Below are positions 1 to 64,000 of a stretch of DNA of 64,000 nucleotides, piece after piece; position 1 is the first letter of the stretch, and each line of letters opens with the position of its first letter. A program made the translations under genes and the position numbers. The DNA is taken from NCBI GenBank assembly GCA_001898255.1, contig MKTK01000010.1, positions 1-64,000 on the forward strand. The letters are read 5' to 3'. The DNA comes from Chryseobacterium sp. 39-10 (GTDB lineage Bacteria > Bacteroidota > Bacteroidia > Flavobacteriales > Weeksellaceae). The notes under the pieces were generated by a model. That model was not told the origin of the DNA and made no database searches. It worked only from the letters and a program-made list of their open reading frames with translations.

Positions 1-104
1 CAAAAATACTTTGTGAAAAAATTACCCATTATTGTTAACGACCTGATAGCGTGTAATAAAAATTTTAAAAAAATTAGTATTTATCATGGATCGAATAAAT
101 GAAC

Positions 105-137
105 AAAAAAAATCCCGCTGAATACAGACGGGATTTT
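105..137 (-). terminator. Intrinsic terminator of the TPR gene
   Basis: An 8-bp inverted repeat (AAATCCCG / CGGGATTT) with an 11-nt loop is followed on the minus strand by a run of T. It lies about 20 nt past the stop of the TPR gene. The remaining leftmost ~100 bases hold no gene I can support. Confidence 0.8.
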
Positions 138-156
138 CTATTAATTTTGGTGATTT

Positions 157-1821
157 CTACTTATTAAGTTGCTTGTTTAAGTTAATGGCATCTTGATAAC
201 CTGGGTTCAGGTTTACAGATTTGGCAACATAATCTTTCGCTTTATCAAGATTTTTATCTTTAACCAAATAGGCTACGGCAAAGTAGGCATACGATAAAGT
301 TTCTTTGTTGGCATCCAATTCAGCTGGTTTTACTGCAGCAATATATTTCTCATAAGCGGATACCGCTAATTCATTTTGTTCTGCATGTTGATAAGCTAAA
401 CCCTGACTGTAGTAAGCGGGTGCCCAATCTGGCAATAGGCCAATCATCTTCTGCCACGTCAAAATAGCTCCATTCCAGTTCTTAGCTTCTTGATAGGCAT
501 TGGCAAGATGGAACAATGCGTCTGTATCTTGCGGATTGGCTGCAACCTTCTTCTTGAATTCCTCGATCTTTGGAGTCGTTGGTCCCGCATCAACTGCTGC
601 CTGGTTCACCGTGCCTCCTCCATTAATCTTCATCAGCTCTTCATCCCATTTCATGGTTTCATCCTTTGCTGCTTTTACAGTGGCAATTTTTTGCCTTGAT
701 TCTGCGATTAGAGCATTCTTCTTAGTCTCATCTTTTTCATTTTTCGCCAAAGCCGCTGCCAGCAGCCCTTCTAAACCCTGATCCGCAGGCAAGACCCTCA
801 TCTTGTCCGCCTTAGAAATAAAAGTATCCATATCAGTTTTAGCTCCTGCGTATTCGCCATCGGCATACCGCAAATAAGCTCTTAACTTATACTTGATAGG
901 ATCTTCCACTTTATCGAAAACTTTATCTAAGAAAAGTTTTGAATTACCATAATCTTCATTGGTAAAAAACAACTTTGAAATTTCCAACTGGGTATCACTA
1001 TCTTCATCCGCATATTTGGCATAACTCACCAAATCTTGCGTCGCTAATGCGTTCTGTTGGTACTTAATATCGTAGGCAGCTTTTGCTTTATAAGCCGGTG
1101 CATAGGTTGCATCTGTTGCAATAGCGCGATCTATATTCTGTTTGGCTTGTTGCCATTGCTGTGCTTGCATCCATAACGTACCAATGCGTGTATAAACAGA
1201 TGCTTTATTACTTGCGGTTGGCAACGCTTTTTCATAAGCGGTCATTGCAGCTCCTGCCACCTGCGGACTTGCGGTTAGTTTTAACCGATAAGCATCTCCC
1301 AATGTATAATAGTAATTAGCAGGTGTACCATTTTTGGCTGACCTATCAATGGCTTTATTCAATAAATCAATTGCTAAATCGGCATTAGTTGCACCGCCAA
1401 ATAATGTAAGTGCTTCTGCTGCTCTGTATAATACTTCTGCGTCTTTCTCTTTAGAGTCTCTTACAATGTTTTGAATTTCGTTGACTGCTGATTTATCACC
1501 TTTTCCCAATTGAACAGATGCTAAGCCAATTCTATTCAGGTAACTTTTTTTATCAACCTGAAGTCCCTTGGTAAATTGTTCTGTGGCTTTCTCATAATTG
1601 GGTTCAAACTGCGTGAGGTAAGAATTTCCTAAATAAAAATAATTCTCAGCGGATGGATTTTTATTCACCATGTCTGTAAAAATCTGTCTTGCTGCAGCAT
1701 ATTTATGGCTATCTGCATTGGCGATCCCTTCTTGCAAGGTCTGCGCAAAGGCAAACCCCGAAAGGAGTGCAACCGCGACCCCTAAAGTGATTCTCTTTTT
1801 AAAATTCATTATATTTTTCAT
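157..1821 (-). CDS. Secreted tetratricopeptide-repeat protein
   Basis: A periplasmic or exported TPR protein of about 554 aa. The ORF track starts at 1887, but that extension is not signal-like. The ATG at 1821 gives MKNIMNFKKR followed by a hydrophobic stretch and an FAFAQ cleavage site, a normal flavobacterial signal peptide; the ATG at 1809 is also possible. Repeated helical pairs such as YFYLGNSYL, ANYYYTLGDAY and AYYSQGLAYQHAEQ mark TPR units across the chain, with a Lys/Glu-rich linker near residues 370-420. TPR arrays bind proteins, and no catalytic motif is visible. It is the last gene of a group with the PstS-like lipoprotein and the Ton complex, so a scaffolding role for an envelope machine is inferred. 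The exact function is unknown. Confidence 0.85.
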   Translation of the reverse strand: MKNIMNFKKRITLGVAVALLSGFAFAQTLQEGIANADSHKYAAARQIFTDMVNKNPSAENYFYLGNSYLTQFEPNYEKATEQFTKGLQVDKKSYLNRIGLASVQLGKGDKSAVNEIQNIVRDSKEKDAEVLYRAAEALTLFGGATNADLAIDLLNKAIDRSAKNGTPANYYYTLGDAYRLKLTASPQVAGAAMTAYEKALPTASNKASVYTRIGTLWMQAQQWQQAKQNIDRAIATDATYAPAYKAKAAYDIKYQQNALATQDLVSYAKYADEDSDTQLEISKLFFTNEDYGNSKLFLDKVFDKVEDPIKYKLRAYLRYADGEYAGAKTDMDTFISKADKMRVLPADQGLEGLLAAALAKNEKDETKKNALIAESRQKIATVKAAKDETMKWDEELMKINGGGTVNQAAVDAGPTTPKIEEFKKKVAANPQDTDALFHLANAYQEAKNWNGAILTWQKMIGLLPDWAPAYYSQGLAYQHAEQNELAVSAYEKYIAAVKPAELDANKETLSYAYFAVAYLVKDKNLDKAKDYVAKSVNLNPGYQDAINLNKQLNK

Positions 1822-1914
1822 TTTGATTTGTTTAAATATTAAGGCGGATGTAGTTATTCCAATTTTATACCAAAAAAAATAAACCATCCTTTGCTTTAGC
1901 TCGTAAAAATGATT

Positions 1915-2790
1915 TTACTTCATCTGCACTTCCCTTTCAAATATATTATAGGGCTGTAGACCTTCTTTTGCAACAACAATTTGACCAAGTTGCATACAAG
2001 AAAAACGAATTAATCCATTGCCTAACCCATAATAAGCTTCATTGGTCAAGAAATACAATACTCTTGTGAAAGGATAACTCATATTCCTTAAATTGGGGAT
2101 ACTTGGTTCAAAGGAACCTTTACTATCAGAGACTGAAAGTATTTTGATGGAATTTCTTAATTCTTCAGAGGCCTTATCATAGGGCCTGCTTATCGTATTC
2201 AAACTGATCACTCCAATTTTATCGGGATGCTGATTAAGTTGCTGGACCACATTTTTATTTCCGCTAATAACAGAAAACTTTAACTTAGCCGGCGCAGTTC
2301 CTAACTTTTGTGCAACGAAATTGAGATTGCTGGAATTGGTTCCATCGAAAATAATTCTTTTGTTCTCCGATTGAAGTTCCGCTTTTAATTCTTCTAAAGA
2401 TATGCTGGTTCTGTCTGCATTTTTTGGCACCACAAACACCACTGCATCTGCCGCGAATTTCGCTGGCAAGGGATCCATATCAATTTTTTTCTTGTAGGCA
2501 TCTCTTTCTTGTTCGCTTAAGTCGCGCGACATCATGATGACCCGCACTTTTCCCTCTAGCAGATCAAGAAATCCCAGATCTTCTTTCTTAATGACCAAAT
2601 TAATTTTCGTTTCCGGATTAAGTGCCATATAGCGGTCAGTAAGAGCTTCCGCCACACTTTTAAAACTTTCGTCGGCTGACATTGTGATTTCCCCAAACTG
2701 AGGATTATCAACCAAACGTTTTGCTTTTTTCTTACAGGAAACGGCCACCAGCAATATACTGAGTATAATGAGCGTTAAACTATTCTTCAT
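1915..2790 (-). CDS. PstS-like substrate-binding lipoprotein
   Basis: A 291-aa lipoprotein of the periplasmic phosphate-binding (PstS-like, PBP2) fold. The first 18 residues are a hydrophobic signal ending AVSC, with Cys19 as the lipidation site followed by KKK. The mature part has the SADESFKSVAEAL start and a VVFVVPKNADR segment typical of PstS-like domains. No pstC, pstA or pstB is nearby. It sits instead directly after a tonB/exbB/exbD operon and overlaps the upstream small membrane gene by 11 nt. In this setting it is unlikely to feed an ABC importer; ligand sensing or a structural role at the envelope is inferred. Fold assignment is confident, ligand unknown. Confidence 0.85.
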   Translation of the reverse strand: MKNSLTLIILSILLVAVSCKKKAKRLVDNPQFGEITMSADESFKSVAEALTDRYMALNPETKINLVIKKEDLGFLDLLEGKVRVIMMSRDLSEQERDAYKKKIDMDPLPAKFAADAVVFVVPKNADRTSISLEELKAELQSENKRIIFDGTNSSNLNFVAQKLGTAPAKLKFSVISGNKNVVQQLNQHPDKIGVISLNTISRPYDKASEELRNSIKILSVSDSKGSFEPSIPNLRNMSYPFTRVLYFLTNEAYYGLGNGLIRFSCMQLGQIVVAKEGLQPYNIFEREVQMK

Positions 2791-2974
2791 TCTTGTCCTG
2801 TCTTATTCTGAAAATTGCTCTTATTATTCTGAAAGCACCATAAAGGATCAGCAAAAAACCAAGAGGATATGCCACATTTGCTTCCAAATAAATCACAAAA
2901 AATTTATAGATAATCACTGTGATTCCTAAAATGACATAGAAAATCCCTGCGACTACTGATAACCAGTTAAACAT
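2780..2974 (-). CDS. Small two-helix membrane protein
   Basis: A 64-aa protein with two hydrophobic helices (about residues 5-25 and 35-54) and a basic, charged C-terminal tail (RIRQDKNEE), so an inner-membrane protein. The track uses a TTG at 2983; I prefer the ATG at 2974, because the TTG lies against a -7 promoter box. It overlaps the PstS-like gene by 11 nt, which suggests coupled translation and shared function. I do not recognise a named family. Confidence 0.75.
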   Translation of the reverse strand: MFNWLSVVAGIFYVILGITVIIYKFFVIYLEANVAYPLGFLLILYGAFRIIRAIFRIRQDKNEE

Positions 2975-2980
2975 AGAAAG

Positions 2981-2988
2981 CAAAAATA
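2981..2988 (-). promoter_or_regulatory. Predicted -7 box (TATTTTTG) of the small membrane/PstS-like/TPR unit
   Basis: On the minus strand this reads TATTTTTG, matching TAnnTTTG of Bacteroidota promoters. It lies between the tonB terminator and the small membrane gene, so the three downstream genes may have their own start of transcription. The leader would be very short. No clear -33 TTG is visible. Confidence 0.45.
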
Positions 2989-2997
2989 CGAAAAAAA

Positions 2998-3030
2998 TAA
3001 AAAGAGAAGCGTTAATGCTTCTCTTTTAAT
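2998..3030 (-). terminator. Intrinsic terminator after tonB
   Basis: AAAAGAGAAGC and GCTTCTCTTTT form a perfect 11-bp stem around a 6-nt loop, ending in T on either strand. It lies 20 nt past the tonB stop and separates the Ton operon from the small membrane/PstS-like/TPR genes. Confidence 0.85.
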
Positions 3031-3049
3031 ATAAGTTTCATATTGAAAT

Positions 3050-3892
3050 TTACTCAAACTGCATGGTAAGTGGCAATCTGTATCGATAACGTACTGCCTG
3101 ACCATTAATTTTCGCAGGGGTCCATTTATTTCTAATGGATTTTACAGTTCGCACTGCTTCTGCGTTCATAGTTGAGTTGGATCCTGTTGCTTTCACATCG
3201 GTAATACTACCATCTCTTTCTACTACGAAAGTAACCTCGGATTTTACTACTCCTTCATCACCACTCATTACTGAGGTATCGAAGCCACTGTTCACTTTAC
3301 CTCGGAAAGCATTAAGCCCTCCAGGGAACTCGGCCAACTGTTCTACTTCGGTATACACCTGGGTTTCGGAAACCTGTGGCTTCACTTCTACCGTCTGGCT
3401 CTTAGTACCTGTTGAAGGTGGTGGAGGCGGTGGTGTATAACTTGGTGTTTTTACCCCTTCCTGATTAACCAATCCTGTTGTTGTTTCCAACTGCTTGGTA
3501 ATTGGTGGCGGCGGCGTTTCCACTTTTGGCGCTTTTACCGGTTCTGGAACCACGTTCTGAATCACTTCCTGTTTAGGTTCTTCTTTTGGTGGCGGCGGTG
3601 GTGGAGGTGGTTCATCTTTCGGCTGCTCAATAATTTGATCCTTTTCAGGAATAATATCGATCAGCTTGGCATTAACCTCGGTGGTTTCTTTTGCATTCAT
3701 CTGTTTGATTTTCATGATTACAAACGGGGTTACCGCTGCAATACAAAACAAAACCGTTCCAAGAATAAATGCTTTAGTGAGTATTGATCTGTACTTAGTT
3801 CTCAGATCATATGCACCGTACTCCTTATTTCTGTTTTCAAATACAATTTCATCCAAACCGGGATGAGCATTGTATGCATTTTCTTCTGCCAT
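3050..3892 (-). CDS. tonB: TonB energy transducer
   Basis: A 280-aa TonB protein that carries proton-motive energy from ExbB/ExbD to outer-membrane TonB-dependent transporters. A cytoplasmic N-terminus with the flavobacterial FENRNKEYGAYDLR motif is followed by one membrane helix (about residues 41-63). A Pro/Glu/Lys-rich periplasmic linker (about 90-175, with PPPPPPPP) leads to a C-terminal TonB domain (about 195-280) that includes FPGGLNAFRGKV and a YRYRLPLTMQFE end. It lies 33 nt after exbD and is the last gene before a strong terminator. The window also holds a SusC-type transporter that could be a client. Confidence 0.96.
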   Translation of the reverse strand: MAEENAYNAHPGLDEIVFENRNKEYGAYDLRTKYRSILTKAFILGTVLFCIAAVTPFVIMKIKQMNAKETTEVNAKLIDIIPEKDQIIEQPKDEPPPPPPPPKEEPKQEVIQNVVPEPVKAPKVETPPPPITKQLETTTGLVNQEGVKTPSYTPPPPPPSTGTKSQTVEVKPQVSETQVYTEVEQLAEFPGGLNAFRGKVNSGFDTSVMSGDEGVVKSEVTFVVERDGSITDVKATGSNSTMNAEAVRTVKSIRNKWTPAKINGQAVRYRYRLPLTMQFE

Positions 3893-3925
3893 TTTTATTC
3901 TTTTAGAAATTAAATGTAAATACGT

Positions 3926-4495
3926 TTAGTTGGATGCCGGTGTTGTAGCAGCAGCAGATTCTCCAACCTTTTTCTTATAAACGGCTTCTTCCCATGGCTT
4001 GACGTCGGTAATCCCGTAAATCTCGTTTTTGGTAATAGCCATTTCATCCAGAATATCTACAAAATTCTTATATACGGCATCGTCTGTTGGTTTGATAATT
4101 ACAGTAAATTTGCTTTTATCTTTTGCATTCGCTTTTGCCTGCTCGATTACTTTCGTAATCCCATTTCTATCAAAAGTTGTTTCTTGCAGGGTTTGCTCAT
4201 TGAGTCCCGCGCGATCCATTTGATGATAGAAAACTCTGTTATCTTTTCCTATAATAATAGAAATAGAGTTCGATAGATCAATTTCCGTATTCGGTGGTGG
4301 AGTGTCTCCTTTCGGTTTTGCCGGAAGGCCTAAATCCATCACGTTGGGTTTATTGAAGGTGGTTACCAACATAAAGAATGTGATCAAAAGGAACGCTAAA
4401 TCCACCATTGGGGTTAAATCCACGTGTGGTACCTGCTTTTTGGAGCGTACCTTGCCGCCTTTCCCGCTGTTGTCTTTTACTTGTACTTCTGCCAT
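3926..4495 (-). CDS. exbD: ExbD/TolR biopolymer transport protein (first copy)
   Basis: A 189-aa ExbD, the proton-channel partner of ExbB. A basic N-terminus leads into one membrane helix (about residues 25-47) that carries the conserved Asp, here D32 in PMVDLAF. The rest is a periplasmic domain. A Ser/Ala/Thr-rich tail ends the protein. The gene is 3 nt downstream of a second exbD and 33 nt upstream of tonB. The start ATG at 4495 is the only sensible one. Confidence 0.95.
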   Translation of the reverse strand: MAEVQVKDNSGKGGKVRSKKQVPHVDLTPMVDLAFLLITFFMLVTTFNKPNVMDLGLPAKPKGDTPPPNTEIDLSNSISIIIGKDNRVFYHQMDRAGLNEQTLQETTFDRNGITKVIEQAKANAKDKSKFTVIIKPTDDAVYKNFVDILDEMAITKNEIYGITDVKPWEEAVYKKKVGESAAATTPASN

Positions 4496-4498
4496 TTC

Positions 4499-5107
4499 TT
4501 ACTTATTTGGTGCAACCTCTTGGCTTGTTATTAACCAGAATTTCAAGAAATCTATATCTCTTAATCCTTCGAAAAGTGATTTTACTTTAGGGTACTTGGT
4601 TTCCACGTCGCCCTTGATTGCTAATTTGTAATCAGGGTTTACCGCGAGACTTTGTTGTACCCAGTCGATCAGCTGTTTGTTTGTGCTGTCCATTGGGATT
4701 CCCGTTTTGCTTTTGAAAGCTTTTCTATCCTCATCGCTGAGATCCAGATAACCTTTAAGCTGATTCATAGGAACACCAATTGACTGTGATTTAGTAAACG
4801 CTACTTTCTCCTTGTCTGTAAATGCCATACCATATTTCTCTCCCATCTTATTCAACAATGCGATTCTTTCGCTTCCATTGTCAACGGGTGTGAAATAGAA
4901 TCTTCCGTCGGTGGTGCTAAGAATAGTCATTAAACTAGCATCTGGAAGTAATTTTTCGGAAATAGATGATGGCGTTGTTATCGTTTCAATATCCGGTTTT
5001 GCAAACTGGGCAGTGAGGATAAAGAACGTAAGGAGCAGGAACGACACGTCTGTCATCGCAGTCATATCTACCCTGATATTATGTCTTTTTGGTTTGACTC
5101 TCGCCAT
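4499..5107 (-). CDS. exbD: ExbD/TolR biopolymer transport protein (second copy)
   Basis: A 202-aa second ExbD. The single membrane helix starts near residue 16, with the channel Asp at D20 in AMTDVSF. The periplasmic part is longer than in the neighbouring ExbD and has a distinct insert around residues 75-150 (KMGEKYGMAFTDKEK onward). Paired, non-identical ExbD genes are usual in flavobacterial Ton operons, so heteromeric assembly is plausible. It lies 83 nt after exbB and 3 nt before the other exbD. Confidence 0.94.
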   Translation of the reverse strand: MARVKPKRHNIRVDMTAMTDVSFLLLTFFILTAQFAKPDIETITTPSSISEKLLPDASLMTILSTTDGRFYFTPVDNGSERIALLNKMGEKYGMAFTDKEKVAFTKSQSIGVPMNQLKGYLDLSDEDRKAFKSKTGIPMDSTNKQLIDWVQQSLAVNPDYKLAIKGDVETKYPKVKSLFEGLRDIDFLKFWLITSQEVAPNK

Positions 5108-5190
5108 TATTTACTTGTTTATGAATTAAACTTCTATTTTTGAGTTGGATGAATCCATACGATAATCATCCACAACTCTTGCACCACTTC

Positions 5191-6057
5191 TTAGTGGAAT
5201 TCTGCGAAAGACTGCTGAATAGACATTGCAATCTCATCGATTTTGAATGTCAGTCCGTCAATTTTAGAAGTAAAATAGTTGTAAATAATGATCGCTACTG
5301 CAGAGGTACCAATACCTAAAGCGGTATTTACAAGTGCTTCAGAGATACCGATTGATAATGCTGCAGAGTCTGGAGTTCCTCCTCCTGATCCAAGTGCGTG
5401 GAACGCCTTGATCATCCCGATTACCGTACCAAGAAGCGCAACAAGGGTTGCTACTGTACCTAGCGTAGAAAGGATCATCATGTTTTTCTCCAACATTGGC
5501 ATTTCCAAAGTGGTTGCTTCTTCGATTGATTTATTAAGTGCAACCATTTTTTGTTCTTTGGTCATGGTGCTATCATGAGTAAGTGCTTTGTAGGTAGTTA
5601 AACCTTCTTTCACTACGTTTCCTACTGAACCTTGTTGATTATCACACTCTACGATTGCTTCATCTACTTTATTTCTGTTCAATAAACTTCTTACATTCAC
5701 TACGAAATTGTCTACATTTCCTTTTCCTGCAGCTTTACCCAATACTAAAGAACGCTCAATAGCGAACACAATTACGATAATCATAAAAGAGATCAGGATC
5801 GGTACAATTGGTCCACCCATGTAAATAATTCCTAAGAATCCGTCTGGATGGAGTTCTTTGGTTTCCAGATCAGAAAAAGAAACTGAAGATAAACCGTTAA
5901 GTCTCGGATCGGCCTTGAAATTTCCCGGGCTTCCCAAAACAAATAAATAAATAGTAATCCCAATCGCAATAAGGATAGGAATAATCAGAGCGGGATTTAA
6001 CCCTCCCAATTTTTTAGCAACTACTTGCTCCTCGTTGTTTGAAACATTCATTTCCAT
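5191..6057 (-). CDS. exbB: ExbB/TolQ proton channel protein
   Basis: A 288-aa MotA/TolQ/ExbB-family protein forming the proton channel with ExbD. An extra N-terminal helix (about 21-42) precedes the family core: a helix at about 80-103 ending in ERSLVLGK, a cytoplasmic loop, and two C-terminal helices. These carry the family motifs LGTVIGMIKAFHALG and SEALVNTALGIGTSAVAI. It is the first gene of exbB-exbD-exbD-tonB. No clear TAnnTTTG promoter was found upstream, but a perfect inverted repeat lies at 6192-6220. Confidence 0.95.
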   Translation of the reverse strand: MEMNVSNNEEQVVAKKLGGLNPALIIPILIAIGITIYLFVLGSPGNFKADPRLNGLSSVSFSDLETKELHPDGFLGIIYMGGPIVPILISFMIIVIVFAIERSLVLGKAAGKGNVDNFVVNVRSLLNRNKVDEAIVECDNQQGSVGNVVKEGLTTYKALTHDSTMTKEQKMVALNKSIEEATTLEMPMLEKNMMILSTLGTVATLVALLGTVIGMIKAFHALGSGGGTPDSAALSIGISEALVNTALGIGTSAVAIIIYNYFTSKIDGLTFKIDEIAMSIQQSFAEFH

Positions 6058-6191
6058 ACTAAACTAAATTATAAATTGTTAATTTTTCAATTTTCAGCGT
6101 GTAAAATAAGGGTAAAATATTTAATAATGCAAGCGTTTCAACATGTACTAAATCATTTTTTTCATTGTTACCAATCGTTAACATTGCGTTT

Positions 6192-6220
6192 TTAACAAAA
6201 TATAAAAACAATTTTGTTAA
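6192..6220. repeat. Perfect AT-rich inverted repeat upstream of exbB
   Basis: TTAACAAAAT and ATTTTGTTAA are perfect 10-bp arms around a 9-nt spacer. It lies in the 257-nt gap between exbB and leuS, about 135 nt before the exbB start and 95 nt after the leuS stop. It could be an operator for the Ton operon or a weak hairpin at the 3' end of leuS. No other feature is visible in this gap. Confidence 0.5.
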
Positions 6221-6314
6221 ATATTTTCAATTCTAAAAATAACTTTAAGCATTCAGATAAAATCACCCTTTTTTTTTGCGATTTTAATCAGAATTAAATA
6301 TTTTTCCTTTTTTT

Positions 6315-9152
6315 TCAGATGACAATATTAATAATTTTTTTCGGAACGATAATTATTTTTTTCGGTGTATTTTCACCTAACTGCTGAGCCGTTCTATCAT
6401 CGTTTATCACTGCTTTTTCAACCTCCGAAACAGGCATTTCTGCGGGCAAAGATAACTTGAATCTCATTTTCCCGTTGAAGCTCACCGGATAATCGATTTC
6501 GTCTTCCACAAGATATTTCTCATCAAAAACAGGAAATGTTTCAAACTCAACCGAGGTATGGTGACCAAGCAATTGCCAAAGCTCCTCAGAAATATGGGGT
6601 GCATAGGGTGAAACTACCACTGCAAGTGGCTCCAAAATTTTTCTCTTGTTGGTTTTAAGTTTCTGAAAATCATTAACTGCAATCATAAATGATGCCACAG
6701 AAGTGTTGAATGAAAAATGATCAATATCTGAAACTACCTTCTTAATTAAAGTGTGAAGTGCCTTATACTCTTCCTTGGTTGGTTCCTCCTCCGAAATTTC
6801 CAGCACATCACCATTGAAATAAAGATTATAAAACTTTTTCAGGAAACCATAAACGCCACTTAATCCCTGCGTGTTCCATGGTTTGCTTTGTTCTAATGGC
6901 CCCAAAAACATCTCGTACAAGCGAAGACAGTCTGCTCCATATTCTTCACAAATATCATCCGGATTGACAACGTTGTATTTGGATTTGGACATTTTCTCAA
7001 CTTCTCTTTCGCAGATATATTTTCCATCTTCCAAAACAAACTCTGCTTCTGCAAATTCCGGCCTCCATTGTTTGAATTTTTCCACATCCAATTCATCGGA
7101 CGTCCCTTTTAATAAAGCCACATCAACGTGAATTTTCTGAGTCTCATACTCTTTCGCCAACCCTTTACTTACATATAGGTTGGAACCGCTAACCCTATAC
7201 ACAAAAGCACTCATCCCCAAAATCATCCCTTGATTGATCAGCTTTTGAAATGGCTCGTTTTGCTCGATAAAGCCGCGATCTTTCAAAAACATATTCCAGA
7301 ATCTAGAATAGAGTAAATGACCTGTGGCGTGCTCGCTTCCTCCAATATAAAGATCAACCTGCCCCCAATAGTCGGACCATTCTTTTTTGCAGAAAACTTC
7401 ATCATCATGCGGATCCATGTATCGCAGAAAATACCAAGAACTGCCTGCCCAACCCGGCATCGTCGATAATTCTATCGGGAACACATTTACCTCGTCAATA
7501 AGTTCCGTGGCCACCACTTTTTGGCCTTTCTCGTCCCAGGCAAAATCCCTTGCGTTCCCCAATGGCGGATCACCATCTTCGGTGGGAAGGTATTTCTGAA
7601 CTTCAGGCAATTCTAAAGGAAGTGCAGACAAGGGTAAAGTATAAGGCATACCATTTTTAAAATAAACGGGCACCGGCTCTCCCCAATAACGCTGACGCGA
7701 AAATATTGCATCACGCTGTTTGTAATTGGTGGTTCCATGACCAATTCCGCGATTGGCAATTTCGTCAATCATTCGAGCTTTGGCCTCGTCATACTTTAAA
7801 CCGTTCAGAAAATCTGAATTAACAACAATGGAATCCTTAGAATCGTAAGACTCTTCCTGAATATCGTTGTCGTTCTCGATGACATTAATGATCTGAAGCC
7901 CAAACTTTTTAGCAAAACGATGGTCGCGCTCATCGTGAGCAGGAACCGCCATTACCGCACCTGTTCCGTAACCCATCAACACATAATCGGAGATGTAAAT
8001 TGGAATTTGTTTATCTTCAAAAGGATGAATTGCATAACTGCCGGTAAATGCCCCCGAAACATTTTTAACGTCGGCCATTCGGTCTCTTTCGGTTTTTTTT
8101 GAAGTTTCTTCGATGTAAAGCTCTACCCGTTCCTTCTGTTCCTCGGTAGTTAGTTGCTCCACCAAAGGATTTTCCGGAGCCAATACCATAAAGGTTGCAC
8201 CAAAAATGGTGTCGGGACGGGTGGTAAAGACTTCAATATGATCGGCAACATTATCTCCATCATTCTTATCTGCTCCAGCGATGGTAAACTTCACCGATGC
8301 GCCTTGCGACTTCCCGATCCAGTATTCCTGGGAATCTTTCAGGGGTTGAGGCCAATCTAATGTTTTCAAACCTTGAAGCAAACGTTCAGAATATGCCGTA
8401 ATTCTCATGCTCCATTGCATCATTTTTTTCTGATAAACAGGGAAACCACCCCGCTCAGATTTACCATCTTTCACCTCATCATTGGCCAAAACAGTACCCA
8501 AACCCGGGCACCAATTCACGGTGGTTTCGGCTCGATATGCCAAGCGATAGTTCAGCAATACATCTTGTTGATCGAGTTCGCTAGCATTAAGCCACTCCTC
8601 ACTGGTAAAACTAAGCTCGTCACTTTGCACCGCATCTAAATTTTGCGTCCCTTGCTTATCAAAATGAGCAATCAATGTTTCGATCGGCTCGGCTTTATTG
8701 GTTGCTTTATTGTACCACGAATGAAAAAGCTGAATAAAAATCCACTGCGTCCATTTATAATAAGAAGGATCAGAAGTTCTTACCTCTCTGGTCCAATCGA
8801 AAGAAAAACCAATTTTCCTAAGTTGCTCCTCGTATCTCGAGATATTCTGTTCTGTAGTTACTGCAGGATGCTGACCAGTTTGTATGGCATATTGTTCTGC
8901 AGGAAGCCCGAAAGAGTCGTAACCCACAGGATGCAGCACATTAAAACCCTGATGTCTTTTGTAACGCGCATAGATGTCGGATGCGATATAACCCAGCGGA
9001 TGCCCAACATGCAGCCCTGCTCCTGATGGATAAGGAAACATATCCAAGACATAAAATTTAGGTTGATTGGTATTGTTTCTGGTTTTATAGGTCTGATTCT
9101 TTTCCCAGTATTGCTGCCACTTCTTTTCAATCTGCTGATGGTCGTAAAACAT
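6315..9152 (-). CDS. leuS: Leucyl-tRNA synthetase
   Basis: A 945-aa cytoplasmic class I aminoacyl-tRNA synthetase that charges tRNA-Leu. The HIGH-type motif is HVGH at residues 48-51 and the KMSKS motif is at about residue 720. An editing (CP1) domain lies between them, with its TRPDTIFGATF segment near residue 310, and the anticodon-binding domain is C-terminal. Length is slightly above the usual 860-880 aa because of inserts near residues 165-190 and 680. The gene stands alone behind its own promoter at 9214-9243, back to back with a glycosyltransferase promoter. Confidence 0.98.
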   Translation of the reverse strand: MFYDHQQIEKKWQQYWEKNQTYKTRNNTNQPKFYVLDMFPYPSGAGLHVGHPLGYIASDIYARYKRHQGFNVLHPVGYDSFGLPAEQYAIQTGQHPAVTTEQNISRYEEQLRKIGFSFDWTREVRTSDPSYYKWTQWIFIQLFHSWYNKATNKAEPIETLIAHFDKQGTQNLDAVQSDELSFTSEEWLNASELDQQDVLLNYRLAYRAETTVNWCPGLGTVLANDEVKDGKSERGGFPVYQKKMMQWSMRITAYSERLLQGLKTLDWPQPLKDSQEYWIGKSQGASVKFTIAGADKNDGDNVADHIEVFTTRPDTIFGATFMVLAPENPLVEQLTTEEQKERVELYIEETSKKTERDRMADVKNVSGAFTGSYAIHPFEDKQIPIYISDYVLMGYGTGAVMAVPAHDERDHRFAKKFGLQIINVIENDNDIQEESYDSKDSIVVNSDFLNGLKYDEAKARMIDEIANRGIGHGTTNYKQRDAIFSRQRYWGEPVPVYFKNGMPYTLPLSALPLELPEVQKYLPTEDGDPPLGNARDFAWDEKGQKVVATELIDEVNVFPIELSTMPGWAGSSWYFLRYMDPHDDEVFCKKEWSDYWGQVDLYIGGSEHATGHLLYSRFWNMFLKDRGFIEQNEPFQKLINQGMILGMSAFVYRVSGSNLYVSKGLAKEYETQKIHVDVALLKGTSDELDVEKFKQWRPEFAEAEFVLEDGKYICEREVEKMSKSKYNVVNPDDICEEYGADCLRLYEMFLGPLEQSKPWNTQGLSGVYGFLKKFYNLYFNGDVLEISEEEPTKEEYKALHTLIKKVVSDIDHFSFNTSVASFMIAVNDFQKLKTNKRKILEPLAVVVSPYAPHISEELWQLLGHHTSVEFETFPVFDEKYLVEDEIDYPVSFNGKMRFKLSLPAEMPVSEVEKAVINDDRTAQQLGENTPKKIIIVPKKIINIVI

Positions 9153-9213
9153 AATAGTATTTTCTGATTGCTTTTTTTAAAGTTTACTGTTAATAAACTT
9201 GATTTACACTCCA

Positions 9214-9243
9214 CAAATTTAGGATTTTGAAAGCAATTCACAA
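9214..9243 (-). promoter_or_regulatory. leuS promoter
   Basis: On the minus strand a TTG (9241-9243), 19 nt and TAAATTTG (9214-9221) match the Bacteroidota consensus TTG-N17-23-TAnnTTTG. It sits about 60 nt before the leuS start. Confidence 0.7.
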
Positions 9244-9249
9244 TTGTTT

Positions 9250-9282
9250 TTGAGCGCAACATGCCCCAAATCTTTATCTTTG
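9250..9282 (+). promoter_or_regulatory. Promoter of the GT2 gene at 9295
   Basis: TTG at 9250-9252, a 22-nt spacer and TATCTTTG at 9275-9282 match the flavobacterial consensus. This puts the transcription start near 9288 and excludes the TTG start at 9244 in the ORF track. It is back to back with the leuS promoter. Confidence 0.7.
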
Positions 9283-9294
9283 CTAAAAATACAA

Positions 9295-10047
9295 ATGCCT
9301 GAAGTTTCCATTATTACGCCTGTTTACAATTCCTCTGCTTTTTTACCGGAAACGATAGCTTCTGTGCTTCATCAAACCTTTGAAGATTGGGAGTGGCTGA
9401 TTACCGACGACTGCTCAACAGACGATTCGGTAAGCATGTTGAAAAAAATTGAAGATCCCAGAATTAAAATCGCGGTAACAAAAAAAAATGGAGGCGCCGG
9501 CCACGCCAGAAACGTGTCGTTGGAAAGAGCCAGCGGAAGATTCATCACTTTTCTGGATGCTGATGATTACTGGAATCCCGAATTTTTAGAAGAAATGATT
9601 TCTTTCATGAAGAAAGAAAAAGCAGAACTTGCCTATTCTAATTATGCAAGATGTGATGAAAATTTAGTTTCTCAGATACAAGATTTTAAAGCAGATAAGG
9701 AGGTAACGTTTAATAATTTACTCAAAACTTGTCGGTTGTCCCTATTGAGTTCGATGTATGATTCCGAAAGAGTGGGAATCGAATTTTTCCCAGAAGGAAG
9801 TAAGCGTGAAGATCATGTTATGTGGCTGAATTTGCTGAAAAAAATTCCGGTCGGGAAGCCACTTCCCAAAACCATGGCGAAATACAGAATGCACGCATCC
9901 AGCATCTCGCGAAAGAAAACCAATATCATGAAAGATCAATATTTGGTTTACAAAGATTTCATGGGGTTCTCCACTTTACAATCGATGTACTATACCGCCA
10001 ACTGGGCATTCAACGGTTTTAAGAAATACTCCAAACTATTCAATTAA
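9295..10047 (+). CDS. GT2-family glycosyltransferase
   Basis: A 250-aa GT-A fold glycosyltransferase, cytoplasmic, probably acting in lipopolysaccharide or capsule assembly. The start was moved from 9244 to the ATG at 9295 (MPEVSIITPVYN), because a promoter box ends at 9282 and family members begin with this strand. VSIITPVYN (nucleotide-binding strand), TDDCSTDDS and the metal-binding FLDADDY (about residues 88-94) are all present. It is convergent with waaA, with one base between stop codons. Donor and acceptor sugars cannot be read from sequence. Confidence 0.9.
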   Translation: MPEVSIITPVYNSSAFLPETIASVLHQTFEDWEWLITDDCSTDDSVSMLKKIEDPRIKIAVTKKNGGAGHARNVSLERASGRFITFLDADDYWNPEFLEEMISFMKKEKAELAYSNYARCDENLVSQIQDFKADKEVTFNNLLKTCRLSLLSSMYDSERVGIEFFPEGSKREDHVMWLNLLKKIPVGKPLPKTMAKYRMHASSISRKKTNIMKDQYLVYKDFMGFSTLQSMYYTANWAFNGFKKYSKLFN

Positions 10048-10048
10048 C

Positions 10049-11317
10049 TTAGAGTTTCGCCTGCTTTTTGGCACCATCCTCAACTATTTTTTTAACAATC
10101 ATTTCCGACGCATTGGGTTGAGAATTGATAAACTGTGCAGCATTTTCGCCCATTATTCTCCTTGCATCATCATTCTCTAAAAGCTGCAAAATAAAGGGTG
10201 CCGCAAAAAATTCGTCCTCAAAAGATTTTCCTCCATTTTGAGCAATCAGTTCATCGGCTTCAGGATTTTTGCGATACTGGTTACCAAAAAACACAGGCAC
10301 GCCAAATGTTGCCGCTTCCAAAATATTGTGCAATCCTTTTGAATGAAATCCTCCACCCACAACCACTACATCTGCGTAAGAATAGATTTTGGAAAGCAAA
10401 CCGATACAATCGATAATTAAAACCTGCGCCCGCTCAAATTGTATCGTACTCGAATCTGTAAGTTGGGAGTAAAGCAGCGCGTGTGGAAAAATCGCCTTCA
10501 GATGATCCACTCTTTTAAGGTCGTGCGGCGCAATGATTATTTTAACATCCTTGTTCTTAGAAGCAAGAATTTCGGCAATCCGCTCTTCCACTTCCCAGGA
10601 ACTTCCGAATACAATGGTTTTTTTGTTTTGTTTAAAATCCGCAATGTAAGGCACTTTGTTATCACGATCGCGCAGTTGCTTTACCCTGTCGAATCGCGTA
10701 TCGCCTGCTGTTGATGAATGAGTAAGCCCTAAACCTTTAGCCAGTGCTGTAGAGTGTTGGGTTTGATGAAAAAACCAATCCACATCTTTCTTAAGCTGCT
10801 GCACAAACCAGTTGCCATACATTTTGAAGAAAATCTGGGTTTCATAAAAAAGGGCAGAAACAACGTATATTTTCGCGTTCTGCTTCTTTAGTTCTGCTAA
10901 AAGATTATACCAATATTCATATTTAACGGTGATGAAAATTTCAGTGTTGAAATTCGCGGCAAATCGCTGAACATCCAGTTTCCTATCGAGCGGAAGATAA
11001 CAAACAACGTCCGCAACATTATTTTTTCTTATGACATGATCGTAACCCGATGGTGAAAAAAAAGTGATAAGTATTTTATATTGGGGAAACTGGTGCTTCA
11101 ATTTTTCCAAGACCGGAAGTCCCTGTTCGTACTCGCCTAAGCTTGCAGCGTGCATCCAAATCACCTTGTCCTGTGACGAAAATTTTGAACTTACGATTCT
11201 GTTATTTTGTCGTCTTCCGGCTAATCCTTTCTTCAGTTTATAATTAAAGATAGCGCCGATTTTCATTCCGAAAATCAAAAGCGAAATAAATATGTTGTAA
11301 AGAAATTTCATCATCAT
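10049..11317 (-). CDS. waaA: Kdo transferase (3-deoxy-D-manno-octulosonate transferase)
   Basis: A 422-aa GT30 enzyme that adds Kdo to lipid A precursor at the inner membrane, an early step of lipopolysaccharide core synthesis. An N-terminal hydrophobic anchor (about residues 5-20) precedes the GT-B N-domain (IWMHAASLGEYEQ near 53-65). The C-domain contains VVVGGGFHSKGLHNILEAATFGVP, quoted here in two parts: VVVGGGFHSKGLH and NILEAATFGVP. The start may be any of three consecutive ATGs. It is the last gene of an operon with the NlpC/P60 and O-methyltransferase genes, 25 nt after the former. Confidence 0.94.
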   Translation of the reverse strand: MMMKFLYNIFISLLIFGMKIGAIFNYKLKKGLAGRRQNNRIVSSKFSSQDKVIWMHAASLGEYEQGLPVLEKLKHQFPQYKILITFFSPSGYDHVIRKNNVADVVCYLPLDRKLDVQRFAANFNTEIFITVKYEYWYNLLAELKKQNAKIYVVSALFYETQIFFKMYGNWFVQQLKKDVDWFFHQTQHSTALAKGLGLTHSSTAGDTRFDRVKQLRDRDNKVPYIADFKQNKKTIVFGSSWEVEERIAEILASKNKDVKIIIAPHDLKRVDHLKAIFPHALLYSQLTDSSTIQFERAQVLIIDCIGLLSKIYSYADVVVVGGGFHSKGLHNILEAATFGVPVFFGNQYRKNPEADELIAQNGGKSFEDEFFAAPFILQLLENDDARRIMGENAAQFINSQPNASEMIVKKIVEDGAKKQAKL

Positions 11318-11342
11318 TACAAAGAGGTAACCAATTCGGAAG

Positions 11343-12050
11343 CTACCCTATTCTTTTCAAAAATCTTAATTGATGGGTATGTTGGTTAAGCTCTTTATTA
11401 AAAATACCGGAAGAATCGAGTACGTCAATGCGCACCTTTCCGAAAGCATGAATGATTTTCTGATCTTCCAACATGATCCCAACATGGGAAATTTTTCCTT
11501 CTTTATTTTCGAAAAAGGCCAAATCTCCGGGTACTGCCTCTTCCAAAAAATCGAGCACGGTTCCCAATTCCGCTTGCTGATGCGCTTCACGAGGCAATCT
11601 GATGCCATGAACTTTGTACACCAATTGGGAAAAGCCGCTGCAGTCGATGCCAAAAAAGCTTCTTCCACTCCATAGATAGGGAACATTTAGAAATTGTAAT
11701 GCAGTGCTGGCAACGCTGCCAATTTCTTTTGCTAAAAGATTGCCTGTCTCCGAATGTAACTCACTCCCGATTGATAGCAAAGTTGAACCATCCATAAGGT
11801 CGTAAACACCAAAAAGTCGATTGACAATTTCTGTTTTTCTTTGTGCAAAATCTTCATCGGATATAGGCGCAATCTGCTTAAGATCAACCCATCCTTCATA
11901 ATCATCAAAATCAATTTTAATTTTTGCGAAGCTGCCAATTGTTTCCAAAATCTCACAACTCTCTCCATACAGAAGCTGTGTGGTCATTTCTGATTGATGT
12001 GAATTTTCTGCCCGAATGGGTGCCACAGAAACTGTGCAAAGTGATTTCAT
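11343..12050 (-). CDS. NlpC/P60 cell-wall peptidase with SH3 domain
   Basis: A 235-aa cysteine peptidase that cleaves peptide bonds in murein peptides. A bacterial SH3-like domain occupies about residues 1-60 (TQLLYGESCEIL, DDYEGWVDL). The NlpC/P60 domain shows the catalytic Cys in DCSGFSQLVY, the His in ISHVGIML and a third polar site in IIHAFGKV. No signal peptide is visible, so a cytoplasmic role in recycling imported muropeptides, as in YkfC-type enzymes, is inferred. It sits between an O-methyltransferase and waaA in one transcript. Confidence 0.9.
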   Translation of the reverse strand: MKSLCTVSVAPIRAENSHQSEMTTQLLYGESCEILETIGSFAKIKIDFDDYEGWVDLKQIAPISDEDFAQRKTEIVNRLFGVYDLMDGSTLLSIGSELHSETGNLLAKEIGSVASTALQFLNVPYLWSGRSFFGIDCSGFSQLVYKVHGIRLPREAHQQAELGTVLDFLEEAVPGDLAFFENKEGKISHVGIMLEDQKIIHAFGKVRIDVLDSSGIFNKELNQHTHQLRFLKRIG

Positions 12051-12110
12051 GTAAGATTAGTGTTTTGCAAAATGGGTACAACAATGATTATGCTGAAAAC
12101 GGCGCATTAT

Positions 12111-12758
12111 TTACTTCATTCGCATCAAATTTACACCGTCGCGCAAAGGTAAAATAAGATTTTCAAAATCTTCGTCTTGGGCGATTAAACTGTTGAGTTC
12201 CTTAATCCTTTGGGTTGCCTTTTGTTTTGGATTCTCTTCCAACACTTTCCCATACCAAAGTACATTGTCAAACAAAACCACTGATCCACTGCGCAAATGA
12301 GGTTTGATAAGCGCCAAATATTCAACATAATTTTCCTTATCGGCATCGATAAATACTAAATCGAATAAGGTTTTGTTGTCAGCTAAAAAATCTCTGGCAT
12401 CTTGGAGGCGAAAATCAATTTGATTTGAAAAAACACTCTCCTCAAAATATTTTCTTGGTAAATATGCTAACTCCTGATTAACATCCAGAGTGATGATTTT
12501 TCCGTCCTTTTTTAAACCTTCTGCCAAGCAAAGTGTAGCATAACCCGTAAAAGTGCCGATCTCCAGAATATTTTTTGGCTGCAACATTTTCGATAAAATA
12601 CTGAGAAGCCGACCCTGCTGATAACCAGAAATCATGTGAGGTTGTGTTGTCTTTCGGAAGGTTTCCTTGCGGAGCCGCTTTAGGATATCGGGTTCTGAGG
12701 AAGCATGGCTTTCTAAGTAGCGATCCATCTCAGGGCTTATTTCTTCGAAGAAACTCAT
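12111..12758 (-). CDS. SAM-dependent O-methyltransferase
   Basis: A 215-aa class I methyltransferase of the caffeoyl-CoA/catechol O-methyltransferase (Methyltransf_3) type. The SAM-binding loop is ILEIGTFTGYATLCLAEG (about residues 61-78). The metal and acceptor sites are VFIDADKENY and the DNVLWYGKV segment. The substrate is unknown; this family acts on small hydroxylated aromatics. It leads the operon with the NlpC/P60 protein and waaA and follows a -7 box at 12773-12780. Confidence 0.92.
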   Translation of the reverse strand: MSFFEEISPEMDRYLESHASSEPDILKRLRKETFRKTTQPHMISGYQQGRLLSILSKMLQPKNILEIGTFTGYATLCLAEGLKKDGKIITLDVNQELAYLPRKYFEESVFSNQIDFRLQDARDFLADNKTLFDLVFIDADKENYVEYLALIKPHLRSGSVVLFDNVLWYGKVLEENPKQKATQRIKELNSLIAQDEDFENLILPLRDGVNLMRMK

Positions 12759-12772
12759 GATTGAATTTTATT

Positions 12773-12780
12773 CAAATATA
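12773..12780 (-). promoter_or_regulatory. -7 box (TATATTTG) of the O-methyltransferase/waaA operon
   Basis: The minus strand reads TATATTTG, 15 nt before the O-methyltransferase ATG and directly after the terminator of the upstream OmpA gene. No good TTG is found at the -33 position. Confidence 0.5.
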
Positions 12781-12794
12781 AGGATAAAAAGTAA

Positions 12795-12830
12795 AAAACG
12801 TTGCTGATCAATAAAGTTCAGCAACGTTTT
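12795..12830 (-). terminator. Intrinsic terminator of the OmpA-family gene
   Basis: Perfect 13-bp arms AAAACGTTGCTGA / TCAGCAACGTTTT surround a 10-nt loop and end in T on the minus strand, 18 nt past the OmpA-family stop. Confidence 0.88.
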
Positions 12831-12848
12831 AGGGTTCAATTATTCATT

Positions 12849-13682
12849 TTATTTTACCGGGGCAATATCCATTAATTTCATAAACTCATCAAGTTTAGGC
12901 ATAATGATAATTTCGGTTCTACGGTTTTCGGCTCTTCCGGAAACAGATGCATTGGTGGTTTTCGGGTTGTATTCGCTTCTTCCACCTGCGGTAATTCTCG
13001 CCGGATTTACGCCAAACTGTGTCTGCAATATTTTCGCCATGGATGTTGCACGAAGCGCAGAAAGATCCCAGTTGTCTTTTGGTAAATTAGCAGAGTTTAA
13101 AGGAACATTATCGGTATTCCCTTCGATGAGTACTGAATAGGTGTCATAATCGTTAATCACTTTTGCCACTTTACCCAAAACGTCCGCTGCTGCAGGTAGC
13201 ACATTGTAATCGCCGGTTTTGTACAACATTTTGTCGGAGAGGGAAATCATCACCACCCCTTTCAAAACTTTTACTTGTACGTCCTGATCTGCGACATTGT
13301 CTAACGATCTCTTCAAACGGTTAGAAAGTGCTAAATTCAAACTATCGTTTTTCGAATTGGTAGAAATAAGCTGTTTGATGTATTTGTTTGATGAATTGAT
13401 TTCACCAATCAGTTTATCAATGTTGGCAGAACCTTTTCCTGTGTTTGCCAAACAAGCGTCCAACGAGGTTTTCAACGCATTATTTTGATCCTTCAGCAAG
13501 TTGTTTTCGCCGGTTAATCCGGAATTGGTGGCTTTCAGATCCTGGATTTCTCTCTGTCGCTCACCAACATTAGTGATGCATTGTTTATAATTTTCATTCA
13601 GTGCGTCGAATTGTTTTTTACTGACGCAGGAAGTCATCGTTACTGCCATTATACCAACGGCAAAAATTTTCCCTAAATTCAT
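12849..13682 (-). CDS. OmpA-family peptidoglycan-associated lipoprotein
   Basis: A 277-aa envelope protein. The signal MNLGKIFAVGIMAVTMTSC ends in a lipobox with Cys19. A coiled-coil stalk follows (about residues 25-115, with NENYKQ, LLKDQNNALK). The C-terminal OmpA/Pal domain (about 150-265) carries VLIEGNTDN, SALRATSMAKIL and the peptidoglycan-contacting GRAENRRTEI. It probably tethers the outer membrane to murein. It is monocistronic, ends in a strong terminator and is divergent from tilS. Confidence 0.93.
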   Translation of the reverse strand: MNLGKIFAVGIMAVTMTSCVSKKQFDALNENYKQCITNVGERQREIQDLKATNSGLTGENNLLKDQNNALKTSLDACLANTGKGSANIDKLIGEINSSNKYIKQLISTNSKNDSLNLALSNRLKRSLDNVADQDVQVKVLKGVVMISLSDKMLYKTGDYNVLPAAADVLGKVAKVINDYDTYSVLIEGNTDNVPLNSANLPKDNWDLSALRATSMAKILQTQFGVNPARITAGGRSEYNPKTTNASVSGRAENRRTEIIIMPKLDEFMKLMDIAPVK

Positions 13683-13735
13683 AACTCTTTATTTTGTAAG
13701 GTCAAAAATAGAGAATTCAATTTAAAGAGATGGCT

Positions 13736-13743
13736 TATCTTTG
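13736..13743 (+). promoter_or_regulatory. -7 box (TATCTTTG) of tilS
   Basis: TATCTTTG matches the Bacteroidota -7 element. It overlaps the TTG at 13741 that the ORF track uses as the tilS start, so that codon would not be in the mRNA. The next in-frame TTG at 13762 fits. Confidence 0.6.
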
Positions 13744-13761
13744 CTTAAATATTTCTTAAAA

Positions 13762-14691
13762 TTGCTTACCCCAAAAGATTTCGAACACTCGCTTCGTCAG
13801 CTTCTTCCAAATCCGGAGGATCATACTTTTTTGCTTGCTGTGAGTGGTGGAGTAGATTCCATGGTATTGCTTGATCTTTTCAGGTCATTGAATTTTGGTT
13901 TTCAGGTAGCGCATGTCAACTATCATCTTCGAGGTGACGATTCTAATGCTGATCAGCAACTGGTGCAAGATTACTGTACAAAACATCATATCAAGTTTCA
14001 TCTTTACGAAGTTTCAGAGAAAGACGAACGCCCACAGCATTCCATCCAAAATTGGGCAAGAAACCTTCGTTACGCGTTTTTCGCCAAGGTTCGCCACGAG
14101 GAAAAAATAGATTTTTTAGTGACGGCGCACCACCTCAATGATCAATTAGAAACCTTCTTGATTAACCTTTCGCGTGGAACAGGAATTAAAGGACTAACAG
14201 GAATTCCCGCCAATGACAATCAGCTACTTAGACCATTGCTTCACTTTACCAAAGAGGAGCTTTACGATTTTGCCAACCTGCATCAAATTGCTTTTCGGGA
14301 AGATCTCTCGAACATGAAAAATGATTACTTGCGAAACCGCGTTCGACACAATACCGTTCCAGAACTCACCCAACTTAATCCTCAATTCTTGATACAGTTT
14401 GGAGCAACCATTTCTCATCTAAAACAATCTAACCAATTTATCGAAAATAGTGTTAATAAAGCTTTCTCAGCAGTAATTATGAAAAACCTAGACAATGGTT
14501 TTGTCATCGACAAAAAGAAATTGATGGAGCATGATCCTTTCTTGGTGCGAGAAATCATGCGCAAACTTGGATTTGCAGGTGATGAAATCGGTAAAGTAAT
14601 TGGTGCGGAAAACGGCAAATTGTTCCGCAGCAAAAGCTTTGAGCTTCAGATTTCAAAAAACGAAATCACTTGCTGTCGCCGAACGGTTTAG
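13762..14691 (+). CDS. tilS: tRNA(Ile)-lysidine synthase
   Basis: A cytoplasmic enzyme of 309 aa that converts C34 of tRNA-Ile(CAU) to lysidine using lysine and ATP. The N-terminal PP-loop is LAVSGGVDSMVLL (about residues 25-37), followed by the family motif HVNYHLRGDDS and the VTAHHLNDQLETFLINL stretch. A TilS C-terminal region follows and is shorter than in E. coli. I chose the TTG at 13762 (MLTPKDFEHS), because the track start at 13741 is inside the -7 box and no ATG is suitable. It is divergent from the OmpA-family gene and lies 45 nt before dsbD. Confidence 0.93.
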   Translation: MLTPKDFEHSLRQLLPNPEDHTFLLAVSGGVDSMVLLDLFRSLNFGFQVAHVNYHLRGDDSNADQQLVQDYCTKHHIKFHLYEVSEKDERPQHSIQNWARNLRYAFFAKVRHEEKIDFLVTAHHLNDQLETFLINLSRGTGIKGLTGIPANDNQLLRPLLHFTKEELYDFANLHQIAFREDLSNMKNDYLRNRVRHNTVPELTQLNPQFLIQFGATISHLKQSNQFIENSVNKAFSAVIMKNLDNGFVIDKKKLMEHDPFLVREIMRKLGFAGDEIGKVIGAENGKLFRSKSFELQISKNEITCCRRTV

Positions 14692-14706
14692 TAAAATCAA
14701 ATTGCG

Positions 14707-14714
14707 TATTTTTG
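14707..14714 (+). promoter_or_regulatory. -7 box (TATTTTTG) of dsbD
   Basis: TATTTTTG lies 23 nt before the dsbD ATG. No TTG is present at the expected -33 distance, so confidence is moderate. Confidence 0.45.
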
Positions 14715-14736
14715 GCATTCTTAAAGAAAAGTCTAA

Positions 14737-16800
14737 ATGAAACTTAAAAACTTTATTCTTCTGATGCTTGCACTACTTTCTTCTGTAGTTTCTGCTCAGA
14801 TTAAAGATCCAGTCAAATTTAAATATACTGTAAATACTTTGGCCAATGGCGAGTACGAAGCTGTTCTTACCGCATCGGTCGACAAAGGATGGCATATTTA
14901 CTCTCAGGATTTGCCACAGGATTCGGGAATTCCCACCGAGATGAAGGTAAGTTCCAAAGACGGCATCACCCTGATAGGAAAGGTGGTGGAAGCGGGCAAA
15001 AAGCACAGCGAATTCTCGGAAGCGTTTGGTGCACAGATCGTTTATTACTCGAATACCGCGCAGTTTAAACAAAAATTTAAACTCAAAGATAAGGTGAAAT
15101 CGGCCCTTGTTGTTGCAGAAATTACTTATCAAACCTGTGACGACCGCATTTGTCTTGCTCCCAATACCCTTGAGTTTGAACAAAAAGTAACCAACTCTCC
15201 CGAAGCAGGAACCATCGAAGATAAAGCAGCAGCTGCAACCACGTCAGCTGATTCGGCAACTGCCATTCCTGTCCCAGTGGAGACCAATGCTACCGTATTA
15301 CCATCAGTAAAAGCTTTACCTCAAGGATTAAAAGTCGCAAGTATTGATCCTGAAAATCCATTAACAGATTGCGGCGTTGCTCAGCAGAAAAACAGCGAAA
15401 ATTTCCTCACTTATCTTTTATTGGGGTTTTTTGGCGGACTTATCGCGTTGCTTACGCCATGCGTTTTTCCGATGATTCCGCTTACGGTTTCATTCTTTAC
15501 AAAAGGTAAAAAAGATCAGGTGAAAGGCAAAAGAGATGCGCTTATTTATGGATTTTTTATTCTACTCATCTTTGTTTTGCTGAGTGTACCTTTTCATATC
15601 ATCGACGGAATTGCGGGGAATATTTTTAATGAAATTTCCACATCTGTGGGACTCAACATCTTCTTCTTTATCATTTTCCTGTTTTTTGCAGGCAGCTTTT
15701 TTGGCTACTACGACATCACATTGCCGAGTTCAATTGCCAATAAATCTTCAAAAGCAGAGGAAGCAGGTGGGTTAATCGGTATTTTCTTTATGGCACTTAC
15801 ACTGGTTATTGTGTCATTTTCTTGTACAGGACCCATTTTGGGAAGCTTGTTGGGAAGCGCCGTTACAGGTTCTGCCAATGTGCCACTTTTACTTACCTAT
15901 GCTCTGGCAGGGTTCGGTTTAAGCTGGGCTATTGTTTTCGGACTTTTGGCATTGTTTCCGCAAGCACTTCAAAGTTTGCCAAAATCTGGTGGCTGGATGA
16001 ACACGGTGAAAGTAGTGTTAGGATTTATTGAATTGGCATTGGCATTAAAATTTTTGTCGAAAGCAGATTTGGTATCCAAAACGTTCATCCTGAAGCGAGA
16101 ATTGTTCATTATTTTATGGATTATTATTGCGATCGGTTTGGTTCTTTATCTCTTCGGAAAAATAAGATTTCCGCATGATGATAAGAAACCCAAGGTTTCT
16201 TTAACGCGAAAAATATTGGGTGTTTTAGGAATTGGTTTTGTCGTTTACCTTATTCAAGGGTTGTTTCCTGCAGAGCGACCAAAACTTCAACATTTAAGCG
16301 GAATTTTGCCACCAATCAATGTTAGTTATCTGCATGAGGAAAAAGACGGGATTTTAGGAATGCATCCTGCACACGATTACTACAAAGCCATTGAGATCGC
16401 CAAGAAAGAAAACAAACCTTTACTGATTGATTTTACCGGCTATGGTTGCGAAAACTGCCGTAAGATGGAAGAGTTTGTGTGGAGTGAGCCGGATATTCTG
16501 CCAATCCTTCAAAACGAGGTTGTACTTGCTTCCCTTTATGTTGACGATAAAGAACAATTGCCGGAAGGCGAACAAACCGCAGTGGATATGGGCAATGGCC
16601 AAAAGAAAAAAATTAGAACCATTGGTGACCGCTGGTCGCTGTTTCAGCAGCTCAATTTCAACAATAATTCGCAGCCACACTACGTGCTGGTAACGCCAGA
16701 TGGACAGGTGATTAATCGTCCTGTTTCCGGATACATGCCCAAAGAAGATTTCAAAAATTTCCTCAAATGCGGAATCGATTTCTTTAAACAGCGAAAGTAA
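14737..16800 (+). CDS. dsbD: Thiol:disulfide interchange protein DsbD
   Basis: A 687-aa inner-membrane protein that passes electrons from cytoplasmic thioredoxin to periplasmic thiols. A signal peptide ends VVSAQ (residues 1-21). The N-terminal DsbD domain carries the C-x4-C site TCDDRIC (about 134-139). Eight or so membrane helices span about 220-540, with the central cysteines in LLTPCVFPMIP and VSFSCTGPILGS. The C-terminal thioredoxin-like domain has GCENCRKME (about residue 570). All three redox modules are intact. A low-complexity Ala/Thr linker separates the first two. No strong terminator was seen after it. Confidence 0.96.
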   Translation: MKLKNFILLMLALLSSVVSAQIKDPVKFKYTVNTLANGEYEAVLTASVDKGWHIYSQDLPQDSGIPTEMKVSSKDGITLIGKVVEAGKKHSEFSEAFGAQIVYYSNTAQFKQKFKLKDKVKSALVVAEITYQTCDDRICLAPNTLEFEQKVTNSPEAGTIEDKAAAATTSADSATAIPVPVETNATVLPSVKALPQGLKVASIDPENPLTDCGVAQQKNSENFLTYLLLGFFGGLIALLTPCVFPMIPLTVSFFTKGKKDQVKGKRDALIYGFFILLIFVLLSVPFHIIDGIAGNIFNEISTSVGLNIFFFIIFLFFAGSFFGYYDITLPSSIANKSSKAEEAGGLIGIFFMALTLVIVSFSCTGPILGSLLGSAVTGSANVPLLLTYALAGFGLSWAIVFGLLALFPQALQSLPKSGGWMNTVKVVLGFIELALALKFLSKADLVSKTFILKRELFIILWIIIAIGLVLYLFGKIRFPHDDKKPKVSLTRKILGVLGIGFVVYLIQGLFPAERPKLQHLSGILPPINVSYLHEEKDGILGMHPAHDYYKAIEIAKKENKPLLIDFTGYGCENCRKMEEFVWSEPDILPILQNEVVLASLYVDDKEQLPEGEQTAVDMGNGQKKKIRTIGDRWSLFQQLNFNNNSQPHYVLVTPDGQVINRPVSGYMPKEDFKNFLKCGIDFFKQRK

Positions 16801-16982
16801 GGTTTGTCACCAAGTAGAAGAGAGAAGTACTTTATAACCTCTGATAAAAGATTTGTACAATGATGAATGTACTATTAGATCATCATATAGAAAATTGCAA
16901 AAAGAATTTGGTGGAGGGATGTATCATTTGTTCCGTATTATCTTAATGATTGATAGAGTAACTCCCACTCCCTTTAATATCC

Positions 16983-18507
16983 ATGTACTATTCAAAATCT
17001 ATACTTTTCATTTTCTTTCTTTGGGCTACCCTTTGCTTTGGGCAGCAAAAACTTAATCCCCAAACATCAAAGAGGTTTGAGTATTACAAAACTCTGGTCA
17101 ATACGACCATGAAAGATTATGCTGCGAATTCTGAAGAATTGCTGAAAAACGCACAAACCGCTGAAGAGCAATCGTTTGCCAATTATATCGTAGGGAGTTC
17201 AAGGTATCGGGATGGGCTCTATCTTCAGGCCGTTAATTATTTTGAAAAAGCAGAAGAGTATGGAGAAAAAATCAAACTCGATCGAAACCCAGTTGGGTTA
17301 CACGAATAATTTGATGATGGCGTACCGAAGAGCCGGACTTTTGGAGCAATCCAATGATGCATGGAATAGGTATGTAGAATTAAGTAAGAAGTCTAAAAAT
17401 CCATTTAAAGAAGCAGATTACTATTATAATATTTCGAAGATCTACGATATTGATGGTGAATTTTGTAAATCTTCGGAAGCAAGGAAAAAATATTTGAGTT
17501 TAGTTCCTTCTGATGTCCAAAAGAAAGATCCCGATTACATTTTTGCGGTGTATGCCCAAAATGCTTTTGCACAGATGAAATGCGGAAAGCCAGACGAAGC
17601 CGATCAAAGTATTAAAAAAGCAGATGAAACCATTGTAAGCACTCCTGATAAAAACAATTCGTCTTTATATGAAATTTATGAGTTAGCCAATGCGATGCTT
17701 ACTTTAAAACGTGGAGAAACTGCACAAGCCAAAGAATTGTTCACAAATGCCTATGCAAAATCTAAAGAGAAAAATACGATAGCTGCTACGAAACTGATTT
17801 TAACTGAACGTTTAGCCGCAAAAATAGATTCACCTGAAGAACAATTGTCGTTATTAAAGGAAGTGGATGAAATTGCAAAAAAAGAAACCCTCAGCACGCA
17901 GCAACTTACAAAATACGAAACTGTAAAATCTAAGTCAAAAATTCAGAAAGAAAAGAATAAAACGGCAATTTGGCTTACGGTGAGTGCATTTTCATTGATT
18001 GGAATTATTTCTCTGTTTCTGTATAACCGTCAAAAAAACAAAAAAATCCAAATCGCTTACGAGAAAATTATTAAAAATTTAGACCAAAAAAACAGCCCCA
18101 AACAAAATACATCCATTGTCACTTCCACAGAAAATAAAGATATTGAAAGTGATAAAAAGATTATAAAACAACTGGAAATGTTGGAGCAGAGGCAGTTTTT
18201 CACCACTCAGAATATGTCTGCATCGCAAATGGCCGTTTTGCTTAAAATTACACCCAGAAACCTTAGTTCCATTTTAAAGAAATACAGAAATGAAGATTTC
18301 TATAATTATCTTAATAACATGAGGATTGATTATTTTACCGCCATCGTTCGCAATAATCCGAAATACCGGAATTATAAAATATCAGTTTTGTCGGAGATGG
18401 TTGGTTACAGCTCTCACAGTCAGTTCGCTATTAATTTCAAAAACAGGACCGGTATTACTCCATCACAATACATTTCATTTTTGGAAAAAGAACAGGTTCC
18501 ACTCTGA
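16983..18507 (+). pseudogene. TPR / membrane helix / AraC-type HTH regulator, split by a frameshift
   Basis: Two overlapping track ORFs (16983-17309 and 17212-18507) form one gene. The first supplies a signal peptide (MYYSKSILFIFFLWATLCFGQ) and the first TPR unit. The second, in the +1 frame, supplies further TPR units, a membrane helix (AIWLTVSAFSLIGIISLFLY), and a C-terminal AraC-type DNA-binding domain with MSASQMAVLL and GYSSHSQFAINFKNRTGITPSQ. Removing one A from the A6 run at 17266-17271 joins them as YGEKSNSIETQLGYTNN, about 507 aa. Proteins of this build are common in Chryseobacterium: periplasmic TPRs are thought to sense a partner and the cytoplasmic HTH to control nearby genes. A genuine mutation, a sequencing error and slippage cannot be told apart here. 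Two secreted-protein genes follow. Confidence 0.85.
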
Positions 18508-18632
18508 TTCTACGACATTGAGGTTTATTTTTCTATCTTGCAAACATTGTCCCATTCCCTTACTGCGCAACCATAAAAAGTTAGATTTACAAAAAATTAG
18601 TACTGTAAATCAATATTTTATAAATTATTAGA

Positions 18633-18654
18633 GTTTTGGGATAAACGCCAAAAC
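18633..18654. repeat. Small inverted repeat in the 18.5-18.7 kb gap
   Basis: GTTTTGG and CCAAAAC form perfect 7-bp arms with an 8-nt loop, about 125 nt after the regulator stop. There is no T-run after it, so it is a poor terminator. An operator or RNA hairpin is possible. Nothing else in 18508-18694 is recognisable. Confidence 0.35.
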
Positions 18655-18694
18655 CAAATACCTTTCCTTTTAGGGCAAATCAAAATACGTTCTC

Positions 18695-18731
18695 TTTGTG
18701 CCATCAAAAACGATGATTCTTTAGGCACAAA
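18695..18731 (+). promoter_or_regulatory. 8-bp inverted repeat reaching the start codon of the secreted-protein gene
   Basis: TTTGTGCC (18695-18702) and GGCACAAA (18724-18731) are perfect complements with 21 nt between. The right arm ends on the A of the ATG at 18731. The left arm overlaps a TCTCTTTG sequence resembling a -7 box. In RNA the hairpin could mask the start; in DNA it could be an operator. Confidence 0.4.
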
Positions 18732-19345
18732 TGAAAATTACATCTACCAAAACGATACATGCAGTATTTTCTGATTACAGAAAATATTCTTGTGTCGTTT
18801 TTTTTATATGCATTTCCGTTTTTTCGCGTGCCCAAATATACCAAGCCAGTAACTCATTACTGTACATTTCAGAGGGCACCTCTATTACTGAGATCAGTAA
18901 TGATAAGCAGACCGATAATACTGAGCAGCAACCGGGAAAAATTTTTGTCTCTAAAAATACATTGATATGTATTGATAACGATGCAACTTCTGCGGAAGTT
19001 GTTTTTATAGAATCTTCTAAAAAGAATTTTCCTGCGGAAAAGAATCTTGCTTCACTTCCCAAGCCGGTAAAAGTAAAATCGGAAGAAGTTGTCAAACCTA
19101 TCACGAATTCAGATTTCAAAATAGCAACCCAAACTTTCGATGCAAACTTTCGGAAGGGATCTGCTCATGAAAATAACGGCATTGTAAACACCAATGATCA
19201 CCTAAGGGGAATTATTGCAAAAATTGTTCTTGTCTATCCTCACCAGACACTTTGCAGACCAACTGATAATTTTTTCATCAAAATTGAAGATAACATAAAA
19301 AATGATGGAAACTCATTTTCCATTCGTCCTCCGCCTGCCATTTAG
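18731..19345 (+). CDS. Hypothetical secreted protein
   Basis: A 204-aa protein with a long N-terminal signal region (a charged start, then CVVFFICISVFSRAQ, cleaved after about residue 35). The mature part is Ser/Asn/Lys-rich, with a possible small strand-rich segment (SLLYISEGTSITEI) and an unstructured-looking remainder ending RPPPAI. I recognise no domain. It lies 223 nt after the TPR/HTH regulator and 48 nt before another secreted protein, an order seen around such regulators in Chryseobacterium. Regulation by the neighbour is inferred. Confidence 0.7.
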   Translation: MKITSTKTIHAVFSDYRKYSCVVFFICISVFSRAQIYQASNSLLYISEGTSITEISNDKQTDNTEQQPGKIFVSKNTLICIDNDATSAEVVFIESSKKNFPAEKNLASLPKPVKVKSEEVVKPITNSDFKIATQTFDANFRKGSAHENNGIVNTNDHLRGIIAKIVLVYPHQTLCRPTDNFFIKIEDNIKNDGNSFSIRPPPAI

Positions 19346-19393
19346 CAAAAACGGACCTATTTATACATCTTTACATTTCAAAACAATAAAAAA

Positions 19394-20239
19394 ATGAACA
19401 AAAAAACATATGCAATTATTGCAATTTTACTCTATGGAACTGCTTTTTCCCAAGTTGGAATAAACACCGCAAATCCGCAAGGGATTTTTAACATTGATGC
19501 AGGAAAAGATAATCCTACATCGGGGTCGGCACATACCGCACAACAACAGTTGAACGATTTCACTGTTCTTGCCAATGGAAATACAGGAATTGGAACAATC
19601 AACCCAACTCAAAAATTGGAAATACAAACTAGTGGTACTGCTGCTGCACCTATTACAGGTTTTAAATTGGTGGATGGTAACCAAGGAGATGCAAAAGTTT
19701 TAACAAGCGACGCTAACGGAGTTGGAACGTGGAAGCTGATAACTGTGCCTGCAATTAAAGGTTCTTTTGTCAATGTGGGAACTCCGGCAGGGCGTGCTAA
19801 ACCAGATAAAAATGCAAGTGGTAAACCTTATGTTTACAGTGGTGCTTCAATCACGCTTATGCCGGGAACTTGGGCTGTTAATCTAGGTTTGACGATTCAG
19901 ACTAATATGACCAGCAGCCGAAGATTCTGGATGCATACTTATTCATCTTCCTCCAACACAAACAGAGATGCCATGGAAAATGTTGGGTTCAGCACCAATC
20001 TTCAAGGTGGTAACATTTTGGCTTCCGGCAATGTATTTGGAAGCCCGGACGCAACTACTGGCATGAATAACTATAGCATGGTACAGGGAGCAAAAATATT
20101 TACGGTACCTGCTGGCAGCGCACCTGTAACCATTTATTTTTGGTTTGATAACACCAACGAATCTTCGCAATACTGGGAGTTTTCTGCAGGAAACTGGGAG
20201 AATTATCTATTTGCAACAAAGGTTAACCTAACGAATTAG
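19394..20239 (+). CDS. Secreted surface protein of the VGINT repeat type
   Basis: A 281-aa exported protein. The signal peptide ends GTAFSQ (about residue 19) and the mature protein opens VGINTANPQG, an opening shared by a large flavobacterial family. A second unit GNTGIGTINPTQKLEIQ (about residues 60-76) resembles the strand repeats of trimeric tail-fibre or adhesin stalks. The C-terminal half (about 110-281) is Ser/Asn/Trp/Gly-rich and may form a compact beta domain. No enzyme motif is seen. Surface display or adhesion is inferred. It has an AT-rich 48-nt leader after the preceding gene. Confidence 0.75.
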   Translation: MNKKTYAIIAILLYGTAFSQVGINTANPQGIFNIDAGKDNPTSGSAHTAQQQLNDFTVLANGNTGIGTINPTQKLEIQTSGTAAAPITGFKLVDGNQGDAKVLTSDANGVGTWKLITVPAIKGSFVNVGTPAGRAKPDKNASGKPYVYSGASITLMPGTWAVNLGLTIQTNMTSSRRFWMHTYSSSSNTNRDAMENVGFSTNLQGGNILASGNVFGSPDATTGMNNYSMVQGAKIFTVPAGSAPVTIYFWFDNTNESSQYWEFSAGNWENYLFATKVNLTN

Positions 20240-20268
20240 CCACCGTTTGAAAAATTATTATAAATCCA

Positions 20269-20712
20269 TTGATTGAATTCAATAACGCTACGAACTTCAA
20301 AGAAATCCATATCGGACAAATGCTGAAAATAGCAGTAACAGAAAGCGGGATAGAAATATCCCGCATCTGTCATTTTTTGAAATCCGATGAAGAGGAAATT
20401 CAGGAGATGTTTCAGCAAAAAAGTATTGATACACATCTTTTATTAAGATGGAGCAAGCTTCTAGGTTACGATTTCTTCCGTTTATATTCTCAACATCTCA
20501 TTTTCTATGCACCTCCATCTTCGGAAGAAAAGATGCAGAAAAAAGGGAAAACCGTCCTCCCACAGTTCCGGAAAAACATTTACACCAGAGAATTTGTCAA
20601 TCTTATTCTGGAACAAATTTCCACTGGAGAAATGACTAAAAATGAAGTGATGGAGAAATACAAAATCCCAAAAACAACTTTGTATAAATGGATAAGCAAA
20701 TACAAAAATTAG
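20269..20712 (+). CDS. HTH protein of the Chryseobacterium transposase-like family
   Basis: A 147-aa DNA-binding protein. The N-terminal half (EIHIGQMLKIAV, ISRICHFL) resembles an XRE-like helix-turn-helix that is widespread in Chryseobacterium genomes. The C-terminal part (about residues 100-147) is a second HTH of the transposase/psq type: MTKNEVMEKYKIPKTTLYKW. Databases often label such proteins transposases, but no catalytic DDE residues and no terminal repeats are present. The start is TTG at 20269; an ATG at 20320 would cut into the conserved NFKEIHIG segment. It sits 29 nt after the secreted protein gene. Regulator or domesticated transposase remnant are both possible. Confidence 0.75.
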   Translation: MIEFNNATNFKEIHIGQMLKIAVTESGIEISRICHFLKSDEEEIQEMFQQKSIDTHLLLRWSKLLGYDFFRLYSQHLIFYAPPSSEEKMQKKGKTVLPQFRKNIYTREFVNLILEQISTGEMTKNEVMEKYKIPKTTLYKWISKYKN

Positions 20713-20975
20713 CCATTTGGATCGATTTATTCATGTATCAACCCAAAGAAATCGTAGTGCAAATGTGCGGAAAACCCAATAGGAATTCGGATGACGAGGT
20801 ATTTTTTTACTGCCAATACAAATGGGCTATCTTCAAAAAAAAGTTTGCAGTTATCTTTGATGATGATTGCGTGACAGATATAATCCTTACAGAATTTATT
20901 TTTGGTGTGGAAATAAGAAACATTTATTACTTTGAAAAGCGGAAACCATCCTACACAATTCAGCAAGTATTTTAA
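20688..20975 (+). CDS. Small hypothetical protein overlapping the HTH gene
   Basis: A 95-aa ORF starting inside the last 25 nt of the HTH gene in another frame. A shorter start at 20733 (MYQPKE, 80 aa) avoids the overlap and may be the true one. The sequence is balanced and protein-like (GKPNRNSDDEVFFYCQYK, KKFAVIFDDDCVTDII), with predicted alternating strands. I recognise no family. A minus-strand ORF of 85 aa covers the same bases but looks less like a protein. The following 210 nt up to pckA hold only the pckA terminator. Confidence 0.5.
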   Translation: MDKQIQKLAIWIDLFMYQPKEIVVQMCGKPNRNSDDEVFFYCQYKWAIFKKKFAVIFDDDCVTDIILTEFIFGVEIRNIYYFEKRKPSYTIQQVF

Positions 20976-21102
20976 GCGTATCAATCCTTATCCATTATGC
21001 AGTTTTTTTTTGTGGTTAAACCTATCTGCTGCACGTTCAGCCATGAAACTTGCGCATTGATCTCATACATCAGGATCCCCGAGAACCTTTCTCAAGCGTT
21101 AT

Positions 21103-21139
21103 AAAAAAAGATTCCCTCCAAGTTTGGAAGGAATCTTTT
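21103..21139 (-). terminator. Intrinsic terminator of pckA
   Basis: AAAAGATTCC and GGAATCTTTT form the stem of a hairpin (with further pairing CTCC/GGA inside) and T-runs flank it. It is about 50 nt past the pckA stop on the minus strand. Confidence 0.8.
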
Positions 21140-21185
21140 CATTCAATTCAATGATGAGGAGCGATCAACTCCCTGTCAATGTGTA

Positions 21186-22790
21186 TTACAATTGTGGACC
21201 TGCTGCAACTAATTTCTTAGCTTCATCATTGTCACAGTATTGTTTAAAGTTTTCAACATATTTAGCACCTAATTCTCTTGCTTTTGCTTCCCATTCTGCA
21301 GCACTTGCATAAGTTTGACGTGGATCAAGGATTCCTTCAGAAACATGTGGAAGTTGAGTTGGGATTTCCAAGTTAAGAATTGGAACAGTTGTTTTCTCCG
21401 CTTTATCAATGCTTCCATCAATGATAGAGTCAATGATAGCACGGGTATCTTTCAGCGAAATTCTTTTTCCTGTTCCGTTCCATCCGGTGTTTACCAAATA
21501 AGCTTTTGCACCGTGCTCTTTCATTTTTCCGATTAATGTTTTAGAGTACATTGTTGGGTGCAAGGTTAAGAATGCCTCACCAAACGCTGGAGAGAAAGAA
21601 GGTTGCGGTTCTGTAATTCCTCTTTCTGTACCTGCCAATTTGGAAGTATATCCACACAAGAAGTGGTATTGTGCTTGCTCCTCATTCAAGATAGAAACTG
21701 GAGGCAATACACCAAATGCATCAGCAGAAAGGTAAACGATTTTTTTCGCATGTCCTGCTTTTGAAGGTAACACAATTTTATTGATATGATAAATCGGATA
21801 AGAAACTCTGGTGTTTTCGGTAATTGAATTATCAGTATAGTCGGTTTCACCATATTCATTCACTACCACATTTTCTAGCAATGAATCTCTTCTGATGGCA
21901 CGGAAGATGTCTGGTTCTTTCTCTTCAGTCAAGTCGATTACTTTTGCGTAGCATCCACCTTCATAGTTGAATACGCCATGGTCATCCCATCCGTGTTCGT
22001 CATCACCAATTAAATATCTTTTAGGGTCTGCAGAAAGTGTAGTTTTACCTGTTCCTGAAAGTCCAAAGAAAAGTGCAACATCGCCTTCTTCTCCTACGTT
22101 GGCAGAGCAGTGCATAGAAGCCATTCCTCTTAATGGAAGGTAATAGTTCATCATTGCGAACATACCTTTTTTCATTTCGCCTCCGTACCAAGTTCCACCA
22201 ATAATCTGCATTTTTTCGGTCAGGTTAAACATCACGAAGTTCTCAGAGTTCAATCCTTGTTCTTTCCAATCTGGATTGGTTGTTTTTGAACCGTTCATCA
22301 CCACGAAATCTGGCTCGCCAAAATGGTTCAGTTCATAGATAGAAGGACGGATGAACATGTTGGTCACAAAATGCGCTTGCCATGCAACTTCCATCACAAA
22401 ACGTACTTTAAGACGTGTATCAGGATTGGTTCCGCAGAATGCATCTACTACGTATAATTTTTTGGATGTAGAAAGCTGTTTCAAAACCAATTGCTTGCAG
22501 CTATCAAAAATTTCTGGAGTTGTTGGAAAGTTTACTTTGCCATCCCAATTGATGGTATCTTTACTCACATCATCCTTTACAATATAGCGGTCTTTTGGTG
22601 AACGACCTGTAAAAACTCCGGTTTTTACGGCTACTGCTCCAGACTCAGTTACTGCCCCTTTTTCATACCCTTTGTTCTTGCTTGACATTTCTGCGTTGAA
22701 CAACTCTTCATAAGTCGGATTGTAAACTACTTCATGATACCCGGTGATCCCTAAGTCATGTAACTGCTGAATGATTTTGATGTTTTTCAT
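21186..22790 (-). CDS. pckA: Phosphoenolpyruvate carboxykinase (ATP)
   Basis: A 534-aa cytoplasmic enzyme converting oxaloacetate plus ATP to phosphoenolpyruvate and CO2, the entry step of gluconeogenesis. The ATP-type P-loop [14 protein letters not shown] lies near residue 245, followed by the metal-binding [10 protein letters not shown]. The N-terminal substrate site [12 protein letters not shown] and the full family length are present. It is monocistronic, with a -7 box at 22822-22829 and a terminator. It is convergent with the accessory island. Confidence 0.98.
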
Positions 22791-22821
22791 AATGTCTTAT
22801 TTATCTTGTTATTTTCGTAAG

Positions 22822-22829
22822 CAAATTTA
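22822..22829 (-). promoter_or_regulatory. -7 box (TAAATTTG) of pckA
   Basis: The minus strand reads TAAATTTG, 31 nt before the pckA ATG. No TTG is seen at the expected spacing upstream, only AT-rich sequence. Confidence 0.55.
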
Positions 22830-22916
22830 CGCTTAAATTAACTTGGTTAAGGTTTTAAAAATACTGATATTCATCAGATTTTAAAAGAAAAATTACAATA
22901 TTTAACAACTTGATAA

Positions 22917-23825
22917 TCAGTCAATTAAATCATCCCATCCCCATAATGTAGAAAATCCTCGTTCCGAAAAATATTGCGAATACCCAGAAAATTTTCTACT
23001 CATTACAAAATCGCCACCCCATGCACCCAAAGATTTAACGAATACAGGGCAACTGGCGAAGTATTGGTCTTTAACTTTTTCAATTCCGAGAAAATTTGCC
23101 AGTTCATTTTCATGTTGCTCCATCAAATCCGAAAAAATCCCCAAATCCTGACATGATTTTACTTTTTCCGTAATTTTTGTTAAACTTTCAATCAGTAATT
23201 TCGACTTGTTTTTGGACCGATACATCTCAATACCCTGCCTGCTGTTTTGTTTCTGATTAAGATGAATAAAAAGCAATTCGTTCTTAAAATCCGGGCTATA
23301 ATTAATCTGCTCGGTGAATCTCCCATGATCTGTCAGCTGATACAAAATAGAAGTTTTCTCGCGTGCCACAGCAATATCATAACCGCTTCCGCCCAATGTC
23401 ATTTCATTAAGCTCAAAAGCGTCCACTCCTGCCCATTCCGCTAAATTGTTCATTAAGGTAGAACTACTTCCCAAGCCGTAATCGGGAGGAAACTGCAAAT
23501 TGGTTTTAAGGATATACGAGCGATCCGACCGAAATTTATATCCCGACAGCGCTTGTACCTGCTTTAGCACCTTCATGATAAATTCGGCTTGCTCCGGAAG
23601 GTTGGTGTACTCCATCTCCCAACGCTGATAATCAATCTCGGCTTGTAGCCACAACTCGCCCTGGTGCAGTGCCAACCAAGAAACATGTCCACGCTGATCA
23701 TCCAATTCTTCAAAAAAAAACTCCTGCCCCAATTTGGCTGGAATGGCAAGAGCTAAAGCACCGTCTAAAACGGCATATTCTGAAGTGATGAGTAATTTCC
23801 CGGGAGAAAAAATCTTTCCGTTCAT
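22917..23825 (-). CDS. GHMP kinase of the GYDIA family
   Basis: A 302-aa small-molecule kinase of the GHMP superfamily (mevalonate/phosphomevalonate-type). The substrate-site start FSPGKLLITSEYAVLDG (residues 6-22), the ATP-binding GLGSSSTLMNN (about 120-130) and the family signature GGSGYDIA are present. GYDIA kinases are typical of flavobacteria and are thought to act in mevalonate-route isoprenoid synthesis, although a usual partner, HMG-CoA reductase, is not adjacent here. It lies 5 nt after fabD and ends the bshC-to-kinase gene run. Confidence 0.9.
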   Translation of the reverse strand: MNGKIFSPGKLLITSEYAVLDGALALAIPAKLGQEFFFEELDDQRGHVSWLALHQGELWLQAEIDYQRWEMEYTNLPEQAEFIMKVLKQVQALSGYKFRSDRSYILKTNLQFPPDYGLGSSSTLMNNLAEWAGVDAFELNEMTLGGSGYDIAVAREKTSILYQLTDHGRFTEQINYSPDFKNELLFIHLNQKQNSRQGIEMYRSKNKSKLLIESLTKITEKVKSCQDLGIFSDLMEQHENELANFLGIEKVKDQYFASCPVFVKSLGAWGGDFVMSRKFSGYSQYFSERGFSTLWGWDDLID

Positions 23826-23830
23826 GTTAT

Positions 23831-24706
23831 TTAAATCGCAGATGAAACAAAAACTTCGCTGTCAATCTTTTTTATTAATCCCTGAAGTGTTTTTCCGGGG
23901 CCCACTTCCACAAAGTTGTCTGCTCCATTTTTAATCATATTCCTGATCGATTGTGTCCATTTTACCGGTTCCGTTAACTGGGCAATCAGATTTTTCTTAA
24001 TCTCATCCGGATCCGAAACCGCCGTGGTGGTCACATTTTGATACACCACCATTGTTGGCTTATAAAATTTTGTACTGTTGATGGCAGCAGCCAGCTTTTC
24101 CTGTGCCGGCTTCATCAGCGGTGAATGAAACGCACCGTTTACCGGAAGTAGCAATGCCCGTTTCGCACCCGCTTCTTTTAATTTTTCGCAGACCAAAGTT
24201 ACCGCAGCGGTATCACCGGAAATCACCAACTGACCGGGACAGTTATAGTTGGCAGGCACCACGATTCCGGGTGTTTCCTCACAAATTTTTTCTACCACTT
24301 CATCGGCAAGTCCCAAAATAGCAGCCATTGAACTTGGATGGGCATCACAAGCATCCTGCATGGCTTTAGCTCGCGCAGCCACCAACTTTAAACCGTCCTC
24401 AAAGGTGAGAACGCCGTTGGCCACCAACGCCGAAAATTCTCCTAGGGAATGACCAGCAACCATCTCGGCACCGAAACCATCTACTGCCTTAAGAGCAGCC
24501 ACAGAGTGAATAAAAATGGCGGGCTGAGTAACTTCTGTCTTTTTTAGATCTTCATCCGTTCCTTTAAACATAACAGAGAGAATGTCGAATCCTAAGATTT
24601 CATTGGCAGATTCCATTAAGTCTTTAATGTCTTTTCGGGAATCGTATAACTCTTTTCCCATCCCCACAAATTGTGAACCTTGCCCAGGAAATACAAGTGC
24701 TTTCAT
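23831..24706 (-). CDS. fabD: Malonyl-CoA:ACP transacylase
   Basis: A 291-aa cytoplasmic enzyme loading malonyl groups onto acyl carrier protein for fatty-acid synthesis. GQGSQFVGMG (residues 8-17), the nucleophile motif GHSLGE with Ser near residue 89, and the catalytic His in GAFHSPLM are intact. It is normal in length. It lies 73 nt after the LysM gene and 5 nt before the GYDIA kinase, so the pair is probably cotranscribed. Confidence 0.97.
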   Translation of the reverse strand: MKALVFPGQGSQFVGMGKELYDSRKDIKDLMESANEILGFDILSVMFKGTDEDLKKTEVTQPAIFIHSVAALKAVDGFGAEMVAGHSLGEFSALVANGVLTFEDGLKLVAARAKAMQDACDAHPSSMAAILGLADEVVEKICEETPGIVVPANYNCPGQLVISGDTAAVTLVCEKLKEAGAKRALLLPVNGAFHSPLMKPAQEKLAAAINSTKFYKPTMVVYQNVTTTAVSDPDEIKKNLIAQLTEPVKWTQSIRNMIKNGADNFVEVGPGKTLQGLIKKIDSEVFVSSAI

Positions 24707-24779
24707 ATACTTATCTGATAATAATAAAATTTATTTTTTTAGCCAACAAAAGGCCGTTACATTTTGCGATAGAAAACCG

Positions 24780-26720
24780 CTACGGAACCAGCCGTACTAC
24801 ACGGTAACCTTTATTCACGTATGCACCTGCTTTGGATTTTTCAAATTCAAACTTGGTTGCAAGCTGAGTTTGCACTTTATTCATCTGTTTAAACAGCTCT
24901 CCTTTTTTGTTTTCACGGGTCAACATGTCATTCACAACGTCAAAACCAATTACCGCATACTTTGAAGGTGTTTTACAGTACTTATTTTTGAAAGACTCTA
25001 GAATTTCTTTTTCAAAACTGCCACTGGTATCAATTTTTCTGTCCATTAAATAGACGAAATTGGCCTGGCTCAGCTCATCAACTTTTTTCTCGAAAGCAGG
25101 GGAATAAAACATACTAAAAGCTTTAATTCCTTCCACTTCTTTGCTGAGTGCTATTATTCTGGATGCAAACGCATCACCTTCTGCATCGGCATTGCCTGCA
25201 AAAATAGCCACAACTGGTGCAGATTGCCCAGTCATCATGTTCTTGTCACTCTGGATATCTGCCGGCGAATCAACGATGACGACCTTGGCATTTTTTAATG
25301 ATTTCTCCAGATTTGTTTTTAAGTAATTCGCATTGGTTTTATCCGCCCCTGCTGCGATGTAGATTTTTTGATCAGAAAAGACATCTTTCACCTCTTTAAC
25401 GATGCGGTCTGCATAAACCTGATCACTGGTCTCGACAATCACGAGATTAGAATACTGCATCAACTCATCAGAATTTGCAAATGGTGCCACAACAGGAATC
25501 TTCTTATCCTTTACAAAATTCAGTACATCTAATACATTAGATTTAAAAAAAGGGCCTATAATAAGGTCAGTATTGTCTTTGTTGATTTGAGTTAAAGAGT
25601 TTTTAAAACTGTTTTCGTTTCCGGCATCCACTACTTTTACGTCAATTTTCTGCCCGTTCATGGCATTTCTTTCAATGGCGAGTTTTGCACCAGAAAGAAA
25701 GTCTAAAGAGAGCGTACGGTATTTAGAATCGTTGGTATCGAATCCGAAAGGAAGCATCAGTACAACACTCAGTGCATCGCCCGATTTTTTCACATAAGCC
25801 GCATCTAGCTTTTTAATTTTAAGCACCATCCCGGATTTCAAACCCTGCGAAAGTGAAGGGTTCAGCGACAACAAATCATCCAACGTAACACCATACTTGT
25901 TGATAATACCAAAAACTGTATCGCCGTCCTGCACAGTATAATTTACATAATCGTCACCCGTTGCTGCCGCTGCCGTGCTGCTGCTCGTTACCGTAGGTGT
26001 AGAAACAGGGGCAACTGTATTTCCTGCAGAAGAAATTTCACCTTTAATTCTAATCACATCTCCAGGTTGCAGCCCTTTTGCTTCCAATCCTGGGTTAAGC
26101 GCAAAAAGTTCCTTCTGGGTAAGGTTGAATTTCTTGGTCAGTTTATAGTAGTTGTCTTTGGGTTCTACAAGGTAACGATCTTCCGCCACGGATTTTTCGT
26201 CTTTGTTCACAATCTCAGTTTTGGCTTCCACCTCTGGCGCTTCTTTTACCGGCTCGTTAGGTTTAACAGCCGTCGCTTGGTGACCACCAAATTTTTTAAT
26301 ACTTTCTAAAGGCAACGTCACTTCGTCACCAATTTTCATGTGAGAATCAAGTTCAGGATTCAGCTGACGAAGCTCGGCTTCGGAAATTTGGTATTGCTTG
26401 GTGATGCCATAAATCGTTTGTTTGGGTTGCAAGACAATTTTGCCTAACTCTTTGGAAACTTTTTTTGGCGAAACAGCTTTCACTGGTTCTGCGGTAACCT
26501 GTTTTGTAGTTGTCGCAGTTTTATTCACCACTAAAACATCGCCAATGGCAATTTTGCCGTCTTTCACTTTGGGGTTCAGTTTCAGAAGTTCGTCTGTAGT
26601 CATCCCGTATTTTTTCGAGATATTGTATGGATTGTCGCCTTTGGCAACCGTATGGGTTTTTTGGGCAGCAATGGCCGAAAATGCGATTAAACCCGATAAA
26701 ACAAAGATTTTCTTCATCAT
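24780..26720 (-). CDS. LysM protein fused to a periplasmic-binding-protein-like domain
   Basis: A 646-aa exported protein. A signal peptide (ends AIAAQ) is followed by four LysM units, at about residues 20-65, 90-140, 180-225 and 258-305. Each has the T(V)xxGDxxxxIxxxYG...LLxLNP pattern and should bind peptidoglycan. From about 320 to the end lies a type 1 periplasmic-binding fold (LMLPFGFDTNDSKYR, LIIGPFFKSNVLDVLNF, KIPVVAPFAN), as in amino-acid binding proteins and LpoA-like regulators. There is no ABC transporter nearby. Regulation of cell-wall synthesis by analogy with LpoA is inferred. It follows bshC by 37 nt, with a possible -7 box at 26739-26746. Confidence 0.92.
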   Translation of the reverse strand: MMKKIFVLSGLIAFSAIAAQKTHTVAKGDNPYNISKKYGMTTDELLKLNPKVKDGKIAIGDVLVVNKTATTTKQVTAEPVKAVSPKKVSKELGKIVLQPKQTIYGITKQYQISEAELRQLNPELDSHMKIGDEVTLPLESIKKFGGHQATAVKPNEPVKEAPEVEAKTEIVNKDEKSVAEDRYLVEPKDNYYKLTKKFNLTQKELFALNPGLEAKGLQPGDVIRIKGEISSAGNTVAPVSTPTVTSSSTAAAATGDDYVNYTVQDGDTVFGIINKYGVTLDDLLSLNPSLSQGLKSGMVLKIKKLDAAYVKKSGDALSVVLMLPFGFDTNDSKYRTLSLDFLSGAKLAIERNAMNGQKIDVKVVDAGNENSFKNSLTQINKDNTDLIIGPFFKSNVLDVLNFVKDKKIPVVAPFANSDELMQYSNLVIVETSDQVYADRIVKEVKDVFSDQKIYIAAGADKTNANYLKTNLEKSLKNAKVVIVDSPADIQSDKNMMTGQSAPVVAIFAGNADAEGDAFASRIIALSKEVEGIKAFSMFYSPAFEKKVDELSQANFVYLMDRKIDTSGSFEKEILESFKNKYCKTPSKYAVIGFDVVNDMLTRENKKGELFKQMNKVQTQLATKFEFEKSKAGAYVNKGYRVVRLVP

Positions 26721-26738
26721 CTTTTGAATAATAATTTA

Positions 26739-26746
26739 CAAAAATA
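26739..26746 (-). promoter_or_regulatory. Possible -7 box (TATTTTTG) of the LysM gene
   Basis: The minus strand reads TATTTTTG, about 20 nt before the LysM ATG. No matching -33 TTG is visible, and the gene may also be read from bshC. Confidence 0.35.
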
Positions 26747-26757
26747 ATGCTTTAAAA

Positions 26758-28344
26758 TTAAATGGAAAGGATTATTAATTCGGACTTTTCAACATCCATT
26801 TCATCATAGCAATAGCGTAGCCACTCGCGTCCCAAAAGGGAATAAAATACCGAGAAATTGTACACTCTTTCTTGCCAAGAATTTCCCGGATGTACCGTGA
26901 GAAAAAGATTTTCGAGACGCTCGAGTTTTTCATGTTGTTTCATTTTTTCGGCACGCAAAAGTCGTTTTTTCATTCGCTGAAAAGAGTTCAGCTGACGGCG
27001 CTCCTCTGCACTCACCAGGTTTGCGAAACTTTTGTCGGTTTTTTTGGCTTGTTCTGCAAGGTTTTCAAACTGCTGTTTGAGATGTACTTCCTGTTCATCT
27101 AATAGCTGTAGAATTTCATTGTTGATCATCACCATTTCCTTCGAAACCGAAGCAAAATTTCGAAACAAATCATGAATCTCAATACCGATTTTCTCCGTTT
27201 TTAAGAGTGTTTTCTCGGAGATGAAAACCAACGAATCACGAGGGATGAGTACCGGAAAAGGAAGATCCAACTTTTCAAAATATTCCTTCAGCTCCAGCCA
27301 GTACATCACCTCAGCATTTCCCCCAATGTAAGCCAAATTGGGAAGCACCGATTCCTGATAAACAGGGCGCATCAAGGCATTTGGACTGAACTTTTCAGGA
27401 TGCTTGTCGAGCTCCTCCAGCATTTCTGTTGCTGTAAACACGATTGCTGTATCCACTATCCGGTATTGCTCCTTATCGTAGCTTATTCTGTTTCGTGTAT
27501 CTGAAAGGTAGAAAAGGTTAATTTCCCGAGGGTTTACCTGAACTTTACCGTATTTCTTCTCCAGAAAATTTACTGTTTCTTTAGTTGATTCCTGTAATTC
27601 GTGATGAAGCAGTTCGCCTCTGAAAACGTTTTTCATTTCCACTTTCAGTGCGGCATCATTGCCATCAATCACTACTAAACCATACTTTGAGAACAGTTCA
27701 TGAACCAAGCTTCTGGTAGCAAAAGCCAACGAATTTCCTTTTCGGTAGGCACGTTTCATCATCAGAATCAGTTCGGTGCCAAAAACGGTGTCTTTAAATT
27801 CGCGCTCAAATTCAGAGATGAAAAAATCATCCTGCACTTTTATATCTCCAACTGCACCTCCCGATTTTGCTTTGGTTTCATAATAAAAGTTTTCGGTACT
27901 GAAATGGTTAATTTCTTCAAAATCGTGATCTTCAGTCGCCATCCAAAAAACCGGAACCACTTTGTTGTCCGGGAAACAATCATTAAGCAATGCTGCCGTT
28001 TTGATTGTTTGAAGAATTTTATAAATAAAAAAAACAGGACCCGCAAAAAGATTGAGCTGATGGCCAGTGGTTACCGTAAAAGTACCAGCATTGCGTAATG
28101 ATTCTATATTTTTCAGCTGTAGCTCGCTACAGGTTATGTCATTAGACTGCTTTTTCAACGTTTCTACCAGAACATTACGTTGCTGCTGCGAAAAGGTTGT
28201 CGCCTTCCGCATAATTTGTTGCGCTATATGCTGCGTTGAGAAAATGGACTCTTCGAATCCCGGAACTTTCTGCTGTAGAAAATCCTTGATGAGAAGCGGT
28301 ATGCTTTCAATTTCAGTAAATGGTATGGTGGTGATTTTTTTCAA
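26758..28344 (-). CDS. bshC: Bacillithiol biosynthesis cysteine-adding enzyme BshC
   Basis: A cytoplasmic enzyme of 528 aa that adds cysteine to GlcN-malate, the last step of bacillithiol synthesis. VTTGHQLNLFAGPVFFIYK and FWMATEDHDFEEINHF are family motifs in the nucleotide-binding core. A long coiled coil follows at about residues 400-500, as in known BshC. The track start at 28368 is a TTG next to a -7 box (28373-28380), so I use the next in-frame TTG at 28344, giving MKKITTIPFTEIES, the usual BshC opening. It heads the run bshC-LysM-fabD-GYDIA kinase. Confidence 0.93.
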   Translation of the reverse strand: MKKITTIPFTEIESIPLLIKDFLQQKVPGFEESIFSTQHIAQQIMRKATTFSQQQRNVLVETLKKQSNDITCSELQLKNIESLRNAGTFTVTTGHQLNLFAGPVFFIYKILQTIKTAALLNDCFPDNKVVPVFWMATEDHDFEEINHFSTENFYYETKAKSGGAVGDIKVQDDFFISEFEREFKDTVFGTELILMMKRAYRKGNSLAFATRSLVHELFSKYGLVVIDGNDAALKVEMKNVFRGELLHHELQESTKETVNFLEKKYGKVQVNPREINLFYLSDTRNRISYDKEQYRIVDTAIVFTATEMLEELDKHPEKFSPNALMRPVYQESVLPNLAYIGGNAEVMYWLELKEYFEKLDLPFPVLIPRDSLVFISEKTLLKTEKIGIEIHDLFRNFASVSKEMVMINNEILQLLDEQEVHLKQQFENLAEQAKKTDKSFANLVSAEERRQLNSFQRMKKRLLRAEKMKQHEKLERLENLFLTVHPGNSWQERVYNFSVFYSLLGREWLRYCYDEMDVEKSELIILSI

Positions 28345-28372
28345 AATAGGGATAAAAAGTGTTGACAACCGA

Positions 28373-28380
28373 CAAAATTA
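28373..28380 (-). promoter_or_regulatory. -7 box (TAATTTTG) of bshC
   Basis: The minus strand reads TAATTTTG in the 52-nt gap between the porin stop and the revised bshC start. It leaves a leader of about 20 nt if bshC starts at the TTG at 28344. No -33 TTG at normal spacing. Confidence 0.5.
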
Positions 28381-28396
28381 TTTCTTGAGCCCTTCA

Positions 28397-30325
28397 TTAA
28401 CTAAAAAGATACCAAACAATTCCCATATTAACCCTAAAATCGTAAAGGGGATAAGAGGGAGCCGTGAAAGATTCATTCTTCATAAAAGTGGTGTTAAGAT
28501 GTTGTGCCTCGATGAAGAAGAACATGCGTTTTACTTTCAGGTTAAAATAAGCATCACCAATGGGTTGCCCACCGATGGTTTGTCCGTTGGTTCCCGGCAA
28601 AATATACTCGTTGAGCATAGGGAAATACTCGCGGGAAGCAAATTTGGAAAAATAATACAACTTTATACCTGCCTGGATCTCGGCGGCATTCTTAAAGACC
28701 TTCGATTGCCAATACAAGTTGGCCCGCGCCACGACATTTGGCATGGGGAACAAGTCCTTGTTGCTGATCGCTGTCTGAAAGAGCACTCTCGGATTGAGGT
28801 GAAACTGCCCATAGCTGAACGTTGCTTCACCTCCAATTTGTGAAATATTGAGCGAGGATCCACTTTGCTGTGGTTGCGCCGCTGCATCGAGATAGGTGTA
28901 ATGATCTATTCTGAAATAATTCGCAAACACACTACTCTTGAACCATTTTAAATGAACATCGCCACCGATTTCGGTGACAGTCTGGTTCTTGGGCTGTGCA
29001 AAATAGTAATTAAATTTTCTGTAAACAGATGGATTAATCAACAAATTGAATGTGGGAGCCGCGGTTTGAAAATTTACGTGTGCATTAACGAAATAATCTT
29101 TAATAGGTTCAAATTTCAGCAAGTTCTGAGAACGTAGAAAACTTCCGAATTCGCTGCCGTTCGAAAATTCCAGATTGGCATTTAACTCTATTTTGCTCCA
29201 CAGCTTAATGAGTAAATTTCCGACGGCACCCAATCTGTTTTCCGACAGCTCCTGAGGATAGCCGAAGGAATGTGGTAATGCCGCGCCAATACCCAACCTG
29301 ATGAACTGATGACGAACACCTGCATCAAGCTTAAAATTAGGTTTATCGAATAAAACACTTACCGTATTGCTCAGGTTTTCGGAATATTTCTTGGAAGCGA
29401 GCGGATAGTTGATCAGCTCCTTCTGACTGGTGAAATAGAAGTTTTCAGGGTTTGCCTGACCGTAGTAAAATTTATTAATCTGCTGATATATCGTATGGCG
29501 AATTTTAAACGGAAATTTTTCTGACGCAAATGGACGAAACTCATGACTCAAGTAATATCTGCGGTAGGCAAACCTCGAATTGGAGCCCACCAAATTAACC
29601 GGGAGATTCAGCCGGTTATCGTAATTGCTTCCGCCATTAAAAAATAGATTCAGATCGGCAATACCGCCATTCTCTTCATTGTTAACGTTTTGATGAATAT
29701 AATGCGCAAAAGCTTCATACTTGTTATTTTTGGAAACGAAATGTCCAGAAAAAGTAATATTGTTATTGACTGCCAAATTATGCAGGTAATTTCCCAGCGA
29801 ACGTAAAGCCATATATTCCACTGCGAAATTAAAATTTTTGCCAATATTCTGAGTATACATAGATTCCAGCGCCAGACCTGTATTGACCGCGTTGTGGTAG
29901 GCAAATGAAGCAGTGGGTGTTTTTACGTCGTAATACTTAATATCGTCAATTCCTTTAATGAAATAGGATTTATTGGAAGGAAGCAGCGACAAGTTTTGTT
30001 CGGTATTGACCGAGAACACAAGCGGATTAAACCCCTGACCAATATTCGCAAACTGCACCTTGCCGAAATTATCGCGGTTATTATATTGTGTAAAAACATA
30101 GGTTTTCTCATTGGAAAACACGGTATCGAAAATTTTCTTCTCGCCGAAGCGGGTTTGATATTGGTAATCGTAGATGGTAGGTTTAAAGATTTTAAGGGAA
30201 TCTTTTCGTCCAGTATCTACCACGAGGGTATCTTGAGGTTTAATCCTGTTGGAGTCGGTTTTGTTGATCACCTGAGCATGAGCAGTAATGGCGAGGAACG
30301 ATAAACATAACAGAATATACTTCAT
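28397..30325 (-). CDS. Putative outer-membrane porin
   Basis: A beta-barrel protein of 642 aa similar to the Bacteroidota putative-porin family. The ATG at 30325 (MKYILLCLSFLAITAHAQ) gives a clean signal peptide; the track start at 30379 is a non-signal extension upstream of the -7 box. The mature chain has alternating aromatic strands throughout (NKFYYGQANPENFYF, FNYYFAQPKNQ) and ends in an aromatic-rich strand (RVNMGIVWYLFS), as outer-membrane barrels do. The N-terminal region (KFEPT-like KIFKPTIYDYQYQTRFG) may be a periplasmic plug. The substrate is unknown. It lies between susD and bshC. Confidence 0.85.
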   Translation of the reverse strand: MKYILLCLSFLAITAHAQVINKTDSNRIKPQDTLVVDTGRKDSLKIFKPTIYDYQYQTRFGEKKIFDTVFSNEKTYVFTQYNNRDNFGKVQFANIGQGFNPLVFSVNTEQNLSLLPSNKSYFIKGIDDIKYYDVKTPTASFAYHNAVNTGLALESMYTQNIGKNFNFAVEYMALRSLGNYLHNLAVNNNITFSGHFVSKNNKYEAFAHYIHQNVNNEENGGIADLNLFFNGGSNYDNRLNLPVNLVGSNSRFAYRRYYLSHEFRPFASEKFPFKIRHTIYQQINKFYYGQANPENFYFTSQKELINYPLASKKYSENLSNTVSVLFDKPNFKLDAGVRHQFIRLGIGAALPHSFGYPQELSENRLGAVGNLLIKLWSKIELNANLEFSNGSEFGSFLRSQNLLKFEPIKDYFVNAHVNFQTAAPTFNLLINPSVYRKFNYYFAQPKNQTVTEIGGDVHLKWFKSSVFANYFRIDHYTYLDAAAQPQQSGSSLNISQIGGEATFSYGQFHLNPRVLFQTAISNKDLFPMPNVVARANLYWQSKVFKNAAEIQAGIKLYYFSKFASREYFPMLNEYILPGTNGQTIGGQPIGDAYFNLKVKRMFFFIEAQHLNTTFMKNESFTAPSYPLYDFRVNMGIVWYLFS

Positions 30326-30342
30326 TGTTTGGTTTTGGAGTA

Positions 30343-30350
30343 CAAATGTA
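30343..30350 (-). promoter_or_regulatory. -7 box (TACATTTG) of the porin gene
   Basis: The minus strand reads TACATTTG, 18 nt before the revised porin ATG and right after the susD terminator. Confidence 0.5.
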
Positions 30351-30365
30351 AGAAATATGAGGAAA

Positions 30366-30397
30366 TAAAAAAGCTGCAATCGTTGGATTGCAGCTTT
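30366..30397 (-). terminator. Intrinsic terminator after susD
   Basis: AAAGCTGCAATC and GATTGCAGCTTT form a perfect 12-bp stem with a 4-nt loop and flanking T-run on the minus strand, about 22 nt past the SusD stop. Confidence 0.88.
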
Positions 30398-30419
30398 AGG
30401 AATTATAGGTAATGCTTAC

Positions 30420-31913
30420 TTAGTATCCGGGATATTGTTTAAGGTTGGCATTATTATTAAGTGCTGTTCTCGTAATGGGTAGCACAAATCTATAATCATC
30501 ACCCTGAACATCACAGGTTGTACAGTTAGAAGGTCGGTGCACTGGTAAACCGTATCTTTTCAAGTCCAGAAAGCGTTGTCCTTCCGAGAAGAATTCCTTT
30601 GATTTTTCTGTAAGGATATCGTCAAGTAAATTTGTACCTGAATAAGATGTACCTTTTCTTGCTGACGCAAACGCGTTAAGTTCAGAAAGTGCAGCAGTTG
30701 GGTTAGTAAGTCTTAATGCTTCTATACGCAATAATTCTGCTTCAGAGTATCTAAAAATCCGGATATTTCGATTGAAATTCCCTGTACTTGTTGTTCGTGG
30801 ATACTTGTTTACCCAATAACCAGGCGTAGTATCACCGATATTATTACCGATAGTAGAGAACAAGCCAGTGTTAATGTTTCCTCCACGACGGATGTCTGTT
30901 GCAGGAATGCTATTATAAAATGTTGCATTTGCAAGAATACATCTCCGTGTTGCATCACCTACCGAATAATACACAGGTAATGCTCCATTTGATCCAATAT
31001 TCATCACGGGGTTACTGGAAGTTGACATATCAATTTCCCAGATGGTTTCACCATGGCCCTCGTAAATAGCATCATTCTGGTTAACCCAATACTTTTGATA
31101 GTCTGCTGAGCCATACTGACTGCTGTTATTTGATACAAACGACCCGCTATTTGTTGCGGCGTTAATGTCACCCATGGGCGCATGATTTTTAACATCTGTT
31201 GCATACTGCAATGCTAACTCTGCATCTCCTGGCGCTCTTCGTGTTAAATACAATCTTGAAAGAACAATTTTTGCTGCATCAGGACCTACAAATACTTTCT
31301 TCGTGGGTGTGTGAGTGTGAGCAATTCCGTCGTTTAAATCTGCAATAATCTGATCATATACCTGTGAAACAGTAGCTCTCGCGGGCTGAATTGTTACATC
31401 ATAATCATTAAGCACTAAAGGTACTCCAAATTCCTGATTAACACCTGATGCCGGCGTTGGAGAGTAATAACTCACCAAATAATAATAGGCAATACCTCTC
31501 AAGATTTTGGCCTCACCTTTCATTTGCACTACTTCAGGTGTTTGAGGCACCTTAGTATTGTTAATAACCATGTTACAACTCAAAATTACATCATACATAG
31601 ACCGATAAAACTTGAACTGGTTTTGGTCTGCACTAAACGTATAATTATAAGTAAGTAGAAAAACTGAACGGCTTGGTGTATTATAAATTTTGTCACCCAA
31701 AACATCTCCGAATAGCATAACGTCATTCCCTAAAGCGCTTACGTCACCTATTGATAAATAGGCATTAGTAAGGAACATCTGTAGTTTACTGGCGGTATTA
31801 ACTGCATCGAGCAAATCACCGTTGGGCGGCAAAAGCTCCAAATCTCTGTCGCTGCATGAGTTGAATCCACTCAACGTCAATGCTACTGATATCATTAAAA
31901 TATACTTTTTCAT
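30420..31913 (-). CDS. SusD/RagB-family nutrient-binding lipoprotein
   Basis: A 497-aa outer-surface lipoprotein that captures ligand and acts as the lid of its SusC partner. The signal MKKYILMISVALTLSGFNSC gives a lipid-modified Cys20. The N-terminal half carries SusD TPR-like helices (KIVLSRLYLTRRAPGD) and the C-terminal RagB/SusD domain has RIFRYSEAELLRIEALRL and a FFSEGQRFLDLKRYGLP motif. It is 20 nt downstream of susC and ends in a strong terminator. Ligand is unknown: no glycosidase, peptidase or regulator flanks the pair. Confidence 0.95.
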   Translation of the reverse strand: MKKYILMISVALTLSGFNSCSDRDLELLPPNGDLLDAVNTASKLQMFLTNAYLSIGDVSALGNDVMLFGDVLGDKIYNTPSRSVFLLTYNYTFSADQNQFKFYRSMYDVILSCNMVINNTKVPQTPEVVQMKGEAKILRGIAYYYLVSYYSPTPASGVNQEFGVPLVLNDYDVTIQPARATVSQVYDQIIADLNDGIAHTHTPTKKVFVGPDAAKIVLSRLYLTRRAPGDAELALQYATDVKNHAPMGDINAATNSGSFVSNNSSQYGSADYQKYWVNQNDAIYEGHGETIWEIDMSTSSNPVMNIGSNGALPVYYSVGDATRRCILANATFYNSIPATDIRRGGNINTGLFSTIGNNIGDTTPGYWVNKYPRTTSTGNFNRNIRIFRYSEAELLRIEALRLTNPTAALSELNAFASARKGTSYSGTNLLDDILTEKSKEFFSEGQRFLDLKRYGLPVHRPSNCTTCDVQGDDYRFVLPITRTALNNNANLKQYPGY

Positions 31914-31933
31914 TGTTAGTTACTGTTAAAAAA

Positions 31934-34870
31934 TTAAAACCCAATTTGAATACCTACAGAAAGTGTTCTAAGAACCGGTGAAGAGTACCAGTAGCGACCT
32001 TTACCTAACCAAGACCACGAGTTGCTAGTAGATTCGGGATCATAGTTAAGGTTTTTGTCGAAAGTATAGGTAAGAAGGTTTGTACCACGTAAGTAAACGG
32101 TTAGGTTATTTAATCCTGTTTGTTCTTTGAAAAGACTACCGAAAGAGTAAGATATTCTCATCTCTTTCAAACGGATATGATCTCCTTTGCTTACAAAACG
32201 CGAAGATTCTAAACGTGAAGTACTTGGATTTCCTATCTCAGCCCTGGGATTATCCAGACTGTAATTTTCATTACCCGGGGCATTTGTCCACACATCCAAT
32301 GCCTCTACTACTTGATTTCTGGTTGGGAAAGCTCCATCATGCTGCGTATAAGATCTTACGCCGTTTTGCACATAAAAATCAAACTGACCACTCACCAAGA
32401 AGCTAAGAGAAAAACCTTTGTATTTCAACTCGTTGCTAATTCCAACGTTATACAACGGAAAGGCACTTTTACCCATCCACGCTTTTTGTGCACTTGTTCT
32501 TTTGTTGGTAACATCGCTCATGCTTCCGTCAGTATACCATAATGCATCACCTGCCTTAATGTTCTTACTAGAGTCATCTTGTTGTGCTACACCGGCCCAG
32601 AGAAAAGTAAAATATTCTCCCAGAATATGACCTGGTGCTAATGCAACCAACTCGTTACTTTCACCGCTCGTATCTCCTTCAAATGTTACTAAATTTTGAT
32701 TAAGTTTTTCAACAACCGATTTATTATATGCAAAAGTACCATTAATTGACCATTGGAAGTTATCATTCCTGACTGGTATAGCATCCACCACAACTTCATA
32801 TCCACGGTTTCTAACAGCTGCTACGTTACCATTGAATTCCGTAGGCCCTCCAGCTTCATGTGCAGGATAGGTTTTAAAGATGGCTTTATCGGTATATTTA
32901 TCGTAATAATCCAGATTAAACTTCAAACGATCATTAAAAAAACCAATGTCTGCACCCACGTCAAGATGGGCAGACTCTTCCCAACTTAGCTGCCTGTTCC
33001 CTGGCCTTGCTACATATCCATACCCTGCATTTTCACCATATCCATACTGTGTATTATAAAGAATTAATGCATATTGGTTATATTGGTTGTTCCACTGGTC
33101 TGCATAAGGAATATTACCCAATACCCCATAACTTGCGCGAAGTACAAAAGATGACATTGCCTTCGGGAAGAAAGATTCGTTTGCCACATTCCATGAACCT
33201 CCAACGGACCAAAAGTTACCCCATTTACTATCACCCAAAGTTGAATTTCCATCTCTTCTTAACTGTCCAGATAAAGTATATTTCTTATCTAACGTATAGT
33301 TTAATCGACCAAAGTAAGAAATCTGTCTCCATTGCTGGTCACTATTTCCGCCCAACAATTGCTCGGCAAAAGAGAAGTAAGGTCGTGGATCTGTTTGTGT
33401 CACCGAGAATAATCCTAAATTATTATAGATATGATCCTGATACTCCATTCCCAAAAAGGTCTGCAAATCATGCCGTCCATTAAACATATTTCTGTAGCTC
33501 ACCGTATTTACCCAGTTCCAGTCAAAGATAGTGGATCTTTCGTCGCGAAGTACACCCTTATTAAAATCCTGATTGGTATAGATGGGATGTCCCTTCAAAA
33601 CACTCTGCATTTCCTTCATGAACTGCGCCTGCATTCCATATAATGAATTGAAGTAAAAGTTTTTTGCAAACTGCCAATCCATATTTACAGATCCAATAAT
33701 GGTATTGATGGTAGCCCATTGCTTAGCTTCGTTAACGAGTGCAACAGGGTTCATCCCAGCTGTTGCTCCCTGACCCAGGTCGTCATTATATGCACCAGTA
33801 CCCTTAGGATCGTAAATCTGCCGCAAAGGAGATATCATAATAGCTGATGTAACGGGGTTGGCTACAGATCGACCACCCATATAGGTATCACGTTTAATAT
33901 TGGAATAGTTTAAATTCAACCCAAATTTCAACTTATCTGACGCCTTGTGATCCAACGCTGTATTAATACTAATTCTATCGAAACCAGCACTTTTCATCAG
34001 TGGATCATTCGAGTAGTACGTACCACCTATCCTATAAGATGTATTTGCTGCTCCACCTGAAGCTGAGAAATTATACGTTGTAACAACTGAAGAGTTACGC
34101 GCAACGGTCTTGGTCCAATCCGTACCGGGTGTTCCTTTTACATACTGCGGTTCGTATGTAGTAAGATAGTCATTCACCGCATCCGAAAAAGAAGCATAAG
34201 TTCCAGCGGGTCTGGTATTCCACATCAAAATACCACCGTACTTGATATATTGGTCTGCAGTAAAGACCTGGAGCTTATCATATGCTCTATCCTGAACTCC
34301 AAGTTCTGTAGAAAACTCAAAACGGGTTTTCTGATTAAATTTTCCTTTTTTCGTATTGACCAAGATAACTCCATTTGCACCTCTTGAACCGTATAAAGCC
34401 GTTGCCGAAGCATCTTTAAGCACATTAACCGATTCAATGGCGTTGGGGTCAATAGAGGATAGTGGATTCCATGATTCCATAATGGAAGCATTATCGGCAC
34501 CTTTACCAACCACTACTCCATCAATTACGTAAAGTGGATTGGGTGTACCAATCAATGAACTTACCCCACGAATGGTGATCATGTTGGATGATCCTGCGTC
34601 TCCACTTGCGGAGGAGAAGTTTAGACCTGCCACTCGACCATTCAAAACGTCATCAACGGAAGAAAATGGAGTAGACTCAAAATTTGCTTTCGAAACTACA
34701 TTGTAGGACCCAACCTTTTGAGCAGGATCCAACTTGATCCCTCCAATCAGAACAACTTCCTGAATTTCTCTGGTTTTGGTTGCAGTATCCTTTTTTGTTT
34801 TTTGAGCCATCAGTGTATGACCGGCAAAAAACAGTACGCCCATACTTAAAACTCGTAATTTTACATTCAT
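31934..34870 (-). CDS. SusC/RagA-family TonB-dependent outer-membrane transporter
   Basis: A 978-aa TonB-dependent importer. The signal peptide ends TLMAQ (about residue 22). Directly after it come a TonB-box-like segment ([10 protein letters not shown]) and the plug domain with the SusC signature [19 protein letters not shown] 22-stranded barrel follows to the end ([13 protein letters not shown]). The roughly 80-residue carboxypeptidase-regulatory-like domain found in front of the plug in many SusC proteins is absent. It probably draws energy from the ExbB/ExbD/TonB complex. It is transcribed with the SusD gene from a region with a 9-bp inverted repeat. Confidence 0.95.
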
Positions 34871-34897
34871 ATTAACACTATTTAATATTTAATGGGG

Positions 34898-34928
34898 CAA
34901 ATATGTTAATTATTTTTAACATATACAA
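34898..34928 (-). promoter_or_regulatory. Probable susC promoter with overlapping inverted repeat
   Basis: On the minus strand, TTG (34926-34928), 20 nt and CATATTTG (34898-34905; one mismatch to TAnnTTTG) resemble a promoter 28 nt before the ATG. The perfect inverted repeat ATATGTTAA-N6-TTAACATAT (34901-34924) covers its spacer and part of the -7 box, as an operator would. An alternative -7 box, TAAATTTG, is at 34990-34997. Confidence 0.45.
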
Positions 34929-35044
34929 ATCAATATTGAGGAAAAAATAGTACTTTCTTATATTTTCCCAATTAATTCTACCGCTATGACAAATTTATTA
35001 TGAAATGATTGATAATTGCGCGGTCTTTAATAAACATGCTTGAA

Positions 35045-35077
35045 CAAAAAAACCTGCCAATTGGCAGGTTTTTTTGT
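35045..35077 (-). terminator. Intrinsic terminator of the rimP-nusA-infB operon
   Basis: A near-perfect palindrome, AAAAAAACCTGCCAA / TTGGCAGGTTTTTTT, ends 13 nt past the infB stop, with a T-run on the minus strand. Confidence 0.92.
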
Positions 35078-35089
35078 TCTTCGTAAAAC

Positions 35090-37846
35090 TTATTTAAGTT
35101 TTTTCTTTACGGCCACTTCTTCATAAACCTCAAGAATATCTCCTACTTCGATGTCATTGTATCCTTTGATATTGAGTCCGCATTCGTATCCTTTGGTAAC
35201 TTCTTTCACGTCGTCTTTGAAGCGTTTTAAACTTTCCAGTTCTCCGTCAAACTTCACGATACCATCACGTAGCAAACGGATTTTTGAGTTTCGGGTCACT
35301 TTACCGGAAAGAACCATACAACCGGCAATGGATCCCACTTTTGAAATCTTAAAGACTTCGCGAATCTCAACATTACCTATAACTTGCTCTTTGATCTCCG
35401 GTGAAAGCATACCTTCCATCGCTTCCTTAACATCGTCAATCGCTGCATAAATAACAGAATAGGTTCTGATCTCGATCTCTTCCCTATCGGCTAATTCTTT
35501 TGCGTTTGCACCAGCTCTTACATTAAAGCCAATCATAATCGCATCAGATGCAGCTGCTAACAGCACGTCCGATTCAGTGATCTGACCCACTCCTTGATGA
35601 ATTATATTTACGCTGATCTCCTCAGTTGATAATCCTTGAAGCTGATCAGAAAGAGCTTCCACTGAACCATCCACATCCCCTTTAAGGATAATATTGAGCT
35701 CTTTGAAATCGCCCAGTGCAATTCTTCTTCCCAATTCATCCAAAGTAAGATGCTTTTTGGTTCTGATGGATTGCTCACGTTGTAATTGTTCTCTCTTGGA
35801 AGCAATGGTTTTGGCTTCTCTTTCGTCTTCGAACACCCTGAATTTATCTCCTGCTGTTGGTGCTCCATCCAAACCTAAAATGGTAACCGGAATGGAAGGA
35901 CCCGCCTGCTGCATAGGTTTTCCTCTTTCATCAAGCATGGCTTTTACTTTACCATGATTTTTCCCTGCCAATACATAATCGCCTACATTCAATGTTCCAG
36001 ATTGCACCAACATAGTGGTAACATAACCCCGCCCTTTATCAAGAGAGGCCTCAATAACAACACCTTGTGCATGTTTGTTTGGGTTCGCTTTTAGTTCAAG
36101 CATTTCTGCCTGCAACAATACTTTGTCAAGCAACTGATCCATATTGTTACCAAACTTAGCTGAAACCTCCTGAGACTGAACATTTCCGCCCCATTCTTCC
36201 ACCAAAATATTCATGGCAGAAAGCTGTTCCCGAATTTTATCAGGGTTAGAGTTGGGCTTGTCCACTTTATTCAATGCAATAATCATAGGGACACCCGCTG
36301 CCTGCGCATGCGAGATGGCCTCTTTGGTTTGTGGCATCACATCATCATCAGCAGCGATCACGATAATTGCAATATCGGTAATCTGCGCCCCTCGAGCTCT
36401 CATCGCAGTAAAAGCTTCGTGACCCGGCGTATCAAGAAAAGTGATACGTTGTCCATTTTCTAATTTCACATTATAGGCCCCAATATGCTGTGTAATTCCT
36501 CCAGATTCACCGGCGATGACGTTGGTTTTTCTAATGTAATCGAGGAGAGATGTTTTACCATGATCAACGTGCCCCATTACGGTAACAATAGGCGCTCTAG
36601 GCAGTAAATCTTCTGGCGCATCCTCTTCCTCATCGGTCATGTTCTCTTCTAAATCTGCATCTGCAAATTCTATCTTATAACCAAACTCATCCGCTACAAG
36701 CAATAATGTATCAGCTTCCAGACGTTGATTCATGGTCACCATTACGCCTAAAGAAAAGCATGCTGAAATTACCTCTGTCGGACTCACATTCATTAAACTT
36801 GCCAATTCACCAACGGTGATGAACTCGGTCACTTTTAAAGTTCTGTCCGCAGCATCTATCTCCTGCTGAAGCTCATCTTGTTCTCTTCGGAAAACTCTCT
36901 TCTCTTTTCTGTATTTTGCTCCCTTGTTTTTACCACCTTTGCTGGTAAGCTTCTCGAGGGTTTCTTTAATCTGATTTTTGACCTGTTCATCGGTAAGTTC
37001 CACAGGCATTGTGGGTGCTCCTCTTCTGCTTCCGCCTTTCTTACCACCGTTGCCGCCTTGTTGAAATGGAGGTCTGTTGCCACCTTGTCCATGCGGACGA
37101 TTTCCTTGTGTACCCCCTTGGTTTTGCTGGTTTCCTGTTCCAGGTGTACCAGGTTTTTCGATACGTTTTCTTTTTTTCTTCGCACCTGCTCCTGACGGTT
37201 TAGGTTTGTTGAACTGTGAAAGATCGACCGTTTGTTTTAGAATTTTAGGCCCGTCTAGTTTCTGGTAAACAGTTTCAATTTTTTGCGGCTGGTTATCTGT
37301 TGGCTCAGCAGCTTGTGGAGCGGCAGGTGTTTCCTTCTTTGCTTCGGGTGCTTTCACCTCGGGTGCAGGCGAAGGAGCCGGAGTTTCTTTCTTCGCAGGT
37401 GCTGGCCTGTGACCTTCTATTTGCGAAAGGTCAATTTTATCCAACACTTTGAATTCCTGCTTCTCCGGTGCGGGCTTTTCAACCGGCACTACCTTTGGTT
37501 CCGGCTGTTGGGGTTCCTGAACTTCAGGTTTTTTGGGTTCCAAATCAATCTTGCCCGAAATCTTAATCTCAGGTTTGATGCTTGCTTTGGCTTTAATTAC
37601 TTCTGGTTTCGATGGTTCTATTTCCAGTTTTTCATCTGGAACTTTGGTCATTACCACCTCATGAGAAGCTTTTTTCTGCTCGCTATCTTTTGCGAACTCG
37701 CTTTTCAGAGCATCATATGCCGATTCATCCAATTGAGCGTTGGGATTATTTTCTACGCCGACACCTTTCTCCTGCAGAAAATCTACAAGACGGCTCATCG
37801 AAATATTAAATTCCTTTAACGCTTTGTTTACTCTAATTTTGGGCAT
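35090..37846 (-). CDS. infB: Translation initiation factor IF-2
   Basis: A 918-aa GTPase that brings initiator tRNA to the ribosome. An N-terminal IF2_N domain (about residues 1-55) leads to a long low-complexity linker rich in Pro, Glu, Lys and Ala (about 60-230) and a Gly/Asn/Gln-rich stretch (about 230-280). A second IF2_N domain is near 345-395. The G domain starts at [14 protein letters not shown] (about 424), with DTPGHEAF and NKVDKP, and domains II-IV complete the protein. It is the third gene of rimP-nusA-infB, 71 nt after nusA. The repetitive coding sequence creates long antisense ORFs that are not genes. Confidence 0.98.
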
Positions 37847-37917
37847 GTATATTTTATCCTTTTATTAAATTTTTGGCAAAGTTAACGTATTTTAACTTCA
37901 CATATCGCTTTGTGGGA

Positions 37918-39165
37918 TCAGTCTTCGAATTCTTCCCTCAAAATTTGTTTTATTTCTTCTATGGTTTCTTCTTCCAGATCGGTCATATTCACCAAGTCTT
38001 CAGTATCTTTATCCAGTACGCTTTTGGCAGTATTGAGTCCCACTTTTTTCAATTCGTCGATGATCCACTGTTCAATATCTCCCTCCTCTGTTCCTGCAAA
38101 TTCTTTCAGTTCCACATCATCATCTTCGCTGGTTTCACGGTAAACATCAATTTCATAGCCGCTTAGCCACGAGGCAAGACGAATATTTTGTCCTTGCTTA
38201 CCGATTACACGAGAAATCTCTTCCACCGGAGTGTACACCAATGCATAATCGGTTTCAGGATTGATTTCAATCTTGTTGATTACCACATTTCCTAACGCTC
38301 TTTTTACCATGATTTCAGGATTTTTGGACCACTGAATCACATCAATATTTTCGTTTTTGAGTTCACGTACAACACCGTGAATTCTGGAACCTTTCACCCC
38401 AACGCAAGCGCCCACAGGATCGATTCTGTCGTCATAAGCATCTACCGCTATTTTTGCTTTTTCGCCTGGGATTCTCACTACTTTTTTAAGGATAATGGTT
38501 CCATCCTGAATTTCAGGGATTTCCAGCTCAAGCAGTTTTTCAAGGAATTTAGGTGCCGTTCTGGAAACGATGATCTGAGGTTTTGCTCCTTTAAAATCAA
38601 CACTTTCCACAATAGCCCGAACATTTTCACCTTTTTTGAAGAAATCAGAAGGAATCTGATTTTCTTTGGGTAGGATGAATTCATTATCTTCATCATCCAG
38701 CAAAATAACGTGTTTGTGACGAATATGGTGAACTTCACCCACGACAATTTCGCCAATTCTGTCATGAAAAAGCTCATACAGCATGGCATTATTATGCTCC
38801 TGAAGTTTTGTTGCCAAAATTTGCTTTAGTGTAAGAATACTTCTTCTGCCCAATTGCTCAATTGGAATTTCAACAGTATATTCTTCGCCCACCTCGAAGG
38901 TAGCGTCAATTTTTTTTGCTTCTGATATTTCAATTTCAAGATCATCATCTTCCGACATTTCGTCTTCCACGATGGTTTTATTTAAGAAAATCTGAAAATC
39001 TCCTTTATCAGGGTTGACGATGACGTCGAAATGGTCATCAGAGTCAAATCTTTTTCTCAAAAGCGTTTTAAGCGAATCCTCAATAATCGCCATGAGTTCC
39101 GTTTTGCTGATGCTTTTTTCTTCCTTGAAATCGCCAAATGCTTCAATCAATGCTAAACCGTCCAT
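37918..39165 (-). CDS. nusA: Transcription termination/antitermination factor NusA
   Basis: A 415-aa RNA-polymerase-associated factor. The N-terminal polymerase-binding domain (about 1-125) starts with LIEAFGDFKEEKSISK. An S1 domain follows (GRIGEIVVGEVHHIRH-like region, about 130-200). Two KH domains come next, containing DPVGACVGVKGSRIHGV and EEISRVIGKQGQNIRLA. The acidic C-terminal part (about 355-415) is short, as in other Bacteroidota, lacking the AR repeats of E. coli. It lies 56 nt after rimP and 71 nt before infB. Confidence 0.97.
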   Translation of the reverse strand: MDGLALIEAFGDFKEEKSISKTELMAIIEDSLKTLLRKRFDSDDHFDVIVNPDKGDFQIFLNKTIVEDEMSEDDDLEIEISEAKKIDATFEVGEEYTVEIPIEQLGRRSILTLKQILATKLQEHNNAMLYELFHDRIGEIVVGEVHHIRHKHVILLDDEDNEFILPKENQIPSDFFKKGENVRAIVESVDFKGAKPQIIVSRTAPKFLEKLLELEIPEIQDGTIILKKVVRIPGEKAKIAVDAYDDRIDPVGACVGVKGSRIHGVVRELKNENIDVIQWSKNPEIMVKRALGNVVINKIEINPETDYALVYTPVEEISRVIGKQGQNIRLASWLSGYEIDVYRETSEDDDVELKEFAGTEEGDIEQWIIDELKKVGLNTAKSVLDKDTEDLVNMTDLEEETIEEIKQILREEFED

Positions 39166-39221
39166 AATATATAAATGATCATTTTGACAGACCGATCTTT
39201 CGTCGATCCACCGTTATTAAA

Positions 39222-39689
39222 TTAAAATTTTATTGCTACTAATGCTTTTTTTACTTCCGAGTACGGAATTTCTTTTTCTTCCACTACATCCATTTTACCC
39301 TTGCCTACTTCTTTAGGTTTTCGATAACGCAGGATCAGCGTGATTTTTTCATCATCGACACCGGCTAATTCACCTTCTATTTTCGTAGAATCGCTCAATA
39401 GAATGTCCAAATCGCGACCAATATTTTTCCGGTATTGTCTTGGCAATGCAAGTGGCTCACTTAGGCCTGCACTCATCACCTGAAGAGAAAAATCATGCTC
39501 TTCCCGATCCATATTGAATTCAATAGCGCGGCTTGCATCTAAGCAATCCTGCACCGAAACACCATTGTCGCCATCTAGAATCACTGTAATATCATCTGCT
39601 GCCGAAAACTTCAGATCGATCAGGAAAAGATCATCTCTTTCCGTAAGAAAACTATTTAATAATTCTTCTATTTTATGTCTAAATTCCAT
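39222..39689 (-). CDS. rimP: Ribosome maturation factor RimP
   Basis: A 155-aa factor for 30S subunit assembly. The start was moved from the TTG at 39716 to the ATG at 39689 (MEFRHKIEELL), the usual length and opening. The RimP core motifs are present: VILDGDNGVSVQDCLDASRAIE and the LQVMSAGLSEPL segment, whose SPG is here replaced by SAG. The C-terminal domain (GELAGVDDEKITL) is intact. It heads rimP-nusA-infB. The leader contains a long hairpin. Confidence 0.93.
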   Translation of the reverse strand: MEFRHKIEELLNSFLTERDDLFLIDLKFSAADDITVILDGDNGVSVQDCLDASRAIEFNMDREEHDFSLQVMSAGLSEPLALPRQYRKNIGRDLDILLSDSTKIEGELAGVDDEKITLILRYRKPKEVGKGKMDVVEEKEIPYSEVKKALVAIKF

Positions 39690-39782
39690 TCTATTCGCTC
39701 TCAAACCATCATCCAAGCCATTAAACCTCTAAGTCTTCAGTTTAAATTATTCTGTGGATGCTAAGTATTATTTAAAAAATAC

Positions 39783-39834
39783 ATTTACGAAAAAAGGCAT
39801 TCTTTCGAAGGCCTTTTCATTCTTTTTCCGTAAA
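39783..39834 (-). promoter_or_regulatory. Long hairpin in the rimP operon leader
   Basis: Outer arms ATTTACG / CGTAAAT and inner arms AAAAGGC / GCCTTTT pair around a loop, and on the minus strand the inner stem is followed by six T. It lies between the predicted rimP promoter and the rimP start, so it would be transcribed in the leader. It looks like an attenuator or terminator-like element. Confidence 0.55.
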
Positions 39835-39841
39835 TCCGTTG

Positions 39842-39872
39842 CAAATATACTAAAAATCGATCAAACAACCAA
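39842..39872 (-). promoter_or_regulatory. Promoter of rimP-nusA-infB
   Basis: On the minus strand, TTTG (its TTG at 39870-39872), 20 nt and TATATTTG (39842-39849) match the consensus closely. The implied leader is about 145 nt, long for this genome. No other TAnnTTTG was found nearer to rimP. Confidence 0.65.
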
Positions 39873-39969
39873 ATTGCAGCAAAAGATTAATAGGCAGCAG
39901 AATCGATAATTTTTACAGAACCAGAAGAGGACTGACCTCATCATTCCCTCGCCCTCAGCAAAAAAAGAC

Positions 39970-39977
39970 TATTTTTG
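39970..39977 (+). promoter_or_regulatory. -7 box (TATTTTTG) of ugd
   Basis: TATTTTTG lies 24 nt before the ugd ATG. The -33 TTG is not clear. Confidence 0.45.
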
Positions 39978-40001
39978 TGCTTTAAAACAGAATATTAATC
40001 A

Positions 40002-41315
40002 ATGAATATTACAATTGTAGGAACCGGTTACGTAGGTTTGGTTACAGGCACCACTTTGGCCGAGTTGGGAAATAATGTGTACTGCGTAGATATTGATGAG
40101 AAGAAAGTGGAAGCAATGCGAAACGGAATTGTTCCGATTTACGAACCTAATTTGGAGGAAATGTTTCTGCGAAACATCCAATCCAAGCGGTTGTTTTTTA
40201 CGACTGATCTTAAGGAAGCGCTGGATCAAAGTGAGGTTATTTACCTGGCTTTGCCCACACCTCCCGGCGAGGACGGCTCTGCTGATTTGTCTTATGTGTT
40301 GAACGTAGCCAACCGCATTGGTGAAATGATGACTGAGTATAAAGTAATAGTCAACAAGTCCACCGTTCCTGTGGGAACTGCAGATCGAGTTCGGGATACC
40401 ATCGCAGCAAAAACTTCCATCCCGTTTGATGTAGTATCGAACCCCGAGTTTCTGCGGGAAGGTTTTGCCGTGGAAGATTCTATGAATCCTGCGAGAGTTG
40501 TGGTGGGAAGTTCGTCGGAGAAAGCGAAGGAAATCATGTCGAAAATTTATCAGCCCTTTACCAATACGGGGATCCCGATTATTTTCATGGACGAAAAATC
40601 TTCCGAGCTCACCAAATATGCTGCGAATTCTTTTCTGGCGGTGAAAATTACTTTCATGAATGAAATCGCCAATTACTGTGAAAAAGTGGGTGCTGACGTG
40701 GATAAAGTTCGGCTGGGCATGGGAAGCGACGACCGCATTGGTCACCGATTTCTGTTTCCGGGAATTGGCTACGGTGGAAGTTGTTTTCCCAAAGATGTGA
40801 AAGCACTGATAAAATCGGGGAAAGATGAAAACTTTCACTTTCAAATTCTAGAGGCAACAGAAGAAGTAAACACCTTGCAAAAAGTAATTTTATCTCATGA
40901 TATTGAAAAATATTTCGGTTCGGTTGCCGGTAAAAAAATTGCACTTTGGGGGCTTGCTTTCAAAGCGAATACAGACGATATTCGGGAGGCATCTTCTTTA
41001 GACAATATAAAAATCCTGCTGCAAAAAGGAGCAAAAATTACCGCTTATGACAAGATTGCAGAAGAAAATGTGAGAAAAATCGTGGGCGACAAAATTGAAT
41101 ATGCGAGCGATATGTATAGCGCATTAAACGACGCTGATTGTCTTTTGATCGCCACAGAATGGCCCGAATTCAAGAATCCCAATTTTGATTTGATTGCTGA
41201 AAAAATGAAAAGCAAAGTTATTTTCGATGGCAGAAACATGTATCCACCGGAAACTTTGGAGCAACACGGTTTTTACTATAAATCGATCGGCCGAAAAACC
41301 ATAGAAAAAAGGTAG
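40002..41315 (+). CDS. ugd: UDP-glucose 6-dehydrogenase family protein
   Basis: A 437-aa cytoplasmic NAD-dependent enzyme, most likely oxidising UDP-glucose to UDP-glucuronate; related enzymes oxidise UDP-HexNAc or GDP-mannose. The Rossmann motif is VGTGYVGLVTG (residues 5-15). NPEFLREGFAVEDSMNPARVV carries the substrate-site Glu, quoted as NPEFLREGFAVED. The catalytic Cys is about residue 261 in YGGSCFPKD, and the C-terminal UDP-binding domain is complete. It opens the polysaccharide locus and would supply its uronic acid. Confidence 0.95.
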   Translation: MNITIVGTGYVGLVTGTTLAELGNNVYCVDIDEKKVEAMRNGIVPIYEPNLEEMFLRNIQSKRLFFTTDLKEALDQSEVIYLALPTPPGEDGSADLSYVLNVANRIGEMMTEYKVIVNKSTVPVGTADRVRDTIAAKTSIPFDVVSNPEFLREGFAVEDSMNPARVVVGSSSEKAKEIMSKIYQPFTNTGIPIIFMDEKSSELTKYAANSFLAVKITFMNEIANYCEKVGADVDKVRLGMGSDDRIGHRFLFPGIGYGGSCFPKDVKALIKSGKDENFHFQILEATEEVNTLQKVILSHDIEKYFGSVAGKKIALWGLAFKANTDDIREASSLDNIKILLQKGAKITAYDKIAEENVRKIVGDKIEYASDMYSALNDADCLLIATEWPEFKNPNFDLIAEKMKSKVIFDGRNMYPPETLEQHGFYYKSIGRKTIEKR

Positions 41316-41347
41316 AATACGTTCGACGAAAAACACAAAATGCCACA

Positions 41348-42346
41348 TTGAAAACCACACTATTCACCAAAATCGTTTTTGTAATGCTGCTGGCTTTCAC
41401 CGTCAACACGGTGGTTTATTTTGGTTTTGGAAACGTTTATTCTTCGAGGATCCTCAATATGCAGAATTTTCAGGAGCAGTTTCAGTCGGGGATTTATCAG
41501 TACCGAATTTTGAGTGGCTATCTTTTGGTTTGGATTTATGAAATACTATCTACATTACCTATTGATTTTCAAGTTTTCAAGCTCAAGTTTTTTGCAGACA
41601 ACAGCGACCCGAAAATGTTTCTTTCGTTCTACTTGCTAAACACTTTTTTTCTTTGTTTAAGTGCAGCCCTAATGATGCGGATGATGGAAACGAGAAACTT
41701 TCTGGGAACTTCCACAGAGAAAATTTTTGCAGTAGCAACCGTAGTTTTTAGCATTGTCATTACTCAATTTGTCATAGTTCCTTACGACATTTCCAGTTAT
41801 TTTTTCCTGCTGCTTTTTGCCTGGATTTTCTTTAAATATTACCATCACCAGTCGAGCTTGTTTTTGGGTTTATCGGCAGTAACCCTCATTCTTTCTACCT
41901 TCAACAGAGAAAGCGCTGCAATTTCGGTTGCATTTGCCGCGACTTTATTGTGGAGCAAATTTGGATGGCGCAGAAAAAGCATTTTACCAATTGCTTTACT
42001 TGGCTTTTCATTTTTGGGAACTTATCTCGCAATGCGCTTTTTGGCGCACAGTTTTGCGACCAATGACGGCAATTTACTCGCTCAAAACTTATCGCAGCCG
42101 AAGAACTTTCTGGGGATCTTATTTTGGCTGGTGTTTTTTGGTTTTACCTTATTAGTTTCGAAAAACCTTGAAAACCGAAAAAACATTTTGATTTTTCACT
42201 TGCTCTCGTTGCCCTATGTCGCCATGTGTTTTTATAGTGGAATTATGTACGAAGTTCGGCTTTATATCCCCCTATTTATTAGCGGATTACTGCTTGCATT
42301 CATCAATAACATCGATGATGAAACGCAAGTGAATGTAGAGCGTTAA
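41348..42346 (+). CDS. Polytopic membrane protein of the polysaccharide locus
   Basis: A 332-aa inner-membrane protein with about eight or nine hydrophobic helices (for example FVMLLAFTVNTVVYFGFGNV and SSYFFLLLFAWIFF). The start is TTG at 41348, as no better ATG precedes the first helix. A periplasmic-type loop with YRILSGYLLVWIYE after helix 1 and FNRESAAISVA resemble membrane-embedded glycan enzymes or uncharacterised EpsG-like proteins, but I cannot assign a family. It is 32 nt after ugd and 75 nt before the exporter genes. Confidence 0.75.
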   Translation: MKTTLFTKIVFVMLLAFTVNTVVYFGFGNVYSSRILNMQNFQEQFQSGIYQYRILSGYLLVWIYEILSTLPIDFQVFKLKFFADNSDPKMFLSFYLLNTFFLCLSAALMMRMMETRNFLGTSTEKIFAVATVVFSIVITQFVIVPYDISSYFFLLLFAWIFFKYYHHQSSLFLGLSAVTLILSTFNRESAAISVAFAATLLWSKFGWRRKSILPIALLGFSFLGTYLAMRFLAHSFATNDGNLLAQNLSQPKNFLGILFWLVFFGFTLLVSKNLENRKNILIFHLLSLPYVAMCFYSGIMYEVRLYIPLFISGLLLAFINNIDDETQVNVER

Positions 42347-42376
42347 AACATCGATCACAAACACTATAAAAGCTGA

Positions 42377-42405
42377 TTTGCACCTCATAAATTTTATTAA
42401 ATTTG
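42377..42405 (+). promoter_or_regulatory. Promoter of the wzm-to-asnB polysaccharide operon
   Basis: TTTG at 42377-42380, a 17-nt spacer and TAAATTTG at 42398-42405 form one of the best consensus promoters in the window. Transcription would begin near 42412, 10 nt before the TTG start of wzm. Confidence 0.75.
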
Positions 42406-42421
42406 CAAAAACACAAACATT

Positions 42422-43264
42422 TTGAAAACTACGGTCTATAGTTCAGAAAAAAAGACGCATTTTTTTAAAGAAGTTAAAGAAATTCTTAAAGACCTTAAAT
42501 CTTCGCAGTTTCTTGCCTTCCAAATGACCAAGCGGGATTTAAAAGCAGAATACCGTCAATCGGTTTTGGGATTCTTTTGGGCTTTTGCGCCCATCGTGAT
42601 GAATTCTTTGGTCTGGATTTTCCTCAACACTTCAGGCGTCGTAAAGGTATCTGGTTCCCAATCGATTCCTTACATCGCATTTGTAGTAGTGGGCACCACC
42701 TTGTGGAGTATTTTTACCGAATGCCTGCTTTTGCCCCTTGGTGCGGTGAACAGCAACAAAAGCATTCTCTCTAAAATTAATTTCCCTAAAGAAGCACTCA
42801 TATTATCCGGGATCTATAAAATGGCGTTTAATTTGATCTTAAAACTCATATTGGTGGCGGTCATTTTAATAATTTATCAGATTAGGCCATCTGGAAGTAT
42901 CATCTTTTTCCCGGTTTATGTAATAACGATTGCGCTTTTTGCTTTAGCCATCGGATTATTAGTCACTCCTCTGGGTTTAATCTATACCGATATCAGCAGA
43001 ATAATCAGTAATGCTGTAGCGCTACTTATGTACATCACACCGGTAGTATATGCTGCACCAACCGTAGGTATTTTCAAAAAATTGTTTGCATTAAATCCGC
43101 TCACCTACCTGTTTACAGATGCTAGATCATGCCTTTTTGGACTTCCTGCAGAAAACCTGTATTTTATGATGGTGACGCTCATTCTAAGTTTAATTGTTAT
43201 CTTTATTGGGTTAGTTGTTTTCAGAAAAGCAATGCCAATTATAATAGAAAAAATATCCGGATAA
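42422..43264 (+). CDS. wzm: Polysaccharide ABC exporter, permease
   Basis: A 280-aa ABC-2-type permease that, with Wzt, moves a lipid-linked O-antigen or capsule chain across the inner membrane. A cytoplasmic N-terminus containing MTKRDLKAEYRQSVLGFFWAF (quoted as KRDLKAEYRQSVLG) precedes six membrane helices. The family feature LFALNPLTYLFTDARSCLFG lies before the last helices. The start is TTG at 42422, supported by the promoter just upstream; the first ATG would remove the amphipathic N-terminus. It is 2 nt upstream of wzt. Confidence 0.93.
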   Translation: MKTTVYSSEKKTHFFKEVKEILKDLKSSQFLAFQMTKRDLKAEYRQSVLGFFWAFAPIVMNSLVWIFLNTSGVVKVSGSQSIPYIAFVVVGTTLWSIFTECLLLPLGAVNSNKSILSKINFPKEALILSGIYKMAFNLILKLILVAVILIIYQIRPSGSIIFFPVYVITIALFALAIGLLVTPLGLIYTDISRIISNAVALLMYITPVVYAAPTVGIFKKLFALNPLTYLFTDARSCLFGLPAENLYFMMVTLILSLIVIFIGLVVFRKAMPIIIEKISG

Positions 43265-43266
43265 CC

Positions 43267-44466
43267 ATGGAGAAGAATGGTGAAGTATTGGTAAAAGTCC
43301 AGAATGTTTCCAAAAAGTTTTCTTTAGACCTTAAGACGGGTTTAAAATATGGGGCATTAGATATTATAAAAAGTACATTTGGAGTTTCTATAAAAAAAGA
43401 GCTTCGCCCTAAGGAATTTTGGGCGGTAAAAGACGTAAGTTTTGAGCTTAGACGCGGAGAATGCATCGGCCTTATCGGCCATAATGGAGCAGGAAAAAGC
43501 ACACTTTTGAAGATATTAAATGGTTTGTATGCCCCCGACAAAGGGCAGATCACCATGAAGGGTAAAATCGGTGCATTAATCGAGTTGGGCGCTGGGTTCA
43601 ACCCCATTCTTACCGGCCGAGAAAACATCTACAATAACGCTTCGATCTTAGGTTTTACGAAAGCTGAAGTGGATGAAAAGATACAGTCTATTATCGATTT
43701 TTCTGAAATTAAAAAATTCATCGATGCACCTGTACAAAACTATTCATCTGGAATGAAGGTACGTCTAGGATTTGCCATCGCATCTCATCTAGAGCCCGAC
43801 ATTTTGATTATTGACGAGGTATTAGCAGTAGGAGATCTAGGATTTGTACTTAAATGCTTTAAAAAAATTGATGAGTTGCTCCCCAAAACAGCGATGATTT
43901 TTGTTTCCCACTCCATGCCCATGGTTTCTCGTATTTGCAATGAAATTATTTTGTTGGATCACGGATCAGCAGAATATCAAGGAAATGATATTGGAAAAGG
44001 AGTACAAAAGTATTATGGCAAGTTTACCAATAATGATGAGAATGTTGTATTTGACAATGCTCAGTTTGAATTAACAGATAAACAAATTCTACTTTCGGAT
44101 GGTGTTGTGAAAAGAAATGAAAATTTTACTATAAAATTATCATTCAAGATTCTTGACAAAAGCGTAAGAGAATTTCCAAGACTTTATTTGGAATTTAAAG
44201 ACAAAGAACAAAGAGCAATTGCAATTATCATTATAGATTCAAAAAGAGAAATAAAATCTTCTGACAGTATAATCACTTATGAATCTGAAGTAATCAATCC
44301 TTTATTTACCTTAGGAAAATACACCGCAGATATAGGACTTTCTACCCTTAAAGAAAATTCACCCATTTTACGTATTAACAACGCTTTTGAGTTCTTTGCT
44401 TCGGGAGACCATGAACAATGGGTTGCCTTTGAATTGGAAACAAAAACCCAAATATTGATGCATTAA
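43267..44466 (+). CDS. wzt: Polysaccharide ABC exporter, ATPase with C-terminal glycan-binding domain
   Basis: The nucleotide-binding subunit, 399 aa. The start was moved from 43129, which overlaps wzm, to the ATG at 43267. The Walker A is GHNGAGKSTLL (about residue 73), the signature NYSSGMKVRLGFA, Walker B ILIIDEVLAVGD (about 178) and the switch His in VSHSM. After about residue 255 comes a Wzt_C-like beta domain, which in O-antigen systems recognises the terminal modification that ends chain growth. That second half is visibly more AT-rich than the ATPase half, suggesting a domain exchange. A methyltransferase and a WbsX-like gene follow. Confidence 0.94.
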   Translation: MEKNGEVLVKVQNVSKKFSLDLKTGLKYGALDIIKSTFGVSIKKELRPKEFWAVKDVSFELRRGECIGLIGHNGAGKSTLLKILNGLYAPDKGQITMKGKIGALIELGAGFNPILTGRENIYNNASILGFTKAEVDEKIQSIIDFSEIKKFIDAPVQNYSSGMKVRLGFAIASHLEPDILIIDEVLAVGDLGFVLKCFKKIDELLPKTAMIFVSHSMPMVSRICNEIILLDHGSAEYQGNDIGKGVQKYYGKFTNNDENVVFDNAQFELTDKQILLSDGVVKRNENFTIKLSFKILDKSVREFPRLYLEFKDKEQRAIAIIIIDSKREIKSSDSIITYESEVINPLFTLGKYTADIGLSTLKENSPILRINNAFEFFASGDHEQWVAFELETKTQILMH

Positions 44467-44476
44467 CAGAAAGATT

Positions 44477-45310
44477 ATGATGAAAAAAATAGAACAGTTA
44501 AAAAAGCTTTATAATTTAAGAAAGAATTATAACAGCAATTTAGGAATAAGCTTTAAAGATTATTACAGTCTTTCTCAATACAGCCAACATAATCAGGTCG
44601 ACTTAACGGTAAATTTCAAAAACAAACCTCTTTCATTCAGCAATCCTTATTGGTTTTTACATAGTTTGGAAGAAATTTTTATTGATGAAGTCTATCAGTT
44701 TAAAAGTGACTCTTTGCCTCATACAATAATTGACTGTGGTGCCAATATTGGCCTCAGTATTATCTATCTAAAAAACATCTTTCCAAATGCTCATATTACA
44801 GGGATAGAAGCTGATGAGAAAATTTTTAATCAACTAACAAGAAACCTCGAACCATACAACTTTAATGGCGTGAATCTCATTAATGCGGCAGCATGGGTTA
44901 ATGATGAGGGCTGTACATTTGTTATAGACGGAAGTTTAGGCGGACATATTAAAAATGACAATTCTCAAGACAAAACAATTCATGTAAAATCTTTACGCCT
45001 AAAAAACATGATTACTTCAAAAATATTCTTTCTGAAGATGGACATTGAAGGCGCAGAGTATCAAGTAATTAAAGACATCAAAGATCAGTTGCATTTCATT
45101 GAAAACTTATTTATCGAATTCCATGTAAAACATGATGAAGAAAACCACTTAGACGAAATTTTAAAATGGGTGAAAGATGCAGGATTCACTTACTATATAA
45201 AAGAAGCTTGGAATGTTATGAATAATCCTTTCACTAAAAAATTAACTGCGAAAGCGGGCTGGTTTCAAAGTCAGCTTAACATTTTTTGTTATAGAAATGA
45301 AAGAAATTAA
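44477..45310 (+). CDS. FkbM-family methyltransferase
   Basis: A 277-aa SAM-dependent methyltransferase that probably O-methylates a sugar of the exported glycan. The SAM site is IIDCGANIGLSIIYLKN (about residues 86-102), followed by GIEADEKIF, and the FkbM signature FLKMDIEGAEYQVIKDI is near 195. The gene is AT-rich, lies 10 nt after wzt and overlaps the next gene by 14 nt. Its place beside the Wzt C-terminal domain fits a chain-terminating methylation, which is inferred. Confidence 0.92.
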   Translation: MMKKIEQLKKLYNLRKNYNSNLGISFKDYYSLSQYSQHNQVDLTVNFKNKPLSFSNPYWFLHSLEEIFIDEVYQFKSDSLPHTIIDCGANIGLSIIYLKNIFPNAHITGIEADEKIFNQLTRNLEPYNFNGVNLINAAAWVNDEGCTFVIDGSLGGHIKNDNSQDKTIHVKSLRLKNMITSKIFFLKMDIEGAEYQVIKDIKDQLHFIENLFIEFHVKHDEENHLDEILKWVKDAGFTYYIKEAWNVMNNPFTKKLTAKAGWFQSQLNIFCYRNERN

Positions 45311-46442
45311 ACCCTTAGCTCTCTATCTCCCTCAGTACCATCCCACCGAGATCAATGATAAATGGTGGGGAAAAGGATTTACCGAGTGGACTAATGTAAC
45401 CAAAGCAAAGCCTCTTTTCGAGGGACACCAACAACCTTTGTTGGCGGGTGAATTGGGTTATTATGATTTAAGGGTTCCTGAAATTCGTGAGCAACAAGCC
45501 ACCCTTGCAAAGGAGCACGGTATTTATGGCTTTATTTATTACCACTATTGGTTTGGCAATGGCAAACAAATTCTGGAACGTATTGCCAATGAAGTTTTAA
45601 CTTCAGGAAAACCTGATTTCCCTTTTTGTTTTTGTTGGGCGAACGAAACCTGGTCGGGAAGATGGCATGGCCTCGATCACGAAATTATCGCAGAGCAAAC
45701 ATATCCTCATGGAGATGTAAAATTGCATTTTGAATATTTGTTACCATTTTTCAAAGATGATAGATACATCAAAATAGATGGAAAACCTGTTTTCATTGTC
45801 TATGATGCAATCGATTTGGAAGAAAAAAACAACGCTTACCTTTCGGAGTTAAGAAAATTAGCAAAAGAAAGTGGTTTTGAAGATTTGTATTTCATAGCAG
45901 GCAATAAAACAACGGATGATTGCGATTACCAAAATTTAGGATATGTTGGAAAAATATCCTCCGCTTTCAAAGACGCTTGGGTTACTGAAATTAACAAACA
46001 GCAACATAAATTAGCCCGTGAAAGCAATAAAATGTCTTCTTTCGAATATTATAAAAAACGAATACTTGGCATTTTGAATTCTAAAAGTAAAGAAGAAGTT
46101 TTCAAAGTAAATCCATCAGTTAATCAACAAGATATGAATAATATCGTTGATCGTTTAGAATTTAAAGAAACCAATGTTGAAACCTACCCTTGCATTATGC
46201 CCAATTGGGATAATACGCCGAGAAGCGGTTACAATGGAATTGTAGTTTACAATGCGACGGTAGAAAATTTCAAAAAGCAGATAGACAAGGCAGTTCAGTA
46301 TCTAAATAAACAAAACTATGATGAAAATTTCCTGGTGATAAAATCGTGGAACGAATGGGCAGAAGGCAATATCTTAGAACCAGATAAAGAAAAAGGGCGT
46401 AGTTTTCTGGAAACCCTTAAAAAAACTTTATATAATTCTTGA
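45297..46442 (+). CDS. WbsX / GH99-like polysaccharide biosynthesis protein
   Basis: A 381-aa protein of the WbsX (glycoside hydrolase family 99-like) type found in O-antigen and capsule loci. Motifs include LALYLPQYHPTEINDKWWG (residues 6-24), GFTEWTNVTKAKPLF, FIYYHYWFGNGK, FCWANETWSGRW and the C-terminal KSWNEWAEGN. These fit a TIM-barrel hydrolase or transferase fold; the enzymatic reaction of WbsX proteins is not firmly established. The start overlaps the FkbM gene by 14 nt, showing tight coupling. Confidence 0.92.
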   Translation: MKEIKPLALYLPQYHPTEINDKWWGKGFTEWTNVTKAKPLFEGHQQPLLAGELGYYDLRVPEIREQQATLAKEHGIYGFIYYHYWFGNGKQILERIANEVLTSGKPDFPFCFCWANETWSGRWHGLDHEIIAEQTYPHGDVKLHFEYLLPFFKDDRYIKIDGKPVFIVYDAIDLEEKNNAYLSELRKLAKESGFEDLYFIAGNKTTDDCDYQNLGYVGKISSAFKDAWVTEINKQQHKLARESNKMSSFEYYKKRILGILNSKSKEEVFKVNPSVNQQDMNNIVDRLEFKETNVETYPCIMPNWDNTPRSGYNGIVVYNATVENFKKQIDKAVQYLNKQNYDENFLVIKSWNEWAEGNILEPDKEKGRSFLETLKKTLYNS

Positions 46443-46457
46443 AGTGATTTAAAGCAA

Positions 46458-47342
46458 ATGGATAAAGATTCAAAAAATAGCATTTCGATTCTCATTGCTA
46501 ATTACAATAACGGCCACTTCTTTAAAGACTGTTATGAAAGCTTATTAGCCCAAACCCATCAGGATTTTGAAGTGGTTATTCTTGATGATTGTTCTACTGA
46601 TAATTCGGTGGAAGTCATAAAATCCATTATTGGGAATGATGAAAGATGTAAACTTTTTGAAAACGAACAGAATAGAAAAATAGGGTACACAAAAAGAAAA
46701 TTGGTAGAATTGGCGACTGGCAATATATGCGGGTTTTTAGATCCTGATGATACTTTGACTCCCAATGCCATCGAGAAAGTATTGAACGCCTATCAAAACA
46801 ATACAGAAGTGGGGATGGTGTATTCTAATTTTATTCTTTCTGATGATAATCTGAAACCAATTTCCATCCATAAAGCCAAACAAGTTTCATCATTAGATTC
46901 TTTAGAGTACTATAATTTTGATGGAGAAATCAGCCATTTTGCTACTTTCAGAAAAGATATTTATATTAAAACATCCGGGATAGACCCTTATCTTAAAACA
47001 GCCGAAGACAAAGACTGGTACATGAAAATGTGCGAAGTCGCACCGGTAAAATATCTTGATGAAGACCTTTATTTGTATCGCGTTCATGATGGGGGAATTT
47101 CAACCAACAAAAATGGAGACAAAGCTTACTTCTGGCATTGGGTGGCTTTAATAAAAATGGCGGAACGGCTGAATATCAATATAGAAGATTTGTTTTTAGA
47201 AAAATTTGTACGAAAAGAACAATTCGAAAGTTTAGAAAGGAAATTAGAAGGACAAAAACAAATAATACATCGTCTTAAAAAAAACCGTTGGATAAGATTA
47301 GGAAACAAATTAGGTTTCATTAAAATGTTTAAGAATTTATAA
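46458..47342 (+). CDS. GT2 glycosyltransferase A
   Basis: A 294-aa GT-A glycosyltransferase. SISILIANYNNGHFF (residues 8-22), LDDCSTDNS and the metal-binding DPDD (in GFLDPDDTL, about residue 94) are present, with the acceptor-side EDKDWYMKMCEV motif near 185. A basic, helical C-terminal tail may touch the membrane. It starts 15 nt after the WbsX gene and its stop overlaps the next ATG by one base. The linkage made is unknown. Confidence 0.92.
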   Translation: MDKDSKNSISILIANYNNGHFFKDCYESLLAQTHQDFEVVILDDCSTDNSVEVIKSIIGNDERCKLFENEQNRKIGYTKRKLVELATGNICGFLDPDDTLTPNAIEKVLNAYQNNTEVGMVYSNFILSDDNLKPISIHKAKQVSSLDSLEYYNFDGEISHFATFRKDIYIKTSGIDPYLKTAEDKDWYMKMCEVAPVKYLDEDLYLYRVHDGGISTNKNGDKAYFWHWVALIKMAERLNINIEDLFLEKFVRKEQFESLERKLEGQKQIIHRLKKNRWIRLGNKLGFIKMFKNL

Positions 47343-48202
47343 TGGACAATCAACCACTCATCTCCGTCATCGTTCCCTGCTACAACCAAGCCCAGTATTT
47401 GGATGAGTGCCTGCAATCGGTTTTGCATCAAACCTACCAAAACTGGGAATGCATTATCGTAAATGATGGAAGCCCAGACAACACCGAAGAAATTGCCCAA
47501 AAATGGATTGAGGAAGATTCCCGTTTTCGTTATCTGAAAAAAGAAAATGGCGGCCTCTCGTCCGCGCGTAATGCCGGAATTGAAGCATCAACAGGTCAAT
47601 GGATACAGTTTTTAGACTGTGATGATAAAATTGCATCTTCAAAATTTGAAAAAGCGCAACCGTACTTTGACCATAATGATGTTATTATCTCAAATTATCA
47701 GTTATTTGATGACACTGGTTACCAAGAAGACTATTGCAATTTTATGGGTGAAAAGCTATCCTATGAAAATTTAGTTTTGAGATGGGACGTTAATTTTTCA
47801 ATTCCAATTCATTGTGCCATTTTTAGAAAATCTCTCATCAAAAAAAAGTTCAACGAATCTTTGAAAGCTAAAGAAGATTGGTTTTTTTGGTTAGACTATT
47901 TCATTCAAGAACCAAACTACATCATTACAGACGAGCGTTTGGCATATTATAGACTTTCACAAAAAACAATGACTCAAAATATTGAGTTGATGCTGGAAAA
48001 TGAAGAAAGAGCATACAGCATCATCTATGATCGGCTTGATGATCAGCTTAAAAAAAGTTTTTTTACAACTAGAATACATTATAAAAACAGCGCTATAAAA
48101 AGTCTTGAAATATTGGAGCGCACAAATCTAAATTTAAATACTAAACTAGCATCCAAAAGATATAAAACACTAGATTCATTTTTAAGAAAATTCGGATTGT
48201 AG
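47342..48202 (+). CDS. GT2 glycosyltransferase B
   Basis: A 286-aa GT2 enzyme. LISVIVPCYNQAQYLDECLQ, IVNDGSPDN and the divergent metal motif LDCDD (about residue 94) are seen, with EDWFFWLDYF as the acceptor-site motif. Its first 50 residues are almost identical to those of the GT2 gene at 49100 (only a few differences), also at DNA level, while the later parts diverge. The two are paralogues with a shared or converted 5' end. The start overlaps the previous stop by one base. Confidence 0.92.
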   Translation: MDNQPLISVIVPCYNQAQYLDECLQSVLHQTYQNWECIIVNDGSPDNTEEIAQKWIEEDSRFRYLKKENGGLSSARNAGIEASTGQWIQFLDCDDKIASSKFEKAQPYFDHNDVIISNYQLFDDTGYQEDYCNFMGEKLSYENLVLRWDVNFSIPIHCAIFRKSLIKKKFNESLKAKEDWFFWLDYFIQEPNYIITDERLAYYRLSQKTMTQNIELMLENEERAYSIIYDRLDDQLKKSFFTTRIHYKNSAIKSLEILERTNLNLNTKLASKRYKTLDSFLRKFGL

Positions 48203-48206
48203 ATTT

Positions 48207-49103
48207 ATGACAAACCTAGCCATCATCATCCCCTATTACAAAATAGATTTCTTCGAAGAGACGCTACAATCTGTTGCTGCCCAATCCGACAAGAGATTTA
48301 CCTTGTACATTGGCAATGATGCGAGTCCCGATGATCCTAAAAAAATCATAGAAAAATATTTTCTTGAAGGCAATTATCATTACTATAATTACAATGAAAA
48401 TGTTGGTGGCAAAAACTTAGCCCAACAATGGGAACGAATTCTGGAAAATGTAACAGAAGAATGGTTTCAGATTTTGGGTGATGACGATTGTATTTCAGAA
48501 AATTTTGTTGAAGAATTTTATAAAAACCTCAACGAAGTTAAATACAGCAACAGTAGCGTGATCAAGTTTTCGCAATGCTGGATCGACGAAAACGGAAACC
48601 CTTTCACGTCATTTACGCATTATCCGAAACTAATTGATCCTGTTGAAAATTTTATCCATAAGTTTATAGATTACCATCGAGGGAGTCTTTCGGAGTATAT
48701 ATTGAAGACCGCTAAGTACAAAAAATATGGGTTCACGAAATTCCCCTTGGCTTGGCATAGCGATGATTACGCACTATTGCAGTTCAGCAAAAAAAATCCC
48801 ATTTTCTTTGTAGATAAAGCAAAGCTTTACATAAGAGTGTCCATCAAAAGCATATCCGGCAATCAGACATTAGATGCCGAAAAAAAGATAGCGGGTTACC
48901 AATTTTGGGGGTTAATTCTTAACAACTACCACCATTTGCTGCCAAAAGATTTTGTATTGCAGAAGGTAAAACTTCAAGTGGACTATGCCTATAAAAACAA
49001 ACAACAGTTGAATATTAACCTCTTCAAGATTTTTTTATCACTAAAAGAATATAAAAAAATCTTTAAATTGCCTTCCACTTTTTATTATCTCCACCAAAAA
49101 TGA
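48207..49103 (+). CDS. GT2 glycosyltransferase C
   Basis: A 298-aa GT2 enzyme with LAIIIPYYKIDFFEETLQS (residues 4-22), IGNDASPDDP and the DxD-type GDDDC (about residue 94). An Ala-Trp-His-Ser-Asp-Asp acceptor motif (LAWHSDDYALL) is near 190. It is 4 nt after GT B and overlaps the next gene by 4 nt (ATGA). The opening differs from GT B and GT D, so it is not part of that duplication. Confidence 0.91.
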   Translation: MTNLAIIIPYYKIDFFEETLQSVAAQSDKRFTLYIGNDASPDDPKKIIEKYFLEGNYHYYNYNENVGGKNLAQQWERILENVTEEWFQILGDDDCISENFVEEFYKNLNEVKYSNSSVIKFSQCWIDENGNPFTSFTHYPKLIDPVENFIHKFIDYHRGSLSEYILKTAKYKKYGFTKFPLAWHSDDYALLQFSKKNPIFFVDKAKLYIRVSIKSISGNQTLDAEKKIAGYQFWGLILNNYHHLLPKDFVLQKVKLQVDYAYKNKQQLNINLFKIFLSLKEYKKIFKLPSTFYYLHQK

Positions 49104-49960
49104 ATCCGCTAATCTCTGTCATTGTTCCATGCTACAACCAAGCTCAATATTTGGATGAATGCCTGCAATCGGTTCTCGACCAAACCTACCAAAACTGGGA
49201 ATGCATTATTGTGAACGATGGAAGTCCCGATAATACTGCTGAATTGGCGGAGAAATGGGTACAGCAAGACAAAAGATTCAGCTATTATTATTCTGAAAAC
49301 AAGGGCGTTTCCAATGCAAGGAATATCGGATTGGATCAAACGAATGGCAATTTTATCCAATTTTTGGATTCCGATGATACCATGAGTGCTGACAATTTTG
49401 CACAAAAAGTAAAGTTTGCTGAAGATTTCAAAATTATTTTCAGCGATTTTAATATCCTTACCAACAATCAATTATTGCCCGGCTACAACAAGTTAAGCGA
49501 GGAATTACTTACTTTTAATGAAGTTTTTTTCAACTGGGAAACAGTATTTACCATACCTATACATACTGCCATTATTTCAAAAAGTTTGTTTGATAATTTT
49601 AGGTTTAACACTACCCTTACTTGTTTTGAAGATTGGTTGATGTGGCTTTATCTAGCCCACCAAAACCCACCAGTCAGGTTTATTGATACACCTCTGGTTG
49701 CGTATAGAAAAGAAATTGAAGCTCACAAAACAGCATCAGGCAATTTGGAAAAGGTGGTGAAGCAGAGAATCAAAGTGATGCCTCTCATCAAAGAATGGTA
49801 TGGCGAGGAACTACACGACCAATTGGTTTATCATCTTCTTCTTATAAAATCCATCGAAAACATACAGCTGAAAAAAGAATTAAGCAAAATAAAAAACGGA
49901 AGAATAATTTCAACCTACTTAAAATTTAAGACGTATTTGTACAAAAAACGGAATCAATAA
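49100..49960 (+). CDS. GT2 glycosyltransferase D
   Basis: A 286-aa GT2 enzyme, a close paralogue of GT B. It has LISVIVPCYNQAQYLDECLQ, IVNDGSPDN, QFLDSDDT (metal site, about residue 92) and the acceptor motif FEDWLMWLYLAH. It overlaps GT C by 4 nt and lies 12 nt before a methyltransferase gene. The shared 5' segment with GT B points to recent duplication followed by divergence of acceptor specificity. Confidence 0.92.
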   Translation: MNPLISVIVPCYNQAQYLDECLQSVLDQTYQNWECIIVNDGSPDNTAELAEKWVQQDKRFSYYYSENKGVSNARNIGLDQTNGNFIQFLDSDDTMSADNFAQKVKFAEDFKIIFSDFNILTNNQLLPGYNKLSEELLTFNEVFFNWETVFTIPIHTAIISKSLFDNFRFNTTLTCFEDWLMWLYLAHQNPPVRFIDTPLVAYRKEIEAHKTASGNLEKVVKQRIKVMPLIKEWYGEELHDQLVYHLLLIKSIENIQLKKELSKIKNGRIISTYLKFKTYLYKKRNQ

Positions 49961-49972
49961 AAAAAATGGAAA

Positions 49973-50755
49973 ATGACTGAAAAAATGATTGCTGACTTCG
50001 AGAAATCCAATCTCGAATCAGACAAAACTCTGCACCACGGCTATCAAAGATTTTACCCCTATTTTTTGGAACCGCTAAGAACGATTCCCAACCTGAAAAT
50101 GCTAGAATTGGGCTATGACAACGGTTACTCCATCGGTATCTGGAAAAATTATTTCCAGAATCCACAAATTGATTCCATCGACATCATCGATAATCCGAAT
50201 GACCGTCGGCTCGCTCACTTTTTTAATGTGAATCAGGACAAAGCCGAAGAATTGGATCTGTTTGTAAAAAACAACACCCAAAAATATCAGTTCATTATCG
50301 ACGATGCATCGCATATACCAACTCATCAATGGAACACTTTTATCCGTTTTTTCAGTTTGCTGGACGAAGGTGGCGTTTATATTATCGAAGATACGGAAAC
50401 CAATTTCTGGGGACGCGCATGGCAATATGGATATGGTTTTGATTCCAGAATTTTTTCTATCTATCAGAAAATGGATCTGATCAACCAATTTATAAATTCA
50501 GAATTCATCGAAGAAGATCTTCAAAAAAAACACGAACTAAGCGACCTTGAAACCCAGTGCCTTAAACAAATTGAAATGGCAACCATGGGGCAAAACTGTG
50601 TTATATTCACTAAAAAATCGTCAAAATTTAATCCTTACTATCGTACTTTTGCTAACTACAAACAGAAAAACTCGGTGCATTTGGTCGACATTGGAGAAAA
50701 GCCATTGCCAGAGCGCATCATAAGAAAACTCAAAAAAATAGTCGGAAAAAAATAA
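49973..50755 (+). CDS. Class I SAM-dependent methyltransferase
   Basis: A 260-aa methyltransferase resembling the CmcI / sugar O-methyltransferase type used in polyketide and glycan tailoring. The SAM loop is MLELGYDNGYSIGIWKNY (about residues 43-60). DSIDIIDNPNDRR is the acidic strand, and the metal-type site FIIDDASHIPTHQWN (about 104-118) with IIEDTETNFWG follows. It is the second methyltransferase of the locus. Its stop overlaps the following start by one base. The methylated sugar is unknown. Confidence 0.88.
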   Translation: MTEKMIADFEKSNLESDKTLHHGYQRFYPYFLEPLRTIPNLKMLELGYDNGYSIGIWKNYFQNPQIDSIDIIDNPNDRRLAHFFNVNQDKAEELDLFVKNNTQKYQFIIDDASHIPTHQWNTFIRFFSLLDEGGVYIIEDTETNFWGRAWQYGYGFDSRIFSIYQKMDLINQFINSEFIEEDLQKKHELSDLETQCLKQIEMATMGQNCVIFTKKSSKFNPYYRTFANYKQKNSVHLVDIGEKPLPERIIRKLKKIVGKK

Positions 50756-51660
50756 TGAAAACCTCCGTCGCTCTCTGCACCTACAATGGTGAACAATATC
50801 TTGCCGAGCAACTCGACAGTATCCTTTCACAAAGTGTGAAGGTGAATGAAATTGTGGTGTGCGACGATGGTTCTTCTGATAAAACAAAGGAAATTCTACT
50901 GCAGTATCAGAAAAAATTCCCCAATGTTTTTAAGCTTTATTTTAATACTGAAACCATGGGCTACGTCAGAAATTTCGAACAAGCCATAGAAAAATGCACT
51001 GGCGAACTGATTTTTCTTTCCGATCAGGATGATGTTTGGCTTCCCGAAAAAATTCAGACCATCACGCACTACTCGGCGGCACATCCTGAAATTAAAGTTT
51101 TTGCTCACGAAATAGAACTGCTGCATGAAGATAAAAAGAGGGTGAAAAAATCCTTTTGGAATAACGAAGGATTCGACTCCAGTTTCACCAATGCTGAAAC
51201 CCTGGAATATATCCTTTTTCATAAAAATGTTTTCCCGGGAATGTCTTTAGCAATCACGCAAAAGGCAAAAGAAGAATATTTGCCACTGCAAAAAATTCAT
51301 CCCAAAATCATTCACGATTACGAAATCGTCATCAAAGCTTGCAACGAAAATGCATTGATGCTTATTCCAGAAACGCTAACGCTATATCGCGTTCATGGCA
51401 ATCAGAATATCGGCATCAATATCATTAACTTAGCACAGTCGCCGGAAAATTTACAAAGCATCTATTATAAAAGTTTGCAAAACGGTCTCGTAAAAAATAT
51501 GGTAGAGCATTTTCAACTTCCTGCCGATTTAATTGAAAAATACCGTCTGAAATGTAGAAACGATTACCGCAATTACTTGAACAAACTCCCATTTCTGCAA
51601 AAGATCATTACCCAGTTAAAAGTTAAATATTACTATAAAATCTCTGATGGATTCTCCTAA
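50755..51660 (+). CDS. GT2 glycosyltransferase E (rhamnosyltransferase-like)
   Basis: A 301-aa GT2 enzyme with VALCTYNGEQYLAEQLDSIL (residues 4-23), VVCDDGSSDKT and FLSDQDDVW (about 88-96). The SDQDD motif is characteristic of a subgroup that includes WfaP-like rhamnosyl- and related transferases. It starts on the stop of the methyltransferase gene and overlaps the next gene by 14 nt. The donor assignment is only a hint. Confidence 0.92.
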   Translation: MKTSVALCTYNGEQYLAEQLDSILSQSVKVNEIVVCDDGSSDKTKEILLQYQKKFPNVFKLYFNTETMGYVRNFEQAIEKCTGELIFLSDQDDVWLPEKIQTITHYSAAHPEIKVFAHEIELLHEDKKRVKKSFWNNEGFDSSFTNAETLEYILFHKNVFPGMSLAITQKAKEEYLPLQKIHPKIIHDYEIVIKACNENALMLIPETLTLYRVHGNQNIGINIINLAQSPENLQSIYYKSLQNGLVKNMVEHFQLPADLIEKYRLKCRNDYRNYLNKLPFLQKIITQLKVKYYYKISDGFS

Positions 51661-52603
51661 AACTCACATCATCATCGTCACCTACAACGCCATGAAATGG
51701 GCAGAAAAATGTTTTTCTTCTTTAAGGAAATCATCTGTTCCTGTGAAAACAATTGTGGTAGATAATGGTTCTACAGATGGGACACAAGATTATATTCAGA
51801 GAAATTTTCCAGAAATAGATTTTATTCAAAGTCCTGAAAATTTAGGTTTTGGCAAAGCCAACAATCTCGGAATTGAAAAGGCCTATAAAGAAGGAGCGGA
51901 TTTCTTTTACTTAATGAACCAAGATGCGTGGATTTTTGAAGACAGCATTCAAAAAATGATCGATGTTTACGAAAACTATCCTAACAAAGGTGAAATCGGG
52001 ATCATCAGTCCCATGCATTTGGACGGAAGTGAGCAGAAACTAGATTTACACTTTGAAAACTATCTAGGAAAATATGCCAAAAATAATCGACTAATTTCCG
52101 ATCTGTACACGGAAAATTCGAAACCATACTACGAAATTGATTTTGTAAACGCCGCGCATTGGTTTCTGCCCAAACAAAGCATTGAGGAAATTGGCGGCTT
52201 CAATCCTTACTTTTTTTACGGAGCTGAAGATTATGATTATATCCATCGTGCAAAGTTTCATCACAAAAAAGTATTTATAGCAACTCAAGCTAAAGTGGTA
52301 CACGATGCTTTTCAAGGTTTCTTGAAGCCCAATCATATCGACAAAGAAGAAGCAAGGCAAGAATCTCTAAGAATGCAAAGAGAAACCCGATATCTGAATC
52401 CCAACATCGTCTTCGATGTGAAAAGAGAGAAAAAAGAATTTTATTCCAACATCATCAAATTAGCCATTAAAGGAAATCATGCAGAAAGCAAGTTTTATAA
52501 AGAAATGTTCAGCTTCTTTAAACCCAAATTTGAAACCTTCGAAAAATTAAGAAAACAAGTAAAAAATGAAAGACACGCATTTCTAAACCTCGAAAAGTCA
52601 TAA
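51647..52603 (+). CDS. GT2 glycosyltransferase F
   Basis: A 318-aa GT2 enzyme of the WbbL-like subgroup: HIIIVTYNAMKWAEKCFSSL, VVDNGSTDGTQDY, the IQSPENLGFGKANNLG sequence and MNQDAW (about residue 93) as the metal site. FFYGAEDYDYIHRA is the acceptor-side motif. WbbL-like enzymes often add rhamnose. A charged C-terminal extension (after about residue 255) is extra. It overlaps GT E by 14 nt and is 9 nt before the next gene. Confidence 0.92.
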   Translation: MDSPKTHIIIVTYNAMKWAEKCFSSLRKSSVPVKTIVVDNGSTDGTQDYIQRNFPEIDFIQSPENLGFGKANNLGIEKAYKEGADFFYLMNQDAWIFEDSIQKMIDVYENYPNKGEIGIISPMHLDGSEQKLDLHFENYLGKYAKNNRLISDLYTENSKPYYEIDFVNAAHWFLPKQSIEEIGGFNPYFFYGAEDYDYIHRAKFHHKKVFIATQAKVVHDAFQGFLKPNHIDKEEARQESLRMQRETRYLNPNIVFDVKREKKEFYSNIIKLAIKGNHAESKFYKEMFSFFKPKFETFEKLRKQVKNERHAFLNLEKS

Positions 52604-52612
52604 AAAACGAAA

Positions 52613-53401
52613 ATGGAGAAACTCCCAATCAGCATTTGCATTCTTTCTTGGAAAAATGAAATCACGTTGGAAAATACCTTAAAATCCTATAAGAAAAATG
52701 GATTATTAAGTATTTCCACTGACATTACCGTGCTTTTTCAGGAAGTTTCACCTAAGGATATCCGAATTGCTGAAAAGTTTGGAGTAAAGCATATCGATTT
52801 ACTAGAAAATATTGGCATCGGAAAAGGAATTATTCAGCTTTTAGAAAATGCCCAAAATGACATAGTTCTTTTCTTAGAAAATGACTGGGAACTGATCGAA
52901 AACGAAACAACAACGAAACAACAACTTTCACAAGGTGTACAATTATTGCAAAACGGATTCGATGTAGTGCGATTTCGAAGCCGAAAAAAACCAGGACATC
53001 CGCTTCACTCTTTACGACACCAAGGAAACGAACTCAATTATTATGATGATTGGCATCAATGCACATCTCCACATCTATTAGAATCCCTGCATTGGCTGGA
53101 TCCTGCAAAAGAGTTCCCGGATAAAATTCAAATGAAAGACGGCTTTTTTATCACGACTTCCCGTTGGGCCAATTGGACCAACAATCCATTTATGCTGAAC
53201 AAAAATTTTTATTTAAAAAAATTGACGCCATTTTCCGGTGAAGGTGTTCATTTTGAAAAGAATATAGCGGCTTGGTGGGTGAAACAGGATTTCAAAATCG
53301 CTCAGGGCGAAGGACTTTTCACGCATAATGATTTGACGAAATACCCTAAGAAAAACTTCTTCAGCAAAGTCATTAACCAACTGAAAAGATTACGGTCATG
53401 A
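52613..53401 (+). CDS. GT2-like glycosyltransferase G
   Basis: A 262-aa protein with a GT-A opening, ISICILSWKNEITLENTLKS (residues 6-25), and FLENDWEL (about residue 88) in place of a normal DxD. A HQGNELNYYDDWHQC region follows. The sequence is more divergent than its neighbours, but length, opening strand and location support a glycosyltransferase. Its stop overlaps the following ATG in an ATGA. Confidence 0.82.
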   Translation: MEKLPISICILSWKNEITLENTLKSYKKNGLLSISTDITVLFQEVSPKDIRIAEKFGVKHIDLLENIGIGKGIIQLLENAQNDIVLFLENDWELIENETTTKQQLSQGVQLLQNGFDVVRFRSRKKPGHPLHSLRHQGNELNYYDDWHQCTSPHLLESLHWLDPAKEFPDKIQMKDGFFITTSRWANWTNNPFMLNKNFYLKKLTPFSGEGVHFEKNIAAWWVKQDFKIAQGEGLFTHNDLTKYPKKNFFSKVINQLKRLRS

Positions 53402-54363
53402 AAATACTTTTCCACGAAAATGAACTCAATTATAGGGGAACTTCTATTGCGCTCTACGATTATGCCGACTTCAACGAAAAGTATTTGGGGAACGAATCTC
53501 TAATCGTTTACGATAAAAACTGTAAGACCAATCATCCAGCTGGAATAGAAAAATTTCGAAATAGATTTCATGTTTTCGCTTATGAAGATTTCAGCGAGGT
53601 AGACGAAATCATCAAGAAAAATCAGGTCGATTTGTTTTATGCCATTAAAAACGGAAATGTAGATGGAATAGATACTCAAGAATGCAAGAGCGGAATGCAC
53701 GCTGTTTTCAAACATTACGAACCTCATGGCGATGTGTATGCCTATGTTTCAGAATGGCTTTCGCAAGAAATGACTGGTGGAAAATCGCCTTTTGTTCCGC
53801 ACATGGTCAATTTTTATGATGATACAGATGCAGATTTAAGAACAGAACTCAACATTCCAAATAGCGCAAAAGTATTTGGTTATTACGGTGGAGCACAAAG
53901 TTTCAATATTGATTTTGTGCGGAAAGAAGTAGAAAAAATTGCCAGAAAATACAAAGACATTTTCTTTATATTCATGGGCGTTGATTCTTTTGTTGCTAAA
54001 AAATGGTGGAAATCGGATGTAAAAAATATTATTTTCTTACCGCCATCCTCTGATTTGCTGTACAAATTAAAATTTATTAATACGTGCGATGCTCTTTTAC
54101 ACGCCAGAGAACGTGGTGAAACTTTCGGAATTACGGTTGCAGAATTTGCCCTGAAAGGAAAACCAATCATTACCTTTGCTAATTCACCTGAGAAAAACCA
54201 TCTTCACGAACTGAAAGAAAATGCCTATTATTACAGAGATAGCAAAGAGCTTAATCAAATTCTTTTGGACGGGAATTTAGCGCTTACTGCAACTAAAAAT
54301 TATCAGAAATTTCTGCCAGAAGCGGTGATGGAGCAGTTTAAAAAAGTATTTATTGCCGACTGA
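53398..54363 (+). CDS. GT-B fold glycosyltransferase (GT4-like)
   Basis: A 321-aa retaining-type glycosyltransferase and the only GT-B enzyme in the locus. The N-domain starts MKILFHENELNYRGTSIA. The C-domain has KVFGYYGGAQSFNIDFV, HARERGETFGITVAEFALKG (about residues 240-259) with the sugar-nucleotide-binding Glu, and GKPIITFANSPE. It overlaps the previous gene by 4 nt. A 135-nt gap with no gene follows. Confidence 0.88.
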   Translation: MKILFHENELNYRGTSIALYDYADFNEKYLGNESLIVYDKNCKTNHPAGIEKFRNRFHVFAYEDFSEVDEIIKKNQVDLFYAIKNGNVDGIDTQECKSGMHAVFKHYEPHGDVYAYVSEWLSQEMTGGKSPFVPHMVNFYDDTDADLRTELNIPNSAKVFGYYGGAQSFNIDFVRKEVEKIARKYKDIFFIFMGVDSFVAKKWWKSDVKNIIFLPPSSDLLYKLKFINTCDALLHARERGETFGITVAEFALKGKPIITFANSPEKNHLHELKENAYYYRDSKELNQILLDGNLALTATKNYQKFLPEAVMEQFKKVFIAD

Positions 54364-54498
54364 TGAACTGTCAATTTAATTTTGATGGCATTGGACGAGG
54401 TTTTAAAGTTTTGCATGTTTTTCCATCATATTAATAGGTGAAAAAGAAAATGCTTATGAACTGTTTTTCAGAAAGGCAAGCTTAATTAACAACAAAAA
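54364..54498. other. Non-coding gap inside the polysaccharide operon
   Basis: This is the only gap over 100 nt between glycosyltransferase genes. It holds no credible ORF and no clear promoter or terminator. It may be the remains of a lost gene or a recombination joint. Confidence 0.4.
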
Positions 54499-55446
54499 AT
54501 GAAACTAAACATTTCGGTGATCATTCCGGTTTACAATGCAGAACGCTTTCTGGAAAAGGCGGTGGAATCTGCCTTAAAACTAGACGAGGTAGCCGAAATC
54601 CTTCTTGTAGAAGATTGTTCTACAGACAATTCTTTACAAACTTGTGAGGTTTTAGCAGCCAAGAATTCAAAAATTAAACTGCTTCAGCATCACGACAAAG
54701 GAAATCACGGCGCAGGTGCATCCCGAAATTTAGGATTGCAAAAGGCAACTCAGCAGTTCATCGCTTTCCTGGATGCGGATGATTATTATCTTCCCAACCG
54801 TTTTGAGGCCGAAAAAATACTTTTCGAAAACCCAGCAATTGAGGGCGTGTTTAATGCCATTGGAACCGATTTTATTTCGGAAAAAGGAAAACGTGAGTTT
54901 CACGATAAATTTAAAGAAAATACGTTAACGACCGTTAGAAAACATGCCGAAGGAAAAAATGTTTTTCTTGGTTTAATAGGCGTTGACAAAGATTTTGGCA
55001 GCTTTTTTCACCTCAACGGATTGACCATTCGAAAGTCGAGCATAGAAAAAAAACGCCTGTCTTTCAACCAAGATTTACGCGTGCATCAAGACAGCGACTT
55101 TATCATAAAACTCTCCTATCATTGCCATTTAAAATCCGGAAATATTACGGAAGCAGTTGCAATGAGAGGCGTTCATGATAATAACCGAATTACAAAAATC
55201 AAATTATACTCTTCGGAATATTATAAAAAACAATTTTTACTCGCAAAATCACTTTATGCGTGGAGTTTAAAGGAAAAAAAGCTTTCAAAGGACATCATAA
55301 AACAGTTGAAACTATCTTATCTTTCTTTCAAAATAGCAAATGAAAAAGGGTTGAAAAAGAGATTGAATTTCGCAGTCATTTCTTTATTTAATCCAGAATT
55401 TTTGAAAACCAAATACCGTTTTAATGCATTAAAAAAACACGAATGA
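54499..55446 (+). CDS. GT2 glycosyltransferase H
   Basis: A 315-aa GT2 enzyme with ISVIIPVYNAERFLEKAVES (residues 4-23), LVEDCSTDNS, GAGASRNLGLQ and the metal motif FLDADDYYL (about 93-101). QDSDFIIKLSYH is the acceptor-side motif. It has a Lys-rich helical C-terminus. It starts after the 135-nt gap and overlaps the next small ORF by 4 nt (ATGA). Confidence 0.92.
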   Translation: MKLNISVIIPVYNAERFLEKAVESALKLDEVAEILLVEDCSTDNSLQTCEVLAAKNSKIKLLQHHDKGNHGAGASRNLGLQKATQQFIAFLDADDYYLPNRFEAEKILFENPAIEGVFNAIGTDFISEKGKREFHDKFKENTLTTVRKHAEGKNVFLGLIGVDKDFGSFFHLNGLTIRKSSIEKKRLSFNQDLRVHQDSDFIIKLSYHCHLKSGNITEAVAMRGVHDNNRITKIKLYSSEYYKKQFLLAKSLYAWSLKEKKLSKDIIKQLKLSYLSFKIANEKGLKKRLNFAVISLFNPEFLKTKYRFNALKKHE

Positions 55447-55637
55447 TCAGGAAAAAAATTCATCAAATACTGCTTCTTATAAATGATTCTACAGCATTTA
55501 TCCGCCAGCAATCTGAATTTGAAACTTCATTGAAGAAGAATCTCTTATTTGCAAATTTCAAAAATTCAAAGATTTTTCATGAATCTTCTTATTACATATT
55601 TAAAGAATATCAACACCAAATTCAGGAACACTCTTAA
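55443..55637 (+). CDS. Small hypothetical protein, possible gene remnant
   Basis: A 64-aa ORF that starts in an ATGA overlap with GT H and ends 33 nt before asnB, which supports translation. The sequence (MIRKKIHQILLLINDSTAFI, KNLLFANFKNSKIFHESSYY) is Lys-, Asn- and Ile-rich, with no membrane helix or named domain. It could be the beginning of a larger acyl- or methyltransferase that has been cut short. Function unknown. Confidence 0.5.
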   Translation: MIRKKIHQILLLINDSTAFIRQQSEFETSLKKNLLFANFKNSKIFHESSYYIFKEYQHQIQEHS

Positions 55638-55670
55638 TCTTTTCAGGAGTTTAACAAAAAATACATAGCC

Positions 55671-57473
55671 ATGTGCGGAATCGCCGGAATCATAACACCC
55701 AACGCCAGAAATTATCAGGAAAACCTTCAGAAAATGACTGATACCATTGCACATCGCGGTCCCGATGCGCAAGGTCATGAATTTTATGACAGCGCCGCTA
55801 TGGGTCATCGCCGGCTGTCGATTGTCGATCTTTCCGAAACCGGAAAGCAACCCATGTTTTCCAATACCAAAAACGAATGCATTGTTTTTAATGGAGAAAT
55901 ATACGGTTATCAACCCCTGAAAAAAAAATACGGCGACTATCCGTATCGTGGAAGTAGTGATACAGAAGTGATTCTCGCCATGTATCAAAACAAGGGAAAA
56001 GATTTGCTGAAGGAACTTCCGGGCATGTTTTCTTTTGCCATCTGGAACAACGAAAAACAGGAACTTTTCTGCGCGCGCGATCGTTTCGGAGAAAAACCGT
56101 TTTATTTTGCCACCGGAAAAAATGGGGAGTTTGTTTTTGGTTCAGAGATAAAAGCTGTGCTGGCATCGGGGTTAATTACACCTGAGGTCAACAACGAAGC
56201 GCTTTACCATTTCTTACAATATGGGTATGTAAGTGCCTACCAAAGCATATATTCCAACATTCATACGCTTCCGCCGGCTCATTCTTTGGTTGTTACAAAT
56301 GGAGAAATTTCTATAGAAAGATATTACAACATTCCTAAAAATGACATAATCATTTCATTGTCTGAAGCTAAAGAAGAATTCACCTCTTTACTGAAAAATG
56401 CCGTTGGAAAACAGCTGATTGCAGATGTAGAAGTGGGCAGTTTTTTAAGCGGCGGTCTGGATTCCAGCACCATTGTGGCCATGGTGAATGAATTTAAAAA
56501 CCAGCAAACCACGATCAGTTTTGGCTATTCCGGTGAAGACAGCGAACTTAAATTTGCAGAAGAAATTGCAGAAAAATACCATACCAATCATATTGAAATC
56601 TACGAGAACCGCGGTGATATTGCAGAGGAACTGGTGAAGGTACAGCCCTATTTCGACGAGCCATTCGCCGACATGAGTTATGTTCCGCAGTACAAAATAT
56701 GCCAAGCTGCTGCCCGACATTTGAAAGTTGTTCTGGCAGGTGATGTGGGCGATGAATTGTTTGGCGGATATAGTTTTTATCAGGTCGAGAATCAATTAAA
56801 AAACCATTTCAGTTACCGCAACCAACTGGTTAAATTCGGGTTGAAACAATATGGTAAACTGAAGGAAGTATCGTTTTTAACAAGGCAAAATATTGAACAT
56901 AACAGCATGCTGGATTTTCATCAGAATCATGTTCGAAACTACTTTAATACCAAAGAAATAGGGAAACTCGGAATTCGTGAAAAACACCATCAAACCTATA
57001 GTTTTCAACAAAATCCACATTCTTTGAATGATGTGATGCGTACAGATCTGGAAAAATATGTGCCTGGAAATATGCTTGTAAAATCGGATCGTATGGCGAT
57101 GGCCAATTCTCTCGAGGTGCGCACTCCTTTCCTTGATGTTGATTTTGCCGAATTTTGCATTCAGCTTCCTGAAAATTTAAAGGTAAATACAGACAACGAT
57201 AAAATCATCCTTCGAGAAGCCATGCAAAATTACTGGACGGAAACGATTCGGAATCGCCATAAGCAAGGATTCGGCTCATCCGTAAGTTCATGGTTCGAAG
57301 AAAAAAGCATGATGGAATTATCTCATAACTTGCTCAGTCAAAAAGATGCCGCTATTTTCGATTATCTCTCATTTGATGAAGCGCAGCGATTTCTTACAAA
57401 AGATAAAAAACACTGGAATCTGCTGCAGCTCGCACTTTGGGCACAAAAAAACAAGGAACTTAAACCGTCGTAA
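55671..57473 (+). CDS. asnB: Asparagine synthase (glutamine-hydrolysing) family amidotransferase
   Basis: A 600-aa two-domain amidotransferase. The nucleophile is Cys2 in MCGIAGI; HRGPDAQGH, GHRRLSIVDLS and FNGEIYGY mark the glutaminase domain. The synthetase domain carries the PP-loop FLSGGLDSSTIVAM (about residue 258) and LAGDVGDELFGGY. Class members either make asparagine or amidate other carboxylates. Because the gene closes a polysaccharide locus that opens with ugd, amidation of a uronic acid is a fair guess, but free asparagine synthesis is possible. It lies 62 nt before trpS, which has its own promoter box. Confidence 0.93.
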   Translation: MCGIAGIITPNARNYQENLQKMTDTIAHRGPDAQGHEFYDSAAMGHRRLSIVDLSETGKQPMFSNTKNECIVFNGEIYGYQPLKKKYGDYPYRGSSDTEVILAMYQNKGKDLLKELPGMFSFAIWNNEKQELFCARDRFGEKPFYFATGKNGEFVFGSEIKAVLASGLITPEVNNEALYHFLQYGYVSAYQSIYSNIHTLPPAHSLVVTNGEISIERYYNIPKNDIIISLSEAKEEFTSLLKNAVGKQLIADVEVGSFLSGGLDSSTIVAMVNEFKNQQTTISFGYSGEDSELKFAEEIAEKYHTNHIEIYENRGDIAEELVKVQPYFDEPFADMSYVPQYKICQAAARHLKVVLAGDVGDELFGGYSFYQVENQLKNHFSYRNQLVKFGLKQYGKLKEVSFLTRQNIEHNSMLDFHQNHVRNYFNTKEIGKLGIREKHHQTYSFQQNPHSLNDVMRTDLEKYVPGNMLVKSDRMAMANSLEVRTPFLDVDFAEFCIQLPENLKVNTDNDKIILREAMQNYWTETIRNRHKQGFGSSVSSWFEEKSMMELSHNLLSQKDAAIFDYLSFDEAQRFLTKDKKHWNLLQLALWAQKNKELKPS

Positions 57474-57488
57474 AAGAGATAATTTCCT

Positions 57489-57496
57489 TAATTTTG
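57489..57496 (+). promoter_or_regulatory. -7 box (TAATTTTG) of trpS
   Basis: TAATTTTG lies 40 nt before the trpS ATG and 15 nt after the asnB stop. No -33 TTG at standard spacing. Confidence 0.5.
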
Positions 57497-57535
57497 TGGC
57501 TTTGCAAGCATTAACGCTTAAATTTAAAACCAGCT

Positions 57536-58504
57536 ATGTCAAGAATCCTTACCGGAATACAAGCCACCGGAACACCTCACTTAGGCAACCTTCTCGGAGC
57601 CATTATTCCCGCCATCGAACTCTCCAAAAAACCTGAAAATGAATCTTTCCTTTTCATTGCGAACCTGCACTCGTTGACCCTGATTAAAAACGCCGAAGAA
57701 CTAAAGAGAAATACCTACGAAATTGCAGCGGCTTGGCTGGCCTGTGGATTAGATACAGAAAAAACTTTCTTTTACAGACAGAGCGATGTGCCAGAAGCAT
57801 GCGAGTTGTCTTGGTATTTGGCGTGTTTTTTTCCATACTCCCGGCTTCAGCTCGCACACTCGTTCAAAGACAAAGCTGATCGTTTAGATGACGTTAATGC
57901 GGGACTTTTCACCTACCCCGTCCTGATGGCAGCCGACATCCTGATGTATGATGCCGAAATTGTTCCCGTTGGGAAAGACCAGCTGCAGCACCTGGAAATG
58001 GCACGCGATATGGGTGCCCGATTTAATCATCAAATGGGTGAAGTGTTTGTGCTTCCGAAAGCAGAACTGCAGGAAGATACTAAATATGTACCCGGAACCG
58101 ATGGTCATAAAATGTCGAAATCAAGAGGGAATATCATTAATATTTTTTTGCCCGAAAAAGAGTTGAAGAAACAGATCATGTCGATTGAAACGGACTCTAC
58201 ACCATTAGAAGAACCCAAAAACCCTGATACCGACAAAGTATTTGCTATATACGAATTGATTGCCACAGCCGAACAAACAGAAACCTTGCGCACCAAGTAT
58301 TTAGCAGGAAACTTCGGATACGGACACGCCAAAACCGAACTCCTTAATCTTATTTTGGAAAGGTTCAAAACCGAAAGAGAAAAGTTTGATTATTACTTGA
58401 ACAACCTCCCCGAGCTGGATGCTAAACTGCTTGAAGGCGCAGCAAAAACAAGAAAAATTGCAGCTGAAACGCTGAAACGCGTACGCAACAGCTTAGGCGT
58501 CTAA
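57536..58504 (+). CDS. trpS: Tryptophanyl-tRNA synthetase
   Basis: A 322-aa cytoplasmic class I synthetase that charges tRNA-Trp. The HIGH-type motif is TGTPHLGNLLGA (residues 10-21) and the KMSKS motif is in GHKMSKSRGN (about 190-199). The tryptophan-site region AADILMYDAEIVPVGKDQ is intact, and length is typical. It is convergent with the HAD gene, 15 nt apart, with no terminator visible between. Confidence 0.97.
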   Translation: MSRILTGIQATGTPHLGNLLGAIIPAIELSKKPENESFLFIANLHSLTLIKNAEELKRNTYEIAAAWLACGLDTEKTFFYRQSDVPEACELSWYLACFFPYSRLQLAHSFKDKADRLDDVNAGLFTYPVLMAADILMYDAEIVPVGKDQLQHLEMARDMGARFNHQMGEVFVLPKAELQEDTKYVPGTDGHKMSKSRGNIINIFLPEKELKKQIMSIETDSTPLEEPKNPDTDKVFAIYELIATAEQTETLRTKYLAGNFGYGHAKTELLNLILERFKTEREKFDYYLNNLPELDAKLLEGAAKTRKIAAETLKRVRNSLGV

Positions 58505-58519
58505 GATGAGAGGAAATTA

Positions 58520-59215
58520 TTAGAAAATACTTTGCAATTCACTTAGATTTTTGATGACGGTAACGCCGTCTGCATGGAAATTATCTTTAAAGACATCAAA
58601 GAAAACCACTTGCATGCCGTAGGATTTTGCGCCTTGCACATCAGCAATCCAATCGTCGCCGATCATCACTGAGTTTTCGGGAGAAGCATTTGATTTTTGC
58701 AATGCATATTCATAGATTTCCACCTGCGGCTTCCGAACATTAATTTCATCTGCTGAAGTGATGGTTTTAAAATAATTTTTGATACCCGAAAGCTCACACT
58801 TTCTGTAGGTTACCTCTTTAAAACCATTAGACAGAATATGGAGTTGATAATTGTTCTGTGATAAATACTCCAGTGTTTCGAAAGCACCTTCTACCAAGTC
58901 GTTGTAGTTGAGGATTTCATCTAAAAAGTTTTCCTCAAATACTTGTGCAAGTTCAAAATCATCAATCCCGAAAAAGAGAAAAGAGTCGTAAAAACGGTGT
59001 TTCCTAAGATATTCTTTGTTAATCTCCCCATCACGAATTTGCTCCCAAAGTCGCTCGTTGATGGTGAAATATTGCCGGTGAAAGTCTTCAAATTCCAGGT
59101 TGTATTTTTCTTCAACCTTCTCGCGGATAAAGATTTCTTTTAGGGTATAGTAGGCGTTTTTGCGGTGATCCCACAGGGTATTGTCAAGATCAAAAAAAAT
59201 GTGCTGCATATTCAT
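58520..59215 (-). CDS. HAD-superfamily phosphatase, YjjG-like
   Basis: A hydrolase of about 231 aa similar to YjjG nucleotidases, which dephosphorylate (often non-canonical pyrimidine) nucleotides. Motif I is FFDLDNTLWD (Asp nucleophiles), motif II LHILSNGF, and motif IV GDDWIADVQGAKSYG; an alpha-helical cap lies between. The track start at 59224 is a TTG inside the -7 box (59222-59229). ATGs at 59215 and 59209 both fit; I list the longer. Confidence 0.9.
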   Translation of the reverse strand: MNMQHIFFDLDNTLWDHRKNAYYTLKEIFIREKVEEKYNLEFEDFHRQYFTINERLWEQIRDGEINKEYLRKHRFYDSFLFFGIDDFELAQVFEENFLDEILNYNDLVEGAFETLEYLSQNNYQLHILSNGFKEVTYRKCELSGIKNYFKTITSADEINVRKPQVEIYEYALQKSNASPENSVMIGDDWIADVQGAKSYGMQVVFFDVFKDNFHADGVTVIKNLSELQSIF

Positions 59216-59221
59216 ACGGCA

Positions 59222-59229
59222 CAAATTTA
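59222..59229 (-). promoter_or_regulatory. -7 box (TAAATTTG) of the HAD gene
   Basis: The minus strand reads TAAATTTG just upstream of the ATG at 59215, giving an almost leaderless mRNA if 59215 is used. Confidence 0.5.
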
Positions 59230-59241
59230 AGTAAATTACAT

Positions 59242-59376
59242 TTAGTTCTTCGAAACAAGGTGGTATTTGTTTTTAATCTTTAACACCTCGATACTTCGGG
59301 AAAAACTAAGCAAGAAATCGATTGTTTGTTTTTTGGGCTTCAAGCGCTTTTCGTTTAAAGTGTAATCTTTTTTCAT
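59242..59376 (-). CDS. Small conserved-looking protein (44 aa), absent from the ORF track
   Basis: An ATG at 59376 opens a 44-codon frame ending in TAA at 59242. It reads MKKDYTLNEKRLKPKKQTID and then FLLSFSRSIEVLKIKNKYHL plus VSKN. An AAGGA ribosome-binding sequence lies about 10 nt upstream, better than most genes here. From memory, short basic proteins with a PKK(E/Q)TIxFLLxxS core occur widely in Bacteroidota, but I cannot confirm this by search. The protein is basic with one amphipathic helix and no signal peptide. It lies 49 nt after the ECF sigma gene on the same strand, so cotranscription is possible. Function unknown. Confidence 0.75.
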   Translation of the reverse strand: MKKDYTLNEKRLKPKKQTIDFLLSFSRSIEVLKIKNKYHLVSKN

Positions 59377-59425
59377 AGGCAAATCCTTAATTACCCTAAA
59401 AACGAAAGTATTTTGAAAATATTAT

Positions 59426-60016
59426 TTAGCGTGTTAAAATAATATTATGGTCGCTCATCATTTTTCGCAAGTTGATAAGTGCATAGCGTACCCGCCCCAG
59501 AGTTGTGTTGATGCTGGTTTCTGTTTGCTCAGCAATATCCTTAAAACTAAGCCCATCAAAAAAACGAAGTTTGATGACTTCCCGCTGATTCTCCGGAAGG
59601 TATTCCAAAATTTTCATCAAGTCATCTTTGATCTGGATACTGATCAGTTGTTCTTCTATATTTTCTTCCTGATTGGCAAGCAAATCAAAGATTGAAAACT
59701 CTTCATTATCATAGCTAGATTCCGATATTTTGTTGTGTTTGGATACCAACCGATAATGATCGATAATAAGGTTGTGCGCAATTCTTTTTGCCCAGAGGAT
59801 GAATTTTCCTTCCTCATTGTAGCGCCCTTCCTTCAGCGTTACAATAATTTTCATAAAAGTATCCTGAAAAATATCATTGGCCAGACTCTCGTCCATAATT
59901 TTATAAAAGATAAAGGAGAACAGGTCTTTTTGGTGTCGCTCAATGAGGACAGCAAGTGCTTTTTCGTCGCCGTTTTTGAATTGGGAAATCAGCCAACTAT
60001 CTGTTTTTGTCGTCAT
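59426..60016 (-). CDS. ECF-type RNA polymerase sigma factor
   Basis: A sigma-70 family extracytoplasmic-function factor of 196 aa. Region 2 is seen in ALAVLIERHQKDLFSFIF and ANDIFQDTFMKIIVTL; region 4 is in LPENQREVIKLRFFDGLSF with an HTH KDIAEQTETSINTTLGRVR. The start was moved from the GTG at 60040 to the ATG at 60016. No anti-sigma gene is next to it, unlike SusC/SusD-linked ECF systems. The 44-aa gene follows. Target genes are unknown. Confidence 0.92.
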   Translation of the reverse strand: MTTKTDSWLISQFKNGDEKALAVLIERHQKDLFSFIFYKIMDESLANDIFQDTFMKIIVTLKEGRYNEEGKFILWAKRIAHNLIIDHYRLVSKHNKISESSYDNEEFSIFDLLANQEENIEEQLISIQIKDDLMKILEYLPENQREVIKLRFFDGLSFKDIAEQTETSINTTLGRVRYALINLRKMMSDHNIILTR

Positions 60017-60193
60017 AACTTTCTCTCTTAATTGTTCCACGAAATATGACTCACCTTTTCATCGTGTGCCTCAAAAATTTCGTGTTGATTAAAAATGAGT
60101 AAAGTTTATTCGATAGTTGTGCTTTTAGGAGTTGGCTAAATTAATAAAAAAAGTTAATGTATTGTTAAAAAAATAATAAAAAAACAATAATCA

Positions 60194-60682
60194 CTATTTT
60201 AAGTAATCCTGAAGCATTGGGATGGGCATATTCAAGGTAAAATTGAGGTTAAAACCGTTCATCTCTTTGCCGTTCAGTCCATTGCCTCCTAAAGAAAAAG
60301 CGTAGCCCGCCGCTAAATCCATCAATCCAAATAATGAAAACCCTACTTTTGGTGCAATGTATTTTGTTGTTGCTTCGGCACCTGCTAAGAAATAATAACT
60401 GTGGTACAAATCGACGCCCTTTTCAAAATTTAAAAGGACATCACCCTGAATTTTTGGCATGATGCCCAACTGCGAATTCACACTCCCCATCACGGCAGAA
60501 GCACCTATCCTGTAAAGCACATCATCGTTATTAAGAAAAAGCAACTTGCCTCCTATTTCTCCAAAACTCTGATTTTGGTACACATACCCCACACTCACCA
60601 ACTTATGCATGGTGAATTGCGACTTAGCCGAAACCCCTAAAAAAAGCAGCACTAAAAGAAAAAAACGGTATTTAAAATTCAT
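60194..60682 (-). CDS. Hypothetical exported, probably outer-membrane protein
   Basis: A 162-aa protein from the ATG at 60682. The signal peptide MNFKYRFFLLVLLFLGVSAK is cleaved near SQF. The mature part alternates short hydrophobic strands with Gly turns (LVSVGYVYQNQSFGEIGG, LMDLAAGYAFSLGGNG), like a small beta-barrel. No named domain recognised. It lies downstream of metK beyond a terminator. The 177-nt gap up to the sigma gene holds only AT-rich sequence. Confidence 0.7.
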   Translation of the reverse strand: MNFKYRFFLLVLLFLGVSAKSQFTMHKLVSVGYVYQNQSFGEIGGKLLFLNNDDVLYRIGASAVMGSVNSQLGIMPKIQGDVLLNFEKGVDLYHSYYFLAGAEATTKYIAPKVGFSLFGLMDLAAGYAFSLGGNGLNGKEMNGFNLNFTLNMPIPMLQDYLK

Positions 60683-60715
60683 TTTATGAATCAATTTTTG
60701 TGGTTTTAAAGTTAA

Positions 60716-60755
60716 AAAAAAACTGCTTCATCAATTTCTGAAAAAGCAGTTTTTA
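60716..60755 (-). terminator. Intrinsic terminator of metK
   Basis: AAAAACTGCTT and AAGCAGTTTTT form a perfect 11-bp stem around a 14-nt loop with T-runs, about 17 nt past the metK stop. Confidence 0.85.
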
Positions 60756-60770
60756 TCTCTATGTAATATC

Positions 60771-62051
60771 TTACAGGTTAAATGCCTTTTTTACTTCATC
60801 CACCTTATCGAGTTTTTCCCAGGTAAAAAATTCGAGGTCTTTTACCGTGAACTTTTCACCATTAGATCCTTTAAACGTTTTATCGGCAACGTAAGGTTCT
60901 CTTCCCATGTGTCCATAAGAAGCAGTTTCCTGATAAATCGGATTTCTAAGTTTCAGGTTTTTTTCAATGGCGTAAGGACGAAGGTCGAAGATTTCCTGCA
61001 CTTTCTTCGCAATTTCACCGTCAGTAAGATCTACTTTTGAAGTTCCGTAGGTATTGATATAAAGTCCGCAAGGTTCTGCAACACCAATGGCATAAGAAAC
61101 CTGCACCAATACTTCGTCGGCAACACCTGCTGCCACAAGATTTTTGGCAATATGGCGCACTGCATAAGCGGCACTTCTGTCAACTTTTGAAGGATCTTTT
61201 CCGGAGAAAGCGCCTCCGCCATGTGCTCCTTTTCCACCGTAAGTGTCCACGATTATTTTTCTTCCAGTTAATCCTGTATCGCCGTGTGGGCCGCCGATTA
61301 CAAATTTTCCAGTCGGGTTAACATGGTATTTAATCTGATCATTAAAAAGCTCCTGTATTTCTCTTTTCTGCTTTGCTTTTACTTTCGGGATCAGTATTTC
61401 GATTACATCTTTTTTAATCTTCGCCAACATTGCTTCTTCACTTCCGAAGTCATCGTGCTGAGTAGAAACTACGATAGAATCTATTCTAATCGGTTTATGA
61501 TTATCAGAATACTCAATTGTTACCTGTGATTTTGCATCAGGTCGCAAATACTTAATAGCGCTGTTCTCGCGACGCAGCTCCGAAAGTTCTTTCAGAATGG
61601 TGTGCGCCAAATCTAGCGCAAGGGGCATATAATTTTCGGTTTCGTTGGTGGCATAACCAAACATCATTCCCTGGTCGCCTGCTCCCTGTTGGTTGGCGCG
61701 GGTTTCAAAATCCACATCATCTCCCACACGGTCAACGCCTTGGTTGATATCGGGCGACTGCTCATGAATGGCAGAAATAACACCACAAGAATCGCCGTTA
61801 AACATATACTCTCCCTTGGTATACCCGATTCCGTTAATAACCTCTCTTGCAATATTTTGAACATCCAGATATGCTTTGGACTTTACTTCGCCCGCCAAAA
61901 CCACTTGCCCCGTCGTCACCAACGTTTCACAAGCCACTTTGGAATTGGGATCATTTGCCAGGAAATTATCGATAAGTGCATCCGAAATCTGGTCGGCTAC
62001 TTTGTCTGGATGTCCTTCTGATACTGATTCAGAAGTAAATAAATAAGACAT
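60771..62051 (-). CDS. metK: S-adenosylmethionine synthase
   Basis: A 426-aa cytoplasmic enzyme making SAM from methionine and ATP, the donor for the several methyltransferases in this window. [19 protein letters not shown] (residues 7-25), [12 protein letters not shown] and the P-loop-like [16 protein letters not shown] are intact, and a three-part family length is kept with a slight extension. It is monocistronic, ends in a terminator and has an unusually long 5' leader. Confidence 0.98.
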
Positions 62052-62190
62052 GTTTCTTTGTTTTAGTTAAACTTTTTGTTGAGCAAAAACGAGAACGATT
62101 ACAAGGAAACTAAAAGAGAGCAATTCTGTTTTAGCATTTTTTATGGAGGTTGCAATCAGTTCAAATTTTTCCTCTTGAATAATTCGTGGG
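62052..62190 (-). promoter_or_regulatory. Long 5' leader of metK
   Basis: The predicted promoter at 62191-62220 puts about 130 nt of transcript before the metK ATG. The leader contains an AGAGG stretch complementary to a downstream CCTC. It also contains a frame without stops that reads a hydrophobic peptide but has no ATG. I do not recognise a known SAM riboswitch consensus. Role in regulation is only suspected. Confidence 0.4.
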
Positions 62191-62220
62191 CAAATTTAAA
62201 GACTATTTGCCGAATCTCAA
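62191..62220 (-). promoter_or_regulatory. metK promoter
   Basis: On the minus strand TTG (62218-62220), 19 nt and TAAATTTG (62191-62198) match the flavobacterial consensus very well. It is 140 nt before the metK ATG. Confidence 0.7.
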
Positions 62221-62226
62221 AATTTA

Positions 62227-63177
62227 TTATTGGGGTTTAATGGCTACATAATCTTTCGGGCTTTTGCCGAAATTCAGTTTATGATCTACTGCCGCAGAAA
62301 TAAAGCTCTTCAACTCGTCAAGAATTTTTTGCTTATACGTTGGTTTATAATAAATGAGGGAAATTTCACGGTAAGGAAATGGAGCACGGAAACGTTTTAC
62401 TTTTTCTTTTTGTTCCTCTGAAAGCTGTTCCACTGCAAGTTCGGGCAAAATGCTTACGCCGCCTAGTTTATCCACCATCTGGATCAGCGTATTGATATTC
62501 GATGCCACAAACTCCAAGTTTTTTGGTTTCATTGAATTTTCGCGCAGTTCACAAATATTCTCAAACTGGGTTCGCAGGCAATTCCCTTCTTCCAGAAGCC
62601 ACACTTTCTGCACATCAATCTCTTCAGGCACCACAAAGCTATCTTCCTTTTCCGCGCCTGCTTCGCTTGTATAAAGCATCAACTCTTCATTAAAGAGGTG
62701 ATCGTGGTAAAACTCATTGGAGGCCGCATACGGTGTAGAGATAATTCCGGCATCAAGTTCACCTGTTTTTAAAGCTTTAATGATGTTGTCGGTAGTCATT
62801 TCTTTCACCTGGAGCTGAATTTTGGTATGAATTTTCAGAAAATCAAAAATTTCGCTTGGCAAAATAAAACCGGATACGGTAGGGATTATTCCCAGGTTCA
62901 GTTTTCCTGCAAGAACATTATTAAGCAAGCTGGCTTTATTCTTCAACTCATTTATAGAATCTATCACTTTCTTCGCTTCCGCGATAATCTGAATCCCTAC
63001 ATCGGTAGTGCGAATAGGATGTGTAGTTCGGTCAAAAATCTTCACTTCAAGCTCGTCTTCGAACTTTTGGATCATTGCACTTAATGTAGGTTGGGTAATA
63101 AAGCATGCCTGTGCTGCATTACCGAAATGTTTATATTTATCTACTGCGATAAGATATTCCAGTTGTTGAATGTTCAT
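62227..63177 (-). CDS. oxyR: OxyR-type LysR-family peroxide regulator
   Basis: A 316-aa LysR-type transcription factor. The N-terminal winged HTH is in MNIQQLEYLIAVDKYKHFGN and the AAQACFITQPTLSAMIQKFE segment. The effector domain carries two cysteines eight residues apart, C200 and C209 (NCLRTQFENICE), matching the peroxide-sensing C199/C208 pair of E. coli OxyR. The start was moved from a GTG at 63198, inside the promoter box, to the ATG at 63177. It is divergent from a catalase gene, its expected target. Confidence 0.94.
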   Translation of the reverse strand: MNIQQLEYLIAVDKYKHFGNAAQACFITQPTLSAMIQKFEDELEVKIFDRTTHPIRTTDVGIQIIAEAKKVIDSINELKNKASLLNNVLAGKLNLGIIPTVSGFILPSEIFDFLKIHTKIQLQVKEMTTDNIIKALKTGELDAGIISTPYAASNEFYHDHLFNEELMLYTSEAGAEKEDSFVVPEEIDVQKVWLLEEGNCLRTQFENICELRENSMKPKNLEFVASNINTLIQMVDKLGGVSILPELAVEQLSEEQKEKVKRFRAPFPYREISLIYYKPTYKQKILDELKSFISAAVDHKLNFGKSPKDYVAIKPQ

Positions 63178-63197
63178 TTGATTAATAATGTCTATCA

Positions 63198-63227
63198 CAA
63201 AGATAGGGCATATTTGCCGTACTTCAA
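63198..63227 (-). promoter_or_regulatory. oxyR promoter
   Basis: On the minus strand TTG (63225-63227), 19 nt and TATCTTTG (63198-63205) match the consensus. It overlaps the catalase promoter, so both divergent genes share about 50 bp of control DNA. Confidence 0.7.
63207..63218. promoter_or_regulatory. Candidate OxyR operator between oxyR and catalase
   Basis: GGCATATTTGCC is an inverted repeat (GGCA-N4-TGCC) lying between the two -7 boxes and over the catalase -33 TTTG. Position suits a LysR-type site; it does not match the full E. coli OxyR consensus. Confidence 0.4.
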
Positions 63228-63246
63228 TAATTTTTAAATAATTTTG
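63214..63246 (+). promoter_or_regulatory. Catalase promoter
   Basis: TTG (63214-63216), 22 nt and TAATTTTG (63239-63246) match the consensus, 20 nt before the catalase ATG at 63267. Confidence 0.65.
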
Positions 63247-63266
63247 AGCAATAAAATGATCTCATC

Positions 63267-64000
63267 ATGAAAGACAAAAAACTCACCAACTCAGCGGGCA
63301 TTCCCTATTTCGAACATCAAGATTCGCAGACAGTAGGCGCAAGAGGACCTGTGTTATTACAGGATTTTATACTTCAGCAAAACTTGGCGCATTTTGTTCG
63401 TGAAAGGATTCCTGAAAGAATTGTACACGCCAAAGGCACCGGTGCCTACGGAACTTTTACCGTGACACATGATATTTCTAAATATACCAAAGCAAAGTTA
63501 TTTGATAAGGTTGGAAATACTTGTCGCATGTTTGCTAGGTTTTCAACCGTAGGTGGTGAAAAAGGAAGTGCTGATACAGAACGGGACCCACGCGGTTTTG
63601 CCCTTAAATTCTATACTGAAGATGGCAACTGGGATTTGGTGGGAAACAACACCCCCGTTTTCTTTATAAAAGATGCCAAAAAATTTCCTGACTTTATCCA
63701 TACCCAAAAGCGGGTGCCTAAAACGAACCTGAAAAGCGCAACCATGATGTGGGATTTCTGGAGTTTAAACCCGGAATCTCTTCACCAGGTTCTCATTTTA
63801 ATGTCGGATCGCGGAACACCTCACGGATATAGACACATGCACGGATTTGGCTCTCATACCTTCTCGATGATCAATGCCGATAATGAACGAATTTGGGTGA
63901 AATTCCACTTTAAATCTAAACAAGGCATTAAAAATTTTAGCAATGACGAGGCCGTAAAAATGAAGGGTGAAAATCCTGATTTTGCACAGGAAGATTTAAT
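63267..64000 (+). CDS. katA: Catalase, 3' end beyond the window
   Basis: A monofunctional haem catalase that splits hydrogen peroxide. The frame is open from the ATG at 63267 to the right edge (244 codons), so the ORF track, which needs a stop, omits it. The catalytic His is H54 in [13 protein letters not shown]. The haem-side Asn is N127 or N128 in [11 protein letters not shown], and [20 protein letters not shown] and [14 protein letters not shown]-type sequence (here [16 protein letters not shown]) are family hallmarks. The C-terminal half is missing. It is divergent from oxyR, which should activate it. Confidence 0.95.

Follow-up and report, generated by a model that had tools for sequence, protein, structure and literature searches.

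A stretch of 64,000 nucleotides from Chryseobacterium sp. 39-10 (hereafter the window) carries, directly behind the gene of an ECF sigma factor, an open reading frame for a protein of 44 amino acids that was missing from the list of its genes. The locus raises the question of whether so short a frame is a gene at all and, if so, what its product does beside a sigma factor. A preliminary description, made from the letters alone, had proposed a real small gene whose product might modulate the sigma factor, and had remarked that a classical anti-sigma factor is missing here. We confirm that the frame is a real, conserved gene (Table 1), and judge from sequence comparison and structure prediction that it probably encodes a miniature soluble anti-sigma factor, which would bind and inhibit the adjacent ECF sigma.

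Table 1. Positions of the features discussed, numbered from the first letter of the window.
Feature	Position	Strand	Remarks
ECF sigma factor gene, conserved single-copy sigma of the class	59426..60040	-	GTG start; likely ATG start at 60016
Promoter-like element ATAATA-N15-CGTT	59401..59425	-	Before the small gene; -35 box 59420-59425, -10 box 59401-59404
Small gene, proposed miniature anti-sigma factor	59242..59376, stop codon included	-	ATG at 59376, stop ends at 59242; conserved frame and position, purifying selection
Predicted helix, codons 16-28	59293..59331	-	AF2 pLDDT about 90; aligns with helix 4 of the long forms
Predicted beta hairpin, codons 29-42	59251..59292	-	AF2 of the 44-aa protein
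Codon 44, C-terminal Asn	59245..59247	-	Asn last in 194/207 family members
YjjG-type HAD nucleotidase, next gene downstream	58520..59212	-	TIGR02254 above cut-off

The small gene and its neighbourhood

The small protein (MKKDYTLNEKRLKPKKQTIDFLLSFSRSIEVLKIKNKYHLVSKN, followed by the stop codon) is basic, as first described, with 12 lysine or arginine against 4 aspartate or glutamate residues, and its ATG lies 49 nt behind the stop codon of the sigma gene on the same strand, in agreement with the close spacing noted at the outset. The neighbour was rightly called an ECF sigma factor, given that its product matches the Pfam Sigma70_r2/r4 and TIGR02937 models; it is near-universal in the class, occurring in 137 of 148 genomes and as a single copy in all but one. 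The small protein itself found no family match in Pfam and NCBIfam and nothing useful in the PDB by sequence. A translated search nevertheless recovered a full-length, stop-free homologue in 36/36 genomes of the window genus (57-77% identity to the window protein among the 35 other genomes), as well as weaker homologues in other families of the order, and the frame was likewise intact at all 80 Flavobacteriaceae loci that we retrieved by their sigma (see below). Across the 32 distinct genus sequences, pN/pS was 0.29 in frame; the two shifted sense frames gave 1.19-1.26 and the antisense ones 0.49-1.41. Entropy at the third codon position was about twice that at positions 1 and 2. The claim of an unlisted gene therefore holds on its intact frame, fixed place, and codon-level selection. 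The ribosome-binding site cited in its favour is present in the window (AAGGA), but a Shine-Dalgarno-like motif occurs in 2 of the 32 distinct genus sequences, and this argument therefore carries little weight; such rarity is expected where the start of translation is independent of the Shine-Dalgarno sequence (PMC9723704).

Every genus locus has the small gene immediately after the sigma gene and, in nearly all cases, the gene for YjjG after that. The latter neighbours the small gene mainly within the genus and is absent from the locus in the order's other families, and is not part of the sigma/small-gene system proposed here; beyond the genus, the sigma/small-gene pair is kept and the flanking genes differ. 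On the other side, between metK and the sigma gene, 36/36 genus loci encode a protein (60194-60682, minus strand) of 162 aa that appears to carry a signal peptide and has no Pfam or NCBIfam match.

Using a class-wide profile built from eight small proteins, we obtained matches in 123 of 296 class genomes, with a single match in all but one. The sigma gene was directly upstream of the small gene in 112 of the 133 loci fetched (the frames overlapping in one), and the small gene stood away from it in the remaining 21. The preliminary description had named two outcomes that would count against it, a frame broken in close relatives and conservation away from the sigma gene with no link, and neither was seen. 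Each of these 21 genomes still holds one clear copy of the sigma, scoring 252-308 bits (next best about 103), and in 17 of them the promoter-like element discussed below is kept before the separated small gene. In about half of the 21 loci that lack a local sigma gene, nth follows the small gene, frequently accompanied by bcp and recA. We did note that nth (endonuclease III) adjoins the small gene at eight individual loci, several of which continue with bcp and recA. Such an arrangement, with nth followed in several loci by bcp and recA, is likely the ancestral neighbourhood of the small gene, and its persistence would suit a protein with a stress or housekeeping role of its own that came to lie beside the sigma by chance. 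We consider this quite improbable, given that the sigma is retained in all 21 genomes, that the sigma pairing is what the genus and the named Flavobacteriaceae keep, and that both the promoter element and the homology to anti-sigma factors tie the small gene to the sigma.

The pairing was equally clear from the other direction. Named Flavobacteriaceae loci were collected by the sigma alone, which removes the ascertainment bias, and a family member of 45-50 aa was present 21-141 nt downstream of the sigma gene in 80 of the 80. Among 20 class genomes missed by the first profile, a member lay behind the sigma clearly in 13 and probably in 2 more, with none in 5.

Relationship to anti-sigma factors

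Across the class, the family forms a size series comprising proteins of ~180-220 aa with an apparent membrane anchor, soluble forms of 77-89 aa, forms of 55-70 aa, and those of 44 aa (the membrane spans of the long relatives were judged by eye). The 77-89-aa soluble forms, seen in several families, hold a full anti-sigma domain; they start like M-x-K-T-F-T-x-x-D-(L/I/V)-I-R-(Y/F)-x-Y-x-E, which is typical of anti-sigma N-termini, and end in P-x-x-x-T-(I/V)-x-x-I-L-x-Y-S, a motif common to the window protein. Their matches to anti-sigma models are weak (E 0.003-0.02) or absent, and one such form of 88 aa matched NCBIfam weakly, to anti-sigma models only (E 0.0033 and 0.13). In another class of the phylum, an orthologous sigma that shares the signature SINTALGRMRYALINLRK is followed by a protein of ~180-220 aa with one apparent membrane span, and a sigma neighbour of this kind reached the anti-sigma model NF052375 with an E-value of 2.4e-10, below the curated cut-off. 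Within the class, one relative (L444) combines an anti-sigma-like N-terminus, the motif SPEPEILNNILTFSKS, and then an apparent membrane span, and has NF052375 as its sole match (E 1.9e-4). A full-length profile (A3) reached the N-termini of the membrane-bound forms, and the hhalign comparison of short Flavobacteriales proteins with the long forms gave a probability of 96.6 and an E-value of 6.9e-10 over the C-terminal 35 residues.

The anti-sigma homology of the 44-aa protein thus runs via a chain, from 44 aa to 77-89 aa to the membrane-bound forms to NF052375. By descent, its place among the class I anti-sigma factors appears well supported on these comparisons; in the strict sense it is not one of them, helices 1-3 being absent. 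The earlier remark that a classical anti-sigma factor is missing was correct, with what appears to be the remnant of one in its place. The simplest reading of the series, whose direction we infer, would be stepwise shortening from a membrane-anchored protein to a soluble four-helix form, to ~60 aa, and then to 44 aa. Together with the adjacency at fetched and sigma-retrieved loci, this homology bears out the suggested link to the sigma and turns the general idea that the small protein may modulate it into a specific proposal.

The class I anti-sigma factors grip sigma4 with helices 1-3 and use helix 4 to mask sigma regions 2.1/2.2, the parts that would otherwise bind RNA polymerase (PMC7406223). 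The AF2 model of the 44-aa protein (64 sequences, mean pLDDT 85) predicts a coil at residues 1-15, a helix at 16-28, and a hairpin with strands at 29-34 and 37-42. The predicted helix carries the conserved P-x-x-x-T-(I/V)-x-x-(I/L)-L-x-(Y/F)-S-(K/R), and the sigma4-binding bundle of helices 1-3 is absent, residues 1-15 aligning with no bundle. A two-helix arrangement of the CnrY type was not seen in the model, and a fold search of the model against the PDB gave no clear match and no solved anti-sigma structure. The 44-aa sequence contains no hydrophobic or membrane span, and a cysteine or HxxxCxxC zinc motif (ZAS) was found in 0 of the 32 genus sequences searched.

Mean-field covariation was computed over 207 sigma/small-protein pairs (effective number 111), with sigma residues numbered within a sigma fragment. 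Five of the top ten couplings join the small helix to sigma2 (sigma residues 23-64), these being, with the sigma residue first, I30-L22, V64-F25, L37-L23, E23-S26, and K24-I19. The mean of the top ten was 4.78, compared to at most 4.71 in 59 within-clade shuffles. The shuffles averaged 1.7 helix-sigma2 couplings and reached at most 5, at least one of them equalling the observed count of five. This pairing of the small helix with sigma region 2 is suggestive. A fused sigma-small protein AF2 model, with the natural intergenic stretch as linker and its stops read as Gly, had a pTM of 0.50 and no readable interface.

Covariation of this sort indicates a possible contact and carries no sign of the effect. 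Given that helices 1-3 are gone from the short forms, the small protein may no longer inhibit, and could bind the sigma and help it as a co-activator or stabiliser, which the fixed association of the two genes would equally allow. RsoA, a small co-sigma, and Crl, a sigma-helper, are models for such a role. We regard it as unlikely, since the small protein is homologous to anti-sigma factors, the element in Flavobacteriales stands before the small gene only (see below), which suits feedback inhibition, and CnrY inhibits an ECF sigma with two short helices (PMC4598750, PMC7406223).

The promoter-like element

The gap between the sigma and small genes contains RYA(A/C)TA, 15 nt, and CGTT, with CGTT mostly 21-44 nt ahead of the small ATG. 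The copy before the small gene is the sole match to RYAMTA-N15-CGTT in the window (0.73 expected), and the element is present in 76 of the 80 Flavobacteriaceae gaps; only 2 matches lie elsewhere in 433 kb. At loci where the sigma and anti-sigma genes overlap, and must be co-transcribed, the junction lacks the element, which instead starts 37-46 nt before the sigma gene in 12 of 14 such loci (spacing 15 or 16; 0/14 and 0/14 in two control windows). Another 20 class loci, out of 104, carry it 102-159 nt before the sigma gene (controls 0). Before the sigma gene it was found in 0 of 79 Flavobacteriaceae loci and 0 of 36 genus loci.

As judged from its sequence and placement, the element resembles a promoter read by the adjacent sigma and points to sigma-driven negative feedback; the sigma appears to be of a stress type and to switch the small gene on. 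The presence of the element before the small gene and not before the sigma gene implies that, in the lineage of the window, the anti-sigma gene alone would be under sigma control, and such control would amount to negative feedback without positive autoregulation.

An independent transcript map of F. psychrophilum placed promoters of a kind named SM6, called ECF-type and marked by CGT at -10, before gldN, porU, a TPR protein gene, and an ECF/anti-sigma pair (PMC9723704). The element resembles these in the CGT at -10 (the -10 box only being compared) and in part of the targets; the sigma behind SM6 was left open in that work (PMC9723704). Beyond the small gene, we saw the element before gldN and the genes for PBP4, TolQ, and a TPR protein in genus genomes, and as single sites before porU, gldJ, and gldN in Flavobacteriaceae, seven such loci showing partial overlap with the SM6 targets. 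At gldN it was present in 14 of 26 cases, but overlapping the end of gldM in the genus. The porV gene, which SigP targets directly in P. gingivalis (PMC4800418), had the element in 2 of 25 cases, near background, and in the genome of the window itself there was no genome-wide excess (14 compared to 20 in the control). Given these two results, the link to type IX secretion is a lead only, and we do not claim an identity with SigP or a type IX secretion regulon.

The 'putative regulatory RNA Rfp11' (THC0290_N_0107) of F. psychrophilum also lies under an SM6 promoter (PMC9723704). Along with the promoter element of the small gene, this would fit a region that works as RNA, as a leader or small regulatory RNA, with the reading frame incidental. 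Such a reading is very improbable in view of the codon-level selection, the protein-level conservation across the class, the C-terminal Asn, and the profile homology to longer proteins. Rfp11 might itself come from transcription of this unlisted gene.

Proposed mode of action and known systems

In the miniature anti-sigma reading that we favour, the small protein would derive from an anti-sigma factor that was anchored in the membrane and had an anti-sigma domain of four helices. The membrane part would have gone first and helices 1-3 next, so that the fourth helix (residues 16-28) remains. This helix would bind sigma2 and so inhibit the sigma, which in turn would transcribe the small gene from RYAATA-N15-CGTT, closing a negative feedback loop. 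Given that the window protein has no recognisable sensing domain and has kept neither a membrane span nor a cysteine zinc motif, release would come from turnover of the small protein, perhaps via its almost invariant C-terminal Asn; the residues ahead of this Asn vary widely across homologues. In Bacillus, the C-terminal LCN of the anti-sigma factor SpoIIAB targets it to ClpCP (PMC5506225), and that the Asn serves as a comparable turnover signal here is a guess by analogy.

The small protein is like the class I anti-sigma factors (ASDI; RseA, RskA, ChrR, RsiW, MucA) in its homology through the long relatives, in the pairing of its gene with an ECF sigma gene, and in a helix that aligns with helix 4, the binder of sigma 2.1/2.2 in that class (PMC7406223). 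It is unlike them in lacking helices 1-3, the membrane span, and the zinc motif, in the separate promoter element of its gene, and in its C-terminal Asn. As in the class II factors CnrY (Cupriavidus metallidurans) and AabA (Acinetobacter), the sigma-binding part would be very short, and two helices suffice to keep an ECF sigma closed in both CnrY (PMC4598750) and AabA (PMC12153292), which makes a 44-aa inhibitor plausible. However, those two are membrane-anchored and show no sequence relation to the small protein, for which one helix and a hairpin are predicted. The Pseudomonas CfrX (ECF102), likened here by description, is also a small soluble putative anti-sigma protein (PMC8999054), but is proposed to act in a mechanosensing complex. 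Bacteroides, of the same phylum, also has anti-sigma factors paired with ECF sigmas, namely Reo (with EcfO) and the Dma type. We rejected EcfO/Reo as a match for the pair, Reo being a multi-compartment membrane protein that spans both membranes (PMC13114119), whereas the window protein is soluble, and its 44 residues hold no hydrophobic span for a Reo/Dma-type reach across the inner membrane, periplasm, and outer membrane.

In Bacteroidetes, anti-sigma domains lie beside only 6% of ECF sigmas, compared to an average of 32%, and the published survey that found this suggested that synteny is broken or that control takes other forms (PMC7406223). No earlier report of the small-protein family was found in the literature searched, which covered few subscription papers. 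The controller of this core, single-copy ECF sigma seems to have escaped notice as too short for calling or recognition. A reading extended to all Bacteroidia is possible, though on balance doubtful: the near-universal single-copy ECF sigma would be controlled by an anti-sigma factor shrunk from a membrane-anchored four-helix protein to 44 soluble residues that act via sigma2 alone, with the sigma of Flavobacteriales controlling the anti-sigma gene only, as pure negative feedback, and with the signal entering by regulated turnover of the small protein via its C-terminal Asn. If the proposal is true, the small protein would be among the smallest anti-sigma factors and would show a membrane sensor shrunk in nature, step by step, to one helix and a hairpin. 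It would also lend itself readily to testing whether a block of sigma2 is sufficient by itself, and its promoter element suggests which sigma drives the ECF-type promoters of flavobacteria.
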